DNA of 64,000 nucleotides from Akkermansia muciniphila (GTDB taxonomy: Bacteria > Verrucomicrobiota > Verrucomicrobiia > Verrucomicrobiales > Akkermansiaceae). The stretch lies in NCBI GenBank assembly GCA_945888515.1, contig CAMDAD010000004.1:1-64000 (forward strand), given 5' to 3'. Every line of letters starts with the position of its first letter. The stretch's first letter is position 1. This document shows positions 1 to 64,000 of this stretch, one piece after another. A model generated the notes under the pieces. It was not told the origin of the DNA. It saw only the letters and a program-made list of their open reading frames with translations, and searched no databases. The position numbers and the translations under genes are program-made.

Positions 1-118
1 TGCACAAATCGAAATCTCAGAATACATCGATTACTACTATAACACCAAACGCAAGCACTCCTCCATTGGCTACAAAACCCCCAACCAATTCGAAGAAAAT
101 CTAACAAAAGTAGCATGA
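1..118 (+). CDS. IS3-family transposase OrfB, C-terminal 38 residues (partial)
   Basis: The frame starting at base 2 is open from the window edge to a TGA at 116-118. It reads out the end of an rve-type integrase core: a YIDYYYNTKRKHSSIGYKTP stretch followed by NQFEENLTKVA. The pattern YxxYYNxxRxHxxLGYxxP just before the C-terminus is characteristic of IS3-family OrfB. The catalytic DDE residues lie upstream, outside the window. Whether the full transposase is intact cannot be judged from this fragment. Confidence 0.85.
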   Translation, partial: AQIEISEYIDYYYNTKRKHSSIGYKTPNQFEENLTKVA

Positions 119-144
119 ATTTTTTGGTCCAAAAATCAGTTGCA
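1..144 (+). mobile_element. Right end of an IS3-family (IS150-like) insertion sequence
   Basis: The window opens inside an insertion sequence. The evidence is the transposase C-terminus that ends at 118, followed by 26 bases that look like the right terminal inverted repeat. Read on the minus strand from 144, the end begins TGCAACTGATTTTTGGACC. IS150-type ends have the same form, with a 5'-TG start and a TTTTTGGAC core. The left end lies outside the window, so the direct repeat and exact boundary cannot be confirmed. The boundary at about 144 also fits the point where the DUF1802 reading frame of the next gene stops resembling its family. Confidence 0.7.
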
Positions 145-511
145 TCTCACCCTTCCCGTCCCAGTCGAATCGATCGCGAACCGTTTTTTCGGTGTAAATG
201 TGCTGGTCCGCAAAGGACTGCACCTCCTCCCAATGCGAAAGCGTGCGTGCCCATGCAACCTCACAGCGATGAGTGATCGAGATCAAATCACCCTTTTGCC
301 ACTCGGGCCATACCTCGACGGGCACAGGAACGCGCACTTGGTCACTCGTGGCATGAAAACGAGTCGGAAAAAGAAAGAATGACTCGTGCGCAAAAGAAAA
401 TCCCTCGCGTCCTTCATGGATGCCGCCCTTTCGCAGAATGACGCTCTGGCGTCCGTCAGCCAGTGCGTCACAAACCACCTGCCATTCCTTGAATCCGATC
501 GTTTTGCTCAC
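101..511 (-). pseudogene. DUF1802 family protein, 3' end cut off by the IS3-family element
   Basis: The GTG at 511 opens a frame with the typical DUF1802 beginning (GFKEWQVVCDALADG, then LRKGGIHEGREGF and FFLFPTRFHA). An in-frame TAG lies just upstream of the GTG, which supports this start. The match runs to about RDRFDWDGKGE. After that point DUF1802 proteins normally continue for about 40 residues, including a conserved stretch around a GCxSW motif. Here the frame instead enters the IS end near base 144 and stops at 101 after about 14 foreign residues. I infer disruption by the insertion. The function of DUF1802 is unknown. The gene is 55 bases downstream of the DUF456 gene on the same strand. 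Confidence 0.7.
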
Positions 512-566
512 GCCGCACAGCTAAGACAACGAGGCTCGTCTCGCAAGTCCAATTCCGCGAATCCAT

Positions 567-1109
567 TCAAATCCACTCGAGGGCATCGATAAGAATCCAT
601 GCCACCATCACCAACCCCACCGCCAACTTCACAATCATCCCGGCCACAGTGCCCAAAACGCTTCCCACTCCCGAAACGATCGCTGGTGTATTTTCCTTTT
701 TTGCGAAGATTTTTTCACCCAACAAGGCTCCGATCAGAGGTCCAAGTAGGAGGCCAAATGGGAAAAAAAACATGCCCACTATTCCTCCTACCAGCGCCCC
801 CCAAGCGCCCCATTTGCTGCCGCCAAACCATTTCGTACCCGCCGCACCGCTGAAAAATTCAAAGGCTTGTGAGGCAATCAGTAACAAGAGCAATACCGCA
901 AATGACCACCAGCGAATCCCTGAGGCCTCTCCCAAAAGCAAGCGATGCATCACTGCCGCCAGCAACAAAATGACATGCCCGGGTAAAATGGGAATCAGAC
1001 ATCCAACCAATCCCAGCAGCAACAAACAAGAGGTGATAACCCAAGCAACCGCTGAGTCGCCGACTTGCCAGGCCAGCACCGATCCAGGGTCTACCCCCCA
1101 ATTTCTCAT
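567..1109 (-). CDS. DUF456 family integral membrane protein
   Basis: This is a 180-residue, strongly hydrophobic protein. It shows the DUF456 signature: GLVGCLIPILPG in the first membrane segment, a GTKWFGGSKWGAWGA loop, then FFFPFGLLLGPLIGA followed by a glycine-rich C-terminal pair of helices. Roughly five to six membrane segments can be seen. ATG at 1109 is preferred; a GTG at 1127 in the same frame would add six residues. The biochemical role of DUF456 is unknown. The gene may be co-transcribed with the truncated DUF1802 gene downstream. Confidence 0.8.
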   Translation of the reverse strand: MRNWGVDPGSVLAWQVGDSAVAWVITSCLLLLGLVGCLIPILPGHVILLLAAVMHRLLLGEASGIRWWSFAVLLLLLIASQAFEFFSGAAGTKWFGGSKWGAWGALVGGIVGMFFFPFGLLLGPLIGALLGEKIFAKKENTPAIVSGVGSVLGTVAGMIVKLAVGLVMVAWILIDALEWI

Positions 1110-1198
1110 TTCCAGTAACACAACCACAGCCTAGCGTTTGGTGATTCCGGGTCAAGCGACAGAGAAGAAAAAGGAAAATTATAAACAAAAAATTCTAT

Positions 1199-1227
1199 TT
1201 GCATCATTTAACATAGTAGGGTAGATT
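1199..1227 (+). promoter_or_regulatory. Possible sigma-70 promoter for the CxxC-repeat protein
   Basis: TTGCAT (1199-1204) and TAGATT (1222-1227) are separated by 17 bases in the otherwise empty region upstream of the ATG at 1271. Both boxes are only partial matches to consensus. Transcription from here would leave a leader of about 37 bases. This is a weak call made from the sequence alone. Confidence 0.3.
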
Positions 1228-1270
1228 TTAGTAACCCTCAGGGCAACGTAACAATAACATCACAGAAAAT

Positions 1271-1519
1271 ATGAAAAAACTAGTATGGACCACACTCGGA
1301 CTGTTCGCATTCGCAGGCTTTGCATTCGCAGGTGACTGCAAAAAATGCAAAAAAGAGGGCGAAGAGACCAAAGAAGAAACCGTAGCTCATTGCGGTAAGT
1401 GCGATAAGAAGCACGACGAAGAGAAAAAGGAAGAGAAAAAAGAGGGAACCCTCGCCGGTGACTGCAAGAAGTGCAAAAAAGACGGCGAAGCTGACAAAGA
1501 AGAAGGCACCCTCGCCTAA
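1271..1519 (+). CDS. Small secreted CxxC-repeat, Lys/Glu-rich protein
   Basis: This is an 82-residue protein with a clear Sec signal peptide (residues 1-20, ending FAFA). The mature part is almost entirely charged and carries three CxxC units: CKKC, CGKC and CKKC. The segment AGDCKKCKKxGE occurs twice, about 42 residues apart, and EGTLA ends both the linker and the protein, so the gene arose by internal duplication. The repeat is also visible in DNA at about 1331-1363 and 1457-1489. Metal binding or redox activity in the periplasm is a reasonable guess from the cysteine pairs, but I recognise no named family. It stands alone, between its own putative promoter and a strong terminator. Confidence 0.75.
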   Translation: MKKLVWTTLGLFAFAGFAFAGDCKKCKKEGEETKEETVAHCGKCDKKHDEEKKEEKKEGTLAGDCKKCKKDGEADKEEGTLA

Positions 1520-1542
1520 TTCGTATCCTTTTATTCCCCAAA

Positions 1543-1571
1543 GCTGCCAGTTCACACTGGCGGCTTTTTTT
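1543..1571 (+). terminator. Rho-independent terminator after the CxxC-repeat gene
   Basis: GCTGCCAG (1543-1550), a 6-base loop TTCACA, and CTGGCGGC (1557-1564) form an 8-bp stem with one G-U pair. Seven T residues follow. It lies 23 bases after the stop codon. Confidence 0.85.
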
Positions 1572-1821
1572 ATGAGTTCATCACGCGCGCTGAGATTATT
1601 CGAAATACACGATGATTCTCTGTTCAAGTGGTGAGCGTCATCTTTCGACGGAACTCCGTTTTTCTCGTATGCTATTCCATCCGATCTCAATCGGGTAAAC
1701 GTTTGCATGCGTTATTTGCAGTAACTTTCAAAAAATGCGAATCTCCAAGCCTTCTTCAATCGAGCATTGCATCAAGTCAGATATTACCGCATGAACCATT
1801 GCTCCACTTACCATTTCACTC
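1572..1821. other. Intergenic, no gene seen
   Basis: About 250 bases between the terminator and the first M16 peptidase gene. Short open frames here have no recognisable content. The promoter of the peptidase gene should lie in this stretch, but no convincing -35/-10 pair was found. Confidence 0.5.
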
Positions 1822-4350
1822 ATGAATTTTCCCCGTAGTTCTGCTCGCACGCTCACCTTAGAGAATGGCCTCACGCTAATACTCGATCCTCATAACGATC
1901 ACCCTGTCATCAGCGCACAATTAGTTGTCGCGACGGGATCTCTTTTCGAAGATCACCTGCTCGGCTCGGGGCTGTCTCATTTTCTCGAGCACATGGTGTT
2001 CAAGGGAACGAAACATTTTAGCAGCGACAGTCTCGCATCGGTAGTTCAGGCCGCGGGTGGTCATTGGAATGCTTATACCAGCTTCGACCGCACTGTGTAT
2101 TACATTGACGGGCCTTCTTCCGGGCTGGAGGTGTTTTTGCAAGTGTTGACGGATATGGTCTTTCGCCCGCTATTACCTGAGACCGAATTTTTGTTAGAAA
2201 AAGATGTCATCCGTCGCGAGATTGACATGGGATTGGACGATCCGCATCAAGCAGCGATGCGATTGCTATTAGAGACGGCATTTCGAGAGGATGCACGGCG
2301 TTTACCAGTTATCGGTTATCGCAGTGCTTTTGATGCGATCACCCATCAAGACCTAGTGGCATATCACCGCAGGCGTTACACGAGTAATCGCTGCTTTTTG
2401 GTGATATCCGGTGATTTTGAGGAAGAAAAAACCATCGACTGGATCAAAAATCTTACTGCTGAGCTGATGCCTGGGATGCCGCATGAGCCGCACATTCCCG
2501 CTGATGCTCCTCAGTGCAGTCGTCGTGAGGGCGAACGCACTTTTGCCATTCCGAACTCAAAAGTGATGTTGGCATGGAAAATCCCCCAACTCGGTCATCA
2601 AGATATGCCAGCTTATGAAATGCTGGCAATGATGCTGGGATCAGGCCAGTCATCGCATTTATATACGGAATTGCGTGAAAAACAGGAACTGGTGGAGGAA
2701 ATCGGTGCCTACACTTGGAGTAGTCACTTGAGCGAAGGCTTGTTAGGTGTATCAGCGGAATGCGATCCGCAGAAGAAGGAGTCGGTGATCGCAGCAGTGC
2801 TTGACCAGGTCGCTTGCTATCAACAGGAGGATCTCGCACCAGCGCTGGCGCTCGCTAAACGGCAGTGCATGGTGTCGCAGTTTCGCGGCTTGACCACCGC
2901 CTCCGGTCGAGCTTCAGATCTTGCATCGAATTGGCACGAGGCTCGCAATCTCCATTTCACCAGCGACTTTTTGCAGAGAGTCGAGCAGGTGACGGAGGAT
3001 GACATACGACGCTGCATCGCCACGCTCACCGATCGAAATCTCACCATCGCCCAACTCAATCCTCAAGACATACCCGTGAAAACGGCGCCTGTATCAACAG
3101 ACAAATTGAAGAAAGCATCGCACAACATGCGACTTCGTAACGGCCTGGAAATTGCTCTGTTTCCTGATTCTCGACTCCCGTTAATTAGCATCCAGACAGC
3201 ATTTCTCGGCGGGCTATCCTCTGAGAACGCTCAGAACAATGGCATCACTTCCTTATTGACCGCCACAATCACGGAGGGCACAAAAAATCGCAGCGCGTGG
3301 GACATTGCATCTCACCTCGATAAGATGGGCGCTACCTTGAGTGCTTCTGCGGGAAACAACACCATTACGATCAGTGCGAATTGTCTATCGGAAGATCTCT
3401 ATTCTCTCCTAGAAATCTGGGCTGATGTGCTATTGGATCCAATTTTTCCTGAGCCATCGCTGCATCGTAATAAAATCTCTCAAATCAGCTCTTTGCGGGA
3501 GTCTTTGGAGGACCCGTTGACTTCATGCCTATTGTCTCTGAGGCAATTACTTTTCGGCAATAACAGTTACGGATTGCCCCCCCATGGGACGGTGGACACC
3601 GTAAAAGCGATCGGACGCGAAGAGGTCATCGCTTATCACCAGAAATTCTTTTGTGCGGAAAATGGCAAAGTGGCGATCGCAGGCGATTTCGATCCCGCGG
3701 TCGTCATCGATCTGCTCGAAAAGCATCTAGCTCCCTTGCCCAGCGGATGCCGGTTCGAACCAGAGATTCCCTCATTCAGTGCAGGGCTAACGGAAACATT
3801 GCATCGCGATAAAAAACAAGCTGTACTCGCTATCGGCTATCCGGGCTTAGGCGTCACGCACGAACAACGATTTGCTGCGATGATGTTGCTTGAGTATGCA
3901 TCGGACATGGCCGGACCGATATTCACTCGCATTCGCGAGGAGCTGGGCTTGGCCTATCAGGTTGGAGCCTATGAATTTCTCGGGCATCACGCAGGAATGA
4001 TCACCTTCTACCTCTCCACTGAGTCCGAGCAACTCGAGCTTGCTCATCGGGAATTGCAGAGCCAGATACGCATCATTGCTGAGAATGGTATCCCTGATGC
4101 CGTTTTCGAAAACGTACGCGCCACCGTTTTGTCCAGCTTGGTCTTACAGCAACAGAGTCCTGGTGCGATCGCTCGTCATGCCGCGATCGATCTACTGTTT
4201 GGTCTCTCCGCAACGAACCAGCGCCTCGTTTACGATAAGATCCGCGCGCTCGGCGCTGAAGACGTTAGAGTAATGGCGAAAGCCTTCCTTCGCGATGATC
4301 TCGCCGCGACTGTCATGGTTAAGCCCCTCCCTGCTTTCTCGGAATCGTGA
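1822..4350 (+). CDS. Two-domain M16 family zinc metallopeptidase
   Basis: This is an 842-residue protein built from two M16 (insulinase-like) halves. The N-terminal half has the inverted zinc motif HFLEH (His53, Glu56, His57) and the distal ligand Glu133 in RREID, 76 residues later, as the family requires. The second half starts near residue 435 (RNGLEIALFPDS) and has no HxxEH, so it is the usual inactive partner domain. No signal peptide or membrane segment is visible, so a cytoplasmic location is likely. A second, single-length M16 protein is encoded at 10075-11307. The natural substrate is unknown. Family assignment is firm. Confidence 0.9.
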   Translation: MNFPRSSARTLTLENGLTLILDPHNDHPVISAQLVVATGSLFEDHLLGSGLSHFLEHMVFKGTKHFSSDSLASVVQAAGGHWNAYTSFDRTVYYIDGPSSGLEVFLQVLTDMVFRPLLPETEFLLEKDVIRREIDMGLDDPHQAAMRLLLETAFREDARRLPVIGYRSAFDAITHQDLVAYHRRRYTSNRCFLVISGDFEEEKTIDWIKNLTAELMPGMPHEPHIPADAPQCSRREGERTFAIPNSKVMLAWKIPQLGHQDMPAYEMLAMMLGSGQSSHLYTELREKQELVEEIGAYTWSSHLSEGLLGVSAECDPQKKESVIAAVLDQVACYQQEDLAPALALAKRQCMVSQFRGLTTASGRASDLASNWHEARNLHFTSDFLQRVEQVTEDDIRRCIATLTDRNLTIAQLNPQDIPVKTAPVSTDKLKKASHNMRLRNGLEIALFPDSRLPLISIQTAFLGGLSSENAQNNGITSLLTATITEGTKNRSAWDIASHLDKMGATLSASAGNNTITISANCLSEDLYSLLEIWADVLLDPIFPEPSLHRNKISQISSLRESLEDPLTSCLLSLRQLLFGNNSYGLPPHGTVDTVKAIGREEVIAYHQKFFCAENGKVAIAGDFDPAVVIDLLEKHLAPLPSGCRFEPEIPSFSAGLTETLHRDKKQAVLAIGYPGLGVTHEQRFAAMMLLEYASDMAGPIFTRIREELGLAYQVGAYEFLGHHAGMITFYLSTESEQLELAHRELQSQIRIIAENGIPDAVFENVRATVLSSLVLQQQSPGAIARHAAIDLLFGLSATNQRLVYDKIRALGAEDVRVMAKAFLRDDLAATVMVKPLPAFSES

Positions 4351-4425
4351 TTCAAGCAACAAACTGACACGGTAACGATCGTGGCGTCCGCACACGGTAG
4401 TTCTTTCGTCCGCGTAGATACAGCA

Positions 4426-5832
4426 TTATTTCCACTGACCGAAAAGCATCAACGCGAGCAGCAAAGTCCAGAGAATATTCACAATCTGCCCACCAAGAAA
4501 GGCTAAGGCGGGCTTGCCACCGCCTAGCTTGGCTAAATCGCCCACACGCGTTTCCAGTCCTATCGAGACAAAAGCCGCGGCGAACCAGATTTCTCGGAGC
4601 CCTTTGAGAGTATTTTTCGTCTGTGATACCATAGCTCCATCCAGAAGAAAAGAAAAGACCAGCGATGCGGCGATAAAGCCAAGAACGAACTTCGGAAATC
4701 TCTCCCAGATCACGCCAAAACCGATTTTCCCCCTTGCCTCTCCGAGCTTGCGATCGCGCAGTGCCCACCAAAAAGAAATCGCAAAAGCGGCAAAGCCTAT
4801 CAGTACATTTTGCGAGAGTTTCACCACGGTTCCCGTGCGCGATGCCGTCTCGCCTAGCATCTCAGTAGCCGCGAGCACAGATCCGCTGGTATCAAGAGTG
4901 CCTCCCATCCATGCCCCTCCCACTTCCTCACTCAAGCCCATCCATTTCACCATCCATGGCATGAGAATCATCATCGGTATCGCGCAGAGCAACACCACGG
5001 ATGTCACATACGAAAGTTTTTTCTTATCCCCCTGAATCGCCCCGCAAGCTGCAATCGCAGCGGAAACTCCACAAATTGAGACAGCACTGGAGAGCATCAC
5101 CCCAAATTCATCATCCACCTTCAGTAACCGCGCAAGCCAAAAAGTCAGATACCACACAATAGGAATGACCAATACGGCCTGTATGATCCCGGGCATGCCG
5201 GCTTTGAGCAAATCGCCGAAAAGCATGCCAGCACCCAGTAAGACGATGCCAATTTTAATATAAAATTCCGTGCGAACTGCCACCATCAGCCAGTTGGGAA
5301 GCGTGAGGAAGTGACTACACAATAATCCCAGGCCCAATGCGAAGAGAACATATTCTAAGCCTAGCGCTTTGATGCCTGCATTCGCTGCTAGGGCCTGCGA
5401 AGTCCAAGCCAAAAGAAAAACCACCGTGGCCCCGCCCCAAAATGGCAGGCATTTTCGCCCAATGCTCGGGATTAATGCGAGACCGCCGAGCATTACAAGA
5501 ACGATGCTCGTTAACATCATCGCGCTCACATTACGTGCGGAAATAATCGCGCTCATATCCGACAGAGATGACCATTCAAATACCGGCAACGCGACTTTCC
5601 AACCACAAAGCACAGCCCCTAACAAAATCAAGCCTACCAAGACCGCAAGCCAGTCCTCCGAATCATACCAACGCCCCTTCCGCATGATTTGCGAGTCAGG
5701 TTGCTGAAGAGATGCCGGAGTGTTTTCAGATATACCGCTTTTGATCATAGCTGCAAAGATGCGTATGCGCGACTCACTACGTTGCTGATGTGTCTGATCT
5801 TTCCTTGGTGATTCGTCATTTTTGTGCAGCAT
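4426..5832 (-). CDS. UPF0324 / YeiH-type putative sulfate exporter family membrane protein
   Basis: The 468-residue product has about ten membrane segments. It carries the signature of the UPF0324 (PSE) family: KIGIVLLGAGMLFGDLL, then SSAVSICGVSAAIAA, and GGTLDTSGSVLAATEM. The family is annotated as putative sulfate exporters, but transport has seldom been tested. The start is uncertain. ATG 5832 gives a long polar N-terminus and overlaps the likely sigma-54 promoter of rpoN. ATGs at 5748 and 5685 are good alternatives, and the second begins just before the first membrane helix. The gene is divergent from rpoN and convergent with the M16 gene. Confidence 0.85.
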   Translation of the reverse strand: MLHKNDESPRKDQTHQQRSESRIRIFAAMIKSGISENTPASLQQPDSQIMRKGRWYDSEDWLAVLVGLILLGAVLCGWKVALPVFEWSSLSDMSAIISARNVSAMMLTSIVLVMLGGLALIPSIGRKCLPFWGGATVVFLLAWTSQALAANAGIKALGLEYVLFALGLGLLCSHFLTLPNWLMVAVRTEFYIKIGIVLLGAGMLFGDLLKAGMPGIIQAVLVIPIVWYLTFWLARLLKVDDEFGVMLSSAVSICGVSAAIAACGAIQGDKKKLSYVTSVVLLCAIPMMILMPWMVKWMGLSEEVGGAWMGGTLDTSGSVLAATEMLGETASRTGTVVKLSQNVLIGFAAFAISFWWALRDRKLGEARGKIGFGVIWERFPKFVLGFIAASLVFSFLLDGAMVSQTKNTLKGLREIWFAAAFVSIGLETRVGDLAKLGGGKPALAFLGGQIVNILWTLLLALMLFGQWK

Positions 5833-5847
5833 GGCACGAAAACTGCT
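5832..5847 (+). promoter_or_regulatory. Near-consensus sigma-54 (-24/-12) promoter in front of rpoN
   Basis: The sequence TGGCACGAAAACTGCT has GG (5833-5834) and GC (5845-5846) separated by exactly ten bases. It matches the sigma-54 consensus TGGCACG-N4-TTGC(A/T) at all key positions except one (C for the first T of the -12 box). Transcription would begin near 5858, giving a short leader before the ATG at 5887. The site faces rpoN itself, which suggests autoregulation. No enhancer-binding activator gene is present in the window. Confidence 0.65.
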
Positions 5848-5886
5848 TTAATTATTGAGACTTTTGAGGCTAATTGCTTCTGCCCC

Positions 5887-7293
5887 ATGGCAGATACATC
5901 ACTTCATCAGTCGCTCAACCAGCAGCAGACGCTCACTCCGCAAATGCGTCGGAGCCTAGAGATTCTGCAATCGAACAGCATGGAACTGAGCCAGTTGATC
6001 CATCAGGCGATGGAAATCAATCCGGTGCTCGAGCAATTAGAAGAAGATTGGGCAGAAATCTCTGAGCCGTCCGATGCGGCCGAGGATGATGAGCTTAGTG
6101 AATATCGCGAAATTGGACAGAACGACGATGAACGTCGCGAGCGTGATATTTTGCAAAATGCAGGAAACCATCACTCATCCGATGACGAAGAAAAGCGCCA
6201 GTTTCTTTACGACTCGATCGTTGCTCCGGAGACGTTGCAGCAATTTCTTGCGCAGCAGGTTCAGCAATCCATCGTTTCGGATGAGATCAAACATGTCGTC
6301 ATGGCCTTGATCGGGAACTTGAACGAGAGAGGTTTTCTTGACATCTCTGCGGATCTTTTGGGTGAGCGTCTCTCGATTCCACCGCAAACCATGAAGCAGG
6401 CGCTCGGTCTGTTGCAGTCATTCGATCCGCCCGGTATAGGTGCGGCAGACCTTCGTGATTCCCTACTCATCCAGTTGCGACGCCTAAATCGTGAGGATTC
6501 GTTGGAATTCAAAATTTGCGATCAGTTTCTCAACGAACTCGCGCATCGACATCTCGCACAAATCGCTAAGGCGCTCAGTACAACCGTGGATCGTATTGCC
6601 GAGGCCACAGAGCGCATTGCTAGGCTCGATCCTGATCCGGGTGGCTCGTTTTGTCCTACTGCCAACCCGCACATAACACCCGATGTTATCATTCGTCGAG
6701 CACTAGACGGCAGCTTTGAGGCGGAACTAACAAACGATCATATTCCCCGTTTGCGTATTAGTGATTTCTACAAGGGGCTCTTGGCTAAAATGGGCAGTGA
6801 TAAAAAAGCCATGGAATACATACGCGACCACATTCGCGATGGTCGGTCGATAATCAGCTCCATTTCGTTGAGGCAAGAAACCATATTTTCGATAGCACAG
6901 CGCATTATCGTCAGACAGGAGCCATTTCTCCGTTTCGGGCATTCCAAGCTCAGGCCCATGACGATGGCGGAAGTGGGTGAGGATCTCGGCATGCACGCCA
7001 CCACCATATCGCGTGCTGTTTCAGGAAAATACATTCTTACGCCGCACGGTATGATCGAAATGCGCGCGTTTTTCGCGACCGGTTACCAGACATCGAGCGG
7101 TGCGGAATTTTCCAATGCCGCCGTTCGTGATGCGCTCCAGACTCTCATCAATCAAGAGAATCCCGCCAAGCCTCTCTCAGATGACGCGCTTACCAAGGCA
7201 CTCAACAAAGCCGGAATCGACATCAAACGCCGCACCGTCGCAAAGTATCGCGAACAATTGCACATTCTCCCGTCTCACCTGCGCAAGCGCTAG
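5887..7293 (+). CDS. rpoN: RNA polymerase sigma-54 factor
   Basis: This is a 468-residue protein with all regions of sigma-54. The glutamine/leucine-rich activator-interacting region I is at residues 1-50 (QQQTLTPQMRRSLEILQ). An acidic region II follows at about 60-100. The core-binding domain comes next, then the helix-turn-helix segment MTMAEVGEDLGMHATTISRA. The C-terminal RpoN box reads RRTVAKYRE, with Lys-Arg where Ala-Arg is usual at its start. ATG 5887 is chosen because region I begins right after it; the frame is open further upstream (GTG 5824) but that would cross the promoter. It directs transcription from -24/-12 promoters with AAA+ activators. The 3' end converges on the outer-membrane protein gene with only five bases between. 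Confidence 0.95.
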   Translation: MADTSLHQSLNQQQTLTPQMRRSLEILQSNSMELSQLIHQAMEINPVLEQLEEDWAEISEPSDAAEDDELSEYREIGQNDDERRERDILQNAGNHHSSDDEEKRQFLYDSIVAPETLQQFLAQQVQQSIVSDEIKHVVMALIGNLNERGFLDISADLLGERLSIPPQTMKQALGLLQSFDPPGIGAADLRDSLLIQLRRLNREDSLEFKICDQFLNELAHRHLAQIAKALSTTVDRIAEATERIARLDPDPGGSFCPTANPHITPDVIIRRALDGSFEAELTNDHIPRLRISDFYKGLLAKMGSDKKAMEYIRDHIRDGRSIISSISLRQETIFSIAQRIIVRQEPFLRFGHSKLRPMTMAEVGEDLGMHATTISRAVSGKYILTPHGMIEMRAFFATGYQTSSGAEFSNAAVRDALQTLINQENPAKPLSDDALTKALNKAGIDIKRRTVAKYREQLHILPSHLRKR

Positions 7294-7298
7294 GCTGA

Positions 7299-7985
7299 TC
7301 AAAACGTAACTTCAAACCAAATGCCGCCGAGTAGGGCGTCATCCGCTACGTCATCCAGTCCTAAATAAGTGCCAACAAATGGCGAGAACGAGACATTAGG
7401 CGCCACGAGATAGGTGTAAGAGAATCGCAGGTCCATCACATGGAATCCATTACTCTCATAAAAATCATCCACCACACTGAATCCTCCCTTGAGGGAAACA
7501 AACGACTTGTCACCGAGGGCTCTGCTCCACGTGAGGGCTGCGGTAGCGTAGTAAGACTCCGCGCCTTCGTCGTAGAGGAACTCTGTTCGAAAGTCGAGAT
7601 CCTCACTCAGGTGATAACTAAAAAACGGTCCCGTCTCCCAACCATCACGGATAAAAGTCGCTGAAAAATCCCGATATCCCAGCATCCATCCCGCGTTCCA
7701 CGTCGCGGCGTCATACCGCAACTCAGTGAGACCGGACGCTTCCGAAAAGTCATTTCTCTTACCCGTTCCGGTGGCGTGCCATGCGGAAAAATTGAAAGTC
7801 CATGTGTCCGAAAGAGCGACTTCCGCCTCGAGTTGATAATCGAACACATCATCCGCCAGTTTGAATCCCCGATGCACCGACTCGCTGCGATAGCCCGTCA
7901 CTGCTTCGATCCCCCATGGGATATTCGATTCCACATCCGCCCACAATACCGCAGGCAATAAAGCCAAGAAAAAAACGATTTTCAT
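7299..7985 (-). CDS. Outer-membrane beta-barrel protein of unknown function
   Basis: This is a 228-residue protein with a signal peptide (MKIVFFLALLPAVLWA) and a mature part of alternating short amphipathic strands rich in Tyr, Trp, Phe and Asp. It ends in Phe, as most barrel proteins do. The pattern fits an 8- to 12-stranded barrel resembling the uncharacterised outer-membrane proteins of Gram-negative aquatic bacteria. ATG 7985 is preferred because the signal peptide begins there and a GATGGG sequence sits upstream; ATGs at 8000 and 7997 are possible. The ligand or function cannot be read from the sequence. Confidence 0.65.
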   Translation of the reverse strand: MKIVFFLALLPAVLWADVESNIPWGIEAVTGYRSESVHRGFKLADDVFDYQLEAEVALSDTWTFNFSAWHATGTGKRNDFSEASGLTELRYDAATWNAGWMLGYRDFSATFIRDGWETGPFFSYHLSEDLDFRTEFLYDEGAESYYATAALTWSRALGDKSFVSLKGGFSVVDDFYESNGFHVMDLRFSYTYLVAPNVSFSPFVGTYLGLDDVADDALLGGIWFEVTF

Positions 7986-8066
7986 CTGCAAACCCATCAT
8001 ACATGCGGATCAAACAAAGCAAATGAAAATGTCAAAAAATCAATTCGTGTAGGTAAACCCCCTTAG

Positions 8067-8756
8067 CTATAACGTGCTAACGAGAAATTCGACACGTGCA
8101 GGACCACCACGACCTCCGGGGATTTCGCGTCGGTCAATTTTAGAGCCAACCAATTGCTCCATCATGCGACACTCTATCAGCACCGCCGCAGGATAAACTT
8201 CAAAAACGGGCCAAAGCGGGTGGTGAAATTCCTCGATGCGGAAGCCTTGCTTTACATCATACGAGCACCGTGCGAAGCAACCTTCCTTTTCTCGCAAACT
8301 AGCTAGCAAGGTAGCTTTTTCCACCAATGATTTCGCGCGCTGCATGCGAGGCTGCCATTTTTCCTGTTGTTCGGCGAAATGCTGAAATAAGAGTTTTTCC
8401 GGAGCGTTGTTACCGAATAACTGCTTGATGTGTTCTAACAAACTGAGCGATAAAACCACACCAGCTTGAGGGAAAAGCGCGTTTGCTTTAGGGGCGAGAC
8501 GATACGAAATCTCCGGTCGGCCCACCTCTGTGCGCGGCACTCGCGTCCGTTCCACATATCCCATCTTGAGCAACGCCTCACAATGCTGTTTCAAACCCAT
8601 GTAACTCATGTTCATCACCTTGGCGAGATCGGAAATCGACATGCCTCCATGGATTTTCAATTCCTCCACAATGGTCACCCACTGCGGTCGTACCAATTCT
8701 CGGAAGCCAGGTAAAAACATTGATGTGATACTGAGAGAAATTTCCGCGCTACGCAA
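8067..8756 (-). CDS. Winged-helix transcriptional regulator, SufR/ArsR-like
   Basis: The product has about 229 residues. The N-terminal winged helix (about residues 25-90) includes MSISDLAKVMNMSYMGLKQH and the wing RTRVPRTEVGRPEISYRL. This layout, including GRPxxxYxL, is that of the SufR/DeoR-ArsR group. The C-terminal half resembles the [Fe-S]-sensing part of SufR (EFHHPLWPVFEVYP and IECRMMEQLVG). Two of the usual cysteines are replaced: HCP is HHP, and the last Cys before the terminal strand is missing. An extra GCFARC pair is present. The start is either TTG 8756, directly after the stop of the DUF3592 gene, or ATG 8720. Co-transcription with the DUF3592 gene is likely. Confidence 0.7.
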   Translation of the reverse strand: MRSAEISLSITSMFLPGFRELVRPQWVTIVEELKIHGGMSISDLAKVMNMSYMGLKQHCEALLKMGYVERTRVPRTEVGRPEISYRLAPKANALFPQAGVVLSLSLLEHIKQLFGNNAPEKLLFQHFAEQQEKWQPRMQRAKSLVEKATLLASLREKEGCFARCSYDVKQGFRIEEFHHPLWPVFEVYPAAVLIECRMMEQLVGSKIDRREIPGGRGGPARVEFLVSTL

Positions 8757-9251
8757 TCATGAAGCCGATGATTTTTTCCAGGCGCCAACGATCATCCCGA
8801 GCCCCCCCAGAAAAAAAAGTCCAGGAAACCAGAGTGAGTAACCAGCGGCGCGCGAATCGAGCTTTAGCAGTGCGACTGCAGGGACCTGTGGATTCACCCA
8901 GCAGGACTGAGTGCTACCTAGAGGAAATTGTTGCACCAACGCCTCGACGGATTCCATCTCGCTGCGAGGCATGCTCCCTCTCAAGCTCCAGCGTGTGCTT
9001 TCGTAGTCGCGTCCCTCATACTCATAGCGATAGAGAACGGCAAAGCGATAATCGGGCGATACATTTTCCGCGATACGCCGTTGTGACACTTCCGAACGAA
9101 GAATCAAACAAGGAACCTTGGGCCAAGATGCCATTTCTTTTGCCCGCAAATAGCTGCGTCCCATGAGCCAGAGGAACAATGCAGCAATCAGGCACAGTGC
9201 TAACCCAACCGCCGTAAGATACCAGGTTCCTGCAAGTTTTGATGAATTCAT
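8757..9251 (-). CDS. DUF3592 domain membrane protein
   Basis: This is a 164-residue protein with an N-terminal membrane helix (residues 10-30) and a C-terminal one (about 136-155). They enclose an extracytoplasmic domain with the DUF3592 pattern: WPKVPCLILRSEV, then YRYEYEGRDYESTRW, and FPLGSTQSCWVNPQVPAVALL. The stop codon abuts the TTG of the SufR-like regulator, so the two are probably one transcript. The gene is divergent from ispD. Function is unknown. Confidence 0.8.
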   Translation of the reverse strand: MNSSKLAGTWYLTAVGLALCLIAALFLWLMGRSYLRAKEMASWPKVPCLILRSEVSQRRIAENVSPDYRFAVLYRYEYEGRDYESTRWSLRGSMPRSEMESVEALVQQFPLGSTQSCWVNPQVPAVALLKLDSRAAGYSLWFPGLFFLGGLGMIVGAWKKSSAS

Positions 9252-9282
9252 CTACCGCATTCTCTATCGCATGATTCCTGAT

Positions 9283-9312
9283 TTGCAACGAAAATCCTAT
9301 GTAGAATATAGA
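9283..9312 (+). promoter_or_regulatory. Probable sigma-70 promoter of ispD
   Basis: TTGCAA (9283-9288) and TATAGA (9307-9312) are 18 bases apart in the gap between the divergent DUF3592 gene and ispD. The start point would be near 9319, giving a leader of about 65 bases before the ATG at 9385. Confidence 0.45.
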
Positions 9313-9384
9313 AGCACGAAGCATAAAAATCGGTCATCGGCTTTTTATGCTTTATCTTCGAATTGTTCCCGATTGAATACGCCT

Positions 9385-10059
9385 ATGCCAACTGCTGCCA
9401 TCATCGTAGCTGCCGGATCCTCGCAGCGTATGGGATTTGACAAACTTTCAGCGCCACTGTCGGGTATGCCGGTGCTAGTCCACAGCGTCAAAGCGTTTTG
9501 CGAGGCACAATCGGTGGATCAGATTTATGTTGTTTGTTCCGAGAATCGTTTTGCTGAATTGTTATCGGGGCCATTCGACAAGCCTATCTTTCGTGTTGAT
9601 GGCGGTGCCACACGACAAGAATCGGTTTATCATGGCATCAAAGCCCTCTCTGAGGAAATCACAGTGGTTGCGGTGCATGACGGAGCGCGACCGATGATAC
9701 GCGTGGAGGATATTGAATTGTGTCTCGAACGTGCTCGCAAATACGGAGCTTCGGCACTCGGTCGCAAAGTCACCGAGACAGTAAAGCGGGCAGATGCCGA
9801 CGGCTTTGCACGAAGCAGTATCGATCGCTCTCTGCTCTGGTTTATGGAGACGCCGCAGTGCTTTCGAGTCAATATTCTCAAGCGCGCCTATCAGAACGTG
9901 CGAGAAAAAAAATTGCAGGTGACTGATGAGGTTTCTGCCGTAGAGTCGATCGGCATCTCTACTTCCCTCGTGGAGTCGAGGCACGCGAATATCAAAATCA
10001 CCCTACCGGCCGATTTGCAACTCGCGGCCTATTTAATGGACTCCGATGATTGGCGCTGA
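9385..10059 (+). CDS. ispD: 2-C-methyl-D-erythritol 4-phosphate cytidylyltransferase
   Basis: This is a 224-residue enzyme of the non-mevalonate isoprenoid pathway. It joins CTP and methylerythritol phosphate to give CDP-methylerythritol. The nucleotide-binding loop AAGSSQRMGFDK is at residues 9-20, and the conserved VHDGARP motif and a TPQCFR segment are present. Length is typical. ATG 9385 is used because the Rossmann-like strand IIVAAG starts immediately after it; the frame is open upstream, but that part matches nothing. The M16 peptidase gene begins 15 bases downstream, so the two may be co-transcribed. Confidence 0.93.
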   Translation: MPTAAIIVAAGSSQRMGFDKLSAPLSGMPVLVHSVKAFCEAQSVDQIYVVCSENRFAELLSGPFDKPIFRVDGGATRQESVYHGIKALSEEITVVAVHDGARPMIRVEDIELCLERARKYGASALGRKVTETVKRADADGFARSSIDRSLLWFMETPQCFRVNILKRAYQNVREKKLQVTDEVSAVESIGISTSLVESRHANIKITLPADLQLAAYLMDSDDWR

Positions 10060-10074
10060 TAGATTTTTTCACCA

Positions 10075-11307
10075 ATGCATTGTCCTTATCACTGGCAAAC
10101 TCTCTCGAACGGCATGCGTTTGGCTACGGCGAGCCTGCCACATGCTGAATGCGCCACCTTAGCCATATACATCCCAGCGGGTTCACGTCACGATCCACGC
10201 GGGCTCTCCGGTCTGGCACACTTCATGGAACACATGGCGTTTAAGGGCACCGCCAAACGATCGGCTCGCGAGCTCTCCATGGATCTCGAGCGCTCTGGCT
10301 CTCAGGCCAACGCCTCTACGGCCGAAGATCACACAGTCTACGATGCTCGCGGCGATGCCGCGGCGCTGCCGTTATTGGCTGACATTCTCAGCGATATGGT
10401 CTGGCGTTCGTCACTGCCACCGCGCGAGATCGCTTTGGAGCGCGATGTGATTCATGAGGAAATCACGATGTATGAGGAAACGCCGAGTGATCACATAGGT
10501 GACCTCATTTCTCAATCCTTGTGGTCACCCGATCCCCTTGGCGAACCGATCACAGGAACCCATCAAACACTCGATGCCATCACGCGAAATCACCTGTTTG
10601 AGTTTTCACAAAAACATCATTTCCGCACTGATATCGTGATCGCTGCGGCTGGTCCATACTCTCCAGCGGAGTTTGCCAACATGATTCAGCCTTACTTGCC
10701 GACTGACACCATCGCGCCTCCGCCACCCATCGCGCCTTTTACATTAAAGCATCCATCCAAGCCCGTGGTGCAGCATCGTGATACCGAGCAACTTCAACTC
10801 GCTATCGCTTACCACACTCCAGGTCGCCACGACGAAGGTCGCCACGCGCTTCGCTTACTTTCCATTATCTTGGGCGAATCATCTAGTTCACGGTTGTTTC
10901 AAAAATTACGAGAAGAACGGGGTATTTGTTATCATATATCGTCCGACATCGCCTTATTTGATGACACGGGTTCGTTAGAAATTTCCCTGGGACTAGATCC
11001 CGAGTCCCGCGAAGAGGCGTTACAATTGATCCATCGTGAAATCATGACCTTGACTAACGAGGGACCCACTCAAGAAGAACTGGAGCGCGCGAAAAAAATT
11101 GCCATTACAGCCAACAAAATCGCCTTAGAATCCACCTCTGCGCAAATGGCATGGGTGGCAGAATCATTGTTGTTCGAGGGACGAATCATTACGCCTGCTG
11201 ATTCACGTGCCCGACTTTTGCCCGTCACTAGGGAAGAGGTCATGCGGGTCGCAGAAAAGATTTTCTCTCGTGATCATCAAGCGATCGCAGAAATTCGATC
11301 TCTGTGA
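10075..11307 (+). CDS. Single-length M16 family zinc metallopeptidase
   Basis: This is a 410-residue processing-protease-like protein. Zinc ligands are visible: HFMEH at residues 49-53 and Glu129 in HEEIT, 76 residues after His53. The C-terminal half keeps the M16 pattern GESSSSRLFQKLREERGICY. Enzymes of this size usually act as dimers. No export signal is seen. The protein belongs to the same family as the 842-residue protein at 1822 but is a separate lineage rather than a recent copy. It ends shortly before the convergent zinc-ribbon gene. Confidence 0.9.
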   Translation: MHCPYHWQTLSNGMRLATASLPHAECATLAIYIPAGSRHDPRGLSGLAHFMEHMAFKGTAKRSARELSMDLERSGSQANASTAEDHTVYDARGDAAALPLLADILSDMVWRSSLPPREIALERDVIHEEITMYEETPSDHIGDLISQSLWSPDPLGEPITGTHQTLDAITRNHLFEFSQKHHFRTDIVIAAAGPYSPAEFANMIQPYLPTDTIAPPPPIAPFTLKHPSKPVVQHRDTEQLQLAIAYHTPGRHDEGRHALRLLSIILGESSSSRLFQKLREERGICYHISSDIALFDDTGSLEISLGLDPESREEALQLIHREIMTLTNEGPTQEELERAKKIAITANKIALESTSAQMAWVAESLLFEGRIITPADSRARLLPVTREEVMRVAEKIFSRDHQAIAEIRSL

Positions 11308-11320
11308 TTCTTTTAGTTTA

Positions 11321-12583
11321 TCATTCCTGTGGTAACTCCGTCACCCAACCGTCCGCAGATACCGAATCGATCAATACTTGCGATGGATGACTGCTGGCAT
11401 CGCGGTAGCGTATGCGCAAAGTCATCTGGCGGGAATTCTGATCAGAAGCAAGGCGCACTGCATCATTTACGGGAGAAGACCGCTCGATATAGCCATGAAG
11501 AAATTCCTCGCTTTGCGCAAAGATGAGTCGGTACGACTGCCATTCCGCTTCGCTGCTGGTAGGGAAATCGTAATTATAATACGACACCATCTCCACAGTC
11601 ACGCGCACTTCAGTGAGCCTAGTCGGCTTGTTTTTCTTAAGAGTCGTAAGATCCATTTCCGACCACCCCACCCAACTTTCCCAATCGACACGATAAGTAT
11701 TGCCGACTCTCACTAATGTCAGCAAACGAGGGGCCTGCTCTTTCAGCGCTACCATGACTTGGAGCACCTGGTAACCTGACAAAAAGCGCGCAGTCGATTT
11801 ATCGATTTCTTTATAAACCGACTTGGGAAAAGGCTGATTTTCATAATACCGTCTGACCTTTTCCTTTAGTCCTGCGGAGGGGCGTAGCAGTGACATGATG
11901 GTCTCGATGCCATCTGCAAAGCAAAACTTATCGATGACCGCATAACCTTCGGTTAGTCGTGCAAAGTGCAGTTTTGATGCCTCATCCGGAGACTTCGTAT
12001 CAAGGATGGGAATTGTCACGGGCGTAGCGAAAACCGATGCGGGATCCGCGGGTGGCATGCTTACTTTTTCCTGCTTTAATGCCAAGAGTATGGTGACAAC
12101 GATGGACAACGCTAGTAATGTGGTGCCCCACCACCAGTAAAGCGGAATGCGACGGGAGAACTGCACCTTGCGTCCACGTTTTTGATCCCAGTCACTCTCC
12201 GGATCCTTGCTGCGGTCACGATGTTTTTTTCTGCGCCGCACCTGTCCGCCAGAAGGCTGCGGTGAAAATGGAGTCGGCGTCTGAGTCGTCTCCCTGTATT
12301 CCTCTTCCACTTCACTCTGTCTCTCTCTCTTATCATAGGAAAGCACTTCCTGAGACGTATCGTTTTTATTGGTTGCATCTAAAGACTCAACCAATGGTGG
12401 TATCGGTTCACCAGCGAGTGGCATGCGCAGCATACGATCACAGTTCGGACAGACAACTCCCCTTCCCTCATAATCGGAGGGTATGCGGAAAATACCCCGG
12501 CAATCCTGACAGACAAAAGCATTCCAGCGCCGTTTGTCTGATGGCTCTGATGCTGTATGGGGATCTGCGGGTGATGATGACAT
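11321..12583 (-). CDS. Zinc-ribbon, single-pass membrane protein of unknown function
   Basis: This is a 420-residue protein. A four-cysteine zinc ribbon is at about residues 25-55 (CQDC ... CPNC, followed by RMLRMP). A long charged, disordered linker follows. One membrane helix is at about residues 150-170 (YWWWGTTLLALSIVV), and a C-terminal globular domain of about 230 residues has no family that I recognise. The topology suggests a cytoplasmic ribbon and a periplasmic domain. ATG 12583 is chosen because a longer frame would run into the end of the upstream PBP gene. The gap to that gene is seven bases, so they form one operon and may share a role in envelope growth. Confidence 0.7.
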   Translation of the reverse strand: MSSSPADPHTASEPSDKRRWNAFVCQDCRGIFRIPSDYEGRGVVCPNCDRMLRMPLAGEPIPPLVESLDATNKNDTSQEVLSYDKRERQSEVEEEYRETTQTPTPFSPQPSGGQVRRRKKHRDRSKDPESDWDQKRGRKVQFSRRIPLYWWWGTTLLALSIVVTILLALKQEKVSMPPADPASVFATPVTIPILDTKSPDEASKLHFARLTEGYAVIDKFCFADGIETIMSLLRPSAGLKEKVRRYYENQPFPKSVYKEIDKSTARFLSGYQVLQVMVALKEQAPRLLTLVRVGNTYRVDWESWVGWSEMDLTTLKKNKPTRLTEVRVTVEMVSYYNYDFPTSSEAEWQSYRLIFAQSEEFLHGYIERSSPVNDAVRLASDQNSRQMTLRIRYRDASSHPSQVLIDSVSADGWVTELPQE

Positions 12584-12590
12584 GCTCCAA

Positions 12591-15035
12591 TTATTCGATC
12601 TCAATTTCCAATTTTCCGGGAGGATCCAGTGGCAATTGCGCGGCATCGTCTCCTAGATCAAGAGAATCGAGACCATTCTGAATACTGCGGAAAAAAGCTC
12701 CTTCCTCCGCTTCGTCTTCTTCGGTGCTGCTACCTTTAGGGAACTCCGCCTGATACGGATCAGTGCCAATTAGCAGAGGCTCCTTCGCTCTCACAGGTAT
12801 GGCATCCAGTGAAGCGATGTCATTTCGTGTGTCCTTGTGCGACCCTGCAAGCCCTGGAATGCCGGCAGCGTGAACAGGACATGTGGGAATGGATTCAGTT
12901 CCAGCGCGGAAAAATTCTCTGACACGAGCGTCCTTGAGCTTGGGCAAACCAGTCTGAGCATCATTCGTGGTTTCATAGCAATACTGGCTGGCCCGTTGGC
13001 CGCTCAGGCGACAAACATCCACCTCGGTAATCACAGAGGGTTGTCGAATGTCGCCCTGTAAATAGGTTCTAGGTAACGCGTTCATCGCGGCCTTCCAGAT
13101 CGGCAAAGCAATTTCCTTGCCAAAGGCTCCGACATAGATCGTGGGGGAATTGCCTTGCAAAAATCCACACCAAACACCGCATGCTACGCGACTGCTGTAA
13201 CCCAAACTCCAACACCCAGAAAAATCATGCGTTGTCCCAGTTTTGACGCCGCCTTGAAATGCCGGATCCATGCCAGTCATGGCGTCACGCAAGTTCCCCT
13301 CCTTAGCCGCGCCTCGTAGCATGTCGTGGATCTGATAGGCAGTGGCCGGATCAACAGCAATCGAGCGTTTCGGTTCCACCGGCAACCGCTGCATGACTAC
13401 GTCACCGTCGCTGTTCTCTATCCTCTCGACATAAACCGCTTGAGTAGGACCAGTCGCACCGCCACGGGCGAAACTCGCTATTGCTGACACCGACTCCGGA
13501 AGTGAAGCAGACTCCCAGCCTACCAGCATTCGCGGCAGCTTATCGCTATCGGGTATCACGAAGCCAAAACGCTTGATCCCCTCAGCCACTCGATCGAGGC
13601 CCACTTGTGAGCCAAACCGAACCATCGCCGCCACCTTGGACTGCTCCAGCGCGCGCCGCACTGGGATGGGTCCTTGATATCGGGGTTGGGACACCTCCGC
13701 TCCCCATTCCCCTAGAATCCCTTCCCGACCGCCGACCATAATCATCCGGTTGTCCATCGGTTCATCCTCGACCATGACGGCAGGTGTTAACCCATTGGAA
13801 AATCCCGCAGCTACGATAAAAGGAAACAGAGCAGTGCCCAAAGGTTTTTTTCCTTCTTCAATAAAATTATATTGGGAATGAGAGTAATCGCGGCCACCCA
13901 CATACGCTAGCACTTCGCCCGTATCATGATCCATCATCAACACGGCACCTTGCAGATACGAAGGAGGCTGCGAAGACCTTTTAAAATCGGCATATTTTGG
14001 ATGTGGATAATTCGACCTATCTTCCACCGCCTTCAGTGACGCGAGGAGGGCTGACTGAGCTGCATCTTGCGCTTCCTTGATGATGGTGCTCCGAATGACA
14101 AAACCGCCTCTGGCAAACGCATCCTCACCGATCAGACTACGCGCTTCAGCTGCGATCAGTTCGTATACGTGACTCGTACCACGCTGCAAGGGGCGAGGAT
14201 TCAGCGCGACAGGCACGCTGAGATAGGTAGACAGCTCTTGGTGGCTGATCATGCCCTCTTCCCGCATGCGCCATAGCACATGATCACGACCGCGCTTGTT
14301 AGCCTCCAAATCATTGAGCGGGCTCAACTCCAGCGGGTTGCGCAGAATCGTCACGATAGAGGCACATTCGGGTATCGTAAGATCCGCTGGCTCCTTGCCG
14401 AAGTAGCCCAGCGATGCCGAGCGAAGTCCGTAATAGCCGCTTCCGAGAAACGTGCGATTCACGAAAAATCCTAGTATTTCTTCCTTGCTGTAGCGTTTTT
14501 CGATTCGTTGTGCGAGGAACATCTCAACGAACTTGCGTTGAAAGCCTGACTCGCCTCGCTTCTTAGCCTCGGCTTTCAAACTGTAGGCATCTCTCGCTAG
14601 TTGCTGGGTAATCGTGCTAGCACCCTGCGTGACTTTACCCTCATTGGTGATGATTTTCAATCCCGCTCTCCCCACCCCGATGTAGTCCACTCCGTCGTGA
14701 CGATCAAAACGACTATCTTCTCCGGCCTTTAGCGCATTAATGAAGTTCTGTGGGATGTCTTGGTAGGACATCATGCTGCGGTTTTCCACAAAAATACGCC
14801 CGATCTCACGACCCTCACGATCCAAAATAATGCTAGGGACCTCAATGTCGTTGATGCACTCAAGATCGTAAGTCAAGGCGCGCTCTCGATAGGGTATACT
14901 GAAATGCTCAAACACTTTCCAGCCAACGATGCCTGACACTGCGAAGAGCAGGAAAAATCCGATCCAAAAGCCTTTTCGCTTGTAGAATCGCTTTTTCCGA
15001 CGCTTGTTTCTCCAACTACTGTAGCTGCCCGCCAT
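12591..15035 (-). CDS. Class A penicillin-binding protein with degenerate transpeptidase motifs
   Basis: This is an 814-residue bifunctional-type PBP. A basic N-terminus and a membrane helix (about residues 23-40) precede a glycosyltransferase 51 domain. That domain has the catalytic Glu106 in EDSRFDRHDG and GASTITQQLARD at 138-149, both intact. The transpeptidase domain keeps KTGTT at 598-602. The nucleophile motif is lost: where PGSxFKP is expected the protein reads LGTALFPF, so Ser is Thr401 and Lys is Phe404. The SxN motif is SKV (466-468). It therefore probably polymerises glycan strands but does not cross-link by the usual serine mechanism. ATG 15035 is only 31 bases from the divergent methyltransferase start. 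Confidence 0.88.
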   Translation of the reverse strand: MAGSYSSWRNKRRKKRFYKRKGFWIGFFLLFAVSGIVGWKVFEHFSIPYRERALTYDLECINDIEVPSIILDREGREIGRIFVENRSMMSYQDIPQNFINALKAGEDSRFDRHDGVDYIGVGRAGLKIITNEGKVTQGASTITQQLARDAYSLKAEAKKRGESGFQRKFVEMFLAQRIEKRYSKEEILGFFVNRTFLGSGYYGLRSASLGYFGKEPADLTIPECASIVTILRNPLELSPLNDLEANKRGRDHVLWRMREEGMISHQELSTYLSVPVALNPRPLQRGTSHVYELIAAEARSLIGEDAFARGGFVIRSTIIKEAQDAAQSALLASLKAVEDRSNYPHPKYADFKRSSQPPSYLQGAVLMMDHDTGEVLAYVGGRDYSHSQYNFIEEGKKPLGTALFPFIVAAGFSNGLTPAVMVEDEPMDNRMIMVGGREGILGEWGAEVSQPRYQGPIPVRRALEQSKVAAMVRFGSQVGLDRVAEGIKRFGFVIPDSDKLPRMLVGWESASLPESVSAIASFARGGATGPTQAVYVERIENSDGDVVMQRLPVEPKRSIAVDPATAYQIHDMLRGAAKEGNLRDAMTGMDPAFQGGVKTGTTHDFSGCWSLGYSSRVACGVWCGFLQGNSPTIYVGAFGKEIALPIWKAAMNALPRTYLQGDIRQPSVITEVDVCRLSGQRASQYCYETTNDAQTGLPKLKDARVREFFRAGTESIPTCPVHAAGIPGLAGSHKDTRNDIASLDAIPVRAKEPLLIGTDPYQAEFPKGSSTEEDEAEEGAFFRSIQNGLDSLDLGDDAAQLPLDPPGKLEIEIE

Positions 15036-15066
15036 GTGTCGCAAGGATTCTAATCTCAAATCCCCT

Positions 15067-16164
15067 ATGAAAGCAACCACTGCCTTGCGGAAAATCTTGC
15101 ATGAGAGATGTCCACTGAATTTCGCAGAGTATATGAATCTCTGCCTCTATCATCCCGAATACGGATACTATGCACAGACACCGCATCAGGTTGGTCGTGA
15201 AGGCGATTTTTTTACCAGCGTGAGTTGTGGCCCCTTATTTGGTATTTTGATCGCGGAAAGAATCGCTCGCTGGTGGCGAGAAGCCGACTTCTCTGGCACC
15301 TGGCGCATTCTTGAACCGGGGCCAAACAACGCCGCCCTCGCTATCGATATCATCAAGCACCTGCGCAGTCATTATGCCGACGCCTACCTGAGCATGGAAT
15401 ATGTTACGATCGATCCACTTCCCCTGCCCCGCCAGTTCCAAGAGCTCGCACTCGCTGAGTATGCGGAGCATGTGCGATGCCTGGCAGACACCTCCTCGCT
15501 GAAACCCTGCCCAACCTTTGTCGTAGCGAATGAAGTCCTAGATGCGTTCCCTTGTCGCCTGATCGAACGTGAGGGAGATGGATGGAAAGAGATCAAAATT
15601 GAGTCCCGCGAAGAAGGTTGCCAACTCAGTGAAGCGCGCTACCCGTGTGAGACTCCCCTTCCTGCCATTCTCTGCAGTGATGAGTATGCTGATGGGTATC
15701 GGACGGAAATTCGCGAGGCTCCACATGCATTCATAGATAGCCTCTGCCGATGCATGACTCGCGGACGAATCCTATTTTTTGATTACGGATTCGCGCAACC
15801 GGAATACTATGACCCTCAGAGGAAAGACGGCACACTGCGGGTCTATCGGAATCATCGGGCATCCGAAGACGCGCTGCAAGATCCCGGCCTTTGCGATCTA
15901 ACAGCTCATGTCGATTTCACTTTGGTCATGGAAACAGCCAGTCATGCAGGTCTGAAAGCTGTAAGTTTTGAGCCTCAGGAATTTTTTCTCTCCCGCTTGC
16001 TGAGGGATCTGCTGCAACAGGGAAAATGGGATCATGCGTGGCAAACAAATTTGCAAACACTGGTGCATCCCTCTCATCTTGGCGGTAAATTTCACGCCTT
16101 TGAGCTGTCATACGCAGAGCACGACCAGCACGATGCTACCGCTGCAACGCGCCTCGCATTCTGA
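15067..16164 (+). CDS. MidA/NDUFAF7-type SAM-dependent methyltransferase
   Basis: This is a 365-residue protein of the DUF185 / COG1565 family. The family markers are FAEYMNLCLYHPEYGYYA, then REGDFFTSVSCGPLFG, a SAM-binding region (RILEPGPNNAALAIDI), ANEVLDAFPC, and a C-terminal FFDYGFAQPEYY. In mitochondria NDUFAF7 methylates an arginine of complex I subunit NDUFS2; bacterial members are less studied. The usual GPGxGxL loop is altered to GPNNAAL. The family match is strong and the substrate unknown. The gene is divergent from the PBP gene with just 31 bases between the starts, so its promoter must lie inside the neighbouring coding sequence or be very compact. Confidence 0.85.
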   Translation: MKATTALRKILHERCPLNFAEYMNLCLYHPEYGYYAQTPHQVGREGDFFTSVSCGPLFGILIAERIARWWREADFSGTWRILEPGPNNAALAIDIIKHLRSHYADAYLSMEYVTIDPLPLPRQFQELALAEYAEHVRCLADTSSLKPCPTFVVANEVLDAFPCRLIEREGDGWKEIKIESREEGCQLSEARYPCETPLPAILCSDEYADGYRTEIREAPHAFIDSLCRCMTRGRILFFDYGFAQPEYYDPQRKDGTLRVYRNHRASEDALQDPGLCDLTAHVDFTLVMETASHAGLKAVSFEPQEFFLSRLLRDLLQQGKWDHAWQTNLQTLVHPSHLGGKFHAFELSYAEHDQHDATAATRLAF

Positions 16165-16473
16165 TGCCTTTACGGAATCTTTACAATATCATTCATTTTC
16201 CACATCAAAACTTCACACAAGTTCGATAGAGATGAAGCCCTCGCCTGAAAAGCTGCGAGAAGAATCATGGAACATGCGATGCGATTAGTGCCATTCTTGA
16301 AAAAAGCGGCGAGATCCATGTGCAGACACGATCGTTCTTCACGGCAGGTTCCAGAGGCATCATCGCCCCCGTATCGTCTGACGCCATTCGATAAAATCTC
16401 AGCAGCATTCGCGGCTGCTCGTGGCGCAGGGAGTCGGTGATCACAAATGCAACTAACAACTTTTCCCATGAAA
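16165..16473. other. Intergenic, no supported gene
   Basis: About 310 bases between the methyltransferase gene and the ssb terminator. A minus-strand frame (16265-16459, TTG start, 64 residues) is open but lies beyond the ssb terminator and has no recognisable content. Only short 5-bp hairpins were seen. Nothing here can be assigned. Confidence 0.4.
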
Positions 16474-16507
16474 CAAAAAAAAAGCGATCCGAGAGGGTCG
16501 CTATTTT
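16474..16507 (-). terminator. Terminator after ssb (bidirectional shape)
   Basis: GCGATCC (16484-16490), a GAGA loop and GGGTCGC (16495-16501) form a 7-bp stem with one G-U pair. On the minus strand it is followed by a run of about nine T residues (A tract at 16475-16483). On the plus strand a shorter T run follows. It lies 33 bases beyond the ssb stop codon. Confidence 0.85.
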
Positions 16508-16534
16508 TATGAGAAAGTAAAAACCGTAGCTTCG

Positions 16535-17008
16535 TTAGAACGGGATATCGTCTTCTTCTTGAAAACCGGAATCTTCCGCAGAGGATCCACCGGTCGGTGC
16601 GCCGCCTGCTGGGCGTGATTGCTGTGCACCATTCGTTCCCGGTGTCGCACTAAAGCCACCGCCGCTGCCGCCTTTGCCATCTGGCATGAACTGCAAGTTT
16701 TCGGCAACTACTTTGAGCTTACTGCGTTTTTGACCCGAGGCTTTGTCTTCCCAAGTGTCCATTTGCAGACGGCCTTCGATGAAGACACCGCGTCCCTTCG
16801 TGAGATACTGCTGAGCGATTTCCGCTTGGCGGCCCCATAAGGTGATGTCAACGAACGTCGTTTCTTCCTGACGCTGATTCTGTTCATTATTCCAGACTCG
16901 ATTGATCGCCACTGCGACGTCTGCCACTGCGGTGCCTTTCGGCGTGTAGCGCAATTCAGGGTCGCGAGTGAGATTACCCAACAACAAGACTTTGTTTAAG
17001 TTTGCCAT
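16535..17008 (-). CDS. ssb: Single-stranded DNA-binding protein
   Basis: This is a 157-residue SSB. The OB-fold (residues 1-110) starts NKVLLLGNLTRDPELRYT and includes GRGVFIEGRLQMDTWED. A Gly/Ser/Gln-rich flexible linker follows, and the acidic tail ends EEDDIPF, the conserved tip that recruits replication and repair proteins. The gene is the last of a minus-strand run pssA-pth-rpsF-ssb, 60 bases after rpsF. In many bacteria rpsR and rplI follow next, but here a terminator follows directly. Confidence 0.95.
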   Translation of the reverse strand: MANLNKVLLLGNLTRDPELRYTPKGTAVADVAVAINRVWNNEQNQRQEETTFVDITLWGRQAEIAQQYLTKGRGVFIEGRLQMDTWEDKASGQKRSKLKVVAENLQFMPDGKGGSGGGFSATPGTNGAQQSRPAGGAPTGGSSAEDSGFQEEDDIPF

Positions 17009-17068
17009 AATGGTGAAATGATACGAGTGAAGAGAAGAACGTCAAGAAAAAACTGTTCAAGAGAACAA

Positions 17069-17356
17069 TTACCCTTTGCGTTGGAAATACTGCAGATGCA
17101 CTTGATTGTTCAGACGCAAGCGACTCTTGATCTTTTCCAAAGCAGTTGGTTCTGCGGAAAATGCGTAGTTGATGTAGTGCCCAGATTCCATGTGATTCGA
17201 ATTGTAAGCGAATTTGCGACGACCAAGATCCTGCACTTCACCGATGGTAGCGCCTTCCGCTTCCATTTCTTTCGAGACGACGCTTACGAGTTCTTCCACG
17301 CCGCCATCTGTTCCCTTGGTATTGAGAACAACGATTCCTTCATATTTCCTGCTCAT
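17069..17356 (-). CDS. rpsF: 30S ribosomal protein S6
   Basis: This is a 95-residue protein with the S6 pattern: KYEGIVVLNTKG at the start, then DLGRRKFAYNSNHMESGHYINYAF, and a C-terminal LNNQVHLQYF segment. It binds 16S rRNA next to S18 in the platform of the small subunit. ATG 17356 is used because the S6 beta strand starts straight after it. The start overlaps the end of pth by 17 bases, which suggests translational coupling. Confidence 0.93.
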   Translation of the reverse strand: MSRKYEGIVVLNTKGTDGGVEELVSVVSKEMEAEGATIGEVQDLGRRKFAYNSNHMESGHYINYAFSAEPTALEKIKSRLRLNNQVHLQYFQRKG

Positions 17357-17945
17357 GTGACTGATTGAGTGTTTGTTTGCCGATTGTGTTATAGAGATTT
17401 GCCGCGGTGGCAACGCCTCGGGAGAGGCAATCTTGTACAGCATTTGCCGCCATGGCAAGCATGTTTTGCAAAGTTTCTTGCTCGGCCTCGTGAAACTTTC
17501 CTAGGACGTGGCCGGTCATCGCTCCTTTTTCCGCCGCCCCGATGCCGATTTTGATGCGCGGAAAAACATCCGTGCCCAGATGCTCGATCATCGAGCGAAT
17601 GCCATTGTGTCCACCTGGGCTACCTTTTTCCCGCAATCGGATGCGTCCCAGATCCAATGCGACATCATCATAGACCACCAATACCTGCTCGGGTTGCCAT
17701 TTGTGAAAGCGTATGATTTTCCCTACGCTGCGACCACTGAGATTCATGAAAGTCAGCGGCTTCATGAGCAACGTTCCGTTCTCCGGTAGTTTGGCGATCG
17801 CACATTCCCAACGAGCTTGCGTTTCAAATGCCGTGTCTGCCATCTTAGCTAGGCGATCTAACACCATGAAGCCGACGTTGTGCCGCGTCGCTTCGTATTC
17901 ACGCCCTGGATTACCCAAGCCTACTACCACACGGATTTCACTCAC
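17340..17945 (-). CDS. pth: Peptidyl-tRNA hydrolase
   Basis: This is a 201-residue esterase that releases peptides from prematurely dropped peptidyl-tRNA. Key elements are visible: GLGNPGREYEATRHNVGF with Asn12 and the catalytic His22, MKPLTFMNLSG, the YDDVALDLG motif with the partner Asp, and GSPGGHNGIRSM. Length is typical. Its ATG overlaps the pssA stop by four bases, and its end overlaps rpsF by 17, so the three are translated from one message. Confidence 0.95.
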   Translation of the reverse strand: MSEIRVVVGLGNPGREYEATRHNVGFMVLDRLAKMADTAFETQARWECAIAKLPENGTLLMKPLTFMNLSGRSVGKIIRFHKWQPEQVLVVYDDVALDLGRIRLREKGSPGGHNGIRSMIEHLGTDVFPRIKIGIGAAEKGAMTGHVLGKFHEAEQETLQNMLAMAANAVQDCLSRGVATAANLYNTIGKQTLNQSHEQEI

Positions 17946-18778
17946 TGTGACGAATCGTTCTCGGGTTCCTCATCGTCATCCCACTCGATGTCTTTTTGCA
18001 ATCGTCTCGAAATCAATGGGCGCACGAGACCGTAAATCAAATACAAACTGAACAAAACTACGGGGCCTTCATAGCGGAAACGCACCAGCAAGACGATCAT
18101 CAACGCAATCGCCAACACTGTCCAGATTGAGCCCTTGGTGCTGAAATCGACTTTCTTAAAACTCGGGTATTTCACCTTGCTCATCATCAACAGCGAAATG
18201 CCAAACATCGAAGCCGCCAGCAAGTATTTCCATGCGCCGAGGTCTTTGTCGTTTTCCTCAAAATTAATGATGAGAATCGTGAGTGAGGCGATGAATCCCG
18301 CCGCCATCGGAATGGGGATTCCCGTGAAGTCGCCGTTGTCACCGGGCTTTGGTGGCATTACGGCGAGGCAATTGAAGCGAGCAAGTCGCATCGCACCACA
18401 AAGTAAATAAAGCAAGGCGATACCCCAACCCACATGGTTGGGCAGCGGAAATAGCACCGCCTTCGCCATCAACATCGCAGGCGCCATTCCAAAGGAAACA
18501 ATATCCGCAAGGGAATCGAACTCGCGCCCGAAGGGAGAATCTTGCCCCGTCATACGTGCCATGCGACCATCCAGCAGGTCAAATATGCACGAACCAAAAA
18601 TTAGCAAAATCGCAGTTTCATAATACTTTTTTGCTTCAATAAAATTATACGTGCCACTTTTCGAGGCCTCCATCACACCGTAAAAGACCGACAACACGGC
18701 GAGGAATCCGCAGCAGAGATTGCCCGCCGTCATCAGGTTAGGCAGAAGCGGGATCTTCAATTCGTCGTCGTTATTCAT
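17942..18778 (-). CDS. pssA: CDP-diacylglycerol-serine O-phosphatidyltransferase
   Basis: This is a 278-residue inner-membrane enzyme that makes phosphatidylserine, the precursor of phosphatidylethanolamine. The CDP-alcohol phosphotransferase motif is complete at about residues 71-95 (DGRMARMTGQ, then SPFGREFDSLAD). Eight or so membrane segments follow the usual plan, and FTGIPIPMAAG is typical of the PssA subgroup. The tail is very acidic (DDDEEPEND). ATG 18778 is chosen as the first with the family's short polar lead. It heads the operon leading to pth, rpsF and ssb and is divergent from the rhodanese-like gene. Confidence 0.88.
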   Translation of the reverse strand: MNNDDELKIPLLPNLMTAGNLCCGFLAVLSVFYGVMEASKSGTYNFIEAKKYYETAILLIFGSCIFDLLDGRMARMTGQDSPFGREFDSLADIVSFGMAPAMLMAKAVLFPLPNHVGWGIALLYLLCGAMRLARFNCLAVMPPKPGDNGDFTGIPIPMAAGFIASLTILIINFEENDKDLGAWKYLLAASMFGISLLMMSKVKYPSFKKVDFSTKGSIWTVLAIALMIVLLVRFRYEGPVVLFSLYLIYGLVRPLISRRLQKDIEWDDDEEPENDSSQ

Positions 18779-18861
18779 TGGCGACGCAAAGCATGGCATA
18801 CTATTTTACAGAGAAACAGTGGAAATTTTGCATTTCCCCGCTATGGTGGCGCGACTCACAC

Positions 18862-19404
18862 ATGAAAATCACGCCAGATACCAGCATGGGATGCATCATG
18901 GACGACCTGCCCGGCGCGCGCCGGGCCTTGTTCGCCCGCTATCATCTCGGCGGCTGTCAGTCCTGCGGGTTTTCCCCCAATGAGACGATCGCCTCGCTCT
19001 GCGCGCGCAATGGCGGAATCGATCCTCAGGAAATGATCGACCACTTACTCGCCGCACATGAGCACGACCTCGCCTTCCTTCTTTCTCCCGCGGAGGTGAA
19101 AAGACGTCTTGAGCAGTCTCCACACACGGTATTGATCGATTGCCGCACTCGTGAGGAGCACGAAGCCGTAGCCATTCCGCGCAGTGATTTGCTCACCCAA
19201 GAACTCCAGCAGCAACTCTTTGCCGCCAATCCCTTGCAGGACATTGTGCTGTATGACCACATCGGTAAAAATGTTCTCGATACTTGCGCGTGGTTTGTCG
19301 GACACGGTATGAAAAACACCCGCGCTCTCCAGGGAGGTATTGATGCCTGGTCCCGGGAAATCGATCCATCTCTCCCCCGTTACCAACTCGAAATTGAATC
19401 ATGA
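18862..19404 (+). CDS. Redox-disulfide / rhodanese-like fusion lacking the catalytic Cys
   Basis: This is a 180-residue protein. Residues 1-60 resemble the DUF1858 / hybrid-cluster-associated redox disulfide domain, with the pair GGCQSCGF and a following amphipathic helix. Residues about 80-175 form a rhodanese fold: VLIDCRTREEHE, then LQGGIDAWS near the end. In the active loop, where YCxxGxRS is expected, the protein reads YDHIGKN, so Asp replaces the sulfur-carrying Cys and sulfurtransferase activity is unlikely. Its TGA overlaps the ATG of the nitroreductase gene (ATGA), so the two products are probably made together. ATG 18862 is used because the N-terminal domain starts there. Confidence 0.75.
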   Translation: MKITPDTSMGCIMDDLPGARRALFARYHLGGCQSCGFSPNETIASLCARNGGIDPQEMIDHLLAAHEHDLAFLLSPAEVKRRLEQSPHTVLIDCRTREEHEAVAIPRSDLLTQELQQQLFAANPLQDIVLYDHIGKNVLDTCAWFVGHGMKNTRALQGGIDAWSREIDPSLPRYQLEIES

Positions 19405-20048
19405 AACACCTCACTCCCAACGACCTCACTGCTGCGCTGCAATGGCGCTATGCCACGAAAAGCTTCGATGCTACCAAAAAAATCGATACCTCGACGTTCG
19501 ATGCTCTGTTAGAGTCACTGCGCCTCAGTCCCTCCTCTTTCGGTTTGCAACCATGGAAGTTTATTGTGATTGAAAACTCCTCGGTCCGCGAGCAGTTGCG
19601 CGCGCAATCGTGGAATCAGCCGCAGGTCACCGATGCCTCTCACTTGGTCGTGCTCGCCGTGAAAGAACAAATCAGCCCCAGTGACATCAGCGATTGGATT
19701 AACTGCCTCGCCATCACCCAGCAAACTCCCATCGATCAGCTCGCCCCGCTGCAAGGCATGATTCAAGGATTCACCGGCGGCATGAGCGCGGATGACATGC
19801 TGCAATGGAACACGCGTCAGCTTTACATCGCTCTTGGCACCCTAATGACTTCGGCGGCCGTGATGGGCATCGATAGCTGCCCGCTCGAAGGCATATCTCC
19901 CGCAGCCTATGACCAAATCTTGCAACTGGAAGGCACGGGCTACCGCTCCAAAGTCGCCTGTGCGCTCGGCTATCGAAGTGAGCTCGACAAATACGCCACC
20001 GCTCCGAAAGCACGCTTTGCCTCAGAGCGAGTGCTCAGCCGTATCTAA
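19401..20048 (+). CDS. NfsB-like NAD(P)H nitroreductase family protein
   Basis: This is a 215-residue flavoprotein of the nitroreductase family. It resembles E. coli NfsB over its length: LQWRYATKSFDATKKI at the start (FMN phosphate-binding Arg and Ser), SPSSFGLQPWKFIVIE, and IDSCPLEGISPAAYD near the end. It should bind FMN and reduce nitro or quinone-type substrates with NAD(P)H; the physiological substrate is not known. It is translationally coupled to the upstream rhodanese-like gene through an ATGA overlap. Confidence 0.88.
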   Translation: MKHLTPNDLTAALQWRYATKSFDATKKIDTSTFDALLESLRLSPSSFGLQPWKFIVIENSSVREQLRAQSWNQPQVTDASHLVVLAVKEQISPSDISDWINCLAITQQTPIDQLAPLQGMIQGFTGGMSADDMLQWNTRQLYIALGTLMTSAAVMGIDSCPLEGISPAAYDQILQLEGTGYRSKVACALGYRSELDKYATAPKARFASERVLSRI

Positions 20049-20133
20049 GCGGTTGGTCATTTCAGTTGCATCGCTGACGATAGTGCGGTTCCGCGCGCGC
20101 GTCATTCCGATCTATCGGACGGCGTGATGCATG

Positions 20134-20162
20134 ACAGGGATTTTTTTGTCAAAAATCCCTGT
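20134..20162. other. Perfect 12-bp inverted repeat downstream of the nitroreductase gene
   Basis: ACAGGGATTTTT (20134-20145), a five-base loop TTGTC and AAAAATCCCTGT (20151-20162) form a perfect hairpin. A run of seven T residues begins ten bases later (20173-20179). It may be an atypical terminator for the rhodanese-nitroreductase pair, or a binding site or element upstream of the M15 peptidase gene. The remainder of 20049-20318 holds no gene that I can see. Confidence 0.6.
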
Positions 20163-20318
20163 AACTCGTTGGTTTTTTTCGATTCTTTCAAAATGCTGGA
20201 AAAAAATACTTGAGACAGGGGCAGAAACTGCTCTTTTGGGCATGACGACTATCCGGCTAGCTCACTCACGTCAGCGCTGCTATCATCTGCTGCTTTTACG
20301 CTTACACATTTCCTATTC

Positions 20319-20921
20319 ATGATCGATACATCTCCCTGCCTGAGCCGCCGCAAGGTCATCGGACTACTCAGCACCGCGAGTGCTGCTGTGGTTGCTGGCA
20401 GTTCTTCAGCGTCCGCTTTTCTCTTCCGCCGTCCCGCCGCTGCTGAGGTTGACATTGAACAACTACCCGAAGAATGGGTGGATCGGCAGGGGGGGAATCT
20501 TAACCATTACATCGACTTCATCGCTAACCTGAGCTTGCAGAAAATCACCCTACATCAGGTGGTGTCGGCGCACGCGAAACAACGCGGCGCTGTCTGGAAT
20601 TCCTTACCACCGCCATCGCTTTGGCGCCACATCGGCACTACGCTCAAAGTCGTCGACCGTATCGCCCGTGAGATTGACAAGCCACTGAAGGAAGTCGTGT
20701 CAGCCTACCGATCTCCTGCCTACAATGCCCGCTGCCCTGGCGCTAAAAGCTCCTCTTGGCATCAGAGCAACTGTGCGATGGACGTCACCTTCGCGACGGC
20801 GGCACCCGTGATCGCACGGACCATGCGATCCTACCGCAATCGAGGCCTGTTTCGCGGCGGTGTAGGCGGCTACTCCGCATTCACTCACATCGATACCCGC
20901 GGCACGAATGTGGACTGGTGA
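20319..20921 (+). CDS. Tat-exported M15-family (YcbK/DUF882-like) peptidase
   Basis: This is a 200-residue protein with a twin-arginine signal (Arg10-Arg11 in LSRRKVIGLL) followed by an Ala-rich hydrophobic stretch. The mature domain carries the M15A zinc-site pattern: SAYRSPAYNARCPGAKSSS, then His148 and Asp155 in WHQSNCAMD, and His190 in THIDTRG. Relatives cleave D-Ala-D-Ala or peptide bonds in peptidoglycan, or serve as YcbK-like envelope proteins. The Tat motif implies folding before export. The gene lies 96 bases upstream of the lptF/G-type gene. Confidence 0.82.
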   Translation: MIDTSPCLSRRKVIGLLSTASAAVVAGSSSASAFLFRRPAAAEVDIEQLPEEWVDRQGGNLNHYIDFIANLSLQKITLHQVVSAHAKQRGAVWNSLPPPSLWRHIGTTLKVVDRIAREIDKPLKEVVSAYRSPAYNARCPGAKSSSWHQSNCAMDVTFATAAPVIARTMRSYRNRGLFRGGVGGYSAFTHIDTRGTNVDW

Positions 20922-21017
20922 TGGGCCGGTAACTTTCTCAAACGCCTTTTTTTGTATTCCCAAGCTTGCTGACTCGACACGCGTTGATTCCTCTGCGCAT
21001 AGTTTCATTCAGCACCG

Positions 21018-22109
21018 ATGTTTCGCATATCCGATCGCTATCTTTTTTGGCAAATCCTGAAGGCGTCCACCTACGCTGTCGCAGCGCTGAGTCTGTTTTT
21101 GGTGATCGGTCAGATTTTCCAGGAGATTCGCCCGCTGATTGTCGAAAAGCGCGTGCCGCTTCTCCTGGTGGGAAAATTCATTCTCAACGTCTTCCCGATG
21201 TCGTTGATGTTCACAATCCCATGGGGCTTTATGGCAGCCATCATGTTGGTGTTTGGCAGGCTATCGCAGGAGCAGGAACTCAACGCACTACAACTCGCAG
21301 GTCTCAGCCTGCCGCGTATCGCCCTGCCAGTCTTCGTTTTCGGCGCCATGCTTTCCAGTCTCTGTCTCTGGGTCAATGTGGAGATTGTTCCGCGTGCCAA
21401 TGCCCGCATGGACAATATCGTCTATGAAGCGGTGGAGCGCGACCCAAAGTCGCTTATCAAGCCGGGAATGATCACCTCGCAATTGGACAACTTGCGTATT
21501 TTTGTGCAGGAAAAGGACGAAGAAAAACTGCACAGCTTGCACTTGTATCGACTGCCCGATCCCAAAAAGCAAGGGAGCGTGGGCGAGTATGTATATGCCG
21601 AAGACGCATCGCTGGGGGTCGATCAAGAAAAAAAACAAATCAAACTTACCCTAACCTCTGCCTACATCGAGAGCACAGACAAAAACGGCGAGCTCAATAT
21701 TTATGTCGCCTCGGCAGCTCCGTGGAAAGTTGATTTAACACGCAAAAAGAAACACCGCGCCAGCAGCATGACGGAGCGGGAAATCATGCAACTGTTAGAA
21801 AACCCTCTCGAGTCTTTTGATTCCAAGCAACGCACGAGATACCTTTCCAGTATCACACAACGTTATTCTTTTGCCATGGCAAGTTTGGCATTCGTTTTCA
21901 TCGCGGTTCCACTCAGCCTAGCGAAACGACGCAAGGACTCAACTTCGGGCATACTCTATGCGCTGCTTCTTGGTGCGGGGTATTTCATTTTTTCCCTGGT
22001 CGCGCAGAAATCCGATGATCCTGTTTCGGCCACACTTCTGCTATGGACGCCGAATGTGCTGTGCGTATTGATCGGCATCGTTTTATTCTATCGCGTGCGT
22101 TTCCACTAA
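21018..22109 (+). CDS. LptF/LptG (YjgP/YjgQ) family permease
   Basis: This is a 363-residue inner-membrane protein. Three membrane helices lie before residue 120 and three after residue 280; they enclose a periplasmic beta-jellyroll domain. Family features are the opening MFRISDRYLFWQILK, RLSQEQELNALQLAG in the cytoplasmic loop that couples to the ATPase LptB, and the C-terminal SFAMASLAFVFIAVPLSL. LptF and LptG extract lipopolysaccharide for transport to the outer membrane. Only one of the pair is in the window, and LptF cannot be told from LptG by eye. The SulP gene starts nine bases downstream. Confidence 0.85.
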   Translation: MFRISDRYLFWQILKASTYAVAALSLFLVIGQIFQEIRPLIVEKRVPLLLVGKFILNVFPMSLMFTIPWGFMAAIMLVFGRLSQEQELNALQLAGLSLPRIALPVFVFGAMLSSLCLWVNVEIVPRANARMDNIVYEAVERDPKSLIKPGMITSQLDNLRIFVQEKDEEKLHSLHLYRLPDPKKQGSVGEYVYAEDASLGVDQEKKQIKLTLTSAYIESTDKNGELNIYVASAAPWKVDLTRKKKHRASSMTEREIMQLLENPLESFDSKQRTRYLSSITQRYSFAMASLAFVFIAVPLSLAKRRKDSTSGILYALLLGAGYFIFSLVAQKSDDPVSATLLLWTPNVLCVLIGIVLFYRVRFH

Positions 22110-22118
22110 TCACAAAAG

Positions 22119-23984
22119 ATGACGTCCCGCCATCCAGTCCGACGTGTATTTCACGGGGTAAAATCGTTTTTCTACGGCGAGCACCTCTCGGCATTCCCAT
22201 GGGTGGGTCCGATGCAACGCTATGATGTTCCGAAATTCAAAGCAGATGTTCGAGCTTCCGTGAATGTCACGCTACTGGCAGTGCTTCAGGGAATTGCCTT
22301 TGCGGCCATCGCTGATCTACCCATCGTATACGGAATTATCGGCTCCATTGTCGCATCCATCGTGGCGCCGTTTTTCGCCGGCTCCCGCCACACCATCCTT
22401 GGCCCGACCAATGCGACGGCTTTCATGCTCTTTTCCTTTTTCGCCGCCTCACCCGAATTGCGCGCGCGTGAGATGGAACTGATTCCTCTGCTGGTGCTGA
22501 TGGTCGGTCTATTTTGCTTGATCGGAGCGATTCTCCGAGTGGCCGATTTACTGCAGTATATTTCCCGATCGGTGCTAGTCGGTTATGTGGCAGGCGCTTC
22601 GATTTTGATCCTGACCAATCAGAGCAAGCATGTGCTGGGTCTGACATTGGATGAGCAAAGAACTCGCACGTTTTTCGGTGGATTAAATCAGTTAGTCGAA
22701 AACCTTTCACTCACGCAATGGCAGCCACTACTCGCGGCGAGCACGACTTTTTTATGTTACATCCTGCTGATGAAAAAGCGTCCGCGATGGCCGAATTTCG
22801 CGATTATGCTCTTGGTTTCATCGGCCATCTGGGGTGCGCTGTCCTATCATGGCATCGGCTCTTTCGGTGGTCTGGAGCGTTTTCAGACATTTTCCCTCGT
22901 CGACCTAATGCCCAAAGGCCCCGATCTAAGCCGCAGCGGTATTTTTGATGACTTCAGCAGCCTCATCGGTCTTGCCTTCGCTCTCGCATTCCTCGCTTCC
23001 CTGGAAAATACCATCATGGCAAAAACACTGGCGGCTCGGACAGGAGAACTGGCCAAAGTCAACCAAGATATGTTCGCTGTGGGTATGGCAAACATTGCCT
23101 GCGCGCTCACCGGAGGCATGCCCGCTTCCGGGTCGTTGACAAGATCCGCTCTGAATGAATCATCGGGGTCACGCACTCGATTTTCTTCTCTTTACTCGGG
23201 GATCTTTACCTTAGCGATTTGTCTACTGATGGCATTGTCGCCGCAGTGGGGCCTGCCACTGATTGACTTTGTGCCAAAAGCCACACTGGCCGCGCTCATC
23301 ATCGGACAGGCCCTCACTTTGTTCAACCTGCCAAACATAAAGGTCTGCCTGCGCTCTACACCTGACGATGCCGCGGTCTTGATTGCCACGTTTGCCGCCT
23401 CTCTGATCGCTCCTCTGGATACGGCGATTTTTCTGGGTGTTGCCGTTTCGATTGCGCTCTTTTTGCGCCGTGCCAGTCGCCCGTATCTGGTCGAATACAA
23501 TGCTTCCGATAGTGGCGACCTGAGGGAGATTCGCGAGAAAACGAACCGAAACAATCCGTCGATCTCGCTGGTTCATGTCGAGGGCGATCTATTTTTCGGC
23601 GCGACCGAAATTTTCCGCTCTCAGATCCAGCGCATCACGGAAGATCCTTCGTTAAAAGTGATCATCCTCCGCCTGAAAAACGCTCGCCATCTCGATGCCA
23701 CATCTGTCATGGCAATGCAGGAATTGATTTACTTCGTGCGCTCGCAAAAACGCCACTTGATCATATCCGGTTGCCCTCGTTCCATCTATCGCGTCCTGAA
23801 AAGCTCGGGATTGCTCGCAGTGTTACAAGCGGATTGCGACGTCGCCGCTGGAGAATCGAATGTTTTCCCAGAAATACCGTCCAATCCGAACTTGTCCAAT
23901 CGCTGCGCCTTGAAACGCGCGCAGCAGCTACTGGGGACGAACAAAGCAGATTTGTTGATTTTCGTGGATCAGAAAAAAACTTGA
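22119..23984 (+). CDS. SulP family anion transporter with STAS domain
   Basis: This is a 621-residue protein. The membrane domain has about 12-14 helices and typical SulP features (GIAFAAIADLPIVYGIIGS near the start, and TGGMPASGSLTRSALN). A cytoplasmic STAS domain follows at about residues 480-575 (VHVEGDLFFGATEIFRSQI, then LRLKNARHLDATSVMAM). SulP proteins carry sulfate, bicarbonate or dicarboxylates, and the substrate cannot be told here. It starts nine bases after the LptF/G gene, so the two are probably one operon. A further putative anion transporter (UPF0324) is at 4426. Confidence 0.9.
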   Translation: MTSRHPVRRVFHGVKSFFYGEHLSAFPWVGPMQRYDVPKFKADVRASVNVTLLAVLQGIAFAAIADLPIVYGIIGSIVASIVAPFFAGSRHTILGPTNATAFMLFSFFAASPELRAREMELIPLLVLMVGLFCLIGAILRVADLLQYISRSVLVGYVAGASILILTNQSKHVLGLTLDEQRTRTFFGGLNQLVENLSLTQWQPLLAASTTFLCYILLMKKRPRWPNFAIMLLVSSAIWGALSYHGIGSFGGLERFQTFSLVDLMPKGPDLSRSGIFDDFSSLIGLAFALAFLASLENTIMAKTLAARTGELAKVNQDMFAVGMANIACALTGGMPASGSLTRSALNESSGSRTRFSSLYSGIFTLAICLLMALSPQWGLPLIDFVPKATLAALIIGQALTLFNLPNIKVCLRSTPDDAAVLIATFAASLIAPLDTAIFLGVAVSIALFLRRASRPYLVEYNASDSGDLREIREKTNRNNPSISLVHVEGDLFFGATEIFRSQIQRITEDPSLKVIILRLKNARHLDATSVMAMQELIYFVRSQKRHLIISGCPRSIYRVLKSSGLLAVLQADCDVAAGESNVFPEIPSNPNLSNRCALKRAQQLLGTNKADLLIFVDQKKT

Positions 23985-24022
23985 TGATTTTTCGCAACCA
24001 ATTCCACGGCGCGGGGTTGTTG

Positions 24023-24054
24023 ATGGTGGAAAAGCATTTTCTGCAATCCACCAT
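24023..24054 (+). promoter_or_regulatory. Hairpin just upstream of the EF-hand gene
   Basis: ATGGTGGA (24023-24030) and TCCACCAT (24047-24054) are perfectly complementary. The intervening 16 bases contain a GCA/TGC pair that can extend the stem. The hairpin ends 13 bases before the ATG at 24068, so it would sit at or next to the ribosome-binding region. A regulatory role is an inference. Confidence 0.45.
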
Positions 24055-24067
24055 ACAAAACAGCACT

Positions 24068-24409
24068 ATGAAAGCAATATACACTATCATGATCGCATCT
24101 GCCCTCGTTGCAGTAGCATCCGCGCAAGCTCCCGAAGGTCCCAAGCCAGAGCGCAAAGGTCCTCAAGGTGGACCGCCTGCCGAGATGATTGCGAAGTTCG
24201 ACAAGGATGGCGACGGCAAACTCAGCGATGAGGAGAAAAAAGCCATGATGGAAGAGCGCAAAAAACAAATGCTCACCAAGTTCGATAAAGACGGCGACGG
24301 CAAGCTCAGCGATGAGGAGAAAAAAGCCATGCGCGAGGCGATGGGCGGTCGTCCCGGTGGCCCAGGACGCCCCGGTGGTGCTGGCGCCCCCAAAAAGAAG
24401 GCTGAATAA
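24068..24409 (+). CDS. Secreted EF-hand protein with Gly/Pro-rich tail
   Basis: This is a 113-residue protein with a signal peptide (MKAIYTIMIASALVAVASAQ). It has two EF-hand loops of the form FDKDGDGKLSDEEKKAM, beginning near residues 43 and 71. Each has Asp at loop positions 1, 3 and 5 and Glu at 12, as calcium ligation requires. The two repeats are nearly identical and 28 residues apart. The tail is Gly/Pro/Arg-rich and ends in lysines. Calcium binding in the periplasm or outside is likely; no partner is evident. The longer open frame upstream is not used because the signal peptide fixes the start. A terminator follows directly. Confidence 0.8.
   Translation: MKAIYTIMIASALVAVASAQAPEGPKPERKGPQGGPPAEMIAKFDKDGDGKLSDEEKKAMMEERKKQMLTKFDKDGDGKLSDEEKKAMREAMGGRPGGPGRPGGAGAPKKKAE
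24194..24331 (+). repeat. Tandem EF-hand-coding repeat, 84-base period
   Basis: Two copies of a roughly 55-base unit begin at 24194 and 24278. They share long identical runs, including GGCGACGGCAA and CTCAGCGATGAGGAG, which points to a recent duplication inside the gene. Confidence 0.8.
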
Positions 24410-24435
24410 CTGAGGCCATCACCAATCATCCCCCT

Positions 24436-24478
24436 CGAACAACCCGGTCACAAGTCTGTGCCGGGTTGTTCGGTTTCT
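24436..24478 (+). terminator. Terminator after the EF-hand gene
   Basis: CGAACAACCCGG (24436-24447) and CCGGGTTGTTCG (24461-24472) form a perfect 12-bp stem with a 13-base loop, followed by GTTTCT. The T tract is short but the stem is very stable. It lies between the convergent EF-hand and giant-protein genes and could stop transcription from either side. Confidence 0.7.
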
Positions 24479-24526
24479 AGCATTGTCAGCGCAGTAAACA
24501 AATCGTGCAAAACAGCATCGGTTTTC

Positions 24527-27500
24527 TCAACTGGCCTGCGTTGTGATTTTTCGCCCGCGGGAGACCAACAGGCCAGTGGCTAGCACGGCGCAGAGAATCA
24601 AAGCCAATCCGTATCGAGTTTTGCTCTCAGACTCGAGAGTCAACTGCAGGTGCATGGGCTTGCCACCCTCGACCTGAATACTACGACCAAATGTCAGCAT
24701 GGATCCACGCTCCGGAACATTGATCTCCAAACCGGACGACGCTGGTTCCGCAGCGAGTTGCTGATTGACGATGCGTTGCGCGATCGCATTCAACGCCGCA
24801 TTTTCATCCGCTGTATTGCCTTCAATGAATCGGTCGAATTGCTTCGGGTCATAATTGAATTTCCCCTGAAGCAGTGGGTTCGCCAATGCTGCCTGCTCGA
24901 GTTGTTGATTGTCAGCCCCAGATTGAGATTTATGATCGAGAAACATTTTCTGCCGTCGAGTGTTCAGACCAAGAACGGCCTGCTGGGTACGCAGTTCTCG
25001 CCATTGAACGCGCGCATCTTCATTCGTCGCCTCATCCAGCAACCCATTGCGCGCGGCGTTGCCCAGAGCGATCGATGCTCGTTCTTGATCGCCTTGACTG
25101 ATCCAACTGCTGGCTTGATCAAACACTGCAACCGCTTCCGCTGAGCTACTAGCTTTTCGCGCGCTGACGAAACTTTGGTAATTTTCCAGTCGGAATGCTC
25201 CGAGACGGGTCTGATTTTTCAAGTCGAAGTCGCCCTCGTGATCTTGCAATCGCCACCCCTCTGGTAACAATACGCGCCAGGTGAGATTCTCCATCGGCAC
25301 ACTCAGAGAGGGGCCTTCCAGTTTTAAAGCATCACCAGCAGCGGCCGCGTAGACGAACCGAACGGATGCTGGTTTTTGTGGATCTGCTGCTGGGAACACA
25401 TAGAACAACCAATCGTCACCCTCCCGCACGAGCGAGGCACCTTCATCGTTCACCAAGACATTGTATAGTTCGGCGCCTTTGGGCAATCGCAAGCGCAGTG
25501 TTCCTTTTTCGGCAACCTGTATTTGCAAGTTCACGGCAGTAAGTGCCTCTCCGCGCGATGCAAGCAAGGTCGTGAGTATGCCCTCTACGACGCGCATTTT
25601 CTGAATGTCTGCGAGCTGATGGCGTTGATAGAACAACGGCAAGTTCGATTCGAAATTGTTGACCTTGAATGATAAGGCGGGCGATACAACGTTGCGCAAT
25701 TTCGGAAGAACTGCCTGAATCGCAGTCCAGTCGGTGGCTTGCCATCCATCGGGCAAATTCTTATCCACACTCAGTTCCATACGTCCTCCTGAGCGAATTG
25801 CGGCAAAATAACTGACCTGCTTCGCTTCCAACAATCGTAGCGGCGTGATCATATCACTAGACCCTTCCGGCAACTGTTGCTGAAATTCCAGATTCACAGT
25901 GCTACTACCCGTCACGCCGCGTTGAAAGCGCACTTCCCAGACATCAGATTCTCCTTCGACCTTTAGGAAATCTGCTACGTTTGGCCCACTGGCGCGCACG
26001 GTGCCGACTGTCGCTTCGTTCATGCCCGGCAGGCGAATACGCAATTTTTTTATCGCAGCGTTCTCGATTTGATAGACGACATCGGCTTTCGTGCTGAGTT
26101 GTCCCTCGCGCAAGACCACCTCATGAAATACCTGTGCGGTGACCCAAGGGTCCAGCTCGTCGATAGAAAGCCCCAGGCGCCAGTCTTTTTGCAGCAGACG
26201 GAACGCAAGAGCTCCGATTCGTAACGCTGCCTTGGCATGAGCCTGCGGCGCATTCGCAAGATCGCGGGGATCCATCGGAGAAACATTCTCACGCTCGGTC
26301 ACACCGACGCGCATCCCCTGCTCTGGAACGATGGTAAGAATCCCAGACTCACGCGTGGCCTCACGCAAAACCAGTCGCGGCACATTCCAGTTTTTCTGCG
26401 CACCTGTTCCAGCACCAGTGAAGCTCAGATGAAATTGCTGACGCCCCAGAGTGCGACCGTTCAAATGCAAGGTCAAGAGGCGAGCGCCAGCATTGTCCGC
26501 CTCGGTCCAGTGGCTCAGCGCCGCACCAGAAGCACTCTCGACCTCCAAGCCCTTAGGAATCTCTAACAACAAACGAAACATTCCTGCTCGGGTGATGGTG
26601 ACGGCAAGATCGGCCGAGAGCACTATGCGATCATCTCCCAAGGATAGCACCTGCCAGGTTTCCGCTCTCATTTCAGCAGCTACGGAGGCAATCCTCGCTT
26701 GGAGAGAAGCAGGCGCACTGCCAAATCGAAAGACTTGCTGAAGCGTCACAAGAGGGACGCCCTTCGCATCGCGTGGTAGGTGCTTTTCATCGAAATCATC
26801 CTGATTGACTGCGGCCATTCCTTTTGCGGTGAGTTTTTCCGGTTGTGCGTCATCACCGAAGCCGAGGGCAAACAATCCGACTTCACCAGCAGCCCCCGTG
26901 ACGCGCAATGGTTCCAGATTCATCTCGACAGGCAGAGCCGCCGTGCCGCGCTGTGTGTGGACGGTCAATTGAAACGCTTCTGTTTGCGCTGGCTCAATCG
27001 CGACACGTAGCTCTGACTTGGTGGGGTCGAAACGCCAAACCCCCGTCGGTCCGTCGGTGACATCGCTCACCGTAAAACCAGCAGGTACTACCATCAATAG
27101 CTCCGTGACTTGCCCCTGTGAAGGGCGCACCAACAGCGATTGACGACCATTTACTACACCGGGCAAGGGCATGATCAATTGAGAAGATTCAACAAAAAAT
27201 ACGCTTGGTTCGTTTTTTTTGTTTTGTTTGCGCGCCTGGGTGATGATTTCCACTTGAGACTCTGGTTTGAGCCAAAAGATTGCGGCGCTCTGCAGATCAT
27301 TACCCGCCTGTGGCGTCTCCACCCGTGCCGCTGCGGCAGAGGCGAACTCCCATCCGCCTTGATCCCATTGCAGAGACAGCTTGCGAACGGTCGCAAGTGC
27401 GGTTGGGAATTGCCATGGCAGCTGCGCCTGTGGCAGAGGCATTTCAAACTTTGCACGAGCCGTCAGCATACCCTTCTGGTCGGCAACGATGACATACACA

Positions 27501-30500
27501 GCATGACCATGGCGCGTTTCACGAATGACATGCATCCCCTCACCCGCAAACTCGCCTAGCACAGCAGGCGCCTTCATTAAGCCGAAGCGGTCGCCAACTT
27601 CGGCACGTATCATCACTTCCACTTCACCAAACAATCGTTGCTGCTTGATCTCGCAATCATAGATCATGCGCTCAGCCGTTTTTTCCATCGAAAAATCGTT
27701 AGCTTGCGCTTTCGGCATTCCGCTGATCAAGAGGCAGAGCAAAGACGCTGCGGCAGGTGCTACCGACTTCACCATGGCGCGGCGCAAACGAAGCAGCGAA
27801 GTCACGCAGAGAAGGGTGGCCACCATACCGAAAAATATCGGCACCCCATTGCGGATCGATAGCAAGGCAAGCGCGATCAGCATGACTCCACCGCCCCTCC
27901 ACCAGAAATCATGCCGCCACCAACCACGCGCTAGGGCAATACAGCCACAGATCAAACCGAGCCAAAACGAGCGGCCCAGCATGGTAGCCCAGATGGAGGC
28001 GTTGCCAATTTCCATCGTCATTGCCGCTTCCGCTTTGACTACCGGTGCCGCATAGTGCAGTGTGGACGATGGCAATGTGGCAGTGCTAAAGCTGCTGAAT
28101 AAAAGCGCGGCGGCGATCAATGCACCCACTAACAACAGCGAGCCCGACCACACGGGAAAACGCGATAGCCATGCGGCCATGCCTATCACCAAACCAAGCA
28201 CCAAGGTCGGCCACACGTTTCGCGATAGCCATTCAAAGCCATCCTCCCAGCTTGTCATGCGCACCATTTCCAACGTGCCTCCCAGCGGGCGCAAGACTTG
28301 TCCCTCATCACCTGTGACCGTCCACTCGCCGATGACTGTCGGTGCCTGCAATACCGGTGCTTGCAAGGTGACCTTGGTCGGCTTCTCAGAGGATGTGCCA
28401 TAGCGCAAAAGCACTTCCACGGCCTGATTCAGATCATTTTTCTGAGGCAGAGGTATGACGATTTCATCTTTGTCGAGGCGTGGGTTTGCCGTGACCTCAT
28501 TGACCTTGGTTTCTAACAACAGGGCGCCTGCCGGTAACTTCATGCGCAGGGCCTCGCGACGCTTGGATTTGACAAAAAACCGCGCCTCAGTAACGAGTTG
28601 TCCATCGCGCGAAACCTGACTGGCGAGCTTTACGAAGTCGACTACCTGCTCGACAGTCTCGCCTGTTTTGTACCACCGAAAGCCGAGATCAATGGAAAAA
28701 TCTCTCGCCGTGTATTGCCACGCGCAAAGTGTCGGCGCCGCGCTTAATACTCGGTAATCCGATGGCAACTCGTTCGCTTGTAAGGGCAGCACGTTTCCGC
28801 TCACGGCTGTCACCTCAAAGTCCACTTGCAAGGGGCTCACCACCTGGACGTAGCCACTCTCGGATTGCACGGCAAGAGGGCGGATTTCTCCCGGTGAAAT
28901 CGAACCGCCTGCGGACTGAATCGGTTGCTCGAAACTTAGCAACATGGTGCCCGCACCGAGCAAGGGGCGAGAGAGCGGTATGACCAAGATATTTCCCTCA
29001 CGCCGCCATTCGTGACCGATGTTCTGCCCCGTGATCTCCATGTTGCCGATCGACTCGGGGATTTGCACGCGCCATTCGCTCGCAGGAGCGCCCACGACGA
29101 AATAATTAAACAGCACCGATCCGTAAACCGCGCCCTCTTTAACCGAATACAAGTGAAACACATCCGCTTGAATACTCTGCCCGAGAGCTTCGGCATTCAT
29201 GGTCGCCATCCACTCCGATTGCTTGATCCGATACGCTTGTTGCAGGCCTTGCTGCTGACGCGGAAAATAGGAGAGCGGAATTTCCGTGAGCTGTGTGCGC
29301 TCACTGCTGGACATCCGATAGCCAGCAGCCGCCGCGACGCCGATGAAGCCTCGATGCGACTTCGTGCTGGGAAACCGCAAAGGGTAAAGCACCCATGGAC
29401 CCGCCTTCGCTGCTTCATTTTTCTCGAGTCGCAACTGAATCAACTGCCTGTCTTTGACCGCTTCTCGAAAAAGTATTTTCAGTATGCGATAGCCATCGCT
29501 CACTTGCGTGGCCAGCGCGTAATCCGCTACTGCGGCACCCTGGCATAAAACGACTGTGTAGTCCTTGGGCAAAAGAACTTCCCACTCACGCAGGGGAGCC
29601 TCGCGGATATCGATCTCCAGATCAGAGATGATACGTCGATCCGTTTCCGCGAACTCGTAAGTGGTCAGTTCATTGATCGAGGTCTCAGGCAACACATGAT
29701 CCGCTCCTATCTGGTAAGCATACTGGGTCGCGGGAAAACGATATACAAACGACTGCCGCAGATCCTTCGCTGCGATGGGAAACTGTTCGGGTGCTAGTTG
29801 AATCAGTCCGCTCGATGAGGCGACTTCGATTTTGACTGCCCCTTCATTTGCAATACGCAGCCACCCGCTATGACGCAGCGAACCGATGGGTTCCACGCGC
29901 AGTCCACTCGTTTTCACCGGAAAATCTCCAAGAGGTATCTGTGCTTCGAGCGATATGCGCCCCGTTCCTTCCATCGCACGATTCAGTTGCAACGTGAGGA
30001 GTCTCGTGTCCTCGGTCTCGCGTATGGACCAGCCCACGACTTGCTCACCTTTCACCGCCAGAACCTCTCCCACGCCATGCAACTGTAGTGATAAAGTAGG
30101 AAGTTTTCCCTGCAAGATCCGCACGTCGACCTGGGTTGATTGGCGCAGCAGTCCACTACCCAAACGCAAATCTGTGAGCTCAGTGCTAGAAAAAAACAAG
30201 GCCCCATCCGCAACCTCGCGACCAGCCCGACAACCTAACAAAACTCTTCCATCCGCAGGCAAAAATCCCCGCCATTGATTGTCTTGCCAAGTAGGCACGA
30301 CAGGCTTGCTGGCATCAAATTGCATCGTCGCGGTCAGTCCATCTAACCAAATGGGCACTACCACACCTGCCGGGATGGCAAAATCTAACAATAACCAACC
30401 GTCAATCTGCGTCAGCGGCACATCGAAGCGAATCTGCACCGGCACCTCACCCACTCGCTCGGCTTGCCAGTCATAGACATAGGTATCTCCCTCCTGACGC

Positions 30501-31300
30501 AGGCTCATGCGCCAATCATTGGCCACTGAGGTATCCGTGAGAGCGATGGCGCCACGACAAAATTCCATAGATGCCCCGGCGCGTTTGACTTGAGCAGTCG
30601 ATTGAAAGACGAAGGAAACTGATCGCTGATCCGCTGACACTGTGCCGCGCAACTGGCTGTCGCGAAAGGAAATTTCTCCTAAACCCTGACTGACGTCCAA
30701 TCGCAAGCGCGGACGTCCCGTGCCCATGAATTTGAGATTTTTCGATTGATCCACAGGCCATAAATTCGCCACTTCGATGACGCGCGCGTTTTTCATTCCA
30801 TCATCCGTCAATTTCACTTGAATCGTAAAACCAACCGCGTCTCCCTGACCCAGTAGCCAAAGGTCGCAGTGCTGTATCGCAGAGTTCAGTGCGAGTTGTG
30901 ATCGAACCACAATCGTCCACTCTTTCAAATCAGTCGCGCTATTCATGCGAACATCGAGAAATCGCTGACCCGCTGCATCGCGTCGAACCGACCAATCGAT
31001 GAACCCTTCGCCACTGACATTGGTGATTTCCCCCTCGCCGCAGAGGGACAAACTCATGCGCTCTCCAGAACCTTGGTGAAGTTGGTAGCGAATGTTCGCA
31101 ACAGTTTCGATGTGATCCACCGCGCGAGTGGCTTGCAGATCGACAGCGGCGGAAAAAAATGTCGGCACAGGCTTGGCCGAGCGCGGCATGGGCAGGAACA
31201 TGACGCCGTTAGGATCAGCGGAAATATCTTGCGCGGTCGACATCGCAAACGCAACTGTCCACAGAAGGACCATCAATCGGAGTAGGTTTGTCTTCAACAT
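24527..31300 (-). CDS. Giant (2257-residue) beta-rich membrane protein of the ECF-VWA operon
   Basis: I do not recognise a named family. Visible parts in order: signal peptide (residues 1-23); about 1000 residues of repeated beta-strand modules; a cluster of five or six membrane helices at about 1030-1200; a second extracytoplasmic region of about 1030 residues; and a last helix at about 2232-2248 with a short basic tail. The two large regions look like distant copies. Each holds a module beginning VFHxxxxxEG, then a G-x-G loop, a strand set ending LxFEQPI or LEFQQQL, and a Pro-Leu-containing segment. The gene is last in a tight operon after the ECF sigma and VWA genes; the gap to the VWA gene is four bases. 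A large envelope-surface or stress-sensing structure is plausible but unproven. Confidence 0.75.
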   Translation of the reverse strand: MLKTNLLRLMVLLWTVAFAMSTAQDISADPNGVMFLPMPRSAKPVPTFFSAAVDLQATRAVDHIETVANIRYQLHQGSGERMSLSLCGEGEITNVSGEGFIDWSVRRDAAGQRFLDVRMNSATDLKEWTIVVRSQLALNSAIQHCDLWLLGQGDAVGFTIQVKLTDDGMKNARVIEVANLWPVDQSKNLKFMGTGRPRLRLDVSQGLGEISFRDSQLRGTVSADQRSVSFVFQSTAQVKRAGASMEFCRGAIALTDTSVANDWRMSLRQEGDTYVYDWQAERVGEVPVQIRFDVPLTQIDGWLLLDFAIPAGVVVPIWLDGLTATMQFDASKPVVPTWQDNQWRGFLPADGRVLLGCRAGREVADGALFFSSTELTDLRLGSGLLRQSTQVDVRILQGKLPTLSLQLHGVGEVLAVKGEQVVGWSIRETEDTRLLTLQLNRAMEGTGRISLEAQIPLGDFPVKTSGLRVEPIGSLRHSGWLRIANEGAVKIEVASSSGLIQLAPEQFPIAAKDLRQSFVYRFPATQYAYQIGADHVLPETSINELTTYEFAETDRRIISDLEIDIREAPLREWEVLLPKDYTVVLCQGAAVADYALATQVSDGYRILKILFREAVKDRQLIQLRLEKNEAAKAGPWVLYPLRFPSTKSHRGFIGVAAAAGYRMSSSERTQLTEIPLSYFPRQQQGLQQAYRIKQSEWMATMNAEALGQSIQADVFHLYSVKEGAVYGSVLFNYFVVGAPASEWRVQIPESIGNMEITGQNIGHEWRREGNILVIPLSRPLLGAGTMLLSFEQPIQSAGGSISPGEIRPLAVQSESGYVQVVSPLQVDFEVTAVSGNVLPLQANELPSDYRVLSAAPTLCAWQYTARDFSIDLGFRWYKTGETVEQVVDFVKLASQVSRDGQLVTEARFFVKSKRREALRMKLPAGALLLETKVNEVTANPRLDKDEIVIPLPQKNDLNQAVEVLLRYGTSSEKPTKVTLQAPVLQAPTVIGEWTVTGDEGQVLRPLGGTLEMVRMTSWEDGFEWLSRNVWPTLVLGLVIGMAAWLSRFPVWSGSLLLVGALIAAALLFSSFSTATLPSSTLHYAAPVVKAEAAMTMEIGNASIWATMLGRSFWLGLICGCIALARGWWRHDFWWRGGGVMLIALALLSIRNGVPIFFGMVATLLCVTSLLRLRRAMVKSVAPAAASLLCLLISGMPKAQANDFSMEKTAERMIYDCEIKQQRLFGEVEVMIRAEVGDRFGLMKAPAVLGEFAGEGMHVIRETRHGHAVYVIVADQKGMLTARAKFEMPLPQAQLPWQFPTALATVRKLSLQWDQGGWEFASAAAARVETPQAGNDLQSAAIFWLKPESQVEIITQARKQNKKNEPSVFFVESSQLIMPLPGVVNGRQSLLVRPSQGQVTELLMVVPAGFTVSDVTDGPTGVWRFDPTKSELRVAIEPAQTEAFQLTVHTQRGTAALPVEMNLEPLRVTGAAGEVGLFALGFGDDAQPEKLTAKGMAAVNQDDFDEKHLPRDAKGVPLVTLQQVFRFGSAPASLQARIASVAAEMRAETWQVLSLGDDRIVLSADLAVTITRAGMFRLLLEIPKGLEVESASGAALSHWTEADNAGARLLTLHLNGRTLGRQQFHLSFTGAGTGAQKNWNVPRLVLREATRESGILTIVPEQGMRVGVTERENVSPMDPRDLANAPQAHAKAALRIGALAFRLLQKDWRLGLSIDELDPWVTAQVFHEVVLREGQLSTKADVVYQIENAAIKKLRIRLPGMNEATVGTVRASGPNVADFLKVEGESDVWEVRFQRGVTGSSTVNLEFQQQLPEGSSDMITPLRLLEAKQVSYFAAIRSGGRMELSVDKNLPDGWQATDWTAIQAVLPKLRNVVSPALSFKVNNFESNLPLFYQRHQLADIQKMRVVEGILTTLLASRGEALTAVNLQIQVAEKGTLRLRLPKGAELYNVLVNDEGASLVREGDDWLFYVFPAADPQKPASVRFVYAAAAGDALKLEGPSLSVPMENLTWRVLLPEGWRLQDHEGDFDLKNQTRLGAFRLENYQSFVSARKASSSAEAVAVFDQASSWISQGDQERASIALGNAARNGLLDEATNEDARVQWRELRTQQAVLGLNTRRQKMFLDHKSQSGADNQQLEQAALANPLLQGKFNYDPKQFDRFIEGNTADENAALNAIAQRIVNQQLAAEPASSGLEINVPERGSMLTFGRSIQVEGGKPMHLQLTLESESKTRYGLALILCAVLATGLLVSRGRKITTQAS

Positions 31301-31304
31301 AACA

Positions 31305-33752
31305 TCAGTCGTTCAATTGGCGTATCATTTCTAACAATTCAATCACACGGGGATTAGCAGAAAACTCATCGCGGATGCGCTGCTGAGCTTGGGAAATTTC
31401 GGAAAAACGGATCATCGAACTTGCTGGCCCACCTTGCAATTTCTGCGCCGTGAGCATCGCCATACCGGCCAGTTGCATGGCCGGAGCTGTGCGCTCGAAC
31501 GCGGGGACGGTGGCATCGTAACGAATCGTCCACTTGCGCTCGATCATCTGCTGCGTTGCCACATCGCGGAAACGCACCGAAACTTCGCCAACATCGCCCA
31601 CCCCATCAGGTAAGAGCTCCACCTGATAGAGCGCCTGCCCTGCTTCCGCCGCAGCCATCTCCGCGGCATCGACTTTGTCATTCCGGAAGTCTTCGGTGTG
31701 GAGTCGGTCTTTTTCAAAGCCCACCAACTGATACTTGCCTACGCGCTTCGGATTGAACTGTACCTGCACCTTGACGTTTTCCGCAGCGGGGCGGAACGCA
31801 CCGGCGAGCTGCGTGGCGAATTGTTGTTTCGCTTGCTCAGCATTGTTGATCACATAATAGCGACCGTTACCGTGGCGGGCGATTTCCACCAGCAACGGGT
31901 CGTTCAGCCCATCCGTGCCGATGCCGGCGATATCAAACGCGATGTTTTTCTGGCGGAGTGCCTTGACCCATGCCGCGAGGCGACCCGGATCGGCATTGCC
32001 GAGATTCGCCGCGCCATCGGTGAGCAGGAGCAAACGATTTTGCGCACCGGCGAGTTCATTTCTCTTCGCCACGATCTCGCCAAGCTTGAGCGCTTCTTCC
32101 AAATTCGTACCACCATCGCTCGGAGTGCGGGCGAGTAGATCAAGAAGGGGCTGCGGTTGATCGCCGGGGATTTTTTCCGCCAACAATCGCGGCGTGCGCG
32201 AGAAACCGACGACGGAAATGTGATCCTGCGGTTGCAATAAGGAGCTCAGTTCCCGCACCGCCGTGAGCAAGGCACCGCTACGATCACCCCGACTCATCGA
32301 GCCCGATTGATCGATTAACAAGGTCAGATGCAAAGGCTGCCCCGCGCCGCGACCACTGGCCGCCGTGCGCAGCCCGATGCGCAGGAGATTGCGTAGGGGT
32401 AAAATCGGATGTGCGGATTGTTCTATCGATGCCGCCACCGGCTCCTGTGCGGTGGGCACGGGATCGCCATAGTCGAAGGCATTGTAAAATTCCTCCACAC
32501 GCACTGACTCCGCCGCTGGGCGTTGGCCCTGGGCCATCGCCGCCTGAGCGATGCGGAAGGCGTTGTCGCTGACTCGCAGCGAGAAGGTCGAGTAGGGTTC
32601 TTGCTCAGCGGAAATTTCCGCTAATGAAAAAAGTGTTTCCTCGCGTTTTTTGAGTTCATCGACCTGTCCGACGGCGTCGATTTCTTGCTGGTTTTCCTCC
32701 AAAAGCTTTTGGGAATTCAGCAAAGAATGATCATTACGCGCTGGATTCGAGCGAATCGGAGTATCAGCGAGTTGATCGTTAGGCGCATTTTTTCCGCCAG
32801 AAAATCCCAACCACGCTTGTTTTTGATCGACTGCGGTTTCTGCCAATGCCCCCCCCGCTAGGGTGCCACTCAATGCGGTTTGCCCTGCCTGGTCCAATTC
32901 CGCATTCGCCATGCTGCCACCACTTGCACTTCCGGATTCCACATCACTGGTAGGCTTTGCAGCAGCTTGTGGCATGGGATCGGAAAGTTCCCATGCACGA
33001 TCAATATCTTCTAACAATATTGCTCTGTTGGGCGAAGTTGTCGCCTCTCCGCGGCCGCGACTGGAACGGTTCACAGCAAGATCATGAGGATTCTTTTCAA
33101 AAAGTACGCCGCTGGCCGAAATGCCATCAACATATGAAAATCTTTGCTCTTTGCCTTCTCTGATCAGGGAATCTTTTGTCATTGGTTGCCGCTCACCTTG
33201 TGATTCTGCCGCAGTGGCGAGAGAGAGAGACGTCTCATCCGTCGACTCATCATGATTCTCCCGTCCAGTCGTTGCAGTTGCTGCCATCCTCGACTGAGCA
33301 CCGTAGTCTGAAATCTTTCGCTCCGAATGGACGACTGTCAACTCTGGGCTCATCCTCTGCGGCCACACGCCCGTGCTCAAGCTGGCAATGGCCAAAAGCA
33401 AAAACAAGAGCGCCGCTAGCGGGGCCATGCGCATCCACCAGGGACGGAGTGCTTTGGCAGTCGATCCCATGGCAATCGCAGTATCTGCTACACCAAGTAT
33501 CGCATCCAGCTTGTGCCGTTTTTCCTGCGGCAATGTCCATTTCTCCTCTTCAGAAACGGCACTCGCCCCCCGCAGTAATTCATGCATCGCCAGCATGCGA
33601 CGTTGGAATACCCTCCATTCGGGGTATTGCTCGCAGAGCGATTCGAGCTCCGCTGCCTCAAACGACGACGCCTCACCCAGAACCCACGCAATGATGCGTG
33701 CTTCCAGAGCCTCATCGCCCATCGGGATTAAATCCGTCATGTTTTCCTTCAT
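31305..33752 (-). CDS. Membrane VWA-domain protein with anti-sigma-like N-terminus
   Basis: This is an 815-residue protein. Residues 10-60 (EARIIAWVLGEASSFEAAE and following) resemble the short cytoplasmic anti-sigma-like domain found ahead of many VWA proteins in Planctomycetes and Verrucomicrobia. One membrane helix is at about 108-128. A low-complexity periplasmic stretch follows, then a YfbK-type pre-domain (VRVEEFYNAFDYGDPVP) and a von Willebrand A domain at about 470-650 with the MIDAS motif DQSGSMS and LLTDGAANLG. A C-terminal beta domain ends the protein. ATG 33752 or ATG 33740 (with AGGA just before it) may be the true start. It lies between the ECF sigma gene and the giant gene, which suggests that it controls that sigma factor. 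Confidence 0.82.
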   Translation of the reverse strand: MKENMTDLIPMGDEALEARIIAWVLGEASSFEAAELESLCEQYPEWRVFQRRMLAMHELLRGASAVSEEEKWTLPQEKRHKLDAILGVADTAIAMGSTAKALRPWWMRMAPLAALLFLLLAIASLSTGVWPQRMSPELTVVHSERKISDYGAQSRMAATATTGRENHDESTDETSLSLATAAESQGERQPMTKDSLIREGKEQRFSYVDGISASGVLFEKNPHDLAVNRSSRGRGEATTSPNRAILLEDIDRAWELSDPMPQAAAKPTSDVESGSASGGSMANAELDQAGQTALSGTLAGGALAETAVDQKQAWLGFSGGKNAPNDQLADTPIRSNPARNDHSLLNSQKLLEENQQEIDAVGQVDELKKREETLFSLAEISAEQEPYSTFSLRVSDNAFRIAQAAMAQGQRPAAESVRVEEFYNAFDYGDPVPTAQEPVAASIEQSAHPILPLRNLLRIGLRTAASGRGAGQPLHLTLLIDQSGSMSRGDRSGALLTAVRELSSLLQPQDHISVVGFSRTPRLLAEKIPGDQPQPLLDLLARTPSDGGTNLEEALKLGEIVAKRNELAGAQNRLLLLTDGAANLGNADPGRLAAWVKALRQKNIAFDIAGIGTDGLNDPLLVEIARHGNGRYYVINNAEQAKQQFATQLAGAFRPAAENVKVQVQFNPKRVGKYQLVGFEKDRLHTEDFRNDKVDAAEMAAAEAGQALYQVELLPDGVGDVGEVSVRFRDVATQQMIERKWTIRYDATVPAFERTAPAMQLAGMAMLTAQKLQGGPASSMIRFSEISQAQQRIRDEFSANPRVIELLEMIRQLND

Positions 33753-33763
33753 AGTCGTATTTT

Positions 33764-34345
33764 TTATCCTTCTTTACTTTCTACGCCCATGCGCCTCATC
33801 GCATCCGCCAAGCTCTTAAGCAAAAAGTGCAGCTTGTAGCCCACATGGCTCACCGTCAGTCCGGAGCGTTTACTAATCTCATCGTAGGAGAGACTGCCGG
33901 TGTATTTCCATGAAATGAGTTGCTGGTCTTGTTCAGGCAATTCTGCCATTAGCATACGCAGCACGCCAACCGCTTCGCTTCTGCCCAGTATTTCAGCGGC
34001 CGTGGGAGTCTCGCTGGCCCAGTCACTACCGTCATCAATCGTGGTCTCACGACGGTGATCACGGAGATGATTGAGCGCCATGTTGCGAATGGAACGAAAC
34101 AACCAGGCACGTGGATTTTCCACCTCCTGCCAATGCTCGTGCAAGCGCAGAAACGCCTCCTGCACTAAATCCTCCGCCGTTTCACGTTGCCCTACGATGC
34201 CATGGGCAAAACGCAACAAGGCCGATTCCTCGGAATCGAACAAGGCGCGGAGACTGGGTCGCTCTTCGGTCATGACAGCAGGGCGAGCGGGCCCCGTAGC
34301 GGGGGCGTCGCCTCGATCAGAGGAATGTAAGAAAAGTGGTTCCAT
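33764..34345 (-). CDS. ECF-family RNA polymerase sigma factor
   Basis: This is a 193-residue sigma-70-related factor. Region 2 is at about residues 38-100 (AEDLVQEAFLRLHEHW, then PRAWLFRSIRNMALNHLRD). Region 4 is at about 130-185 (LPEQDQQLISWKYTGSLSY, then the recognition helix around SHVGYKL). The N-terminal 25 residues are not conserved, so ATG 34270 is another possible start. The VWA gene with an anti-sigma-like N-terminus starts 11 bases downstream, the standard arrangement for a sigma/anti-sigma pair. The gene is divergent from acs across 181 bases. Confidence 0.88.
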   Translation of the reverse strand: MEPLFLHSSDRGDAPATGPARPAVMTEERPSLRALFDSEESALLRFAHGIVGQRETAEDLVQEAFLRLHEHWQEVENPRAWLFRSIRNMALNHLRDHRRETTIDDGSDWASETPTAAEILGRSEAVGVLRMLMAELPEQDQQLISWKYTGSLSYDEISKRSGLTVSHVGYKLHFLLKSLADAMRRMGVESKEG

Positions 34346-34484
34346 GAAGGGTAAAAGAGAAATTCCATGACCTACGACTTATCAGACACGTGACAGAGAA
34401 GAAACTTAGAAAAAAGTATTTTTTGATCTACCGAGGGATCCCAACATCACGAAACTCTGTCAATTTACCATTTACCTCTGGCGT

Positions 34485-34504
34485 GAGGCAGCATAGATTG
34501 CCTC
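34485..34504 (+). promoter_or_regulatory. Small hairpin in the acs leader
   Basis: GAGGCA (34485-34490) and TGCCTC (34499-34504) pair perfectly around an 8-base loop, 22 bases before the acs ATG. It may affect translation or be chance. No clear -35/-10 pair was identified in the 181-base gap. Confidence 0.3.
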
Positions 34505-34526
34505 CGAAATTTGAAACACAACCCAC

Positions 34527-36482
<1,956 letters not shown>

Positions 36483-36486
36483 TGCT

Positions 36487-37356
36487 ATGACTCCCACCAC
36501 TTACTACATTGCACTCATCGCAAAATCTTTCGGCTACGAACGCCGGGCGAAACGCCTCTCAGCCGTTGCAGGCGAAGTGGCGCTGCTGCGTGATGCTGAA
36601 TACGAACTAGGAAGAGTGTTGTGGGAAAAAATAGAACCGATTGAGCATTTGTCTGTCGAATACTGGAACTTGCGTAAATACGTCAAGGAGCTGGATGAAA
36701 AACGGACAATCATGAATGAGCTCAACGAAAAACTCACGTCCCTTCACGATCAGCGCGCAGCGATTCTCAACGAAGCGTCCCCTGCGCAGGATGCTCTTGA
36801 GCAAAAGCGCGAGGCGTTGTTGCTTGATTTGGAAAAATTCGCAGTGCAGCGCGATCAGCTAGTACGCCGTGCCAAAGAAATTCGCCGAATCCATCAAGGA
36901 CATTTGACGAAAATCGAAGTTCTCGAGCGCGATGGACACAAGGATGCAGAGATCGAGAAAGTTAAGAATGACATCGAAGCTATCAAAATCGAATTTCGTA
37001 ACCTGAAAGAAGAACGCGAGCAGGTTGCCGTGAAATTGGAGGATGGGGACCGCATGGTGGACGAGATCGACCAAGGCTTGCGTGATGTTAAGCAAGGCAA
37101 GCGCGATCGCGCGGCGATCGTGTTCCAAGAGATCGGCACGATCAATCGCGAACTGTCAAACATCCGTACGGAAGTTGGTATCATCGAGGAGCAAATCCGA
37201 CAACTGCAGTCCGAAGTAGGTCGCTACATCAGCTGCTATCATAAAAGAAATCCAGAGTGCACCGCAGTCGCGCAAAACGAACGCACGATGGTTGAGGTGA
37301 TGCGAATGTTGCGGATGTCGATCAGTATGAATCAAAGGCTCGCGCATTACAAGTAA
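36487..37356 (+). CDS. Coiled-coil protein of unknown function
   Basis: This is a 289-residue, highly charged protein. A predicted long coiled coil spans about residues 65-245, with regular heptads of Leu, Ile and Val and no helix breakers apart from one Pro near residue 100. Three cysteines lie near the C-terminus (SCYHKRNPEC). There is no signal peptide or membrane segment. I recognise no family. It starts four bases after acs, so it is probably co-transcribed with it, but the link may be positional only. Confidence 0.65.
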   Translation: MTPTTYYIALIAKSFGYERRAKRLSAVAGEVALLRDAEYELGRVLWEKIEPIEHLSVEYWNLRKYVKELDEKRTIMNELNEKLTSLHDQRAAILNEASPAQDALEQKREALLLDLEKFAVQRDQLVRRAKEIRRIHQGHLTKIEVLERDGHKDAEIEKVKNDIEAIKIEFRNLKEEREQVAVKLEDGDRMVDEIDQGLRDVKQGKRDRAAIVFQEIGTINRELSNIRTEVGIIEEQIRQLQSEVGRYISCYHKRNPECTAVAQNERTMVEVMRMLRMSISMNQRLAHYK

Positions 37357-37465
37357 TTCCGATCTTTCCTCCATCGCTACGGATTCAACCCAATCATCTC
37401 CCGTTGCCTTGCCGCTTGATTGCTTGACTTTGTCCGCGATTGCAGCACTATCCGCCCGCACCACT

Positions 37466-38668
37466 ATGGCTAGCGCCTCTCACCATACTCTGGCATTTCG
37501 AATCTCATGCTGGCTCATCGCGACGATGGCATTTGCCCAATTGATCGTGTCGGGAGTGGCGCTTGCGATGCGCATTGAAAACTCACGCACGGTCAAGGTG
37601 GTAGAAAAAAGCGTGCCCGCAAGTCCGCAAGTGGTGATCAATCCTCCTCCCGCACGAGTCCCTCCAACGCCGGCTCCCCAGATGCCTCCTGCTGCTCCCA
37701 TCGAGCAAGCCGCCACTGCTCCTCTTCCGCCTCCACGTCCTTTACTCACTCCGGAGATCGCAGATCCTCTGGCGGAAAAACTCGTCAGAGAGGCCAAAGC
37801 CGCGCGCGTGGCTGAGGATATGATGTCCGCCATCACCAAACTCGAACAAGCCCTACAAACCTCTCCAGCCGAAGCGAATGTTTTGTACGAACTGGGCCTA
37901 TGCCATGAGACGATGGGCATCTACGACAGAGCGCGTGAGTATTATCATCAGGTGTATCAAATGGGCACAAGCGGCGCAGGCGGATTGTATCTTCAAGCTG
38001 CCGATAAATTAAAACAAGGCTTCGAACAACCTCAGGATAAAATCAATCGCATCATTCTTGGCAGGGTGCGTGTATTCTCGGACAAAGCCGCTGAGCAGGG
38101 TGAAAAAGTCATCATCACGATCCCCGTGCAGTCGGTGCCCGGCGAGCAAATTGAGGGTCGCGATCTCGAGGTAAGTGTTAAATTTTTTGACGAGGTAGGT
38201 GCACGCAAAGAAATCGCGGAGGCGGATACCACGAGTTGTGTTGTTCAATCAAAATGGATCACTGAACCACTCGATTGGGGCACGGGCGAAGAGCTCTTGC
38301 AGGTGAGTTACTGCATTCCCACTCAGGACCGCCAAGAGGAGCACCTGTTCGGCGAAAAGCACTATTACGGCCAAGTGGTGGAGCTTTCATATAAGGGCGA
38401 GCTCATCGATGCACAGGCATGGCCGCGCATCCTCGCCCACAAACTGAACAAGCCAGATGCGCGTCCCGTGTTTATCGATCGCGAAATGCCACCTGGTTAC
38501 AACCCTTACAACCCCCTTTTGCCCAATGCTCCCACCGAAGACCTCGATCGCGGTGCTAGACCTAACTTTTCCGAGCAAGACGCCCCCCTGCCATCAGCGG
38601 ACTATCCCGCAGAGGAGGCTCTCCCCTTGCCGGTTCCACCCGAATACCAAAATCTTCCGCACCCTTAA
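37466..38668 (+). CDS. Membrane-anchored TPR protein
   Basis: This is a 400-residue protein. An N-terminal membrane helix (about residues 12-35) is followed by a Pro/Ala-rich spacer. Two TPR-like helical repeats come next at about 105-180 (AEANVLYELGLCHETMGIYD is the clearest). An Ig-like or beta-rich domain follows, and the tail is Pro-rich. ATG 37466 is preferred; ATG 37409 in the same frame gives a poorly conserved lead. It probably works as an envelope scaffold with the C-terminus outside the membrane. It is directly followed by serS. Confidence 0.7.
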   Translation: MASASHHTLAFRISCWLIATMAFAQLIVSGVALAMRIENSRTVKVVEKSVPASPQVVINPPPARVPPTPAPQMPPAAPIEQAATAPLPPPRPLLTPEIADPLAEKLVREAKAARVAEDMMSAITKLEQALQTSPAEANVLYELGLCHETMGIYDRAREYYHQVYQMGTSGAGGLYLQAADKLKQGFEQPQDKINRIILGRVRVFSDKAAEQGEKVIITIPVQSVPGEQIEGRDLEVSVKFFDEVGARKEIAEADTTSCVVQSKWITEPLDWGTGEELLQVSYCIPTQDRQEEHLFGEKHYYGQVVELSYKGELIDAQAWPRILAHKLNKPDARPVFIDREMPPGYNPYNPLLPNAPTEDLDRGARPNFSEQDAPLPSADYPAEEALPLPVPPEYQNLPHP

Positions 38669-38672
38669 GTCC

Positions 38673-39962
38673 ATGCTCGATATCCGAATCATCCGTGACA
38701 ATCCCACTGCTGTTCAAGACCGTCTCAAACTCCGTGGCGGCACTCACTGGAAACTCATCAATGATGTGTTGGCCTGCGATGAAAAACGCCGCGCCGCCGA
38801 AACAGAAAAACAGGCCCTGCAATCCCAGCGCAAGCAACTCGCCAAACAAATCGGCATGGCCAAGGGACAGGGAGCGGACACTGCGGCCGCCGAGGCTGAT
38901 GCCCGCTCGATCAATGCGAAAATCGATGCCATCGACGCCGAAGTGGAAATCACTTCACAGCGACAACAAGAGCACCTGCTTCACATTCCCAATCTCCCTC
39001 ACGAGAAATGCCCCGTTGGCGAAGACGAAACGGAGAACCCGGTCGTGCGCGAATGGGGCACGAAACCGACTTTAGCAGAGCCAAAAGACCATGTTGATCT
39101 TGCGACTCAGCACCGGTTGATCGATTGGGATGATGCCATCCGCGTGTCGGGCTCTGGATTTGCCGTATACCGTGGCCGCGGTGCCAAGCTGGAGCGGGCA
39201 CTGATCAATTTCCTACTCGATACGCAGACCTCCCACGGCTACGAGGAGGTCAACGTTCCACACCTGGTCAAACGCGAGTGCATGGAAGGCACCGGACAGT
39301 TACCGAAATTTGAGGATGACATGTATGGAACCGAGCCTGACGATCACGGGCAAAATCAGCTGTTTCTCGCACCCACCGCAGAGGTGCCTGTGACCAATCT
39401 CTACCGCGATACGATTGTTCAGGAAAATCAACTTCCACTCAAGCTTGTGGCCTATACACCTTGCTTCCGCCGTGAAGCAGGCTCTGCTGGTCGCGATAAC
39501 AAGGGCATCATTCGCATGCACCAGTTTGACAAGGTCGAACTCGTCCAAGTAGTTCATCCCGATCACGGCCTTGCCGCCCTAGAGGAACTCACCGCTCACG
39601 CGGAGGCCATCCTCCAAAAACTCGGCCTTCACTACCGCACGATTGAACTCTGCACAGGCGACCTCGGCGCCAATTCCTCGAAGACTTATGACATCGAAGT
39701 TTGGGCCCCAGGTCAGGGTAAATACCTAGAAGTCTCGAGTTGCTCGTGGTTCGGAGACTTCCAAGCGCGTCGAATGAAGTTGCGTTTCAAAGACTCGGAG
39801 GGAAAAAATCGCTTTCCCCACACGCTCAATGGTTCCGGCACGGCACTTCCCCGCCTCTATGTGGCTATATTGGAGCAATACCAGCAAGCCGATGGCTCGA
39901 TTCTCCTCCCAGATGCACTCGTTCCATACTTTGGTGCGGAAAAAATCACGTCCGACACCTGA
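38673..39962 (+). CDS. serS: Seryl-tRNA synthetase
   Basis: This is a 429-residue class II synthetase. The N-terminal coiled-coil arm that grips tRNA(Ser) is at about residues 30-100. Motif 2 is FRREAGSAGRDNKGIIR, and motif 3 includes NGSGTALPRLYVAILE, where GSGLAVGR is more usual. ATG 38673 is chosen because MLDIRIIRDNP is the standard SerRS start; the frame is open further upstream inside the TPR gene. It starts four bases after the TPR gene, which suggests co-transcription. Confidence 0.95.
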   Translation: MLDIRIIRDNPTAVQDRLKLRGGTHWKLINDVLACDEKRRAAETEKQALQSQRKQLAKQIGMAKGQGADTAAAEADARSINAKIDAIDAEVEITSQRQQEHLLHIPNLPHEKCPVGEDETENPVVREWGTKPTLAEPKDHVDLATQHRLIDWDDAIRVSGSGFAVYRGRGAKLERALINFLLDTQTSHGYEEVNVPHLVKRECMEGTGQLPKFEDDMYGTEPDDHGQNQLFLAPTAEVPVTNLYRDTIVQENQLPLKLVAYTPCFRREAGSAGRDNKGIIRMHQFDKVELVQVVHPDHGLAALEELTAHAEAILQKLGLHYRTIELCTGDLGANSSKTYDIEVWAPGQGKYLEVSSCSWFGDFQARRMKLRFKDSEGKNRFPHTLNGSGTALPRLYVAILEQYQQADGSILLPDALVPYFGAEKITSDT

Positions 39963-40040
39963 GAAAGCGGCTGAGAGTCTAGAATTTGCGAATTGTATGA
40001 AGCCATTTATCAAGAATCGGTGGGCTGCCGCGCTTTGGTC

Positions 40041-40068
40041 TTGATTTTTGAAAATTGCTCACTATACT
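40041..40068 (+). promoter_or_regulatory. Probable sigma-70 promoter of the RRM gene
   Basis: TTGATT (40041-40046) and TATACT (40063-40068) are separated by 16 bases. Transcription would begin near 40075, about 215 bases ahead of the RRM start codon. Confidence 0.5.
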
Positions 40069-40074
40069 GCTGCT

Positions 40075-40289
40075 GTGCAGACCACACAGAAAGACGTCTG
40101 CCTTTCAACTCATGGCAGCGCCACGGCCCATCTCAAGCACTCCCTCGCACCCTATTTTTCACTCGGGTGATTCGGGAGAGCGTGTCGCTCACGCTTGCTT
40201 GCTACTCCGCTCAAGATTTCTTGCGAGCCCGCGATCCCACTGGATCCACGTGTCGGAACTGCTGCCATCCATTAAGAAACACCACCAAC
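40075..40289 (+). other. Long 5' leader of the RRM gene
   Basis: This is the roughly 215-base stretch between the proposed promoter and the RRM start. It contains two small hairpins: CACCC/GGGTG (40148-40169) and AGCGTG/CACGCT around a TCGCT loop (40179-40195). The reading frame of the RRM gene is open through this region from 39993, but the translation is Cys-rich and unlike any protein I know. The rest of 39963-40040 holds no gene. Confidence 0.4.
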
Positions 40290-41174
40290 ATGTCCAACGG
40301 AACACAGGAACATAACCCGAATCGTAACCGAAATCGTAACCGTAACCGAAATCGAAATAACAACGACCGCAAGCCAAACCAAGGCTCCCATCCCAACAAA
40401 CCACGGCCAGTCTCACAACATCAGTCCTTCGTCAATCGCGCACCCGCTAAGTTGAGCTTCTGGCAGAAGTTGCTGAAGGTCATCGGTCTTTACAAAGAGC
40501 CAGCGCGTCCTAGTCGCAGTGATGCAAAACCCGCAAATAACAGGACAAGACAGGACGAAAAGCCCGCCGGTACACGTCCTCCCCGCGCAGACAAACAAGC
40601 ACCTCGCTCGAACACTCGTGACGCACGCAGCGGTGGCGAGACTCGTCCGCCGCGTGAGCCACGTGCTCCTCGTGAACCACGCGAGCGCCGCGAACCAACG
40701 CTGAATGATGTGGATTCGACACGTCTTTACATCGGGAATCTATCCTACGACGCCAGCGAGTCAGACATTGAGGAATTATTCAAGGGCGTTGGTCCAGTTC
40801 GCACTGTCGAGATCGTCTACAACAAACACACCCACAAATCCAAAGGCTATGGCTTTGTGGAGATGCTCCGCATCGATGAAGCAAAGCGCGCCGTGGAAGT
40901 GCTGCATGATCAGCATTTCATGGGGCGTCAGCTCATCGTTTCCGGTGCCAAGGCTAAAAATGCCGAGGAAGGCGAAGCAGCTGTTACCGCTCGCGAGCAA
41001 AAGGAGAATGCCGCGCAACATCCCGAAGCTGTGACAGCCACGGCCTCAACGACTCCGGATACAGTAGTTTCTACCCCAGAAGAAACACCCACCGAAGTAG
41101 CCAGCGCTCCTGCCGCCATCATCGAAGAAGTGCACTCGCTCGAAGCGGAATCGCAGAAGGAAACTTTTGTGTAA
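40290..41174 (+). CDS. RRM-domain RNA-binding protein with Asn/Arg- and Pro/Arg-rich regions
   Basis: This is a 294-residue protein. The N-terminus has six Asn-Arg dipeptides in a row (residues 11-22) and a basic, Pro/Arg-rich stretch up to about 140. One RRM at about 145-222 has RNP2 (RLYIGNLSY) and RNP1 (SKGYGFVEM). An acidic, Ala/Thr/Glu-rich tail of 70 residues completes it. Bacterial RRM proteins of this type bind RNA and several are induced by cold. Basic disordered flanks suggest RNA condensation or ribosome association. It has its own promoter, a long leader and a strong terminator. Confidence 0.85.
   Translation: MSNGTQEHNPNRNRNRNRNRNRNNNDRKPNQGSHPNKPRPVSQHQSFVNRAPAKLSFWQKLLKVIGLYKEPARPSRSDAKPANNRTRQDEKPAGTRPPRADKQAPRSNTRDARSGGETRPPREPRAPREPRERREPTLNDVDSTRLYIGNLSYDASESDIEELFKGVGPVRTVEIVYNKHTHKSKGYGFVEMLRIDEAKRAVEVLHDQHFMGRQLIVSGAKAKNAEEGEAAVTAREQKENAAQHPEAVTATASTTPDTVVSTPEETPTEVASAPAAIIEEVHSLEAESQKETFV
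40320..40355 (+). repeat. Six tandem AAY-CGW units coding Asn-Arg
   Basis: Six consecutive six-base units, AAT or AAC followed by CGT or CGA, encode (Asn-Arg)6. Such simple tracts can change length by slippage in steps of one unit without breaking the frame. Confidence 0.85.
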
Positions 41175-41195
41175 TCCCCCTTCTCATTCCCATTC

Positions 41196-41229
41196 CGCCG
41201 CAACCTCGACAGGTTGCGGCGTTTTTTTT
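41196..41229 (+). terminator. Terminator after the RRM gene
   Basis: CGCCGCAACCT (41196-41206), a CGAC loop and AGGTTGCGGCG (41211-41221) form a perfect 11-bp stem, followed by eight T residues. Confidence 0.93.
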
Positions 41230-41290
41230 GATAATCGCGAGAACTAAAACCGTTTCGCTCACGCGGAACTGCATCTCTTCTGGTTCAGCA

Positions 41291-41391
41291 AATCATGAGA
41301 TTCTCGCCCGCTTCGATCAGGCATCTCATGATTCCATTTCTCCTACCCCAGGGATCGGACCAAGGCACACAACTTTGCTGCCTGGGTCGAT
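41291..41391. other. Two consecutive hairpins in the gap before the small lipoprotein gene
   Basis: Hairpin 1: AATCATGAGAT (41291-41301) pairs perfectly with ATCTCATGATT (41323-41333), and an inner GCC/GGC pair (41306-41308 with 41320-41322) can stack inside. Hairpin 2 (41354-41391): ATC-GACC-AGGCA pairs with TGCCT-GGTC-GAT, twelve pairs with one bulge and one mismatch, around an 11-base loop. Neither is followed by a T tract. They lie after the RRM terminator and 70-170 bases before the lipoprotein ATG. They may be a small RNA, a structured leader, or (hairpin 1) a dyad operator. Confidence 0.45.
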
Positions 41392-41461
41392 AGGCGCGAT
41401 ATGTTCAAGATTTATGTAATTTATGTTTGACAGGGGAGTAGATCCGCGTGTGAATTGATCC

Positions 41462-41629
41462 ATGAAGATTATTGTTTTCTGCATCGCTACACTGTCACTA
41501 GTATCCTGCAATACTTCGATCGGCGTCTATCGTGACATGAAACAGGGGTTCATTTGGACCAAAAACAAAATACAGGGAGACGCGAGCGGCGGCAATACAG
41601 CAGATCCATACGGTGCACCCACGTATTGA
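41462..41629 (+). CDS. Small entericidin-like lipoprotein
   Basis: This is a 55-residue open frame with ATG 41462 and TGA 41627-41629. It has a lipoprotein signal: Met-Lys, a hydrophobic run (IIVFCIATLSL) and the lipobox LVSC with Cys16 as the lipidated residue. The mature part (NTSIGVYRDMKQGFIWTKNK and following) has the layout of small entericidin-type lipoproteins, but similarity is limited to size and the CNT start. It is likely anchored in the membrane facing the periplasm. The function is not known; entericidins are linked to envelope stress and toxin/antidote pairs. Confidence 0.6.
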   Translation: MKIIVFCIATLSLVSCNTSIGVYRDMKQGFIWTKNKIQGDASGGNTADPYGAPTY

Positions 41630-41711
41630 TCGCCCATTGATCTGCTAGACTCTGTCGGTCATATCTTCGTTTTGCGCTTGATGCGCGCGCGCTTCTTCCT
41701 ATGCTTTCCGC

Positions 41712-44700
41712 ATGCCCAAGACCGCGATTCGTCCGATCAAAAAAATTCTCGTTGCCAACCGTTCTGAAATCGCGATCCGCGTGATGCGAGCCGCCACTGA
41801 GCTCGGCATCCGCACCGTCGCTATTTACGCCTATGAGGATCGCTTTTGCCCTCATCGCTTCAAGGCCGATGAAGCCTATCAACTTAACAAGGACAATGGA
41901 CCACTCGGCGCATATCTCGATATCGATGGCATCGTCGCATTGGCCGTAGAAAAAGGTGTGGATGCCATACACCCAGGCTACGGATTCCTCTCGGAAAATC
42001 CGGATTTTGCTCGAGCCTGTGAAAAAAATGGCATTATTTTCATCGGACCAGATGCCGAGATTCTCGATCGCATGGGCGATAAAACCGCCGCTCGTAATGT
42101 CGCGGAAAAACTGAAAGTGCCTACCCTGCATGGCACTCCCGAGCCTGTTGAGGATCGAAAGGAGGCTCTGAAAGCGGCAAAAAAAATCGGCTTTCCTCTC
42201 ATCATCAAGGCTGCCTTCGGCGGCGGCGGGCGCGGTATGCGGGTGGTGCGCGAGGAAAAAGACCTCGAAGCCCTGCTAGAGGAAGCGCAGACAGAGGCGC
42301 AACGCGCTTTCGGCAACGGCGCGGTTTTTCTGGAGAAATTCGTCGGACGCGCGAAGCACATCGAAGTGCAAATCCTTGCCGACAAACATGGCAACGTTCT
42401 TCATCTTCACGAGCGCGATTGCTCGGTGCAACGCCGCCACCAAAAAGTCATCGAGATGGCACCCAGCTACGGGATCGATCCCGCCATCATCGAGGGCCTT
42501 TGCAACGCCTCACTATCGATCGCAAAAGAAGTGAACTACACTCACGCAGGGACAGTCGAATTTCTGGTCGATGTCGAATCCGGCGAATGGTATTTCATCG
42601 AGATGAATCCCCGCATCCAAGTCGAGCACACGGTGACAGAAGAAATCACTGCTATCGACATCGTGCAATCGCAGATTCAGATCGCCATGGGTCATCAACT
42701 CCACGACAAGCTGATAAATTTGCCGAAGCAATCGAAAGTCGAGAAATCAGGCTTTGCCATCCAGTGTCGCATCACTACAGAAGATCCAGAAAGCAATTTC
42801 ACTCCAGACTTCGGGAAGATTCTCACCTACCGCAGCGCCGGTGGTTTCGGCATACGTCTCGACGGTGCACTCGGCACGCAAAACGCGGTGATCACACCCT
42901 ATTACGACTCGATGCTCGTCAAGGTTACCGTTTTCGGTCGCACCTACCAAATCGCCTTGGACCGTATGGATCGAGCACTTCGCGAATTCCGGATCCGTGG
43001 AGTAAAAACCAACATTCCCTTTCTTGAAAATGTCATTCATGACCCGATCTTCCGCGCGGGTGATGCGACCACACGCTTTATCGATACAAACCCACAACTC
43101 TTCACATTTGCATCGAAAAAAGACCGCGCGACGAAGCTGCTGAATTACCTCTCTGATGTGACGGTCAATGGCAACCCGAATACCAAGGGCTACGTTGCCG
43201 AAAAAATATTCTCCGCTGCGCCCGCTGTCGCCTACGATCACCTGACCCCACCGGCCGATGGCACCAAACAACTTCTGACCAAACTTGGTCCTGAAAAATT
43301 CGCTGAATGGATCACCAAACAAAAGCGTTTGCTGTTGACTGATACCACCATGCGCGATGCTCATCAGTCGCTACTCGCCACGCGCGTGCGCAGCATTGAT
43401 ATGCTGGCCATTGCGGATGCCGTCGCCCATCGCACACCCAATCTTTTTTCGTTAGAAATGTGGGGTGGTGCTACCTTCGATACCGCAATGCGATTTCTCA
43501 AGGAATGCCCGTGGGAGCGCCTGCGCCAGTTGCGGGAACGAGTGCCTAACATCTTGTTTCAAATGCTGTTTCGCGGATCGAATGCGGTAGGCTACACGAA
43601 TTACCCGGACAATGTAGTGCGTGGTTTCATCAAGCACGCCGCCCAGAACGGCATGGATATTTTCCGTATTTTTGATAGTCTGAATTATTTGCCGAATCTG
43701 ACCGAAGCGATGACTGCAGTGCGCGAGGAAACCTCCTCGTTGTGCGAAGGAACGATCTGCTACACCGGAAATATCCTCGATCCCAAACGCGACAAATACG
43801 ACCTCAAGTATTACGTCAGTCTCGCTAAGGAACTGGAAAAAATGGGCGCGCACATGCTTTGCATCAAAGACATGGCCGGACTCTGTCGTCCCATGGCAGC
43901 GAAAAAACTCGTCAAGGCGCTGAAGGAAGAAATCAGCCTTCCCATTCATTTCCACACACACGACACCTCGGGCATTAACGCTAGCTCCATCCTCATGGCT
44001 GCCGAAGCTGGGGTCGATATTTGCGATGCCGCCATCGCAAGCATGAGCGGATGCACATCCCAACCGAACCTCAACTCCATTGTGGCGGCTCTCGAACATC
44101 AGACGCGCGATACCCAACTGGATCTCGATGCTCTTAATGAATACTCTGATTACTGGGCACACGTCAGAACTTATTACAAGCCCTTCGATACCGCCGAGCC
44201 ACACGGCACGGCCGAGGTCTATCTGCACGAAATGCCCGGCGGCCAATACACCAACCTCAAAGAACAGGCCGAGAGCATGGGCATTGGGCACCGTTGGCCA
44301 GAAATCGCTCGCATGTATGCGGAGGTCAATCTTCTTTTTGGAGACATCGTAAAAGTCACACCATCTTCGAAAGTAGTCGGGGACATGTGCATGTTCCTCA
44401 TTTCACGCGGCGTAAAACCCGGCGATGCTCACAGCTACCTGCAAAGCCTCCCTGCTGGCACCAACTTCCCCGAAAGTGTGATCGACATGCTTCAAGGTGG
44501 GCTCGGTCAACCTGTAGGCGGTTGGCCGAAGGACATTCAGAAAATCATCCTTGGCAACAAAAAGCCCTTTACCAATCGCCCCGGTGCACGTGCCGAAAAA
44601 GTGGATTTGGAAAAAACCAAACTCGAAGTCGCCAAGGTCACCGGGCACAAGCAAACGTCCGATGATGAGTTATACTCGTATCTGATGTATCCTCAAGTAT

Positions 44701-45191
44701 TCAAAGATTTCGTCAAATCACGGAAAAACTTTAGTGATCTCTCTGTTCTGCCAACGCCCTCGTTTTTCTACGGCCTGAGGGACAAAGAAGAAGTCACTCT
44801 AAGTCTCGAAGCTGGTAAGACGTTATTCATCCGGCTTCACAACATCACCGAGGTTGATGCCGCGGGTCAACGCACTGCCATCTTTGAACTCAACGGCTAC
44901 CCACGCCACGTGCAAGTCGATGACAAGAGTGCCGTCAAAGCTAGCACCGCTCGTCCCAAAGCCGATCCAGCCGATCATTTCCAGATTGCCGCTCCTATGC
45001 CTGGTATGGTCGCTAGCATGACGGTTAGCATCGGGCAAAAAGTCAAAGAAGGTGAACCTCTGCTGACGCTCGAAGCCATGAAAATGTTCACTACCGTCAC
45101 GGCTCCCTGCGCAGGCACCGTGCAGGAAATTTTCGTAGAAGTCGGCAACACACTAGAAAGCAAGGACTTGATGTTGAAGTTAGTGAAATAA
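41712..45191 (+). CDS. pyc: Pyruvate carboxylase
   Basis: This is a 1159-residue single-chain enzyme that makes oxaloacetate from pyruvate, bicarbonate and ATP. The biotin carboxylase domain is at about residues 8-465 (KKILVANRSEIAIRVMRA, then FGGGGRGMRVV and EMNPRIQVEHTVTE). The carboxyltransferase domain is at about 540-810 (LLTDTTMRDAHQSLLATRV at the metal site and FHTHDTSGINASS). A PYC-type allosteric/linker domain follows, and then the biotinyl domain with Lys1124 in LEAMKMF. All catalytic segments are intact. The gene stands alone, which fits a constitutive anaplerotic role. Confidence 0.96.
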   Translation: MPKTAIRPIKKILVANRSEIAIRVMRAATELGIRTVAIYAYEDRFCPHRFKADEAYQLNKDNGPLGAYLDIDGIVALAVEKGVDAIHPGYGFLSENPDFARACEKNGIIFIGPDAEILDRMGDKTAARNVAEKLKVPTLHGTPEPVEDRKEALKAAKKIGFPLIIKAAFGGGGRGMRVVREEKDLEALLEEAQTEAQRAFGNGAVFLEKFVGRAKHIEVQILADKHGNVLHLHERDCSVQRRHQKVIEMAPSYGIDPAIIEGLCNASLSIAKEVNYTHAGTVEFLVDVESGEWYFIEMNPRIQVEHTVTEEITAIDIVQSQIQIAMGHQLHDKLINLPKQSKVEKSGFAIQCRITTEDPESNFTPDFGKILTYRSAGGFGIRLDGALGTQNAVITPYYDSMLVKVTVFGRTYQIALDRMDRALREFRIRGVKTNIPFLENVIHDPIFRAGDATTRFIDTNPQLFTFASKKDRATKLLNYLSDVTVNGNPNTKGYVAEKIFSAAPAVAYDHLTPPADGTKQLLTKLGPEKFAEWITKQKRLLLTDTTMRDAHQSLLATRVRSIDMLAIADAVAHRTPNLFSLEMWGGATFDTAMRFLKECPWERLRQLRERVPNILFQMLFRGSNAVGYTNYPDNVVRGFIKHAAQNGMDIFRIFDSLNYLPNLTEAMTAVREETSSLCEGTICYTGNILDPKRDKYDLKYYVSLAKELEKMGAHMLCIKDMAGLCRPMAAKKLVKALKEEISLPIHFHTHDTSGINASSILMAAEAGVDICDAAIASMSGCTSQPNLNSIVAALEHQTRDTQLDLDALNEYSDYWAHVRTYYKPFDTAEPHGTAEVYLHEMPGGQYTNLKEQAESMGIGHRWPEIARMYAEVNLLFGDIVKVTPSSKVVGDMCMFLISRGVKPGDAHSYLQSLPAGTNFPESVIDMLQGGLGQPVGGWPKDIQKIILGNKKPFTNRPGARAEKVDLEKTKLEVAKVTGHKQTSDDELYSYLMYPQVFKDFVKSRKNFSDLSVLPTPSFFYGLRDKEEVTLSLEAGKTLFIRLHNITEVDAAGQRTAIFELNGYPRHVQVDDKSAVKASTARPKADPADHFQIAAPMPGMVASMTVSIGQKVKEGEPLLTLEAMKMFTTVTAPCAGTVQEIFVEVGNTLESKDLMLKLVK

Positions 45192-45262
45192 CCCGCTGCC
45201 GAGCAAAGCCATCCCCCCTAGGCTAGGCCAGCGGACCATACGCCTGATAGAAAATTCCCTCC

Positions 45263-46198
45263 ATGACTTGGCGCTCTGTATTCCCCTCAAAACCACGACA
45301 ATGGGTGCTGAGTCTCGCCCTCGTGGTGGCTTTGTTTCCCCTCGTAGGTTGGATTGGAGGTGGATACTGGCTCTTTGATCTATTCAATCATTTCCAATAC
45401 CAATACCTCGCTTATTTTTCCCTTAGTATGCTGCTGCTGCTCGCGATGAGAGCCTGGCGCGGAGCGGCGATAGTAGCAGTATTGCTTCTGCTGCCGCTGG
45501 TGAGGATCGCGCCTTCCTATTTCGTCCCAGCCGAAGGTGTCACCTCGCACAAGTCGGTCCGCGTGGCTTCATTCAATGTCCTAGTCTCGAATGACCGTTA
45601 CGAAGATACCTTGCGGTGGGTGCGTGAATCACAACCGGACTGCGTCTACTTTTCGGAAACCTCGGAAAAATGGGCGAAGGAGCTCGAGGCACTGTCGAGC
45701 GATTACCCCTACTCGATCGAAAACAATAACGGCTTTGCCTTTTACTCGAAATTTCCCTTCCGTCGCAATCGGATCGTCTATTGTAGCCAATACCGTTTCC
45801 CTCTGCTCATCGCGCATCTCGAGATGCCACAGGGCGAGGTCATGTTCTGCGGTATCCATCCGCTGCCACCTGTCACCCCGCGGTGGGCGCGCGCGCTAAG
45901 GGAGACCATGGAAGTTTTGGCACAGGAGGTAGAGAGTGAAAAAGGTTCTGTCATTGTGGCGGGTGACTTCAACCTGACTCGCTGGAGCCAAAACGCCACG
46001 ATGCTCGAACGTGCACGACTCCTCGATGCCTCCCGCGGCCAGTCTCCAGAAGCCACTTGGATGCGGGGTAACCCGTTACTGGCGATCCCGATTGATCGGA
46101 TTCTATATCGCGGGACAGACATGAGCTGCCAGACGTTTCACATTGGTCCCGACCTCGGTTCGGATCATCGTCCTGTAATAGCCAAAATTTTCTGGTAA
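45263..46198 (+). CDS. Membrane-bound endonuclease/exonuclease/phosphatase family protein
   Basis: This is a 311-residue protein. Three N-terminal membrane helices lie at about residues 13-33, 45-61 and 67-85. An EEP-fold catalytic domain follows from about residue 98: RVASFNVLVSNDRY, YFSETSEKW (metal-binding Glu), GIHPLPP, AGDFNLTRWS, and the terminal GSDHRPVIAKIFW with the catalytic Asp-His pair. The domain could act on phosphodiesters in nucleic acids or lipids. It probably faces the periplasm, as in other short membrane-anchored EEP proteins. Confidence 0.82.
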   Translation: MTWRSVFPSKPRQWVLSLALVVALFPLVGWIGGGYWLFDLFNHFQYQYLAYFSLSMLLLLAMRAWRGAAIVAVLLLLPLVRIAPSYFVPAEGVTSHKSVRVASFNVLVSNDRYEDTLRWVRESQPDCVYFSETSEKWAKELEALSSDYPYSIENNNGFAFYSKFPFRRNRIVYCSQYRFPLLIAHLEMPQGEVMFCGIHPLPPVTPRWARALRETMEVLAQEVESEKGSVIVAGDFNLTRWSQNATMLERARLLDASRGQSPEATWMRGNPLLAIPIDRILYRGTDMSCQTFHIGPDLGSDHRPVIAKIFW

Positions 46199-46334
46199 TC
46201 GAAACACTCCTTGCAGCACAGAAAAGGAAACCACCGCAGTCATTTTACGGAAAGGGCGTCGATGCCGAGGAGGATCCTTCGCATTTTTTCCTGTCGTAGG
46301 GGCCCTCGGTTCGCTATCGTCCGTCATACGTTTC

Positions 46335-47249
46335 ATGACATCGCACACCGCAGCAATCACGACTCTTCAGGCAAAAAAATTACGCGACTTGCTCGTCACT
46401 CTCGGATTCGAGTTTGCGGAGAAACCGTATACCTTGTTTGCGGCAAAAAAAGGCAAGCTCTCCATCAGTGTCTATCAAAAAGGCCCCAAGGTCCTCATCC
46501 AGGGCAAGGGCACAGCCGAATTCATCGAGTTCCACCTCGAACCGGAAATTCTTGGCGTAGCAACACTCGGTTATGAAGAAGTGCATCAACCGGAGATGTT
46601 TTCCCCGCATTTCGGCATCGACGAGAGTGGCAAGGGAGATTACTTCGGACCACTCGTGATTGCCGGTGTTTATACCGATGCCACTATCACAAAACACTTG
46701 ATGGCCGGGGGAATTATGGATTCGAAACGCATCGGCTCAGCCGAAAAAATACGCAAGCTTGCGTCCCTGATACGCGAAACGCCTGGTATCGCCTATCACA
46801 TTCTCACTCTCCCTCCCCTGCGCTATAATGAACTCTACAGTGAGTTCCGAAACCTCAACCGAATGCTTGCCTGGGCACACGTCTCGGTAATCGAAAAATT
46901 ACTACTGCAAGTCCCCGATTGCCCGCGCAGCCTCAGTGATCAGTTCGCAAAAGCTGCCGTTCTACAAAAAGCACTTACTGGAAAAAAACTCAGGATTGAG
47001 CTAGATCAACGCACGAAAGCAGAGTCAGACATCGCCGTGGCTGCCGCATCCATTCTTGCCCGCGAACGATTTGTGGAATGGATGGACAAGACTTCCGCTG
47101 CTGGGGAGATCAAACTTCCCTTGGGGGCCTCTTCTGGCATCCTGAGTGCCGCACGCGCCGTGATAGAAAAACACGGCAAAGATGCGTTGGGAAAAGTGGC
47201 CAAACTACATTTTAAAACGACGGCCCAGGTATGGGCTAGCTCCCCATGA
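46335..47249 (+). CDS. rnhC: Ribonuclease HIII
   Basis: This is a 304-residue enzyme. The N-terminal TBP-like substrate-binding domain is at residues 1-85 (LSISVYQKGPKVLIQGKGTA is typical). The RNase H catalytic domain starts with FGIDESGKGDYFGPLV and contributes Asp96 and Glu97. The next Asp is in MDSKRIG (Asp129), and the last acidic residue is probably in KAESDIAVAAASILAR. The GKG signature marks RNase HIII rather than HII. It degrades RNA in RNA-DNA hybrids. RNase HIII occurs in Firmicutes, Chlamydiae and some Verrucomicrobiota. Confidence 0.9.
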   Translation: MTSHTAAITTLQAKKLRDLLVTLGFEFAEKPYTLFAAKKGKLSISVYQKGPKVLIQGKGTAEFIEFHLEPEILGVATLGYEEVHQPEMFSPHFGIDESGKGDYFGPLVIAGVYTDATITKHLMAGGIMDSKRIGSAEKIRKLASLIRETPGIAYHILTLPPLRYNELYSEFRNLNRMLAWAHVSVIEKLLLQVPDCPRSLSDQFAKAAVLQKALTGKKLRIELDQRTKAESDIAVAAASILARERFVEWMDKTSAAGEIKLPLGASSGILSAARAVIEKHGKDALGKVAKLHFKTTAQVWASSP

Positions 47250-47275
47250 GACTATCGCTTGAGTAACACCATTCC

Positions 47276-47300
47276 TCTTTTTGTGCTGACCACAAAAAGA
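47276..47300. other. Perfect 10-bp inverted repeat downstream of rnhC
   Basis: TCTTTTTGTG (47276-47285), a CTGAC loop and CACAAAAAGA (47291-47300) form a perfect but AT-rich hairpin, 26 bases after the rnhC stop and about 170 before the HU gene. No T tract follows on either strand, so it is not a typical terminator. The rest of 47250-47468 holds no gene. Confidence 0.5.
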
Positions 47301-47468
47301 CGATTTATTCTCCTTCTTCTCCTGATTTGTGTCATGAGCTAGCAGATTTTTAAGCTAATGACATTTTTTGCGAGACAATTTTGCCATTTTCTGGTTAGAT
47401 TCCTTCGGTCTTCCCCCATAGTGACAGACGATCTTTCTTATCAATTACCTATTTGAACCCCTCCACCT

Positions 47469-47795
47469 ATGCCTACATTGACAAAACGCGACCTTATAGT
47501 TGATATTACAAACAAACTGAATCACCTCGAATTAACGCAAACGCTGGTGACTGAAATCATTGATCAGTTTATGGATTCGGTTACAGAAAGACTTTGCACA
47601 GGAGAAAAAGTGGTCATTCGAAATTTTGGAGTGTTCCAAGCCACCGAAGTGAGAGCCAAGGTAGGAAGGAATCCACGCGATCCCGGTAAAGACATCCCCA
47701 TCCCCGTCTGCGCAGTCGTGAAATTCAAGGCTGGTAAGGAATTGAAAGCCAAGGTCGCTCAATCGCTTCCCATCATCCGCGAAAAGCGTTCGTAA
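47469..47795 (+). CDS. HU/IHF-family DNA-bending protein
   Basis: This is a 108-residue nucleoid protein. It has LTKRDLIVDITNKL at the start, VIRNFGVFQ in the body, and the DNA-intercalating arm with the RNPRDPGKDIPIP sequence (Pro at the tip). It ends VVKFKAGKELKAKV. The GRNP and IPVCAVVKFK pattern is closer to the IHF side of the family. It bends DNA, and IHF-type proteins often help sigma-54 activators reach the promoter, which may matter given rpoN at 5887. Confidence 0.88.
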   Translation: MPTLTKRDLIVDITNKLNHLELTQTLVTEIIDQFMDSVTERLCTGEKVVIRNFGVFQATEVRAKVGRNPRDPGKDIPIPVCAVVKFKAGKELKAKVAQSLPIIREKRS

Positions 47796-47889
47796 GGAAG
47801 GAACCATTCTGGCAGTCGATTGAGCCGTGTAATCCGCGAACGCACTGCAGGCTTGCGCTCTGCATGGAGCTGTGCATGTTTGCCCTGGC

Positions 47890-48729
47890 ATGATCTGGCG
47901 AGCAATCAACAGAACCATCGATCTTTCGCAGCGCGGCATGATCATGGGAATTCTCAATACGACGCCGGATTCTTTTTCGGACGGTGGTCTTCATGACGAT
48001 ACCACGCGAGCTTTGAAGCACGCGTTTCAGATGATTGAGGAAGGTGCCGAGATCATCGATGTCGGTGGCGAATCCACCCGTCCCGGTGCGCCCAAGGTGA
48101 CAGTGCAGGAAGAACTACAACGGGTGATCCCAGTGATCTGCGAACTGCGGGCGACGTGGAAAGGGTTGATTTCGATCGATACCACGAAAGCCCACGTCGC
48201 CTCCGTCGCTTTGGACGTCGGAGCCGACATCATCAATGACATCAGTGGTTTACGAGCGGACGCGGATATGCTGCCACTCTGCCTGCGCAGTCGGTGCGGC
48301 GTCATCATTATGCACATGCAAGGAACTCCACAAACGATGCAGTTGTGTCCGACCTATGAAGATGTAGTGGATGAAGTGAGGAGTTTTTTCGAAGAGCGTT
48401 ATCGTGCGATCACGACTGCGGGGGTGACAGCGGAGCAGTTGTGCTTTGACCCTGGCATTGGCTTCGGAAAAACCCCAGAGCATAATTGGACGTTATTGCA
48501 GCGACTGCCGGAACTCTTGATTCATCAGCGCCCCTTGCTTCTGGGTATTTCGCGCAAGTCCTTCATTGGGCATCGCCTACGCGATCCGGAAATCGCTCAT
48601 CGCAACTGGCCCACGGTAGCCCTCACTGCATACGGTCGCGAGCACGGCGCCATGATTCACCGTGTGCACGAAGTGAAGAACAATGCACAAGCCCTGCGTA
48701 TGACCGAGGCGCTGACGCAAGCTGACTGA
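47890..48729 (+). CDS. folP: Dihydropteroate synthase
   Basis: This is a 279-residue enzyme of folate synthesis that joins 4-aminobenzoate to dihydropterin pyrophosphate and is the sulfonamide target. It has MGILNTTPDSFSDGG (signature 1), IDVGGESTRPGA (signature 2), SIDTTKAHVA, DISGLRADADM, and the C-terminal GISRKSFIG. ATG 47890 is preferred (the next residues fit the family start), with ATG 47872 in frame. It follows the HU gene with no terminator seen between. Confidence 0.94.
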   Translation: MIWRAINRTIDLSQRGMIMGILNTTPDSFSDGGLHDDTTRALKHAFQMIEEGAEIIDVGGESTRPGAPKVTVQEELQRVIPVICELRATWKGLISIDTTKAHVASVALDVGADIINDISGLRADADMLPLCLRSRCGVIIMHMQGTPQTMQLCPTYEDVVDEVRSFFEERYRAITTAGVTAEQLCFDPGIGFGKTPEHNWTLLQRLPELLIHQRPLLLGISRKSFIGHRLRDPEIAHRNWPTVALTAYGREHGAMIHRVHEVKNNAQALRMTEALTQAD

Positions 48730-48800
48730 GTCCCGTCCGTGATCACTTCAGGACCATCGAAAGGAACCACTGCGTATCACACCCGCGCAGACGCTCTTCT

Positions 48801-51467
48801 CTAACGCAAAGCCTGCCGCATTTCCTCAAGCTGGGCGAGTTTCCCCTTCCATTCGGCGAGGCGTTCTTTTTCCTGCTCGACGACATCGGCAGGAGCGCGA
48901 TCTATGAAACTGGCATTACCGAGTTTTGCTTCGCACTTGACGACCTCTTTGGCGAGCTTGTCGATTTCTTTGCCGAGACGAATTTTTTCAGCTTCCACAT
49001 CAATTAGTCCTTCGAGAGGAAGATAGACTTCACCTACCGGGGTGATCGCTACCGGAGTGCCCTTGGGGGACTCATAGGAATCATCGATACGGATCTCCCC
49101 TGCTCCTGCAAGTAGTGCAAGGACATCACATTCCTCTACTAACCATGAGGAAGCGTTTTTTACGATGAATGTCACATCGCGGCGAGTGGCGACATTGTAT
49201 TCAAACTTCAGATTTCGCATTCGGCCGGTCGCCTCGTAGATGGCAGATGCTTTTTGCTGAGCGGTGGCTGCCTCGAAGCCACTGAGCAAAGGTGCGGCAG
49301 GAAGCAATCGGTTCATCAGAAATTCACCCTCGGGCACGTAGCCCATCCGCGAGGAAAGCTCTTCTGTAACGTGCGGCATGTAGGGGTGAAGCAGTTGCAA
49401 AAATCGACTCATCACGGCATCGAAGACAGCGAGTGTGCGATCGCGCTGATCCTCATTCGCCGTGTTGCGAAGATCTCCTTTCACCGCCTCAAGGAACCAG
49501 TCGCACAGCTCGCTCCAAAGGAACTCGTGCATTTTTTGTGCGATTTCACCGAATCGATATTCGCCGTAAGATTCGTCCAACTGAACGGTCAGCGCATCGA
49601 GCTTCGCCATGATATCAATGTGATAGGGCGGGAGTGAGTCGAGTGACGGCAAAACTAGTGCGCGACCTTCACTCGCCATCTGGCGGAAGCGGCAGGCATT
49701 GTAGATTTTGTTGGCAAAGTTGCGGCCTTCTTCGACCTGCGATTCATCGAAGCGCACATCGCTGCCCACCGGCGCGATACGCAGCAATCCGAATCTCAAA
49801 CCATCGGCTCCGAACTGATCCATGAGATCAAGAGGGTCAGGCGAATTGCCCAGTTGTTTGCTCATCTTGCGGCCCTGCAGGTCGCGAATGATCGATGTGA
49901 AATAGACGTTACGAAACGGTAGCTCGTCCATGAACTCGTATCCCGCCATGATCATGCGTGCGACCCAGAAAAAGATGATGTCCGGCCCCGTGACGAGGTC
50001 GTTGGTTGGATAAAATTTCCCGCGGGTTTCCTCATCCATGGTCGCGAAAGGCCAGAGCCACGAACTAAACCAGGTATCCATGCTATCCTCATCCTGCACC
50101 CAGTTTTCGGGATCGGACGGCGGCTCTGTACCTACATGAATGTCGCCTTTGTTGCGATCACCGAGGTCAAGCGTATCGGCATTTTGCAACTCAGAGGCTT
50201 TGTCTTTTCGATACCATACAGGAATACGATGACCCCACCACAACTGTCGGCTGATGCACCAGTCCTGCAAATGTTCCATCCAATGAGAGAAGGTTTTTCT
50301 CCAACGATCCGGACGGAAAACGATCTCGCCATTTTCCACCGCAGCGGCGGTGCGCTCCACCGAGGGATAGCGAAGGAACCATTGCAGCGAAAGACGTGGC
50401 TCGATGGGAACATCCGCGCGCTCGCTGAACCCGACGTTGTTCGAGTAATCCTCCTCCTTCACCAGCGCACCCATTTCCGCGAGCTTGAGCGCGGCGAGCT
50501 TGCGGGCTTTGAAACGATCAATACCGTCAAGCTCTGGGCAATCGGGGCAGTTGATGCGTCCATCAGGATGCAACACATCGATGATGGGAAGATCGTGACG
50601 TTGGCCGATTTCAAAGTCGATGCGGTCATGTGCCGGGGTTACTTTCAGAGCGCCCGTGCCGAACTCCTTGTCCACAGCCTCATCCGCGATAATCGGAATC
50701 GCCGCACGCGGAAAAGGCCGCCAGACGTGTTTGCCGATCAAATCCATGTAGCGCTCATCCTGTGGGTTCACCGCTACCGCCGTGTCGCCCATGAGCGTCT
50801 CGGGGCGGGTAGTGGAAATTTCCAGGTATCGACCCGGCTCTTCGGCCACTTCATAACGCATGGTGTAAAACTTGCCGTTTTGCTGCTTCGGGATGACCTC
50901 TTCGTCACTGAGGGCGGTAAGAGAAACGGGGCACCAGTTGACCATGCGCAGCCCGCGGTAGATGAGCCCTTTTTCAAAAAGCTTCACGAAGACCTGTTGC
51001 ACCTCTCGCGTGTAATCGGAATCCATCGTAAAACGCTCACGACTCCAATCACACGAGCATCCGAGTCGTTTCAGTTGACCGATAATGATATCGCCGTATT
51101 GCTCCTTCCAGGCCCAAACGCGCTTAAGAAATTCCTCGCGTCCTAGGTCGCGACGACTTTTCCCCTCTTGCTTGCGGATGAGTTGCTCTACCTTCGTCTG
51201 CGTCGCAATGCCCGCATGATCCGTCCCCGGAAGCCACAGTACTTCATACCCTTTTTGCCTCGCTCTTCTGGCCAAAATATCTTGCAGCGCATTGTTCAGC
51301 ACGTGACCCAAATGAAGAATTCCCGTCACATTGGGTGGCGGAATCACGATGGAATAACCCGGCTTTTGTGATTGCGGATTGGCTTCAAAACAACGGCCCT
51401 CAATCCACGCGGCATACCACTTTGCTTCTACATCCTTCGGTTCGTATCCTTTGGGTAACTCTGACAT
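48801..51467 (-). CDS. valS: Valyl-tRNA synthetase
   Basis: This is an 888-residue class I synthetase. The HIGH motif is in PPPNVTGILHLGHVL, and the KMSKS motif reads KMSKQLGN. The editing domain (about residues 190-340, with TTRPETLMGDTAVAVNP) removes mischarged threonine. The C-terminal coiled coil (about 820-885) is present and complete. Length is typical. The gene is convergent with folP. Confidence 0.96.
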   Translation of the reverse strand: MSELPKGYEPKDVEAKWYAAWIEGRCFEANPQSQKPGYSIVIPPPNVTGILHLGHVLNNALQDILARRARQKGYEVLWLPGTDHAGIATQTKVEQLIRKQEGKSRRDLGREEFLKRVWAWKEQYGDIIIGQLKRLGCSCDWSRERFTMDSDYTREVQQVFVKLFEKGLIYRGLRMVNWCPVSLTALSDEEVIPKQQNGKFYTMRYEVAEEPGRYLEISTTRPETLMGDTAVAVNPQDERYMDLIGKHVWRPFPRAAIPIIADEAVDKEFGTGALKVTPAHDRIDFEIGQRHDLPIIDVLHPDGRINCPDCPELDGIDRFKARKLAALKLAEMGALVKEEDYSNNVGFSERADVPIEPRLSLQWFLRYPSVERTAAAVENGEIVFRPDRWRKTFSHWMEHLQDWCISRQLWWGHRIPVWYRKDKASELQNADTLDLGDRNKGDIHVGTEPPSDPENWVQDEDSMDTWFSSWLWPFATMDEETRGKFYPTNDLVTGPDIIFFWVARMIMAGYEFMDELPFRNVYFTSIIRDLQGRKMSKQLGNSPDPLDLMDQFGADGLRFGLLRIAPVGSDVRFDESQVEEGRNFANKIYNACRFRQMASEGRALVLPSLDSLPPYHIDIMAKLDALTVQLDESYGEYRFGEIAQKMHEFLWSELCDWFLEAVKGDLRNTANEDQRDRTLAVFDAVMSRFLQLLHPYMPHVTEELSSRMGYVPEGEFLMNRLLPAAPLLSGFEAATAQQKASAIYEATGRMRNLKFEYNVATRRDVTFIVKNASSWLVEECDVLALLAGAGEIRIDDSYESPKGTPVAITPVGEVYLPLEGLIDVEAEKIRLGKEIDKLAKEVVKCEAKLGNASFIDRAPADVVEQEKERLAEWKGKLAQLEEMRQALR

Positions 51468-51619
51468 TGCAACGCACGCTTGCCACAGCGCGCGTTAATT
51501 GTAAAGCACAGCGTTACGATGCAAATCCTATGGACGCTGTGTTTGATAGTTCCCCGTAGAGTCATCTGCTTGCCGAGGGTAAACGAAGCCACGACAAAGA
51601 CGAGCCACCGAAGTAAGAA

Positions 51620-53005
51620 TCAAAATGACCCGCCGAGCGCGAGATGAAGATCGATGCGATTCTGCAATCGTTCATTTTTCAAGCGAATCAGTGATGAGCG
51701 GGCGTTATTGGCGCGTCGCTGGGACTCGAGCACAGAAAGAATCTCCACACCCTCAATCCCCTCGGAATAATCACGTTCCGCCTGACGCTCAGCAAGGGCG
51801 GCTTGCTCCACTTCTTTTTGCAAGAAAGCCTCCTGTGAGGCGAGAGATGACTCTGCTCCAAGAGCAGACTCCACCTCGCGGAATGCTTCCAAGGCTTCTT
51901 GTGCATAATCGTGAATGGCTGCCCTGTTGCGCTCCACTGCTAGGCGCGCTTCCGATTCGAGCGCGCCGCCGGCATAAAGAAATTGTGTCAGGTTGGCGGT
52001 GATATTCGTTACCAAATCCGAAGGACTGAGCAATCGAGCAAACTCCCCTTGGGTCGAGTTGCCGCTTCCTGTGAGCGAAAAATTAGGCAGTAAGTTTTTG
52101 CGAGCAGCTCCCGCTCTTTCGGCAGAGGCGACAATCCGTGCGCGCGCGGATGCCAGATCAGGACGGCGTTCGATCAATGTCGCGGGAAGTCCCACAGGAA
52201 TACGGCCATTCAACGTCGGCAACTCCCTTCCCGGCTGGATGGCGGTGGACGGATAGCGGCCTAACAGAACTTCTAAACTGCGGGCGGCATCATCCCTTTC
52301 CAGTTCGCGCGACTTGACCGTTCGCTGAGCTGCGGAAACATTGGTGCGGCCGAGCTGGACATCCAGAGCGCGCGCATTCGGAACTCCTGCTCTATAATTG
52401 CGTTCGATGATACGCAGATTTTTTTCAAACGAATCCAGTGTGGTCTGAGCGAGGACGAGCTGCTGTTGGGCGCTGATCAGGTTGCAGTAACTTTTCGCTG
52501 TCGTTCCCGCCAAGGACAAGCGTGCATTGCGAAACTCAGCTACTGCCGCATCAAAATCCGCCGCTACCGCCTGGTTCAAATCGCGCAATCGGCCCCACAA
52601 ATCAGGCTCCCATGAGGCAGCGAGAGACAACCCCGAGCGCTCTGATGTTTGAGACCCCTCGTTGGTCAACCCACCACTGGCGCCCACACGAAAGGTCGGT
52701 AAAAGCTGCGCGCGCGACTGAATGGTCAACTCTTTTGCGACGCGCAATCGTGACGCTGTCGCTTGTAGGTCTTGATTCCTTTTTTGTGCCTCATTCACCG
52801 TATCGCGCATCCGTGAATCGTTGAATTCGCTCAGCCAACCTTCGGAGATCTGTCGGTTGCTTCGATTCCCCGCCACCTGCCATACCTCAGGCGTGTTGAT
52901 CTTAAGAGAGTGTTGCGGTTTTGCTATTCGAGACAGCCCGCAACCGACCAAGAACAGGACAAAGACACAGGAAAATAGACAGTGCATTCGCATTGGCAGA
53001 ATCAT
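51620..53005 (-). CDS. TolC/OprM (NodT)-type outer-membrane efflux lipoprotein
   Basis: This is a protein of about 461 residues with a lipoprotein signal ending in the lipobox LVGC. Two outer-membrane efflux repeats follow. Each carries the coiled coil and barrel pattern, for example SWEPDLWGRLRDLNQAVAAD in the first and RRPDLASARARIVASAERAG with GGALESEARLAVERNRAA in the second. It should form the outer-membrane channel of a tripartite RND pump. No membrane-fusion or pump gene is next to it, so the partners must be elsewhere. ATGs at 53029, 53005 and 52993 are all possible. Confidence 0.85.
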   Translation of the reverse strand: MILPMRMHCLFSCVFVLFLVGCGLSRIAKPQHSLKINTPEVWQVAGNRSNRQISEGWLSEFNDSRMRDTVNEAQKRNQDLQATASRLRVAKELTIQSRAQLLPTFRVGASGGLTNEGSQTSERSGLSLAASWEPDLWGRLRDLNQAVAADFDAAVAEFRNARLSLAGTTAKSYCNLISAQQQLVLAQTTLDSFEKNLRIIERNYRAGVPNARALDVQLGRTNVSAAQRTVKSRELERDDAARSLEVLLGRYPSTAIQPGRELPTLNGRIPVGLPATLIERRPDLASARARIVASAERAGAARKNLLPNFSLTGSGNSTQGEFARLLSPSDLVTNITANLTQFLYAGGALESEARLAVERNRAAIHDYAQEALEAFREVESALGAESSLASQEAFLQKEVEQAALAERQAERDYSEGIEGVEILSVLESQRRANNARSSLIRLKNERLQNRIDLHLALGGSF

Positions 53006-53119
53006 CTCATAATGGTCAACAGCTTTCAAGACGTATCACACTTGCAAGCAAGTTGTCACCCATGGCACGCAAGGTCGCAGTTGCCAAAATTCACCAGTGT
53101 AAGTTCCATTGGGGAGTGC

Positions 53120-53833
53120 TCACTTGACTGGCTTCGGTATGAACTCTGGAGTGTTATCGACAAGCGTCGTCACAAACGGTTGCGTCGAACCAGGCGTGAG
53201 ATAAACAAGAAAGATGCGCTTGGTCGTATCAAGAAATTGAAGTTGACGTTCAGTGAACGCGACCCAGTCCTCACCCTCTTTGTGGTAAAAGTTCGTCTGC
53301 GCTACGTTGTATTCGTTTACTTTTTTCACGGCGGGCAGCTCTGCGACTTTTCCGGAAGGAAGCGAAATTTTGTGTTCACCAGCTTGCAGGGCCGCGCTTG
53401 CCTGAGTTAGGTTAATCACGCGAGATTCGCCCTTCTTAAAGGCATTGGGCGCGTCGTTGATCAGCAGAATTCGATAGGTGGCATCGTCTGTTTGGGCCGA
53501 AGCGGGAAAAATCATCACGATCACTTTTTTCCAGTCTGCAGGGATTGGCGCACTGGCCGCCAGCGCAGCTTGGGGATTTTTCAGATCCACGGCCTTGTTT
53601 TTGAAAAGCATCAGCGAACCATTGGTTGGGAGAGTCAGTTGCGGAGCAGACAATCTTTCCATGACCAATCCTAAGGGGACGACTTGGCCGGTCTGATCCG
53701 CGATGTAGAGATCAGCGACAGGTTTGATGGGATTGTGATAATACGCGCGAATGAGCAAGGGTGCACTTTCTTGAGCGATTCCAACAATGGGAAACAACAG
53801 AGAAACAATAAGCAAATGGATGATCTTGGACAT
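53120..53833 (-). CDS. Secreted protein of unknown function, partner of Verru_Chthon A
   Basis: This is a 237-residue protein with a signal peptide (MSKIIHLLIVSLLFPIVGIAQ). The mature part is beta-rich, with no motif that I recognise; features include LLIRAYYHNPIKPVADLYIA near the start and DTTKRIFLVYLTPG near the end. Its ATG comes one base after the stop codon of the Verru_Chthon A gene, so the two are co-transcribed and probably translationally coupled. It may be a periplasmic or surface partner of the pilin-like protein. Confidence 0.7.
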   Translation of the reverse strand: MSKIIHLLIVSLLFPIVGIAQESAPLLIRAYYHNPIKPVADLYIADQTGQVVPLGLVMERLSAPQLTLPTNGSLMLFKNKAVDLKNPQAALAASAPIPADWKKVIVMIFPASAQTDDATYRILLINDAPNAFKKGESRVINLTQASAALQAGEHKISLPSGKVAELPAVKKVNEYNVAQTNFYHKEGEDWVAFTERQLQFLDTTKRIFLVYLTPGSTQPFVTTLVDNTPEFIPKPVK

Positions 53834-53834
53834 G

Positions 53835-56800
53835 TTAGACTTCTTGCTGCGAGAGCCAGCGGAACGATACCAATTTCAGGCGCCGACCGAAAGCTTTATT
53901 CAAAGGATTCGCTGTGGAAACCGTATTGACATTCACAGATGGCCTGTCGGCCGGGTTGATGTATTCCGGTAAACGTTGCACGACTGCTTCCGCGTAGGCG
54001 CGGGCGCTCACCCCGCCATTTGCGTTCAGCGCCTCCCCGCACACGCGTATCACAAAGGTGTCCGAGCGCACCGTAGCGAGCGGCTCAATGATGCGCATCA
54101 GGTCACCCTGCGTGATCCATCCGGGCGCACCTTCCGCAGGATTTCCTACGTTCGCCTCCACGGTGCGGTTCCGATAGAGAGAGGCATCGGATACGTTCGC
54201 CGCCGTGATCGGAATCTGAGTGTTGAACACTACGTTATTGATCTGAGAATTCTCTAACGCTGCTTGCAAAGCCCCCATACGCGTCAGAGCAGAGTTGGCA
54301 CCTATCTGACGATTGACAAACTCATGCATCGATAAAAACGGACCACGCGTGCGCACTTGATCGACAATGTTTTGCGCAAGCACTTCGATTTGGGAGTCAG
54401 TCAGCTCCCGAAAGCCGTTCCACTGATTGGTGCGGGTGTTATCGGTTTGCGCCATGTTCACAGCGAGATCCGTTGCGAGTCCACCATTCGTGAGGGACAT
54501 CGAGGTCACGGGGTGATTGTTGCTGTTTTTCATTTCCATCTGTCCGTTGCGTGACCACATTACGGGAATAGGAGTGTTGCGCATCGCCCCCAAAACAGCA
54601 GCCCATGCGGAAACTGAGGTCGAGTTCACATTGAAAGCACCTTTGATCATCTGGTATTCCGCTGCGCGCAAATACGCGGTAGCAGAGGGGCGACCGGAAG
54701 ACAGCAGTTCTGTGACGGCATCAGTCTTGGTTTTGCCAGTGGGCAGGTAAGGCGAAAGAGACTGATTGAGCAAAGGAAAGCGGTTGTCTAAGAAATCTGT
54801 GAGCACTGTATTGGCGGGTTTGGTGCCGGTTGGAAGAGCCATGGGAGTAATGCCAGAGAAATAGAATCGGTCATACAGAGCGTAGTTTGCCAAAACACTA
54901 TGATCTAGCAGAGGGTAAGAGGTCATCCCTGATTCTGTGACTCGCGAGGTGCTAATCAATGGCGATGCACTCGAGTTTGCGATGGGTTGCACGAAGTTGG
55001 GCAGGAATGGAGATGAGAGGGCGTTCGAGCGTCGAAAATCCGCGATCGTGATCATGGGACCTGTCGGAAGTTCCAAATAAACCCCCGACTTTACCCCGCG
55101 CTGCGTGGTATTACCGGAGAGCACGTTGTTCCGATTGATCGAGTCAAACTCAAAAACATCGTCTACATGACCCGGCAAAGGCACAAAATTCAATTCATGC
55201 GATTGCATACCCGGAACCTCGGTTCGGTAGTCCATGATCACGACGGATCGAGCCGGATTGTGGTGCATCATCGGTTTTCCCGCGAGGCGTCCATCTCTCA
55301 ACACATTCAGAGCACCACCTGCAGGAGTGCGTTGGTTCGTCTCGAATACGCCTCCATTTGTCGTTCTGGCATATGCTGAGAAAAGTGCGATTGCTTGGGC
55401 ATTTCCTTGGGCTGAAATGGGAGTCGCGTTTGAGTGATAGGACGCGGCCGCCGAAAACGTGCCGGAACGATGCACTGTGTTAAAGTAACGACTCAGTGTT
55501 GAGGAATCATGGTAAACAAACGACATGCCGCCGTAAGATTCTTGCCGTCCTCGTGAAGTAATTCTGGCCTGCACATCAAACCGCGTGTTTTGTCCTTTCG
55601 TGGGCTGCCGCACCGCATACTCAATTTGAATCTGGTCATTATCCCGCAGGCCCAACACGCCATTTACATTGTCGGTAGATTGCCCCGAGTTGAATTCTGG
55701 TGGAACGATCCAGTCAACATCAAAGCCCACGGCTTTACCGAGAAAACCTGGACGTGCGGGAACAGGCGTGGTGAGGTTTCCTAATCTATCGACGCCCGTC
55801 AGATCGTTTTGATAATCAAAAAACTTCGTCCCTTGGTTATTAGAAAAACTGGCTAAGGGAGATAGGAAAGGACCACATACCACCGTTTGCCCTGGACGCA
55901 AAGTCAGAGGCGTCGAGCTTCTCGAAGTGGGGCTATCCCAATTTGCAATATTCAACGCAAATGATTTTTCCCCTTTGAATGTAGTCTCATCTCTGTAAAA
56001 CATGTCATTAATCGAGACCAATTGATTATTCTGTGGACGGTTGTTGACGATAAAATTAAAAGCCACAGGAACATTTCTAATGATTACCTGTAATTCATCG
56101 AACTGAATGTTGATGTTGTAGGGATTGTGCAATGTCACCAACGGAGTGTAGAGCAGGTGCCCCATGCGAGTGAGCTGCGGATCTGAATTCCTCAGAGTGG
56201 TCACCCAACCGGAATGCGAATCACGTGTGACATAGGAAAAGAGAATCTCCACCTTCGCGATCACAGGAGCAGGAAAAAAACGTCGCGGCATGGTCAGTGC
56301 GCCGGGCGCGATGGATTCCAGCGGCGGGCGGTAATAGGTGGGAGCCGTATCCGCTCCGGTGATATCGCGATAAACCGTGTAGTAAGACTGAAGCGATGAC
56401 CAGAAAGGGTCAGACACCCCTGATATGCGATGAGTGGTTTCATACAAACGTCGCCCGTTGTATTCGGGTGGCATTGTTCCCATTTCAAATAGAGAGGAGA
56501 GGTCTTGCTTCAGCCCACCATTTCTGACGTCGGTCAAAAGACCCATCGAATAAGGCGTCACGATGTTGCGGAACTTGCCGGTCAGACGACCATTTCCGAG
56601 CAAGTCCGCTTGGTTCAGATCCACGACTTTGCTCTCGGTCGCGCGCGCAGTGATCAGATCAGCCGCATTTCGATCGGAAGGTATCATGCTCAGATTACTG
56701 CCGTCACGAGCCTTGATTAAGCGGGGCTCTGGGCGGTAGCCCGCCAGAAGCGCGCGTCGTTTTGCCAGTGTTTCATTTTGCGCTAAATCACGATAACTGT

Positions 56801-57407
56801 TGATTCGTGCCTTCACCGACTCATCCGCGACATGCCAAGCAAACTGCCCCGAGCGCATGCCATTGACTGTGATGGGGATGAGCCCCGCGGTAACCCGATC
56901 CGCCTCGGCCGCGCCCACACCCAAGGAACCCTCTCCGACCAACGTGATCGGATTGCTGACAGTGCCCGTCGTAGCATAGCCGCGCGCACGTGTGGCCAGT
57001 GGATCCGCATCAGAAACAAGCCATTTGCGGAAACGAGTCGTTTTTTCCGAAGTATAATTCAGTGTCGGGGTGGAAGGATTCGCGTCCCACGATTCCCAGG
57101 CGCCCATCAAATTCGGCTTTGCTGGGGTTACCGAAAGAATTTCCGAGGTAGCGGAGATGGCTCTGTCCGGTCCCATGGTTCTTTGCAAATCAGCGATGGC
57201 CATCATCAGAGCGAGTCTGGCATTGCTGCGTGCTTGTGACATGGCATTTCCCTGAGCGGAACCGCGCAAGGTGACTGTAGAAAGCGATAGAACTCCGATG
57301 GCTACCAATGTGAGTAAAACCAAGAGACTAATCGTTATGATGAGAGTGAATCCAAGCGGTTCCGTCCGAGAGCGTCGGCAGGCTGCAATACGAGAGATGT
57401 GGTTCAT
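53835..57407 (-). CDS. Verru_Chthon cassette protein A
   Basis: This is a 1190-residue protein with a type IV pilin-like N-terminus. A short basic leader ends at Gly19-Phe20 (EPLGFTLI) and is followed by a long hydrophobic helix that has the glycine/phenylalanine cleavage context of prepilins. The body is a long extracellular-type region with many beta turns. The C-terminal third contains PADRPSVNVNTV, and the last segment reads RLKLVSFRWLSQQEV. This matches the Verru_Chthon A family, usually found with smaller pilin-like partners B, C and D in a cassette of unknown function. Those partners are not adjacent here; only the 237-residue secreted protein follows. Confidence 0.82.
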   Translation of the reverse strand: MNHISRIAACRRSRTEPLGFTLIITISLLVLLTLVAIGVLSLSTVTLRGSAQGNAMSQARSNARLALMMAIADLQRTMGPDRAISATSEILSVTPAKPNLMGAWESWDANPSTPTLNYTSEKTTRFRKWLVSDADPLATRARGYATTGTVSNPITLVGEGSLGVGAAEADRVTAGLIPITVNGMRSGQFAWHVADESVKARINSYRDLAQNETLAKRRALLAGYRPEPRLIKARDGSNLSMIPSDRNAADLITARATESKVVDLNQADLLGNGRLTGKFRNIVTPYSMGLLTDVRNGGLKQDLSSLFEMGTMPPEYNGRRLYETTHRISGVSDPFWSSLQSYYTVYRDITGADTAPTYYRPPLESIAPGALTMPRRFFPAPVIAKVEILFSYVTRDSHSGWVTTLRNSDPQLTRMGHLLYTPLVTLHNPYNINIQFDELQVIIRNVPVAFNFIVNNRPQNNQLVSINDMFYRDETTFKGEKSFALNIANWDSPTSRSSTPLTLRPGQTVVCGPFLSPLASFSNNQGTKFFDYQNDLTGVDRLGNLTTPVPARPGFLGKAVGFDVDWIVPPEFNSGQSTDNVNGVLGLRDNDQIQIEYAVRQPTKGQNTRFDVQARITSRGRQESYGGMSFVYHDSSTLSRYFNTVHRSGTFSAAASYHSNATPISAQGNAQAIALFSAYARTTNGGVFETNQRTPAGGALNVLRDGRLAGKPMMHHNPARSVVIMDYRTEVPGMQSHELNFVPLPGHVDDVFEFDSINRNNVLSGNTTQRGVKSGVYLELPTGPMITIADFRRSNALSSPFLPNFVQPIANSSASPLISTSRVTESGMTSYPLLDHSVLANYALYDRFYFSGITPMALPTGTKPANTVLTDFLDNRFPLLNQSLSPYLPTGKTKTDAVTELLSSGRPSATAYLRAAEYQMIKGAFNVNSTSVSAWAAVLGAMRNTPIPVMWSRNGQMEMKNSNNHPVTSMSLTNGGLATDLAVNMAQTDNTRTNQWNGFRELTDSQIEVLAQNIVDQVRTRGPFLSMHEFVNRQIGANSALTRMGALQAALENSQINNVVFNTQIPITAANVSDASLYRNRTVEANVGNPAEGAPGWITQGDLMRIIEPLATVRSDTFVIRVCGEALNANGGVSARAYAEAVVQRLPEYINPADRPSVNVNTVSTANPLNKAFGRRLKLVSFRWLSQQEV

Positions 57408-57580
57408 AAATTCACTTAAGGGCTAAGAATAAGAGGACGCTAGCACAGCGTTTTATCATGTAAATACAAATTTTCACAAATGAAATCAATGCTCATGGAA
57501 GATGTATTCGTTGTAAACAAAAGGCTTAGCCCAAATATCCTGAATACGCTAAATGCAATCAGACCTATTCACTATGTCAG

Positions 57581-58816
57581 ATGAAAGTTTCGCCGATTCT
57601 TGAAAATGCGATGCTCATGTGCAAAGGAATGTCTGGAGCAATCGCGCAATCCGCCGTATGGTCACGCCGACGGATGAGAGGCATCGAGGAAGAACTGGAA
57701 AAAATTCGACGGAACGGCTTGTGGCGAAAGCTGACACCCTATCGACACATGGGAGGGCGTCATGAAGAAGTGATGCAGCAGTTTGCCAGCAATGATTACC
57801 TGGGACTCGCCAATCATCCGTCAATATCTGAGGCCTTCCAAGAAGGCCTCAGCATTCACGGTCACGGTGCCACTGCTTCTCGTTTGATCTGCGGCACCAA
57901 CCCGGCGCATCTACTCCTGGAAGAATCCCTCGCCGAACGCAAGGGCACCGCGCGTGCTCTGACCTTCTCTTCGGGATACGCCGCCGCTATGGGGACCATT
58001 CCCGCGTTGCTGAGTCCTTCCGATTTCATCCTCGTTGATAAGCTCAGCCATGCTTGTCTGATCGATGCCGCTAAGCTCAGCAGAGCCACTCTCCGTGTCT
58101 TTCCTCACAATCATATGGGAAAACTCCGCAAATTGTTAGAATCGATCCGCGCGCAACACGGTAGCAAACCGCGCATTTTGATTGTGACAGAGTCGGTATT
58201 CAGTATGGATGGCGATCTCGCCCCGCTGCATGAAATCGTAGCTCTCAAAAATTTGCATGATGCTTGGCTACTAGTGGATGAAGCGCACGGCTTTGGGGTC
58301 TTTGGCGAGCAGGGTGGTGGATTGGCAGAAGAGTTGGGCTTGCAGCAGGACATTGAATTGCAAATGGGAACACTCAGCAAAGCCGCCGGCCTAGCTGGGG
58401 GATTTATTGCAGGATCTTCGGCATTGATCGACCTGCTCATTAACCGCGCCCGATCCTTTATCTACTCCACCGCTCCCCCACCCGCGCTGGCACACGCGGC
58501 TTTGCGCTCGGTCGAATTGATGGGTGGCGCAGAAGGGCGCGAGCTGCGCAAGCGACTGCAAAAAAACGTCAGCCTGCTTCGCGACGTGCCTGCCTCCTCA
58601 AAAAATACTCCGATTTTTCCGCTGATCCTGGGCAGCAATGAAAGCGCCATGGAGGCTTCGTCACGCCTTGCCGATGCTGGCTTTATCGTGCCCGCCATCC
58701 GCTACCCTACCGTGCCGCGTAATACGGCTCGGTTGCGTATTTCCGTGTCCGCTGCGCATCAGGAATCTTCTGTTCACGCCCTTCGCGATCAACTGAAACA
58801 GCTTGCATCTCGTTGA
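57581..58816 (+). CDS. bioF: 8-amino-7-oxononanoate synthase (biotin synthesis)
   Basis: This is a PLP enzyme of the alpha-oxoamine synthase family that condenses pimeloyl-thioester with alanine. Markers are FASNDYLGLANHP, RLICGTNPAHLLLEESLA, TESVFSMDGDLAPL, LVDEAHGFGVFG, and the PLP Lys267 in MGTLSKAAGLAGG. Several in-frame starts exist; the first conserved segment begins near MRGIEEELEK (ATG 57674), so the first 30 residues are doubtful. Glycine C-acetyltransferase is a related alternative, but the sequence reads closer to BioF. No other bio gene is next to it. Confidence 0.82.
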   Translation: MKVSPILENAMLMCKGMSGAIAQSAVWSRRRMRGIEEELEKIRRNGLWRKLTPYRHMGGRHEEVMQQFASNDYLGLANHPSISEAFQEGLSIHGHGATASRLICGTNPAHLLLEESLAERKGTARALTFSSGYAAAMGTIPALLSPSDFILVDKLSHACLIDAAKLSRATLRVFPHNHMGKLRKLLESIRAQHGSKPRILIVTESVFSMDGDLAPLHEIVALKNLHDAWLLVDEAHGFGVFGEQGGGLAEELGLQQDIELQMGTLSKAAGLAGGFIAGSSALIDLLINRARSFIYSTAPPPALAHAALRSVELMGGAEGRELRKRLQKNVSLLRDVPASSKNTPIFPLILGSNESAMEASSRLADAGFIVPAIRYPTVPRNTARLRISVSAAHQESSVHALRDQLKQLASR

Positions 58817-58881
58817 AATGCCAGAGAGTTTTTCGGCGTATGGCTTTCATCGGCATCCCGATCGCTCATCACCAACCCATT

Positions 58882-59556
58882 ATGAAAATCGTATTCTCAC
58901 TCGCTCTCGCATGCTTCTTCGGCTCTCTTGCCTCTGCGCAGGAAGGCTTCAAACCCTTATTTAACGGTAAAGACTTCACTGGATGGACCGTCGTCAATGG
59001 CAACGGCCAGTTTACGATCGACGGCGACTGTATCGTCGGCGCCGGTGAAAACGTCCAAAGCAATACCTTCTTGCGCACCGACAAGACCTACAAAAATTTC
59101 GATTTTACCTTCGAGATGAAATTCGATGACCTTTCCGGCAATTCCGGCATGATGTTCCGTGGTTTGCAAAAAGAGGGCAAAGACGGTCGTGTGCACGGCT
59201 ACCAGTGCGAACACGACAATGGCAAGGCACGCGCGTGGACCGCAGGCCTCTACGATGAAGCGCGACGTGGCTGGCTTTCCCCTGCTAAGACCGATAAAAA
59301 AAGCAAACCGGAGCAAATCGCCTTGGCGAAGGCCTTTACCGAACAGGGGCAAAAGATCTTCCGCTGGACTGACTGGAATCAGGTTCGTATCCGCTGCGAA
59401 GGCAACCATATACAAATTTGGCTCAATGATGAAGTGCGCGTAGATTACAAAGACGAAGCGCCCGAATTCACACCAGAAGGATTCTTCGCCCTGCAAGTCC
59501 ACTCCGGAAAGTCTTGCAAAGTGCGCTGGCGCAAGCTGATGCTCAAGGAACTCTAA
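58882..59556 (+). CDS. Secreted DUF1080 (3-keto-disaccharide hydrolase-like) protein
   Basis: This is a 224-residue protein with a signal peptide (MKIVFSLALACFFGSLASAQ) and a single DUF1080 jelly-roll domain: FKPLFNGKDFTGWTVVNGNG, NSGMMFRG, a Gly/Asp-rich central loop, and EGFFALQVHSGKSCKVRWR at the end. The domain occurs in large numbers in Verrucomicrobiota and Planctomycetes, where some members act on keto-sugars; the substrate of this one is unknown. ATG 58882 is fixed by the signal peptide. Confidence 0.88.
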   Translation: MKIVFSLALACFFGSLASAQEGFKPLFNGKDFTGWTVVNGNGQFTIDGDCIVGAGENVQSNTFLRTDKTYKNFDFTFEMKFDDLSGNSGMMFRGLQKEGKDGRVHGYQCEHDNGKARAWTAGLYDEARRGWLSPAKTDKKSKPEQIALAKAFTEQGQKIFRWTDWNQVRIRCEGNHIQIWLNDEVRVDYKDEAPEFTPEGFFALQVHSGKSCKVRWRKLMLKEL

Positions 59557-59595
59557 TCCAGCAACTACAAGGCACTTTTTTCGTTAGAATACATC

Positions 59596-60444
59596 ATGGG
59601 CTTTTTCAAATCGCTTTTTAATAAAATCACGAACCGCGCCGAGATCGAATGGGATGAGATCGAGGCCGACCTCATCGCTGCCGACCTCGGTGTGCGCGGA
59701 GCCATGGAAATCGTAGATGAACTCAAGGATCTCGGACGCAAGGTAACCGCCGAAGACGTGATCAACACCGCACGCGCCCACATCGCTAAACGACTGCCCG
59801 CCGTGCAGCCTATGCCGCAAAAGCGCACCGACGGTCTGCCATGTGTGATTCTCGTGGTAGGTGTCAATGGCGTGGGCAAGACAACATCATCGGCGAAACT
59901 CGCCCACTGGATGCAGCGCCAAGGATACTCCGTGCTACTTGCTGCCGCCGATACCTTCCGCGCCGCCGCAGTAGAGCAACTCGAGCGATGGGGTGAAAAA
60001 ATCGGAGTGCCTGTCATCAAGGGCAATCCCAACGCCGATCCATCCTCTGTCTGTTTCACCGCTCACCAGAAGGCCATCGCGCAACAAACAGACTTTCTCA
60101 TTTGTGACACGGCGGGTCGCTTGCATACACGCCACAATTTGATGGAAGAACTGACAAAAATCCGCCGCGTGATCGCGAAGAACGATCCCAGTGCCCCGCA
60201 TTTCACTCTGCTGGTCGTCGATGCCACGACAGGAGCAAATGCCCTGCAACAAGCGAAAGAATTTCACAAGGCATGCCCGCTCGATGGACTCATCGCGACC
60301 AAATTGGATGGCTCTGGTAAGGGTGGGATCGTCGTAAGCATTCATGAGCAACTCAAAATTCCTACTTGCTTCATCGGAACTGGGGAAGAAGCTCATGCCT
60401 TCTCGCCTTTTGACCGCGAATCATTCGTCAACGAAGTGATTTGA
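59596..60444 (+). CDS. ftsY: Signal recognition particle receptor FtsY
   Basis: This is a 282-residue SRP GTPase. The N domain is at residues 1-75. The G domain contains GVNGVGKTT at 89-97, ADTFRAAAVEQL, DTAGRLHTRHNLMEEL and TKLDGSGKGG. It lacks the long acidic A domain, as many non-enteric FtsY proteins do. It docks the ribosome-SRP complex at the membrane. The gene starts 39 bases after the DUF1080 gene. Confidence 0.95.
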   Translation: MGFFKSLFNKITNRAEIEWDEIEADLIAADLGVRGAMEIVDELKDLGRKVTAEDVINTARAHIAKRLPAVQPMPQKRTDGLPCVILVVGVNGVGKTTSSAKLAHWMQRQGYSVLLAAADTFRAAAVEQLERWGEKIGVPVIKGNPNADPSSVCFTAHQKAIAQQTDFLICDTAGRLHTRHNLMEELTKIRRVIAKNDPSAPHFTLLVVDATTGANALQQAKEFHKACPLDGLIATKLDGSGKGGIVVSIHEQLKIPTCFIGTGEEAHAFSPFDRESFVNEVI

Positions 60445-60608
60445 TGGAGTCATGAGTAGAATCGTTTTTGAAGCGACCTCGCGCCAGACTCCACCGATGC
60501 TCTGCGATTGTCGTTCTTTTCCCGCAAAGCGATTGCTGTGTATGAGAGAAAAAGAGCTTGCGTGGCTCGCGGGCGCAGACTATACCGCGCGCCGCAACCT
60601 ACGATACC

Positions 60609-61172
60609 ATGGCCAGTACTCCCGTCATCAATCTCCGCAAAGGACACGCCGTCCGTCACAATAACGAAGTCTGCATCGTGATCAGTCACGAACTCAAGAC
60701 TCCACCGCGCATGGCTTCCTACGTGCAAATGTCCGTGCGCAGCGTCAACACGCAAAAGGTCTTCAACCTGCGCCTCACCTCGAACGATTCGATGGACAGC
60801 GTGCTGTTGGAGCGCATCCCGCATGAGTATTCCTACAAAGACTCGAGCGGCTATCATTTCCTCAACAACGACACTTACGAGGACGTGGTGGTGCACGAGG
60901 AGCTCATCACTCCGGTGAAATTCTACCTAATCGAGGGTCACACCTACACTCTGCTTTTCACCGACTCAAATGTAGCCGCCGTTGAACTGCCACCCTCGAT
61001 GATCATGACCGTTGCCGACTCACCAGAAGGCGTGAAAGGCGACTCCGCAAACAACGTTTACAAAGCTGCCATTATGGAGACCGGCCTGTCGATGCAGGTT
61101 CCGCTTTTCATCAATCCCGGCGAAAAACTCATCGTCAAAACCGAAGACGGCAGCTACCTCGGTCGCGCTTGA
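60609..61172 (+). CDS. EfpL (YeiP)-like elongation factor P paralogue
   Basis: This is a 187-residue, three-domain EF-P family protein that helps ribosomes through proline stretches. The tip of domain I is two residues longer than in EF-P and carries Arg34 (KTPPRMASY) instead of the modified Lys of EF-P. E. coli EfpL/YeiP has the same loop length and Arg in QSPTARGAAT. The C-terminal domain ends VPLFINPGEKLIVKTEDG, then YLGRA, close to EfpL. ATG 60609 fits the family start. A canonical lysine-type efp is not in the window. No EarP or EpmA gene is nearby. Confidence 0.82.
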   Translation: MASTPVINLRKGHAVRHNNEVCIVISHELKTPPRMASYVQMSVRSVNTQKVFNLRLTSNDSMDSVLLERIPHEYSYKDSSGYHFLNNDTYEDVVVHEELITPVKFYLIEGHTYTLLFTDSNVAAVELPPSMIMTVADSPEGVKGDSANNVYKAAIMETGLSMQVPLFINPGEKLIVKTEDGSYLGRA

Positions 61173-61187
61173 TTCTTTGTCTTCATG

Positions 61188-61224
61188 AAAAAACGCGGAC
61201 GTGATACACGTTCGCGTTTTTTTA
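61188..61224. terminator. Bidirectional terminator between the EfpL-like gene and frr
   Basis: AAAAAACGCGGACGTG (61188-61203), an ATA loop and CACGTTCGCGTTTTTT (61207-61222) form a 16-bp stem with one G-U pair. T tracts flank it on both strands, so it can end transcription from either the plus or the minus strand gene. Confidence 0.88.
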
Positions 61225-61247
61225 TTCAACCGATGGAACCGTGAAGG

Positions 61248-61838
61248 TCAAATCTTCATGATCTCTTTTTCTTTGGTCACTACCTGCGCATCGATTTCCT
61301 TCACGGACTTGTCAGTGAGTTTCTGCACGTCGTCTTCGAACACTTTCTGTCCGTCCTCGGTGAGAATGTTCTCGGCTTTCATTTTTTTCGCCGCATCCAT
61401 TCCCTCCTTGCGCACCTGACGCACGCTTACCTTGGCTTCCTCCCCCATTTGTTTGATGAGCTTCGCCATTTCGCGGCGGCGTTCCTCGGAGAGTTCGGGC
61501 ACTGGCACGCGGATCGAACGGTCAGCAGCGGAGGGGTTGAGGCCCAGCTTGCTCTCGCGGATTGCGCGTTCGATGTCCTGTGTCGTCGAGGGATCAAAGG
61601 GCTGCACCATCAACATGCGCGGCTCGGGGGTTGTCACCACGGCGACAGCTTTGAGTTTCATCACAGAGTCATAGGCTCGCACATAGACGTCCATATTTTC
61701 GATCAAAGCGGGCGATGCCTTGCCCGTGCGCACACTACTGAACTCGTGCAACAAGTGCTCCACGGCTTTCTGCATGTCCATTTCGACTTCCATCAATGCT
61801 TCTTCGGGATCCATATGTTTGTTAGTTAAAAAATTCAT
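61248..61838 (-). CDS. frr: Ribosome recycling factor
   Basis: This is a 196-residue two-domain protein that splits the post-termination ribosome with EF-G. Markers are LLHEFSSVRTGKASPALIENM, the ADRSIRVPVPELSEERRRE stretch, and KEGMDAAKKMK. The start overlaps the pyrH stop as ATGA (61838-61835), which suggests coupling. The next in-frame ATG (61814) would give a more standard length of 188. Confidence 0.94.
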   Translation of the reverse strand: MNFLTNKHMDPEEALMEVEMDMQKAVEHLLHEFSSVRTGKASPALIENMDVYVRAYDSVMKLKAVAVVTTPEPRMLMVQPFDPSTTQDIERAIRESKLGLNPSAADRSIRVPVPELSEERRREMAKLIKQMGEEAKVSVRQVRKEGMDAAKKMKAENILTEDGQKVFEDDVQKLTDKSVKEIDAQVVTKEKEIMKI

Positions 61839-62569
61839 TGCACCACGGTGCCGATCGCTCCACCTAGGAGTGCGGTGGTGATGTTGCCGGGTTTTTCGAG
61901 ATCAAAGACGATGATCGGAATGTGATTATCCATGCACAGACTAAAAGCCGTGGTGTCCATCACCTTGAGTTGTGCGGAGATGCACTCTTGAAACGAGACA
62001 GTCTCATAGCGGACCGCGTTGGGATTTTTCTTCGGGTCGCTGTCATAAACGCCATCCACCATGGTCGCCTTGAAAATCACCTGTGCCCCCATTTCACTGG
62101 CTCGCAACGCAGCAGTGGTATCCGTCGAGAAAAACGGACTACCCGTGCCAGCGGCAAAAATCACGACTTTTCCCTCACCAAGATACTTTTCCGCACGACG
62201 GCGGATGAAGGTCTCGGCGACATTTTTCATCTCGATTGCCGACATCACCACGCAGGGCACGCCCTCATCTTCCAGCGCACTTTGCAAAGCCAACGCATTC
62301 ATCACGGTGGCTAGCATGCCCACATAGTCGGCCGTGGCACGATCCATCCCACGCGCACTGGCCGCCGCTCCGCGCCAGAAATTCCCCCCTCCGACAACGA
62401 CACCTAGCTGGAGTCCTTGTTTGAGCGACGCTGCGATTTCGCTGGCGATGCGATCCACGATCTCGGGCGAGATATTGTCGCGACTGCCGACTTCTCGCAG
62501 CGCCTCCCCACTGAGTTTCAGAATAGCACGGCGGAAATTTCGCGGGTCGGACGATGATGAGTCTGTCAT
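61835..62569 (-). CDS. pyrH: UMP kinase
   Basis: This is a 244-residue enzyme of the amino-acid kinase fold that makes UDP. Markers are ILKLSGEALREVG, VVVGGGNFWRGA, TADYVGMLATVMNALALQ, FAAGTGSPFFSTDTTAALR, and KATMVDGVYDSDPKKNPNA. It is paired with frr as in most bacteria; tsf is not seen upstream. It is divergent from the second PBP gene, with a 202-base gap. Confidence 0.95.
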   Translation of the reverse strand: MTDSSSSDPRNFRRAILKLSGEALREVGSRDNISPEIVDRIASEIAASLKQGLQLGVVVGGGNFWRGAAASARGMDRATADYVGMLATVMNALALQSALEDEGVPCVVMSAIEMKNVAETFIRRRAEKYLGEGKVVIFAAGTGSPFFSTDTTAALRASEMGAQVIFKATMVDGVYDSDPKKNPNAVRYETVSFQECISAQLKVMDTTAFSLCMDNHIPIIVFDLEKPGNITTALLGGAIGTVVQ

Positions 62570-62771
62570 AGATCAATTCAGGCTGAGCGAGTTCATCAGA
62601 AATCTGCTGCGATGGCAATTCCCAAGATGATTCATTGAGAAATTTTCTCTCACACGACCCACTGATCAAAGTCGATCAGTGCTGACATCCGCACCATCCC
62701 TTCACCGATTTTTCACAAAATCGCTCTCGAAATTCCGCTCGTTCCGCCCTATGGTTCAGGCATTCCCACTT

Positions 62772-64000
62772 ATGGCTCGCAATTCATCCGGCAAATCCAC
62801 TCCCCCACGTCGCCCTAGCAATGCCGGTGAAGCTCACCAACCGACCATTGTATCGCTATTGCTCCTATGGCCGTTTCACCTGTTTCACCATATCATCCGC
62901 CCGCGCCCGCTGTGGGTGCGATTTTTTCTTCGCCTGATGGGTGATCCATGCATCGCAGGAGTGTATGCGTTAGTGTTTCTCTCAATCATTTACGGCATTC
63001 GCGCCAAGCAATACGACCTGAAAAAAATTCACGAAATGCCCGAGCGCTCGGTAATCCTCGACCGTCGCGGCGAAGAGTTGGCCCGAATGCATGGCGAGAT
63101 CCGCGATATCATTGCCCTCGACCAAGTATCCGACAGTTTCCGCAAGGCCATCCTCGCGCGAGAAGACGAGCGCTTTTATCGACATGGCGCTTTTGATCCC
63201 ATTGGTATCGTTCGCGCTGCCTACAACAACATGCAAGGCAAGCGTGAGGGAGCCTCCACAATCACACAGCAGTTGGCGGCGGATGTTTTTAAGCTGAAAC
63301 AATACGGCATCAAGCAAAGCAAGCTGCAGCTCATCGATCGAAAATTTCTCGAAATCGCTATCGCCTACCGTATCGAAACATACCTTGGAAGCAAAGACCG
63401 AGTGCTGGAAGCTTACCTGAACTCGATTAACTGGGGCCGCTCGATTCGAGGCATTCAGGAAGCTTCACGCATTTACTTTGAAAAAAACGCTTCAGAGTTA
63501 AATCTATCCGAATCCGCGATGCTCGCAGGGATCGTGCGTGGGCCAGATGCCTTCAATCCCTTCAACAACCTCGATGCCGCCATCCGTGAGCGCAACTCCA
63601 CGCTGGAGCGCATGGTAAATGCCAAAGCCATCACTCGCGCGCAGGCCGACGAGGCGAAGGCGCAAGCACTCGACATTCGTCCTGCAAACCGGCGCAAGGT
63701 GCGCGAGTCCTATGCTCTCGATGCCATCCGCCGTGATCTAGAAATCATCCTGGAAAAAGAAAACATTGAGTTCGGCGGCCTTATCATCACCACCACGATC
63801 GATCACCTGATTCAAAGCAAAGCCGAGGAAGCGGTAGAAAATACTTTGTCGAAAATCGAAAAAACACCGGGCTATCCCCATCAAACACGCGCGCAGTGGC
63901 AAGCGATTCCAGAAGGCAAAAAAAACCCTACTTCTTATATCCAGGGAGCTGCTGTGGTCATTGAAAATCACACCGGTGCCGTATTGGCATTCGTGGGCGG
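62772..64000 (+). CDS. Class A penicillin-binding protein, glycosyltransferase part (runs off the window)
   Basis: The frame from ATG 62772 is open to the end of the window (about 409 codons). A membrane helix is at about residues 57-76. A GT51 domain follows with Glu131 in EDERFYRHGAFDP, REGASTITQQLAAD and YLNSINWGRSIRG, all intact. The visible end (QGAAVVIENHTGAVLAFVGG) is the start of the transpeptidase domain, so its active-site motifs cannot be checked. It is a second class A PBP, separate from the one at 12591-15035. Confidence 0.9.
   Translation, partial: MARNSSGKSTPPRRPSNAGEAHQPTIVSLLLLWPFHLFHHIIRPRPLWVRFFLRLMGDPCIAGVYALVFLSIIYGIRAKQYDLKKIHEMPERSVILDRRGEELARMHGEIRDIIALDQVSDSFRKAILAREDERFYRHGAFDPIGIVRAAYNNMQGKREGASTITQQLAADVFKLKQYGIKQSKLQLIDRKFLEIAIAYRIETYLGSKDRVLEAYLNSINWGRSIRGIQEASRIYFEKNASELNLSESAMLAGIVRGPDAFNPFNNLDAAIRERNSTLERMVNAKAITRAQADEAKAQALDIRPANRRKVRESYALDAIRRDLEIILEKENIEFGGLIITTTIDHLIQSKAEEAVENTLSKIEKTPGYPHQTRAQWQAIPEGKKNPTSYIQGAAVVIENHTGAVLAFVG

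Follow-up and report, generated by a model that had tools for sequence, protein, structure and literature searches.

The locus described here lies within a window of 64,000 nucleotides, the whole stretch of DNA that was analysed, and all coordinates are positions within that window. Three genes, all on the minus strand, are arranged head to tail: an ECF sigma factor, a VWA protein of the YfbK type, and a giant protein. An earlier note on this DNA had described three co-directional genes separated by gaps of 11 and 4 bases, and the gene coordinates (34345-33764, 33752-31305 and 31300-24527) confirm this. The features of the locus are listed below.

34384..34420, minus strand: promoter-like motif with an A/T-rich lead, about 39 nt before the ECF start codon
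34409-34405 and 34389-34385, minus strand: motif boxes CTAAG and GTGTC, separated by 15 nt; the window's sole mismatch-free match
33764..34345, minus strand: ECF sigma factor, 193 aa, with sigma2 and sigma4 regions only (aligned with 13 relatives)
31305..33752, minus strand: membrane anti-sigma-like/VWA protein, 815 aa (domain profiles, hydrophobic segment, predicted fold)
VWA protein, aa 12-86, minus strand: anti-sigma-like domain (predicted fold)
VWA protein, aa about 105-130, minus strand: transmembrane (TM) segment (hydrophobic segment)
VWA protein, aa about 131-378: variable linker
32619..33377, minus strand: the same linker, periplasmic and variable, in which PilQ remnants are weak and reordered (EDIDRAWEL; DTPIRSNPA)
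VWA protein, aa 380-457: vWF_A/YfbK_N
VWA protein, aa 476-643: VWA domain, with DxSxS at 481
VWA protein, aa 654-711: YfbK_C
24527..31300, minus strand: giant envelope protein, 2257 aa, whose halves match each other and which has split orthologues (L140, L145)
Giant, from N- to C-terminus: signal peptide, half 1, membrane block, beta-rich half 2, helical bundle, C-terminal TM
Giant, aa about 1030-1193: membrane block, ending in a second signal-peptide-like stretch

We fetched 80 public loci, from both Verrucomicrobiota and Planctomycetota, the two phyla in which the earlier note had proposed that conservation be checked. Gene order and strand are kept in 60 of the 60 loci that hold all three genes; in the other 20 the contig starts inside, or shortly before, the giant or the VWA gene, and these were excluded from the order count. 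The flanking genes are variable, with the next commonest neighbour family appearing in only 8 of the 80 loci. Since every complete locus keeps both order and strand, the three-gene arrangement is not due to chance, and the earlier note's refuting condition, a gene order that relatives do not share, did not come true.

The first gene is an ECF sigma factor, as had been claimed: Sigma70_r2 (PF04542, 2.7e-16) and Sigma70_r4_2 (PF08281, 1.1e-8) both exceed their gathering scores, the NCBIfam model TIGR02937 exceeds its cut-off, and sigma2 and sigma4 occur without sigma3. The profile search that had been suggested for the second protein places it in the YfbK family, that is, vWF_A (PF12450; 48.5 bits against a cut-off of 25), VWA (42.4 against 23.8) and YfbK_C (PF12034; 78.5 against 25) all lie above gathering. 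Some relatives (L042, L043) are without the VWA domain itself.

The N-terminus of the VWA protein is predicted to fold like anti-sigma domains. Its predicted helices span residues 14-24, 30-42, 44-65 and 76-86, and its best matches among solved structures are RslA (Z 6.2), RsiW (5.6) and MucA (5.4 and 5.2), with ChrR at rank 6 (Z 3.9); Z values of at most 6.2 fall in a range where helical matches can be generic, and the Foldseek E-values for this domain are weak (best 0.77). The NCBIfam model 'anti-sigma factor' (NF052375) is matched by 16 of 54 N-termini of VWA proteins (best E 2e-6), the window's own, which has no family match, not being among them. Two further marks of an anti-sigma factor are present, namely a membrane anchor, in the form of the hydrophobic segment, and an adjoining ECF gene, in 60 of 60 loci. 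The zinc-binding anti-sigma (ZAS) subgroup is recognised by the motif HX3CX2C; the entire VWA protein contains a single Cys, and so falls outside that subgroup. Given the strict gene order, the predicted helical domain with its TM segment and the 16 profile matches, the earlier reading of the N-terminus as anti-sigma-like, and of the first two genes as a plausible sigma/anti-sigma pair, is supported; this domain would bind the sigma factor.

The giant protein had been said to belong to no recognised family, and indeed no Pfam or NCBIfam model matches it at E<=1; a sequence search against solved structures also gave no match. Judged by its layout, and by the split orthologues, it looks like two fused exported proteins. 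A fold comparison, which covered half 2 alone, indicates that the predicted model of this half resembles ribophorin I and the N-domains of M1 aminopeptidases at the fold level: Ost1 is matched with Z 14.8 (model residues 526-1035, 321 aligned, with an rmsd of 18 that marks a shifted multi-domain match), and aminopeptidase F3 with Z 13.8 (rmsd 2.8 over 145 residues). The HExxH catalytic motif of M1 aminopeptidases is absent from the giant. We also considered whether the giant is an alpha-2-macroglobulin and rejected this, as there is no such profile match and none among the fold matches listed. The earlier interpretation is partly supported: its sigma/anti-sigma pairing stands, and its description of the giant as an unknown surface or envelope machine is amended in that the giant looks like two fused exported proteins, the second half of which appears ribophorin I/M1-aminopeptidase-like in the model.

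A motif with the consensus YYAAG-N15-GNGTC lies upstream of the sigma gene in 65 of 68 operons, scored by a matrix against the 99% shuffle level of 4.6; the window's own motif scores 26.4. Expressed as a regular expression, the motif is found in 46 of 68 operons; 1360 shuffles gave 11 matches, and 2010 random windows from the same loci, true sites among them, gave 46. The spacing is identical in 45 of the 46 operon matches. A scan of 3.26 Mb gave 64 strong sites, 60 of them at sigma starts. The presence of the motif before the sigma gene in 65 of 68 operons suggests that the operon is autoregulated, and the sigma factor itself presumably reads YYAAG-N15-GNGTC. Exact sites in 12 genomes number 8, four of them at the operon itself, against 5 for the reversed control, and one-mismatch sites in 9 genomes number 111, fewer than the 168 of the reversed control; therefore the pattern alone cannot separate targets from background.

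Of 20 operon-bearing genomes that have an alpha-2-macroglobulin gene, 14 show the motif before it when scored with the matrix, which was trained on sigma upstreams only; these sites score above 12.2, the maximum of 1260 background windows, and in 12 of the 20 the site also exceeds 13.04, the maximum of 1200 shuffles. The motif is absent before the macroglobulin in the remaining six (G433, G025, Opitutaceae EW11, CA13, Aporhodopirellula and R. maiorica). At a threshold of E<=1e-60, 22 of the 30 named genomes that carry the operon lack such a macroglobulin altogether. G006, which is without the operon and has a truncated sigma remnant, still keeps a decayed site scoring 13.0. The macroglobulin site frequently ends only about 11 nt ahead of the first plausible start, which makes for a very short leader. 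In the macroglobulin G000:C11 the MG2, bait-region, A2M and bMG10 domains are all above gathering, and the thioester motif C-x-E-Q was not found in the 20 orthologues scanned. In the window's genome a PilQ fragment sits in the bait region, which we take to lie immediately ahead of the next domain and its initial 'RKNLxETAFF', and some macroglobulins hold a secretin-domain piece of PilQ there. Excerpts of one paper describe the bacterial bait region as disordered and propose defence against host proteases as the function of the protein (PMC4498604).

Other candidate targets emerge from nine regions with the most motif-like sites, chosen by eye, all of which score 17.0 to 31.8 by the matrix with a gene start 2 to 40 nt after the site. 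The downstream gene encodes a macroglobulin in G000, G001, G003 and G005 and is the truncated sigma remnant in G006; in the other four regions (L209, L210, L214, L215) it encodes a protein with a signal-peptide-like start, as judged by eye, those of L210 and L215 being homologous (41% over 206 aa). The exported-looking proteins with a high-scoring site 2 to 40 nt ahead of the gene are a 205-aa protein in G000 (26.8) and its homologue in G008 (24.4), a DUF4139 protein (26.1), a 191-aa protein (18.9) and a 371-aa protein (17.0). Of five more regions of G008, one (L274) has a site scoring 27.0 that precedes a second macroglobulin-like gene by 68 nt (29% over 154 aa), and another (L277) has one scoring 20.8 before a 175-aa exported protein; regions L276 and L278 have sites with no nearby gene, and L275 has no site scoring 9.1 or more. 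The predicted regulated output is thus the operon first, and then, in some lineages, macroglobulin and other exported proteins.

The linker between the TM segment and the YfbK module varies from about 105 to 1294 aa among 70 linkers, some of them cut by contig ends. The window's own linker appears to hold only weak PilQ remnants: its best local score against its own PilQ is 67, which 2 of 1000 shuffles reach, and in a search of its own genome PilQ is the sole other match, at a weak E of 0.24. Where linkers of relatives hold PilQ sequence, it is in pieces and not as the whole protein. Secretin fragments occur in 37 of 72 VWA ORFs versus 1 of 627 neighbouring ORFs, and among five linker-bearing proteins the best score is 372.7 bits, over the N-terminal part only, against an Amuc_1098/PilQ whole-protein cut-off of 750. 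The captured pieces are frequently short secretin-domain bits in scrambled order; the longest is the TPR plus N0/N1 periplasmic region (NF042912, E 1e-103 and 1e-111). PilQ residues in the range 250-490 are present in about a dozen linkers and missing from most members, the window included. Pieces were found in none of 19 Planctomycetota linkers (a list made by hand from record titles, and compared with a profile built from ten Verrucomicrobial PilQs only), and are absent from 16 of 53 others. In the own-genome PilQ test, row G418 was scored as a miss, its PilQ ORF probably having been wrongly picked. A single ancient PilQ fusion is rejected (AU p 1.3e-4 against one clade), which indicates repeated capture, and in the single case measured, an 84-aa piece captured in G015, purifying selection is strong (dN/dS 0.05, dS 1.46). 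Other inserted material includes PATR in L136. Three linkers (L068, L069, L074) look by eye like coiled coil and recall Wzz chain-length proteins; Pfam gave no confirmation.

Gene order, domain anatomy, the promoter-like motif (found also before the macroglobulin gene) and the repeated capture of PilQ in the linker are features of the sequences themselves. Together they make it fairly probable, in our judgement, that the three genes form an envelope-damage switch: a membrane-tethered ECF sigma/anti-sigma pair that regulates its own operon, self-amplifying and perhaps protease-sensing. The N-terminal helices of the VWA protein would retain the sigma factor at the inner membrane, and the periplasmic part, that is, the linker and the YfbK-type VWA module, would be the sensor. 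When that part is lost or cleaved, the sigma factor would be freed to read YYAAG-N15-GNGTC before its own operon, yielding more sensor and more of the giant, a putative periplasmic beta-scaffold; in part of the Verrucomicrobiota it would also induce the protease trap alpha-2-macroglobulin together with some other exported proteins. The signal would be proteolysis or envelope damage, and the giant would serve as a scaffold or as the VWA module's partner. More tentatively, and with the chances rather against it, the linker may be an integrated decoy, a protease bait derived from the pilus secretin that the cell itself exposes, and the macroglobulin bait would share this lure. A foreign protease attacking the envelope or PilQ would then also cut the linker, and the freed sigma factor would call up the giant scaffold and a protease-trapping macroglobulin whose bait can carry a similar PilQ piece.

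The PilQ pieces admit other readings. They might be docking domains by which the anti-sigma factor inserts into the type IV pilus secretin complex or competes for it, so that pilus assembly and not damage is reported. The TPR plus N0/N1 piece, the longest one, is folded and probably has binding partners, and the G015 segment is under strong purifying selection; but the pieces are often short and scrambled, the Verrucomicrobial PilQ profile finds none in the 19 Planctomycetota and in 16 of the 53 other linkers, and docking leaves the secretin-domain pieces in macroglobulin bait regions unexplained, so that we think it unlikely. We regard as similarly doubtful the idea that the linker is a permissive, unselected spacer which collects random in-frame fragments irrelevant to sensing: its range of lengths, the PATR insertion and the weak remnants in the window agree with this, whereas the great over-representation of PilQ over other ORFs, its repeated capture and the purifying selection in G015 do not.

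PilQ N0 is STN-like, which, together with the dozen or so linkers holding residues 250-490 and the shared layout of ECF gene and membrane anti-sigma, recalls cell-surface signalling of the FecI/FecR type, where the anti-sigma factor receives the signal of an outer-membrane receptor through an STN-like domain in the periplasm. This we consider highly improbable, since no receptor is a conserved neighbour, none of the 54 N-termini matches FecR, and most members lack the 250-490 region. The operon promoter is moreover conserved, whereas FecI-like systems are, in an excerpt of PMC8103513, named as an exception to autoregulation. FecI/FecR membership is rejected for want of both a conserved fourth gene and a FecR match. 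As to the macroglobulin, its link to the operon could be coincidence, or the work of another sigma factor with a similar promoter: the motif is seen there in part of the Verrucomicrobiota only (it is missing in all three Planctomycetota tested and in EW11), other ECF genes adjoin YfbK-type paralogues, and the operon-less G006 keeps its weak site. Against this, the 14 sites beat every background window under a matrix that never saw macroglobulin upstreams, and both of these readings together seem to us improbable.

Returning to the envelope-damage switch, the operon is a good candidate for a damage alarm because the sensor in many relatives carries pieces repeatedly copied from the cell's own pilus pore. 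A signalling operon common to Verrucomicrobiota and Planctomycetota thereby gains a concrete anatomy, a reporter-ready promoter and named further candidate targets. If sensing by cleavage is true, the repeated recruitment of PilQ pieces into an anti-sigma sensor, and into the bait of a protease trap with that same promoter motif, would give bacteria their own version of integrated decoys; even without the decoy reading, a place is given to a large protein that lacks annotation and is conserved in both phyla. The titles and opening lines of abstracts found in a literature search mention no such operon, no YfbK-type VWA anti-sigma factor and no ECF/macroglobulin link, and the fuller texts of the 2021 ECF reclassification and the Jogler 2012 planctomycete papers could hold a prior mention. 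New here are the promoter motif, its presence before the macroglobulin gene and some other genes for exported proteins, the PilQ fragments in the linker and the reading of the giant as two fused proteins.

Similar to SigL-RslA, SigW-RsiW, AlgU-MucA and RpoE-RseA, the operon pairs a two-domain ECF sigma factor with a co-directional membrane anti-sigma factor with a predicted N-terminal helical domain, and has a conserved promoter-like motif upstream that suggests positive autoregulation. Unlike in these class I pairs, the putative anti-sigma factor carries at its C-terminus a VWA module of the YfbK type, preceded by a hypervariable linker in which PilQ pieces are frequent, and the operon's third gene encodes a giant beta-protein; its promoter boxes are YYAAG/GNGTC, compared with the AAC/CGT boxes of ECF promoters given in an excerpt of PMC8103513. 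With E. coli YfbK and its family the VWA protein shares the C-terminal module of PF12450, VWA and PF12034, but here that module is fused to an anti-sigma-like domain and a TM segment, behind an ECF gene. The candidate macroglobulin has the MG2, bait-region, A2M and bMG10 domains of ECAM of E. coli, but no thioester-like motif, and it lies outside the operon with a PilQ fragment in its bait (in the window's genome). Finally, half 2 of the giant shares a fold-level likeness with ribophorin I/Ost1 and the N-terminal beta domain of M1 aminopeptidases; unlike these, and with no match to them in sequence and no HExxH, the giant is a bacterial, membrane-anchored protein of tandem domains.

The three genes of the operon lie on the minus strand, separated by 11 bases (sigma/VWA) and 4 bases (VWA/giant), just as the earlier note had placed and spaced them. 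A promoter-like motif, YYAAG-N15-GNGTC, precedes the sigma gene.

Operon and promoter-like motif in the window
34409-34405, minus: CTAAG of the motif, followed by 15 nt
34389-34385, minus: GTGTC of the motif
34345-33764, minus: ECF sigma gene, sigma2 and sigma4 regions
33752-31305, minus: VWA protein gene; vWF_A, VWA and YfbK_C (the three-part YfbK module) above gathering scores
31300-24527, minus: giant gene

Conservation of this order in Verrucomicrobiota and Planctomycetota, which the earlier note had proposed to check, is borne out by a scan of named genomes. The scan confirmed 116 loci, and the best 80 of the 116, which we retained, span both phyla; sigma, VWA and giant genes lie in this order on one strand in 60 of the 80, and in the remaining 20 a contig end comes first. 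Isolates carrying the locus include Rhodopirellula maiorica SM1, Aporhodopirellula aestuarii, Planctomycetes bacterium CA13 and Haloferula rosea. There is no fourth common gene, the next commonest neighbour family occurring in 8/80 loci. The giant is matched at E<=0.001 in 15 of 29 genomes, the window's own counted; setting aside three distant paralogues, in G020, G021 and G026, whose best E lies between 1e-8 and 1e-11, leaves 12 genomes. It is also matched by 77 of 387 sampled genomes of the phylum. Three loci (L041, L042, L043) hold sigma factor and VWA protein, with the giant absent from the fetched stretch; L042 and L043 keep the flanking YfbK parts and are missing the VWA domain itself.

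Two contigs of one MAG (L068 and L079, C1_MAG_00076) each carry a whole operon. The giants of three MAGs labelled Akkermansia muciniphila (L067, L082, L089) are 58-76% identical to the window's, and these labels may be wrong. In relatives, second, diverged YfbK-type VWA proteins stand directly behind different ECF sigma genes in all four regions opened (L218, L219, L220, L221), and the ECF/YfbK-VWA pairing looks general. A small EF-hand-like protein with DKDGDGKLSDEEKK repeats (23771-24409) is encoded convergently to the giant gene, facing its end.

In an alignment of the 14 first relatives, the sole invariant columns fall in the N-terminus of the VWA protein. Our model of this region (132 residues, 54 sequences, mean pLDDT 81) places helices at 14-24, 30-42, 44-65 and 76-86, and a membrane helix at 105-126. 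The top matches among solved structures (VIA-align) are anti-sigma factors, namely RslA (Z 6.2), RsiW (5.6) and MucA (5.4 and 5.2), followed by an unrelated chain (4.2) and then ChrR (3.9); Foldseek E-values are weak (best 0.77). The NCBIfam 'anti-sigma factor' model is matched by 16 of the 54 N-termini (best E 2e-6), the window's own not among them, and Pfam matches none of the 54. An anti-sigma factor of the zinc type is rejected, because the entire VWA protein contains a single cysteine. Sigma factor and VWA protein are likely a sigma/anti-sigma pair, with putative binding.

The motif is visible in the aligned sigma upstreams. As a plain pattern it occurs in 46 of 68 operons, with identical spacing in 45 of the 46, versus 11 of 1360 shuffled sequences; random windows drawn from these loci contain it in 46 of 2010 cases, some of which may be true sites. 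Counted on its own training set, a refined matrix places 65/68 operons over the 99% level of shuffles. It misses L109, where the spacing is longer by one, L043, and L115, whose sigma start is probably wrongly called, a motif copy being visible further upstream. A scan of the 80 loci and the window, 3.26 Mb with both strands counted, gave 64 strong sites, 60 of them at sigma starts. The window's genome contains a single exact match to the pattern, which lies at the operon. Since the motif stands at the operon's own sigma start, the operon is the first predicted target, and the giant would be part of the 'regulated output'. To the earlier note this output had appeared undescribed; it is now predicted, with the operon first. 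A genome of the same genus that has no operon (G006, L211:553-1028 on contig C23) still has the promoter (score 31.2) and a truncated sigma remnant of 134 codons, a vestige of loss.

Near-match sites in four genomes precede the same exported protein of ~2000 aa, an alpha-2-macroglobulin by its Pfam domains (MG2, bait-region domain, A2M, bMG10), in which no thioester-like motif was found. We report scores for 22 orthologue upstreams with a readable gene start. Of the 20 genomes that carry the operon, or at minimum its VWA gene (G432 and G433 counted on the VWA orthologue alone), 14 have a site above every one of 1260 background windows (max 12.2).

Scores of macroglobulin sites above the background maximum
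G000 (the window's genome) 24.9, G009 21.3, G001 31.3, G005 31.8, G007 22.1
G008 28.8, G003 25.8, G015 20.7, G017 12.8, G432 28.8
G418 19.0, G409 17.4, G410 25.8, G420 12.5

G017 and G420 fall below the highest of 1200 shuffles (13.04), so that 12/20 clear both controls; G433, G025, EW11, CA13, Aporhodopirellula and R. maiorica do not exceed the background maximum. G008 has sigma and VWA genes and no giant. Of two operon-less genomes, G260 has no macroglobulin site (-7.5) and G006 a decayed one (13.0). For several macroglobulin genes the longest frame encloses the site; a later start was chosen, with which the GNGTC end is often ~11 nt ahead of the start codon. The same distance to the first start is seen in many of the upstream sites of L208, L209, L213, L216 and L227, suggesting very short leaders on the messages behind them. 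Tandem macroglobulin frames occur on contig C56 of G025.

Other candidate targets come from regions chosen for their sites. In the window's genome the motif precedes a 205-aa exported protein (26.8), and in G008 a 41% homologue of that protein (24.4); these ~205-aa proteins (L210:693-1351, G000:C38; L215:741-1381, G008:C71) stand directly behind the motif and have no Pfam match, and in L215 the next gene, which encodes a DUF4139 protein, has a motif of its own (26.1). G008 has a site (27.0) before a second macroglobulin-like protein, and smaller exported proteins follow sites in G000, G005 and G008 (18.9, 17.0, 20.8). The pattern alone, counted genome-wide, is not above its reversed control, and a macroglobulin orthologue at E<=1e-60 is present in just 8 of the 30 named genomes that bear the operon. 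The predicted link to further targets is strong in part of the Verrucomicrobiota and is unseen elsewhere.

The linker between the membrane helix and the VWA module varies in length between about 105 and 1294 aa, some linkers being truncated at contig ends, and is unalignable across relatives. The linkers of five scanned relatives match PilQ, a pilus secretin of the Amuc_1098 type (E between 1e-40 and 1e-111), with the pieces in scrambled order in some loci. Surveyed with one profile and one database (segments at E<=1e-5), PilQ segments occur in 37 of 72 VWA ORFs (71 loci) versus 1/627 other ORFs, in 0/84 giants and in 0/58 sigma factors; the 37 are among 53 VWA ORFs outside Planctomycetota, versus 0/19 within. 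The window's linker holds mere remnants, in swapped order: its score to its own PilQ is 67, a value attained by 2 of 1000 shuffles, and PilQ is its sole other match in the whole genome (E 0.24).

In a tree built from 22 linker segments and 28 PilQ segments, where long branches and an unsettled bootstrap call for caution, the linker label requires 15 changes (shuffled mean 16.6), and the starred branches by themselves demand at least 4; a single linker clade appears in 0% of 200 bootstrap trees and is rejected by the AU test (p 1.3e-4). The best segment is nearest to the PilQ of its own genome in 14/22 cases, with 29 PilQs on offer; in G005 the closest PilQ is not the genome's own. The G015 linker carries an 84-aa copy that shares 88% identity with the genome's own PilQ, against 71% for the next best, and its dN/dS of 0.05 at dS 1.46, the one case measured, indicates that the captured copy is maintained.

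PilQ sequence also occurs in some macroglobulins. The one in the window's genome (G000:C11) has a stretch before the A2M domain that holds GNRSGSAAITRDSISSILNNPNR, one residue off PilQ 574-596, and scores 133 against PilQ (maximum of 1000 shuffles, 69). The same PilQ part is matched at E<=1e-3 by 8 of 22 macroglobulins searched, two of them N-terminal fragments. The linkers of L074 and L080, for their part, contain GNRSGDGAITRNNIDAILNNP. Within the genus, the macroglobulin stretch before the A2M domain is the least conserved (60-residue blocks at 0.41 and 0.46, against 0.48 for the next lowest, at 481-540, and an average of 0.76 for the rest). A 2266-aa frame (L217:5201-12001) carries a PilQ N-domain segment (E 8.5e-62) and has no Pfam match at E<=0.01; similar frames occur in G005, G015, G004 and G008.

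The sequences establish anatomy, gene order, motif, further sites and repeated PilQ capture; beyond these, we infer that the N-terminal helices would hold sigma, that linker and VWA module would read a signal, and that cleavage or pulling would release sigma. The output would be sensor and giant, to which some lineages may add a protease trap and other exported proteins. A linker serving as protease bait made of own-PilQ pieces, with the macroglobulin as trap, would account for PilQ pieces in sensor and trap alike; this reading is at its weakest in Planctomycetota and in the member found in the window.

The giant matches nothing at E<=1 in Pfam or NCBIfam, in keeping with the earlier note, which recognised no family. 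Its second half matches the first half of orthologues (20-23% over some 470-770 aa, with E between 7e-14 and 2e-23). In L140 and L145 the giant is split into two adjacent genes, the second opening with a signal peptide, and fused giants have a signal-peptide-like stretch at the corresponding place (both by eye). An in-frame TGA breaks the giant of G025 (L033:5165-12181), read as two ORFs. Distant tandem relatives of the half occur as separate genes of 1157-1466 aa in L036, L037 and L038, stretches in which sigma/VWA relatives were not found; L036:1169-5569 holds PilQ/STN segments. In the model of half 2 (47 sequences, mean pLDDT 85.8, pTM 0.40), beta-sandwiches take up ~800 residues, a helical bundle occupies 846-991, and a membrane helix lies at the C-terminus. 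A part within residues 710-1031 resembles the N-domains of M1 aminopeptidases (Z 13.8, rmsd 2.8, 145 aligned). Because the giant has no HExxH motif, it is likelier a binding scaffold than an enzyme. Within residues 526-1035 there is a resemblance to ribophorin I/Ost1 (Z 14.8 for 321 aligned residues, with an rmsd of 18 owing to shifted domains), and integrin alpha chains are likewise among the structural matches to half 2.
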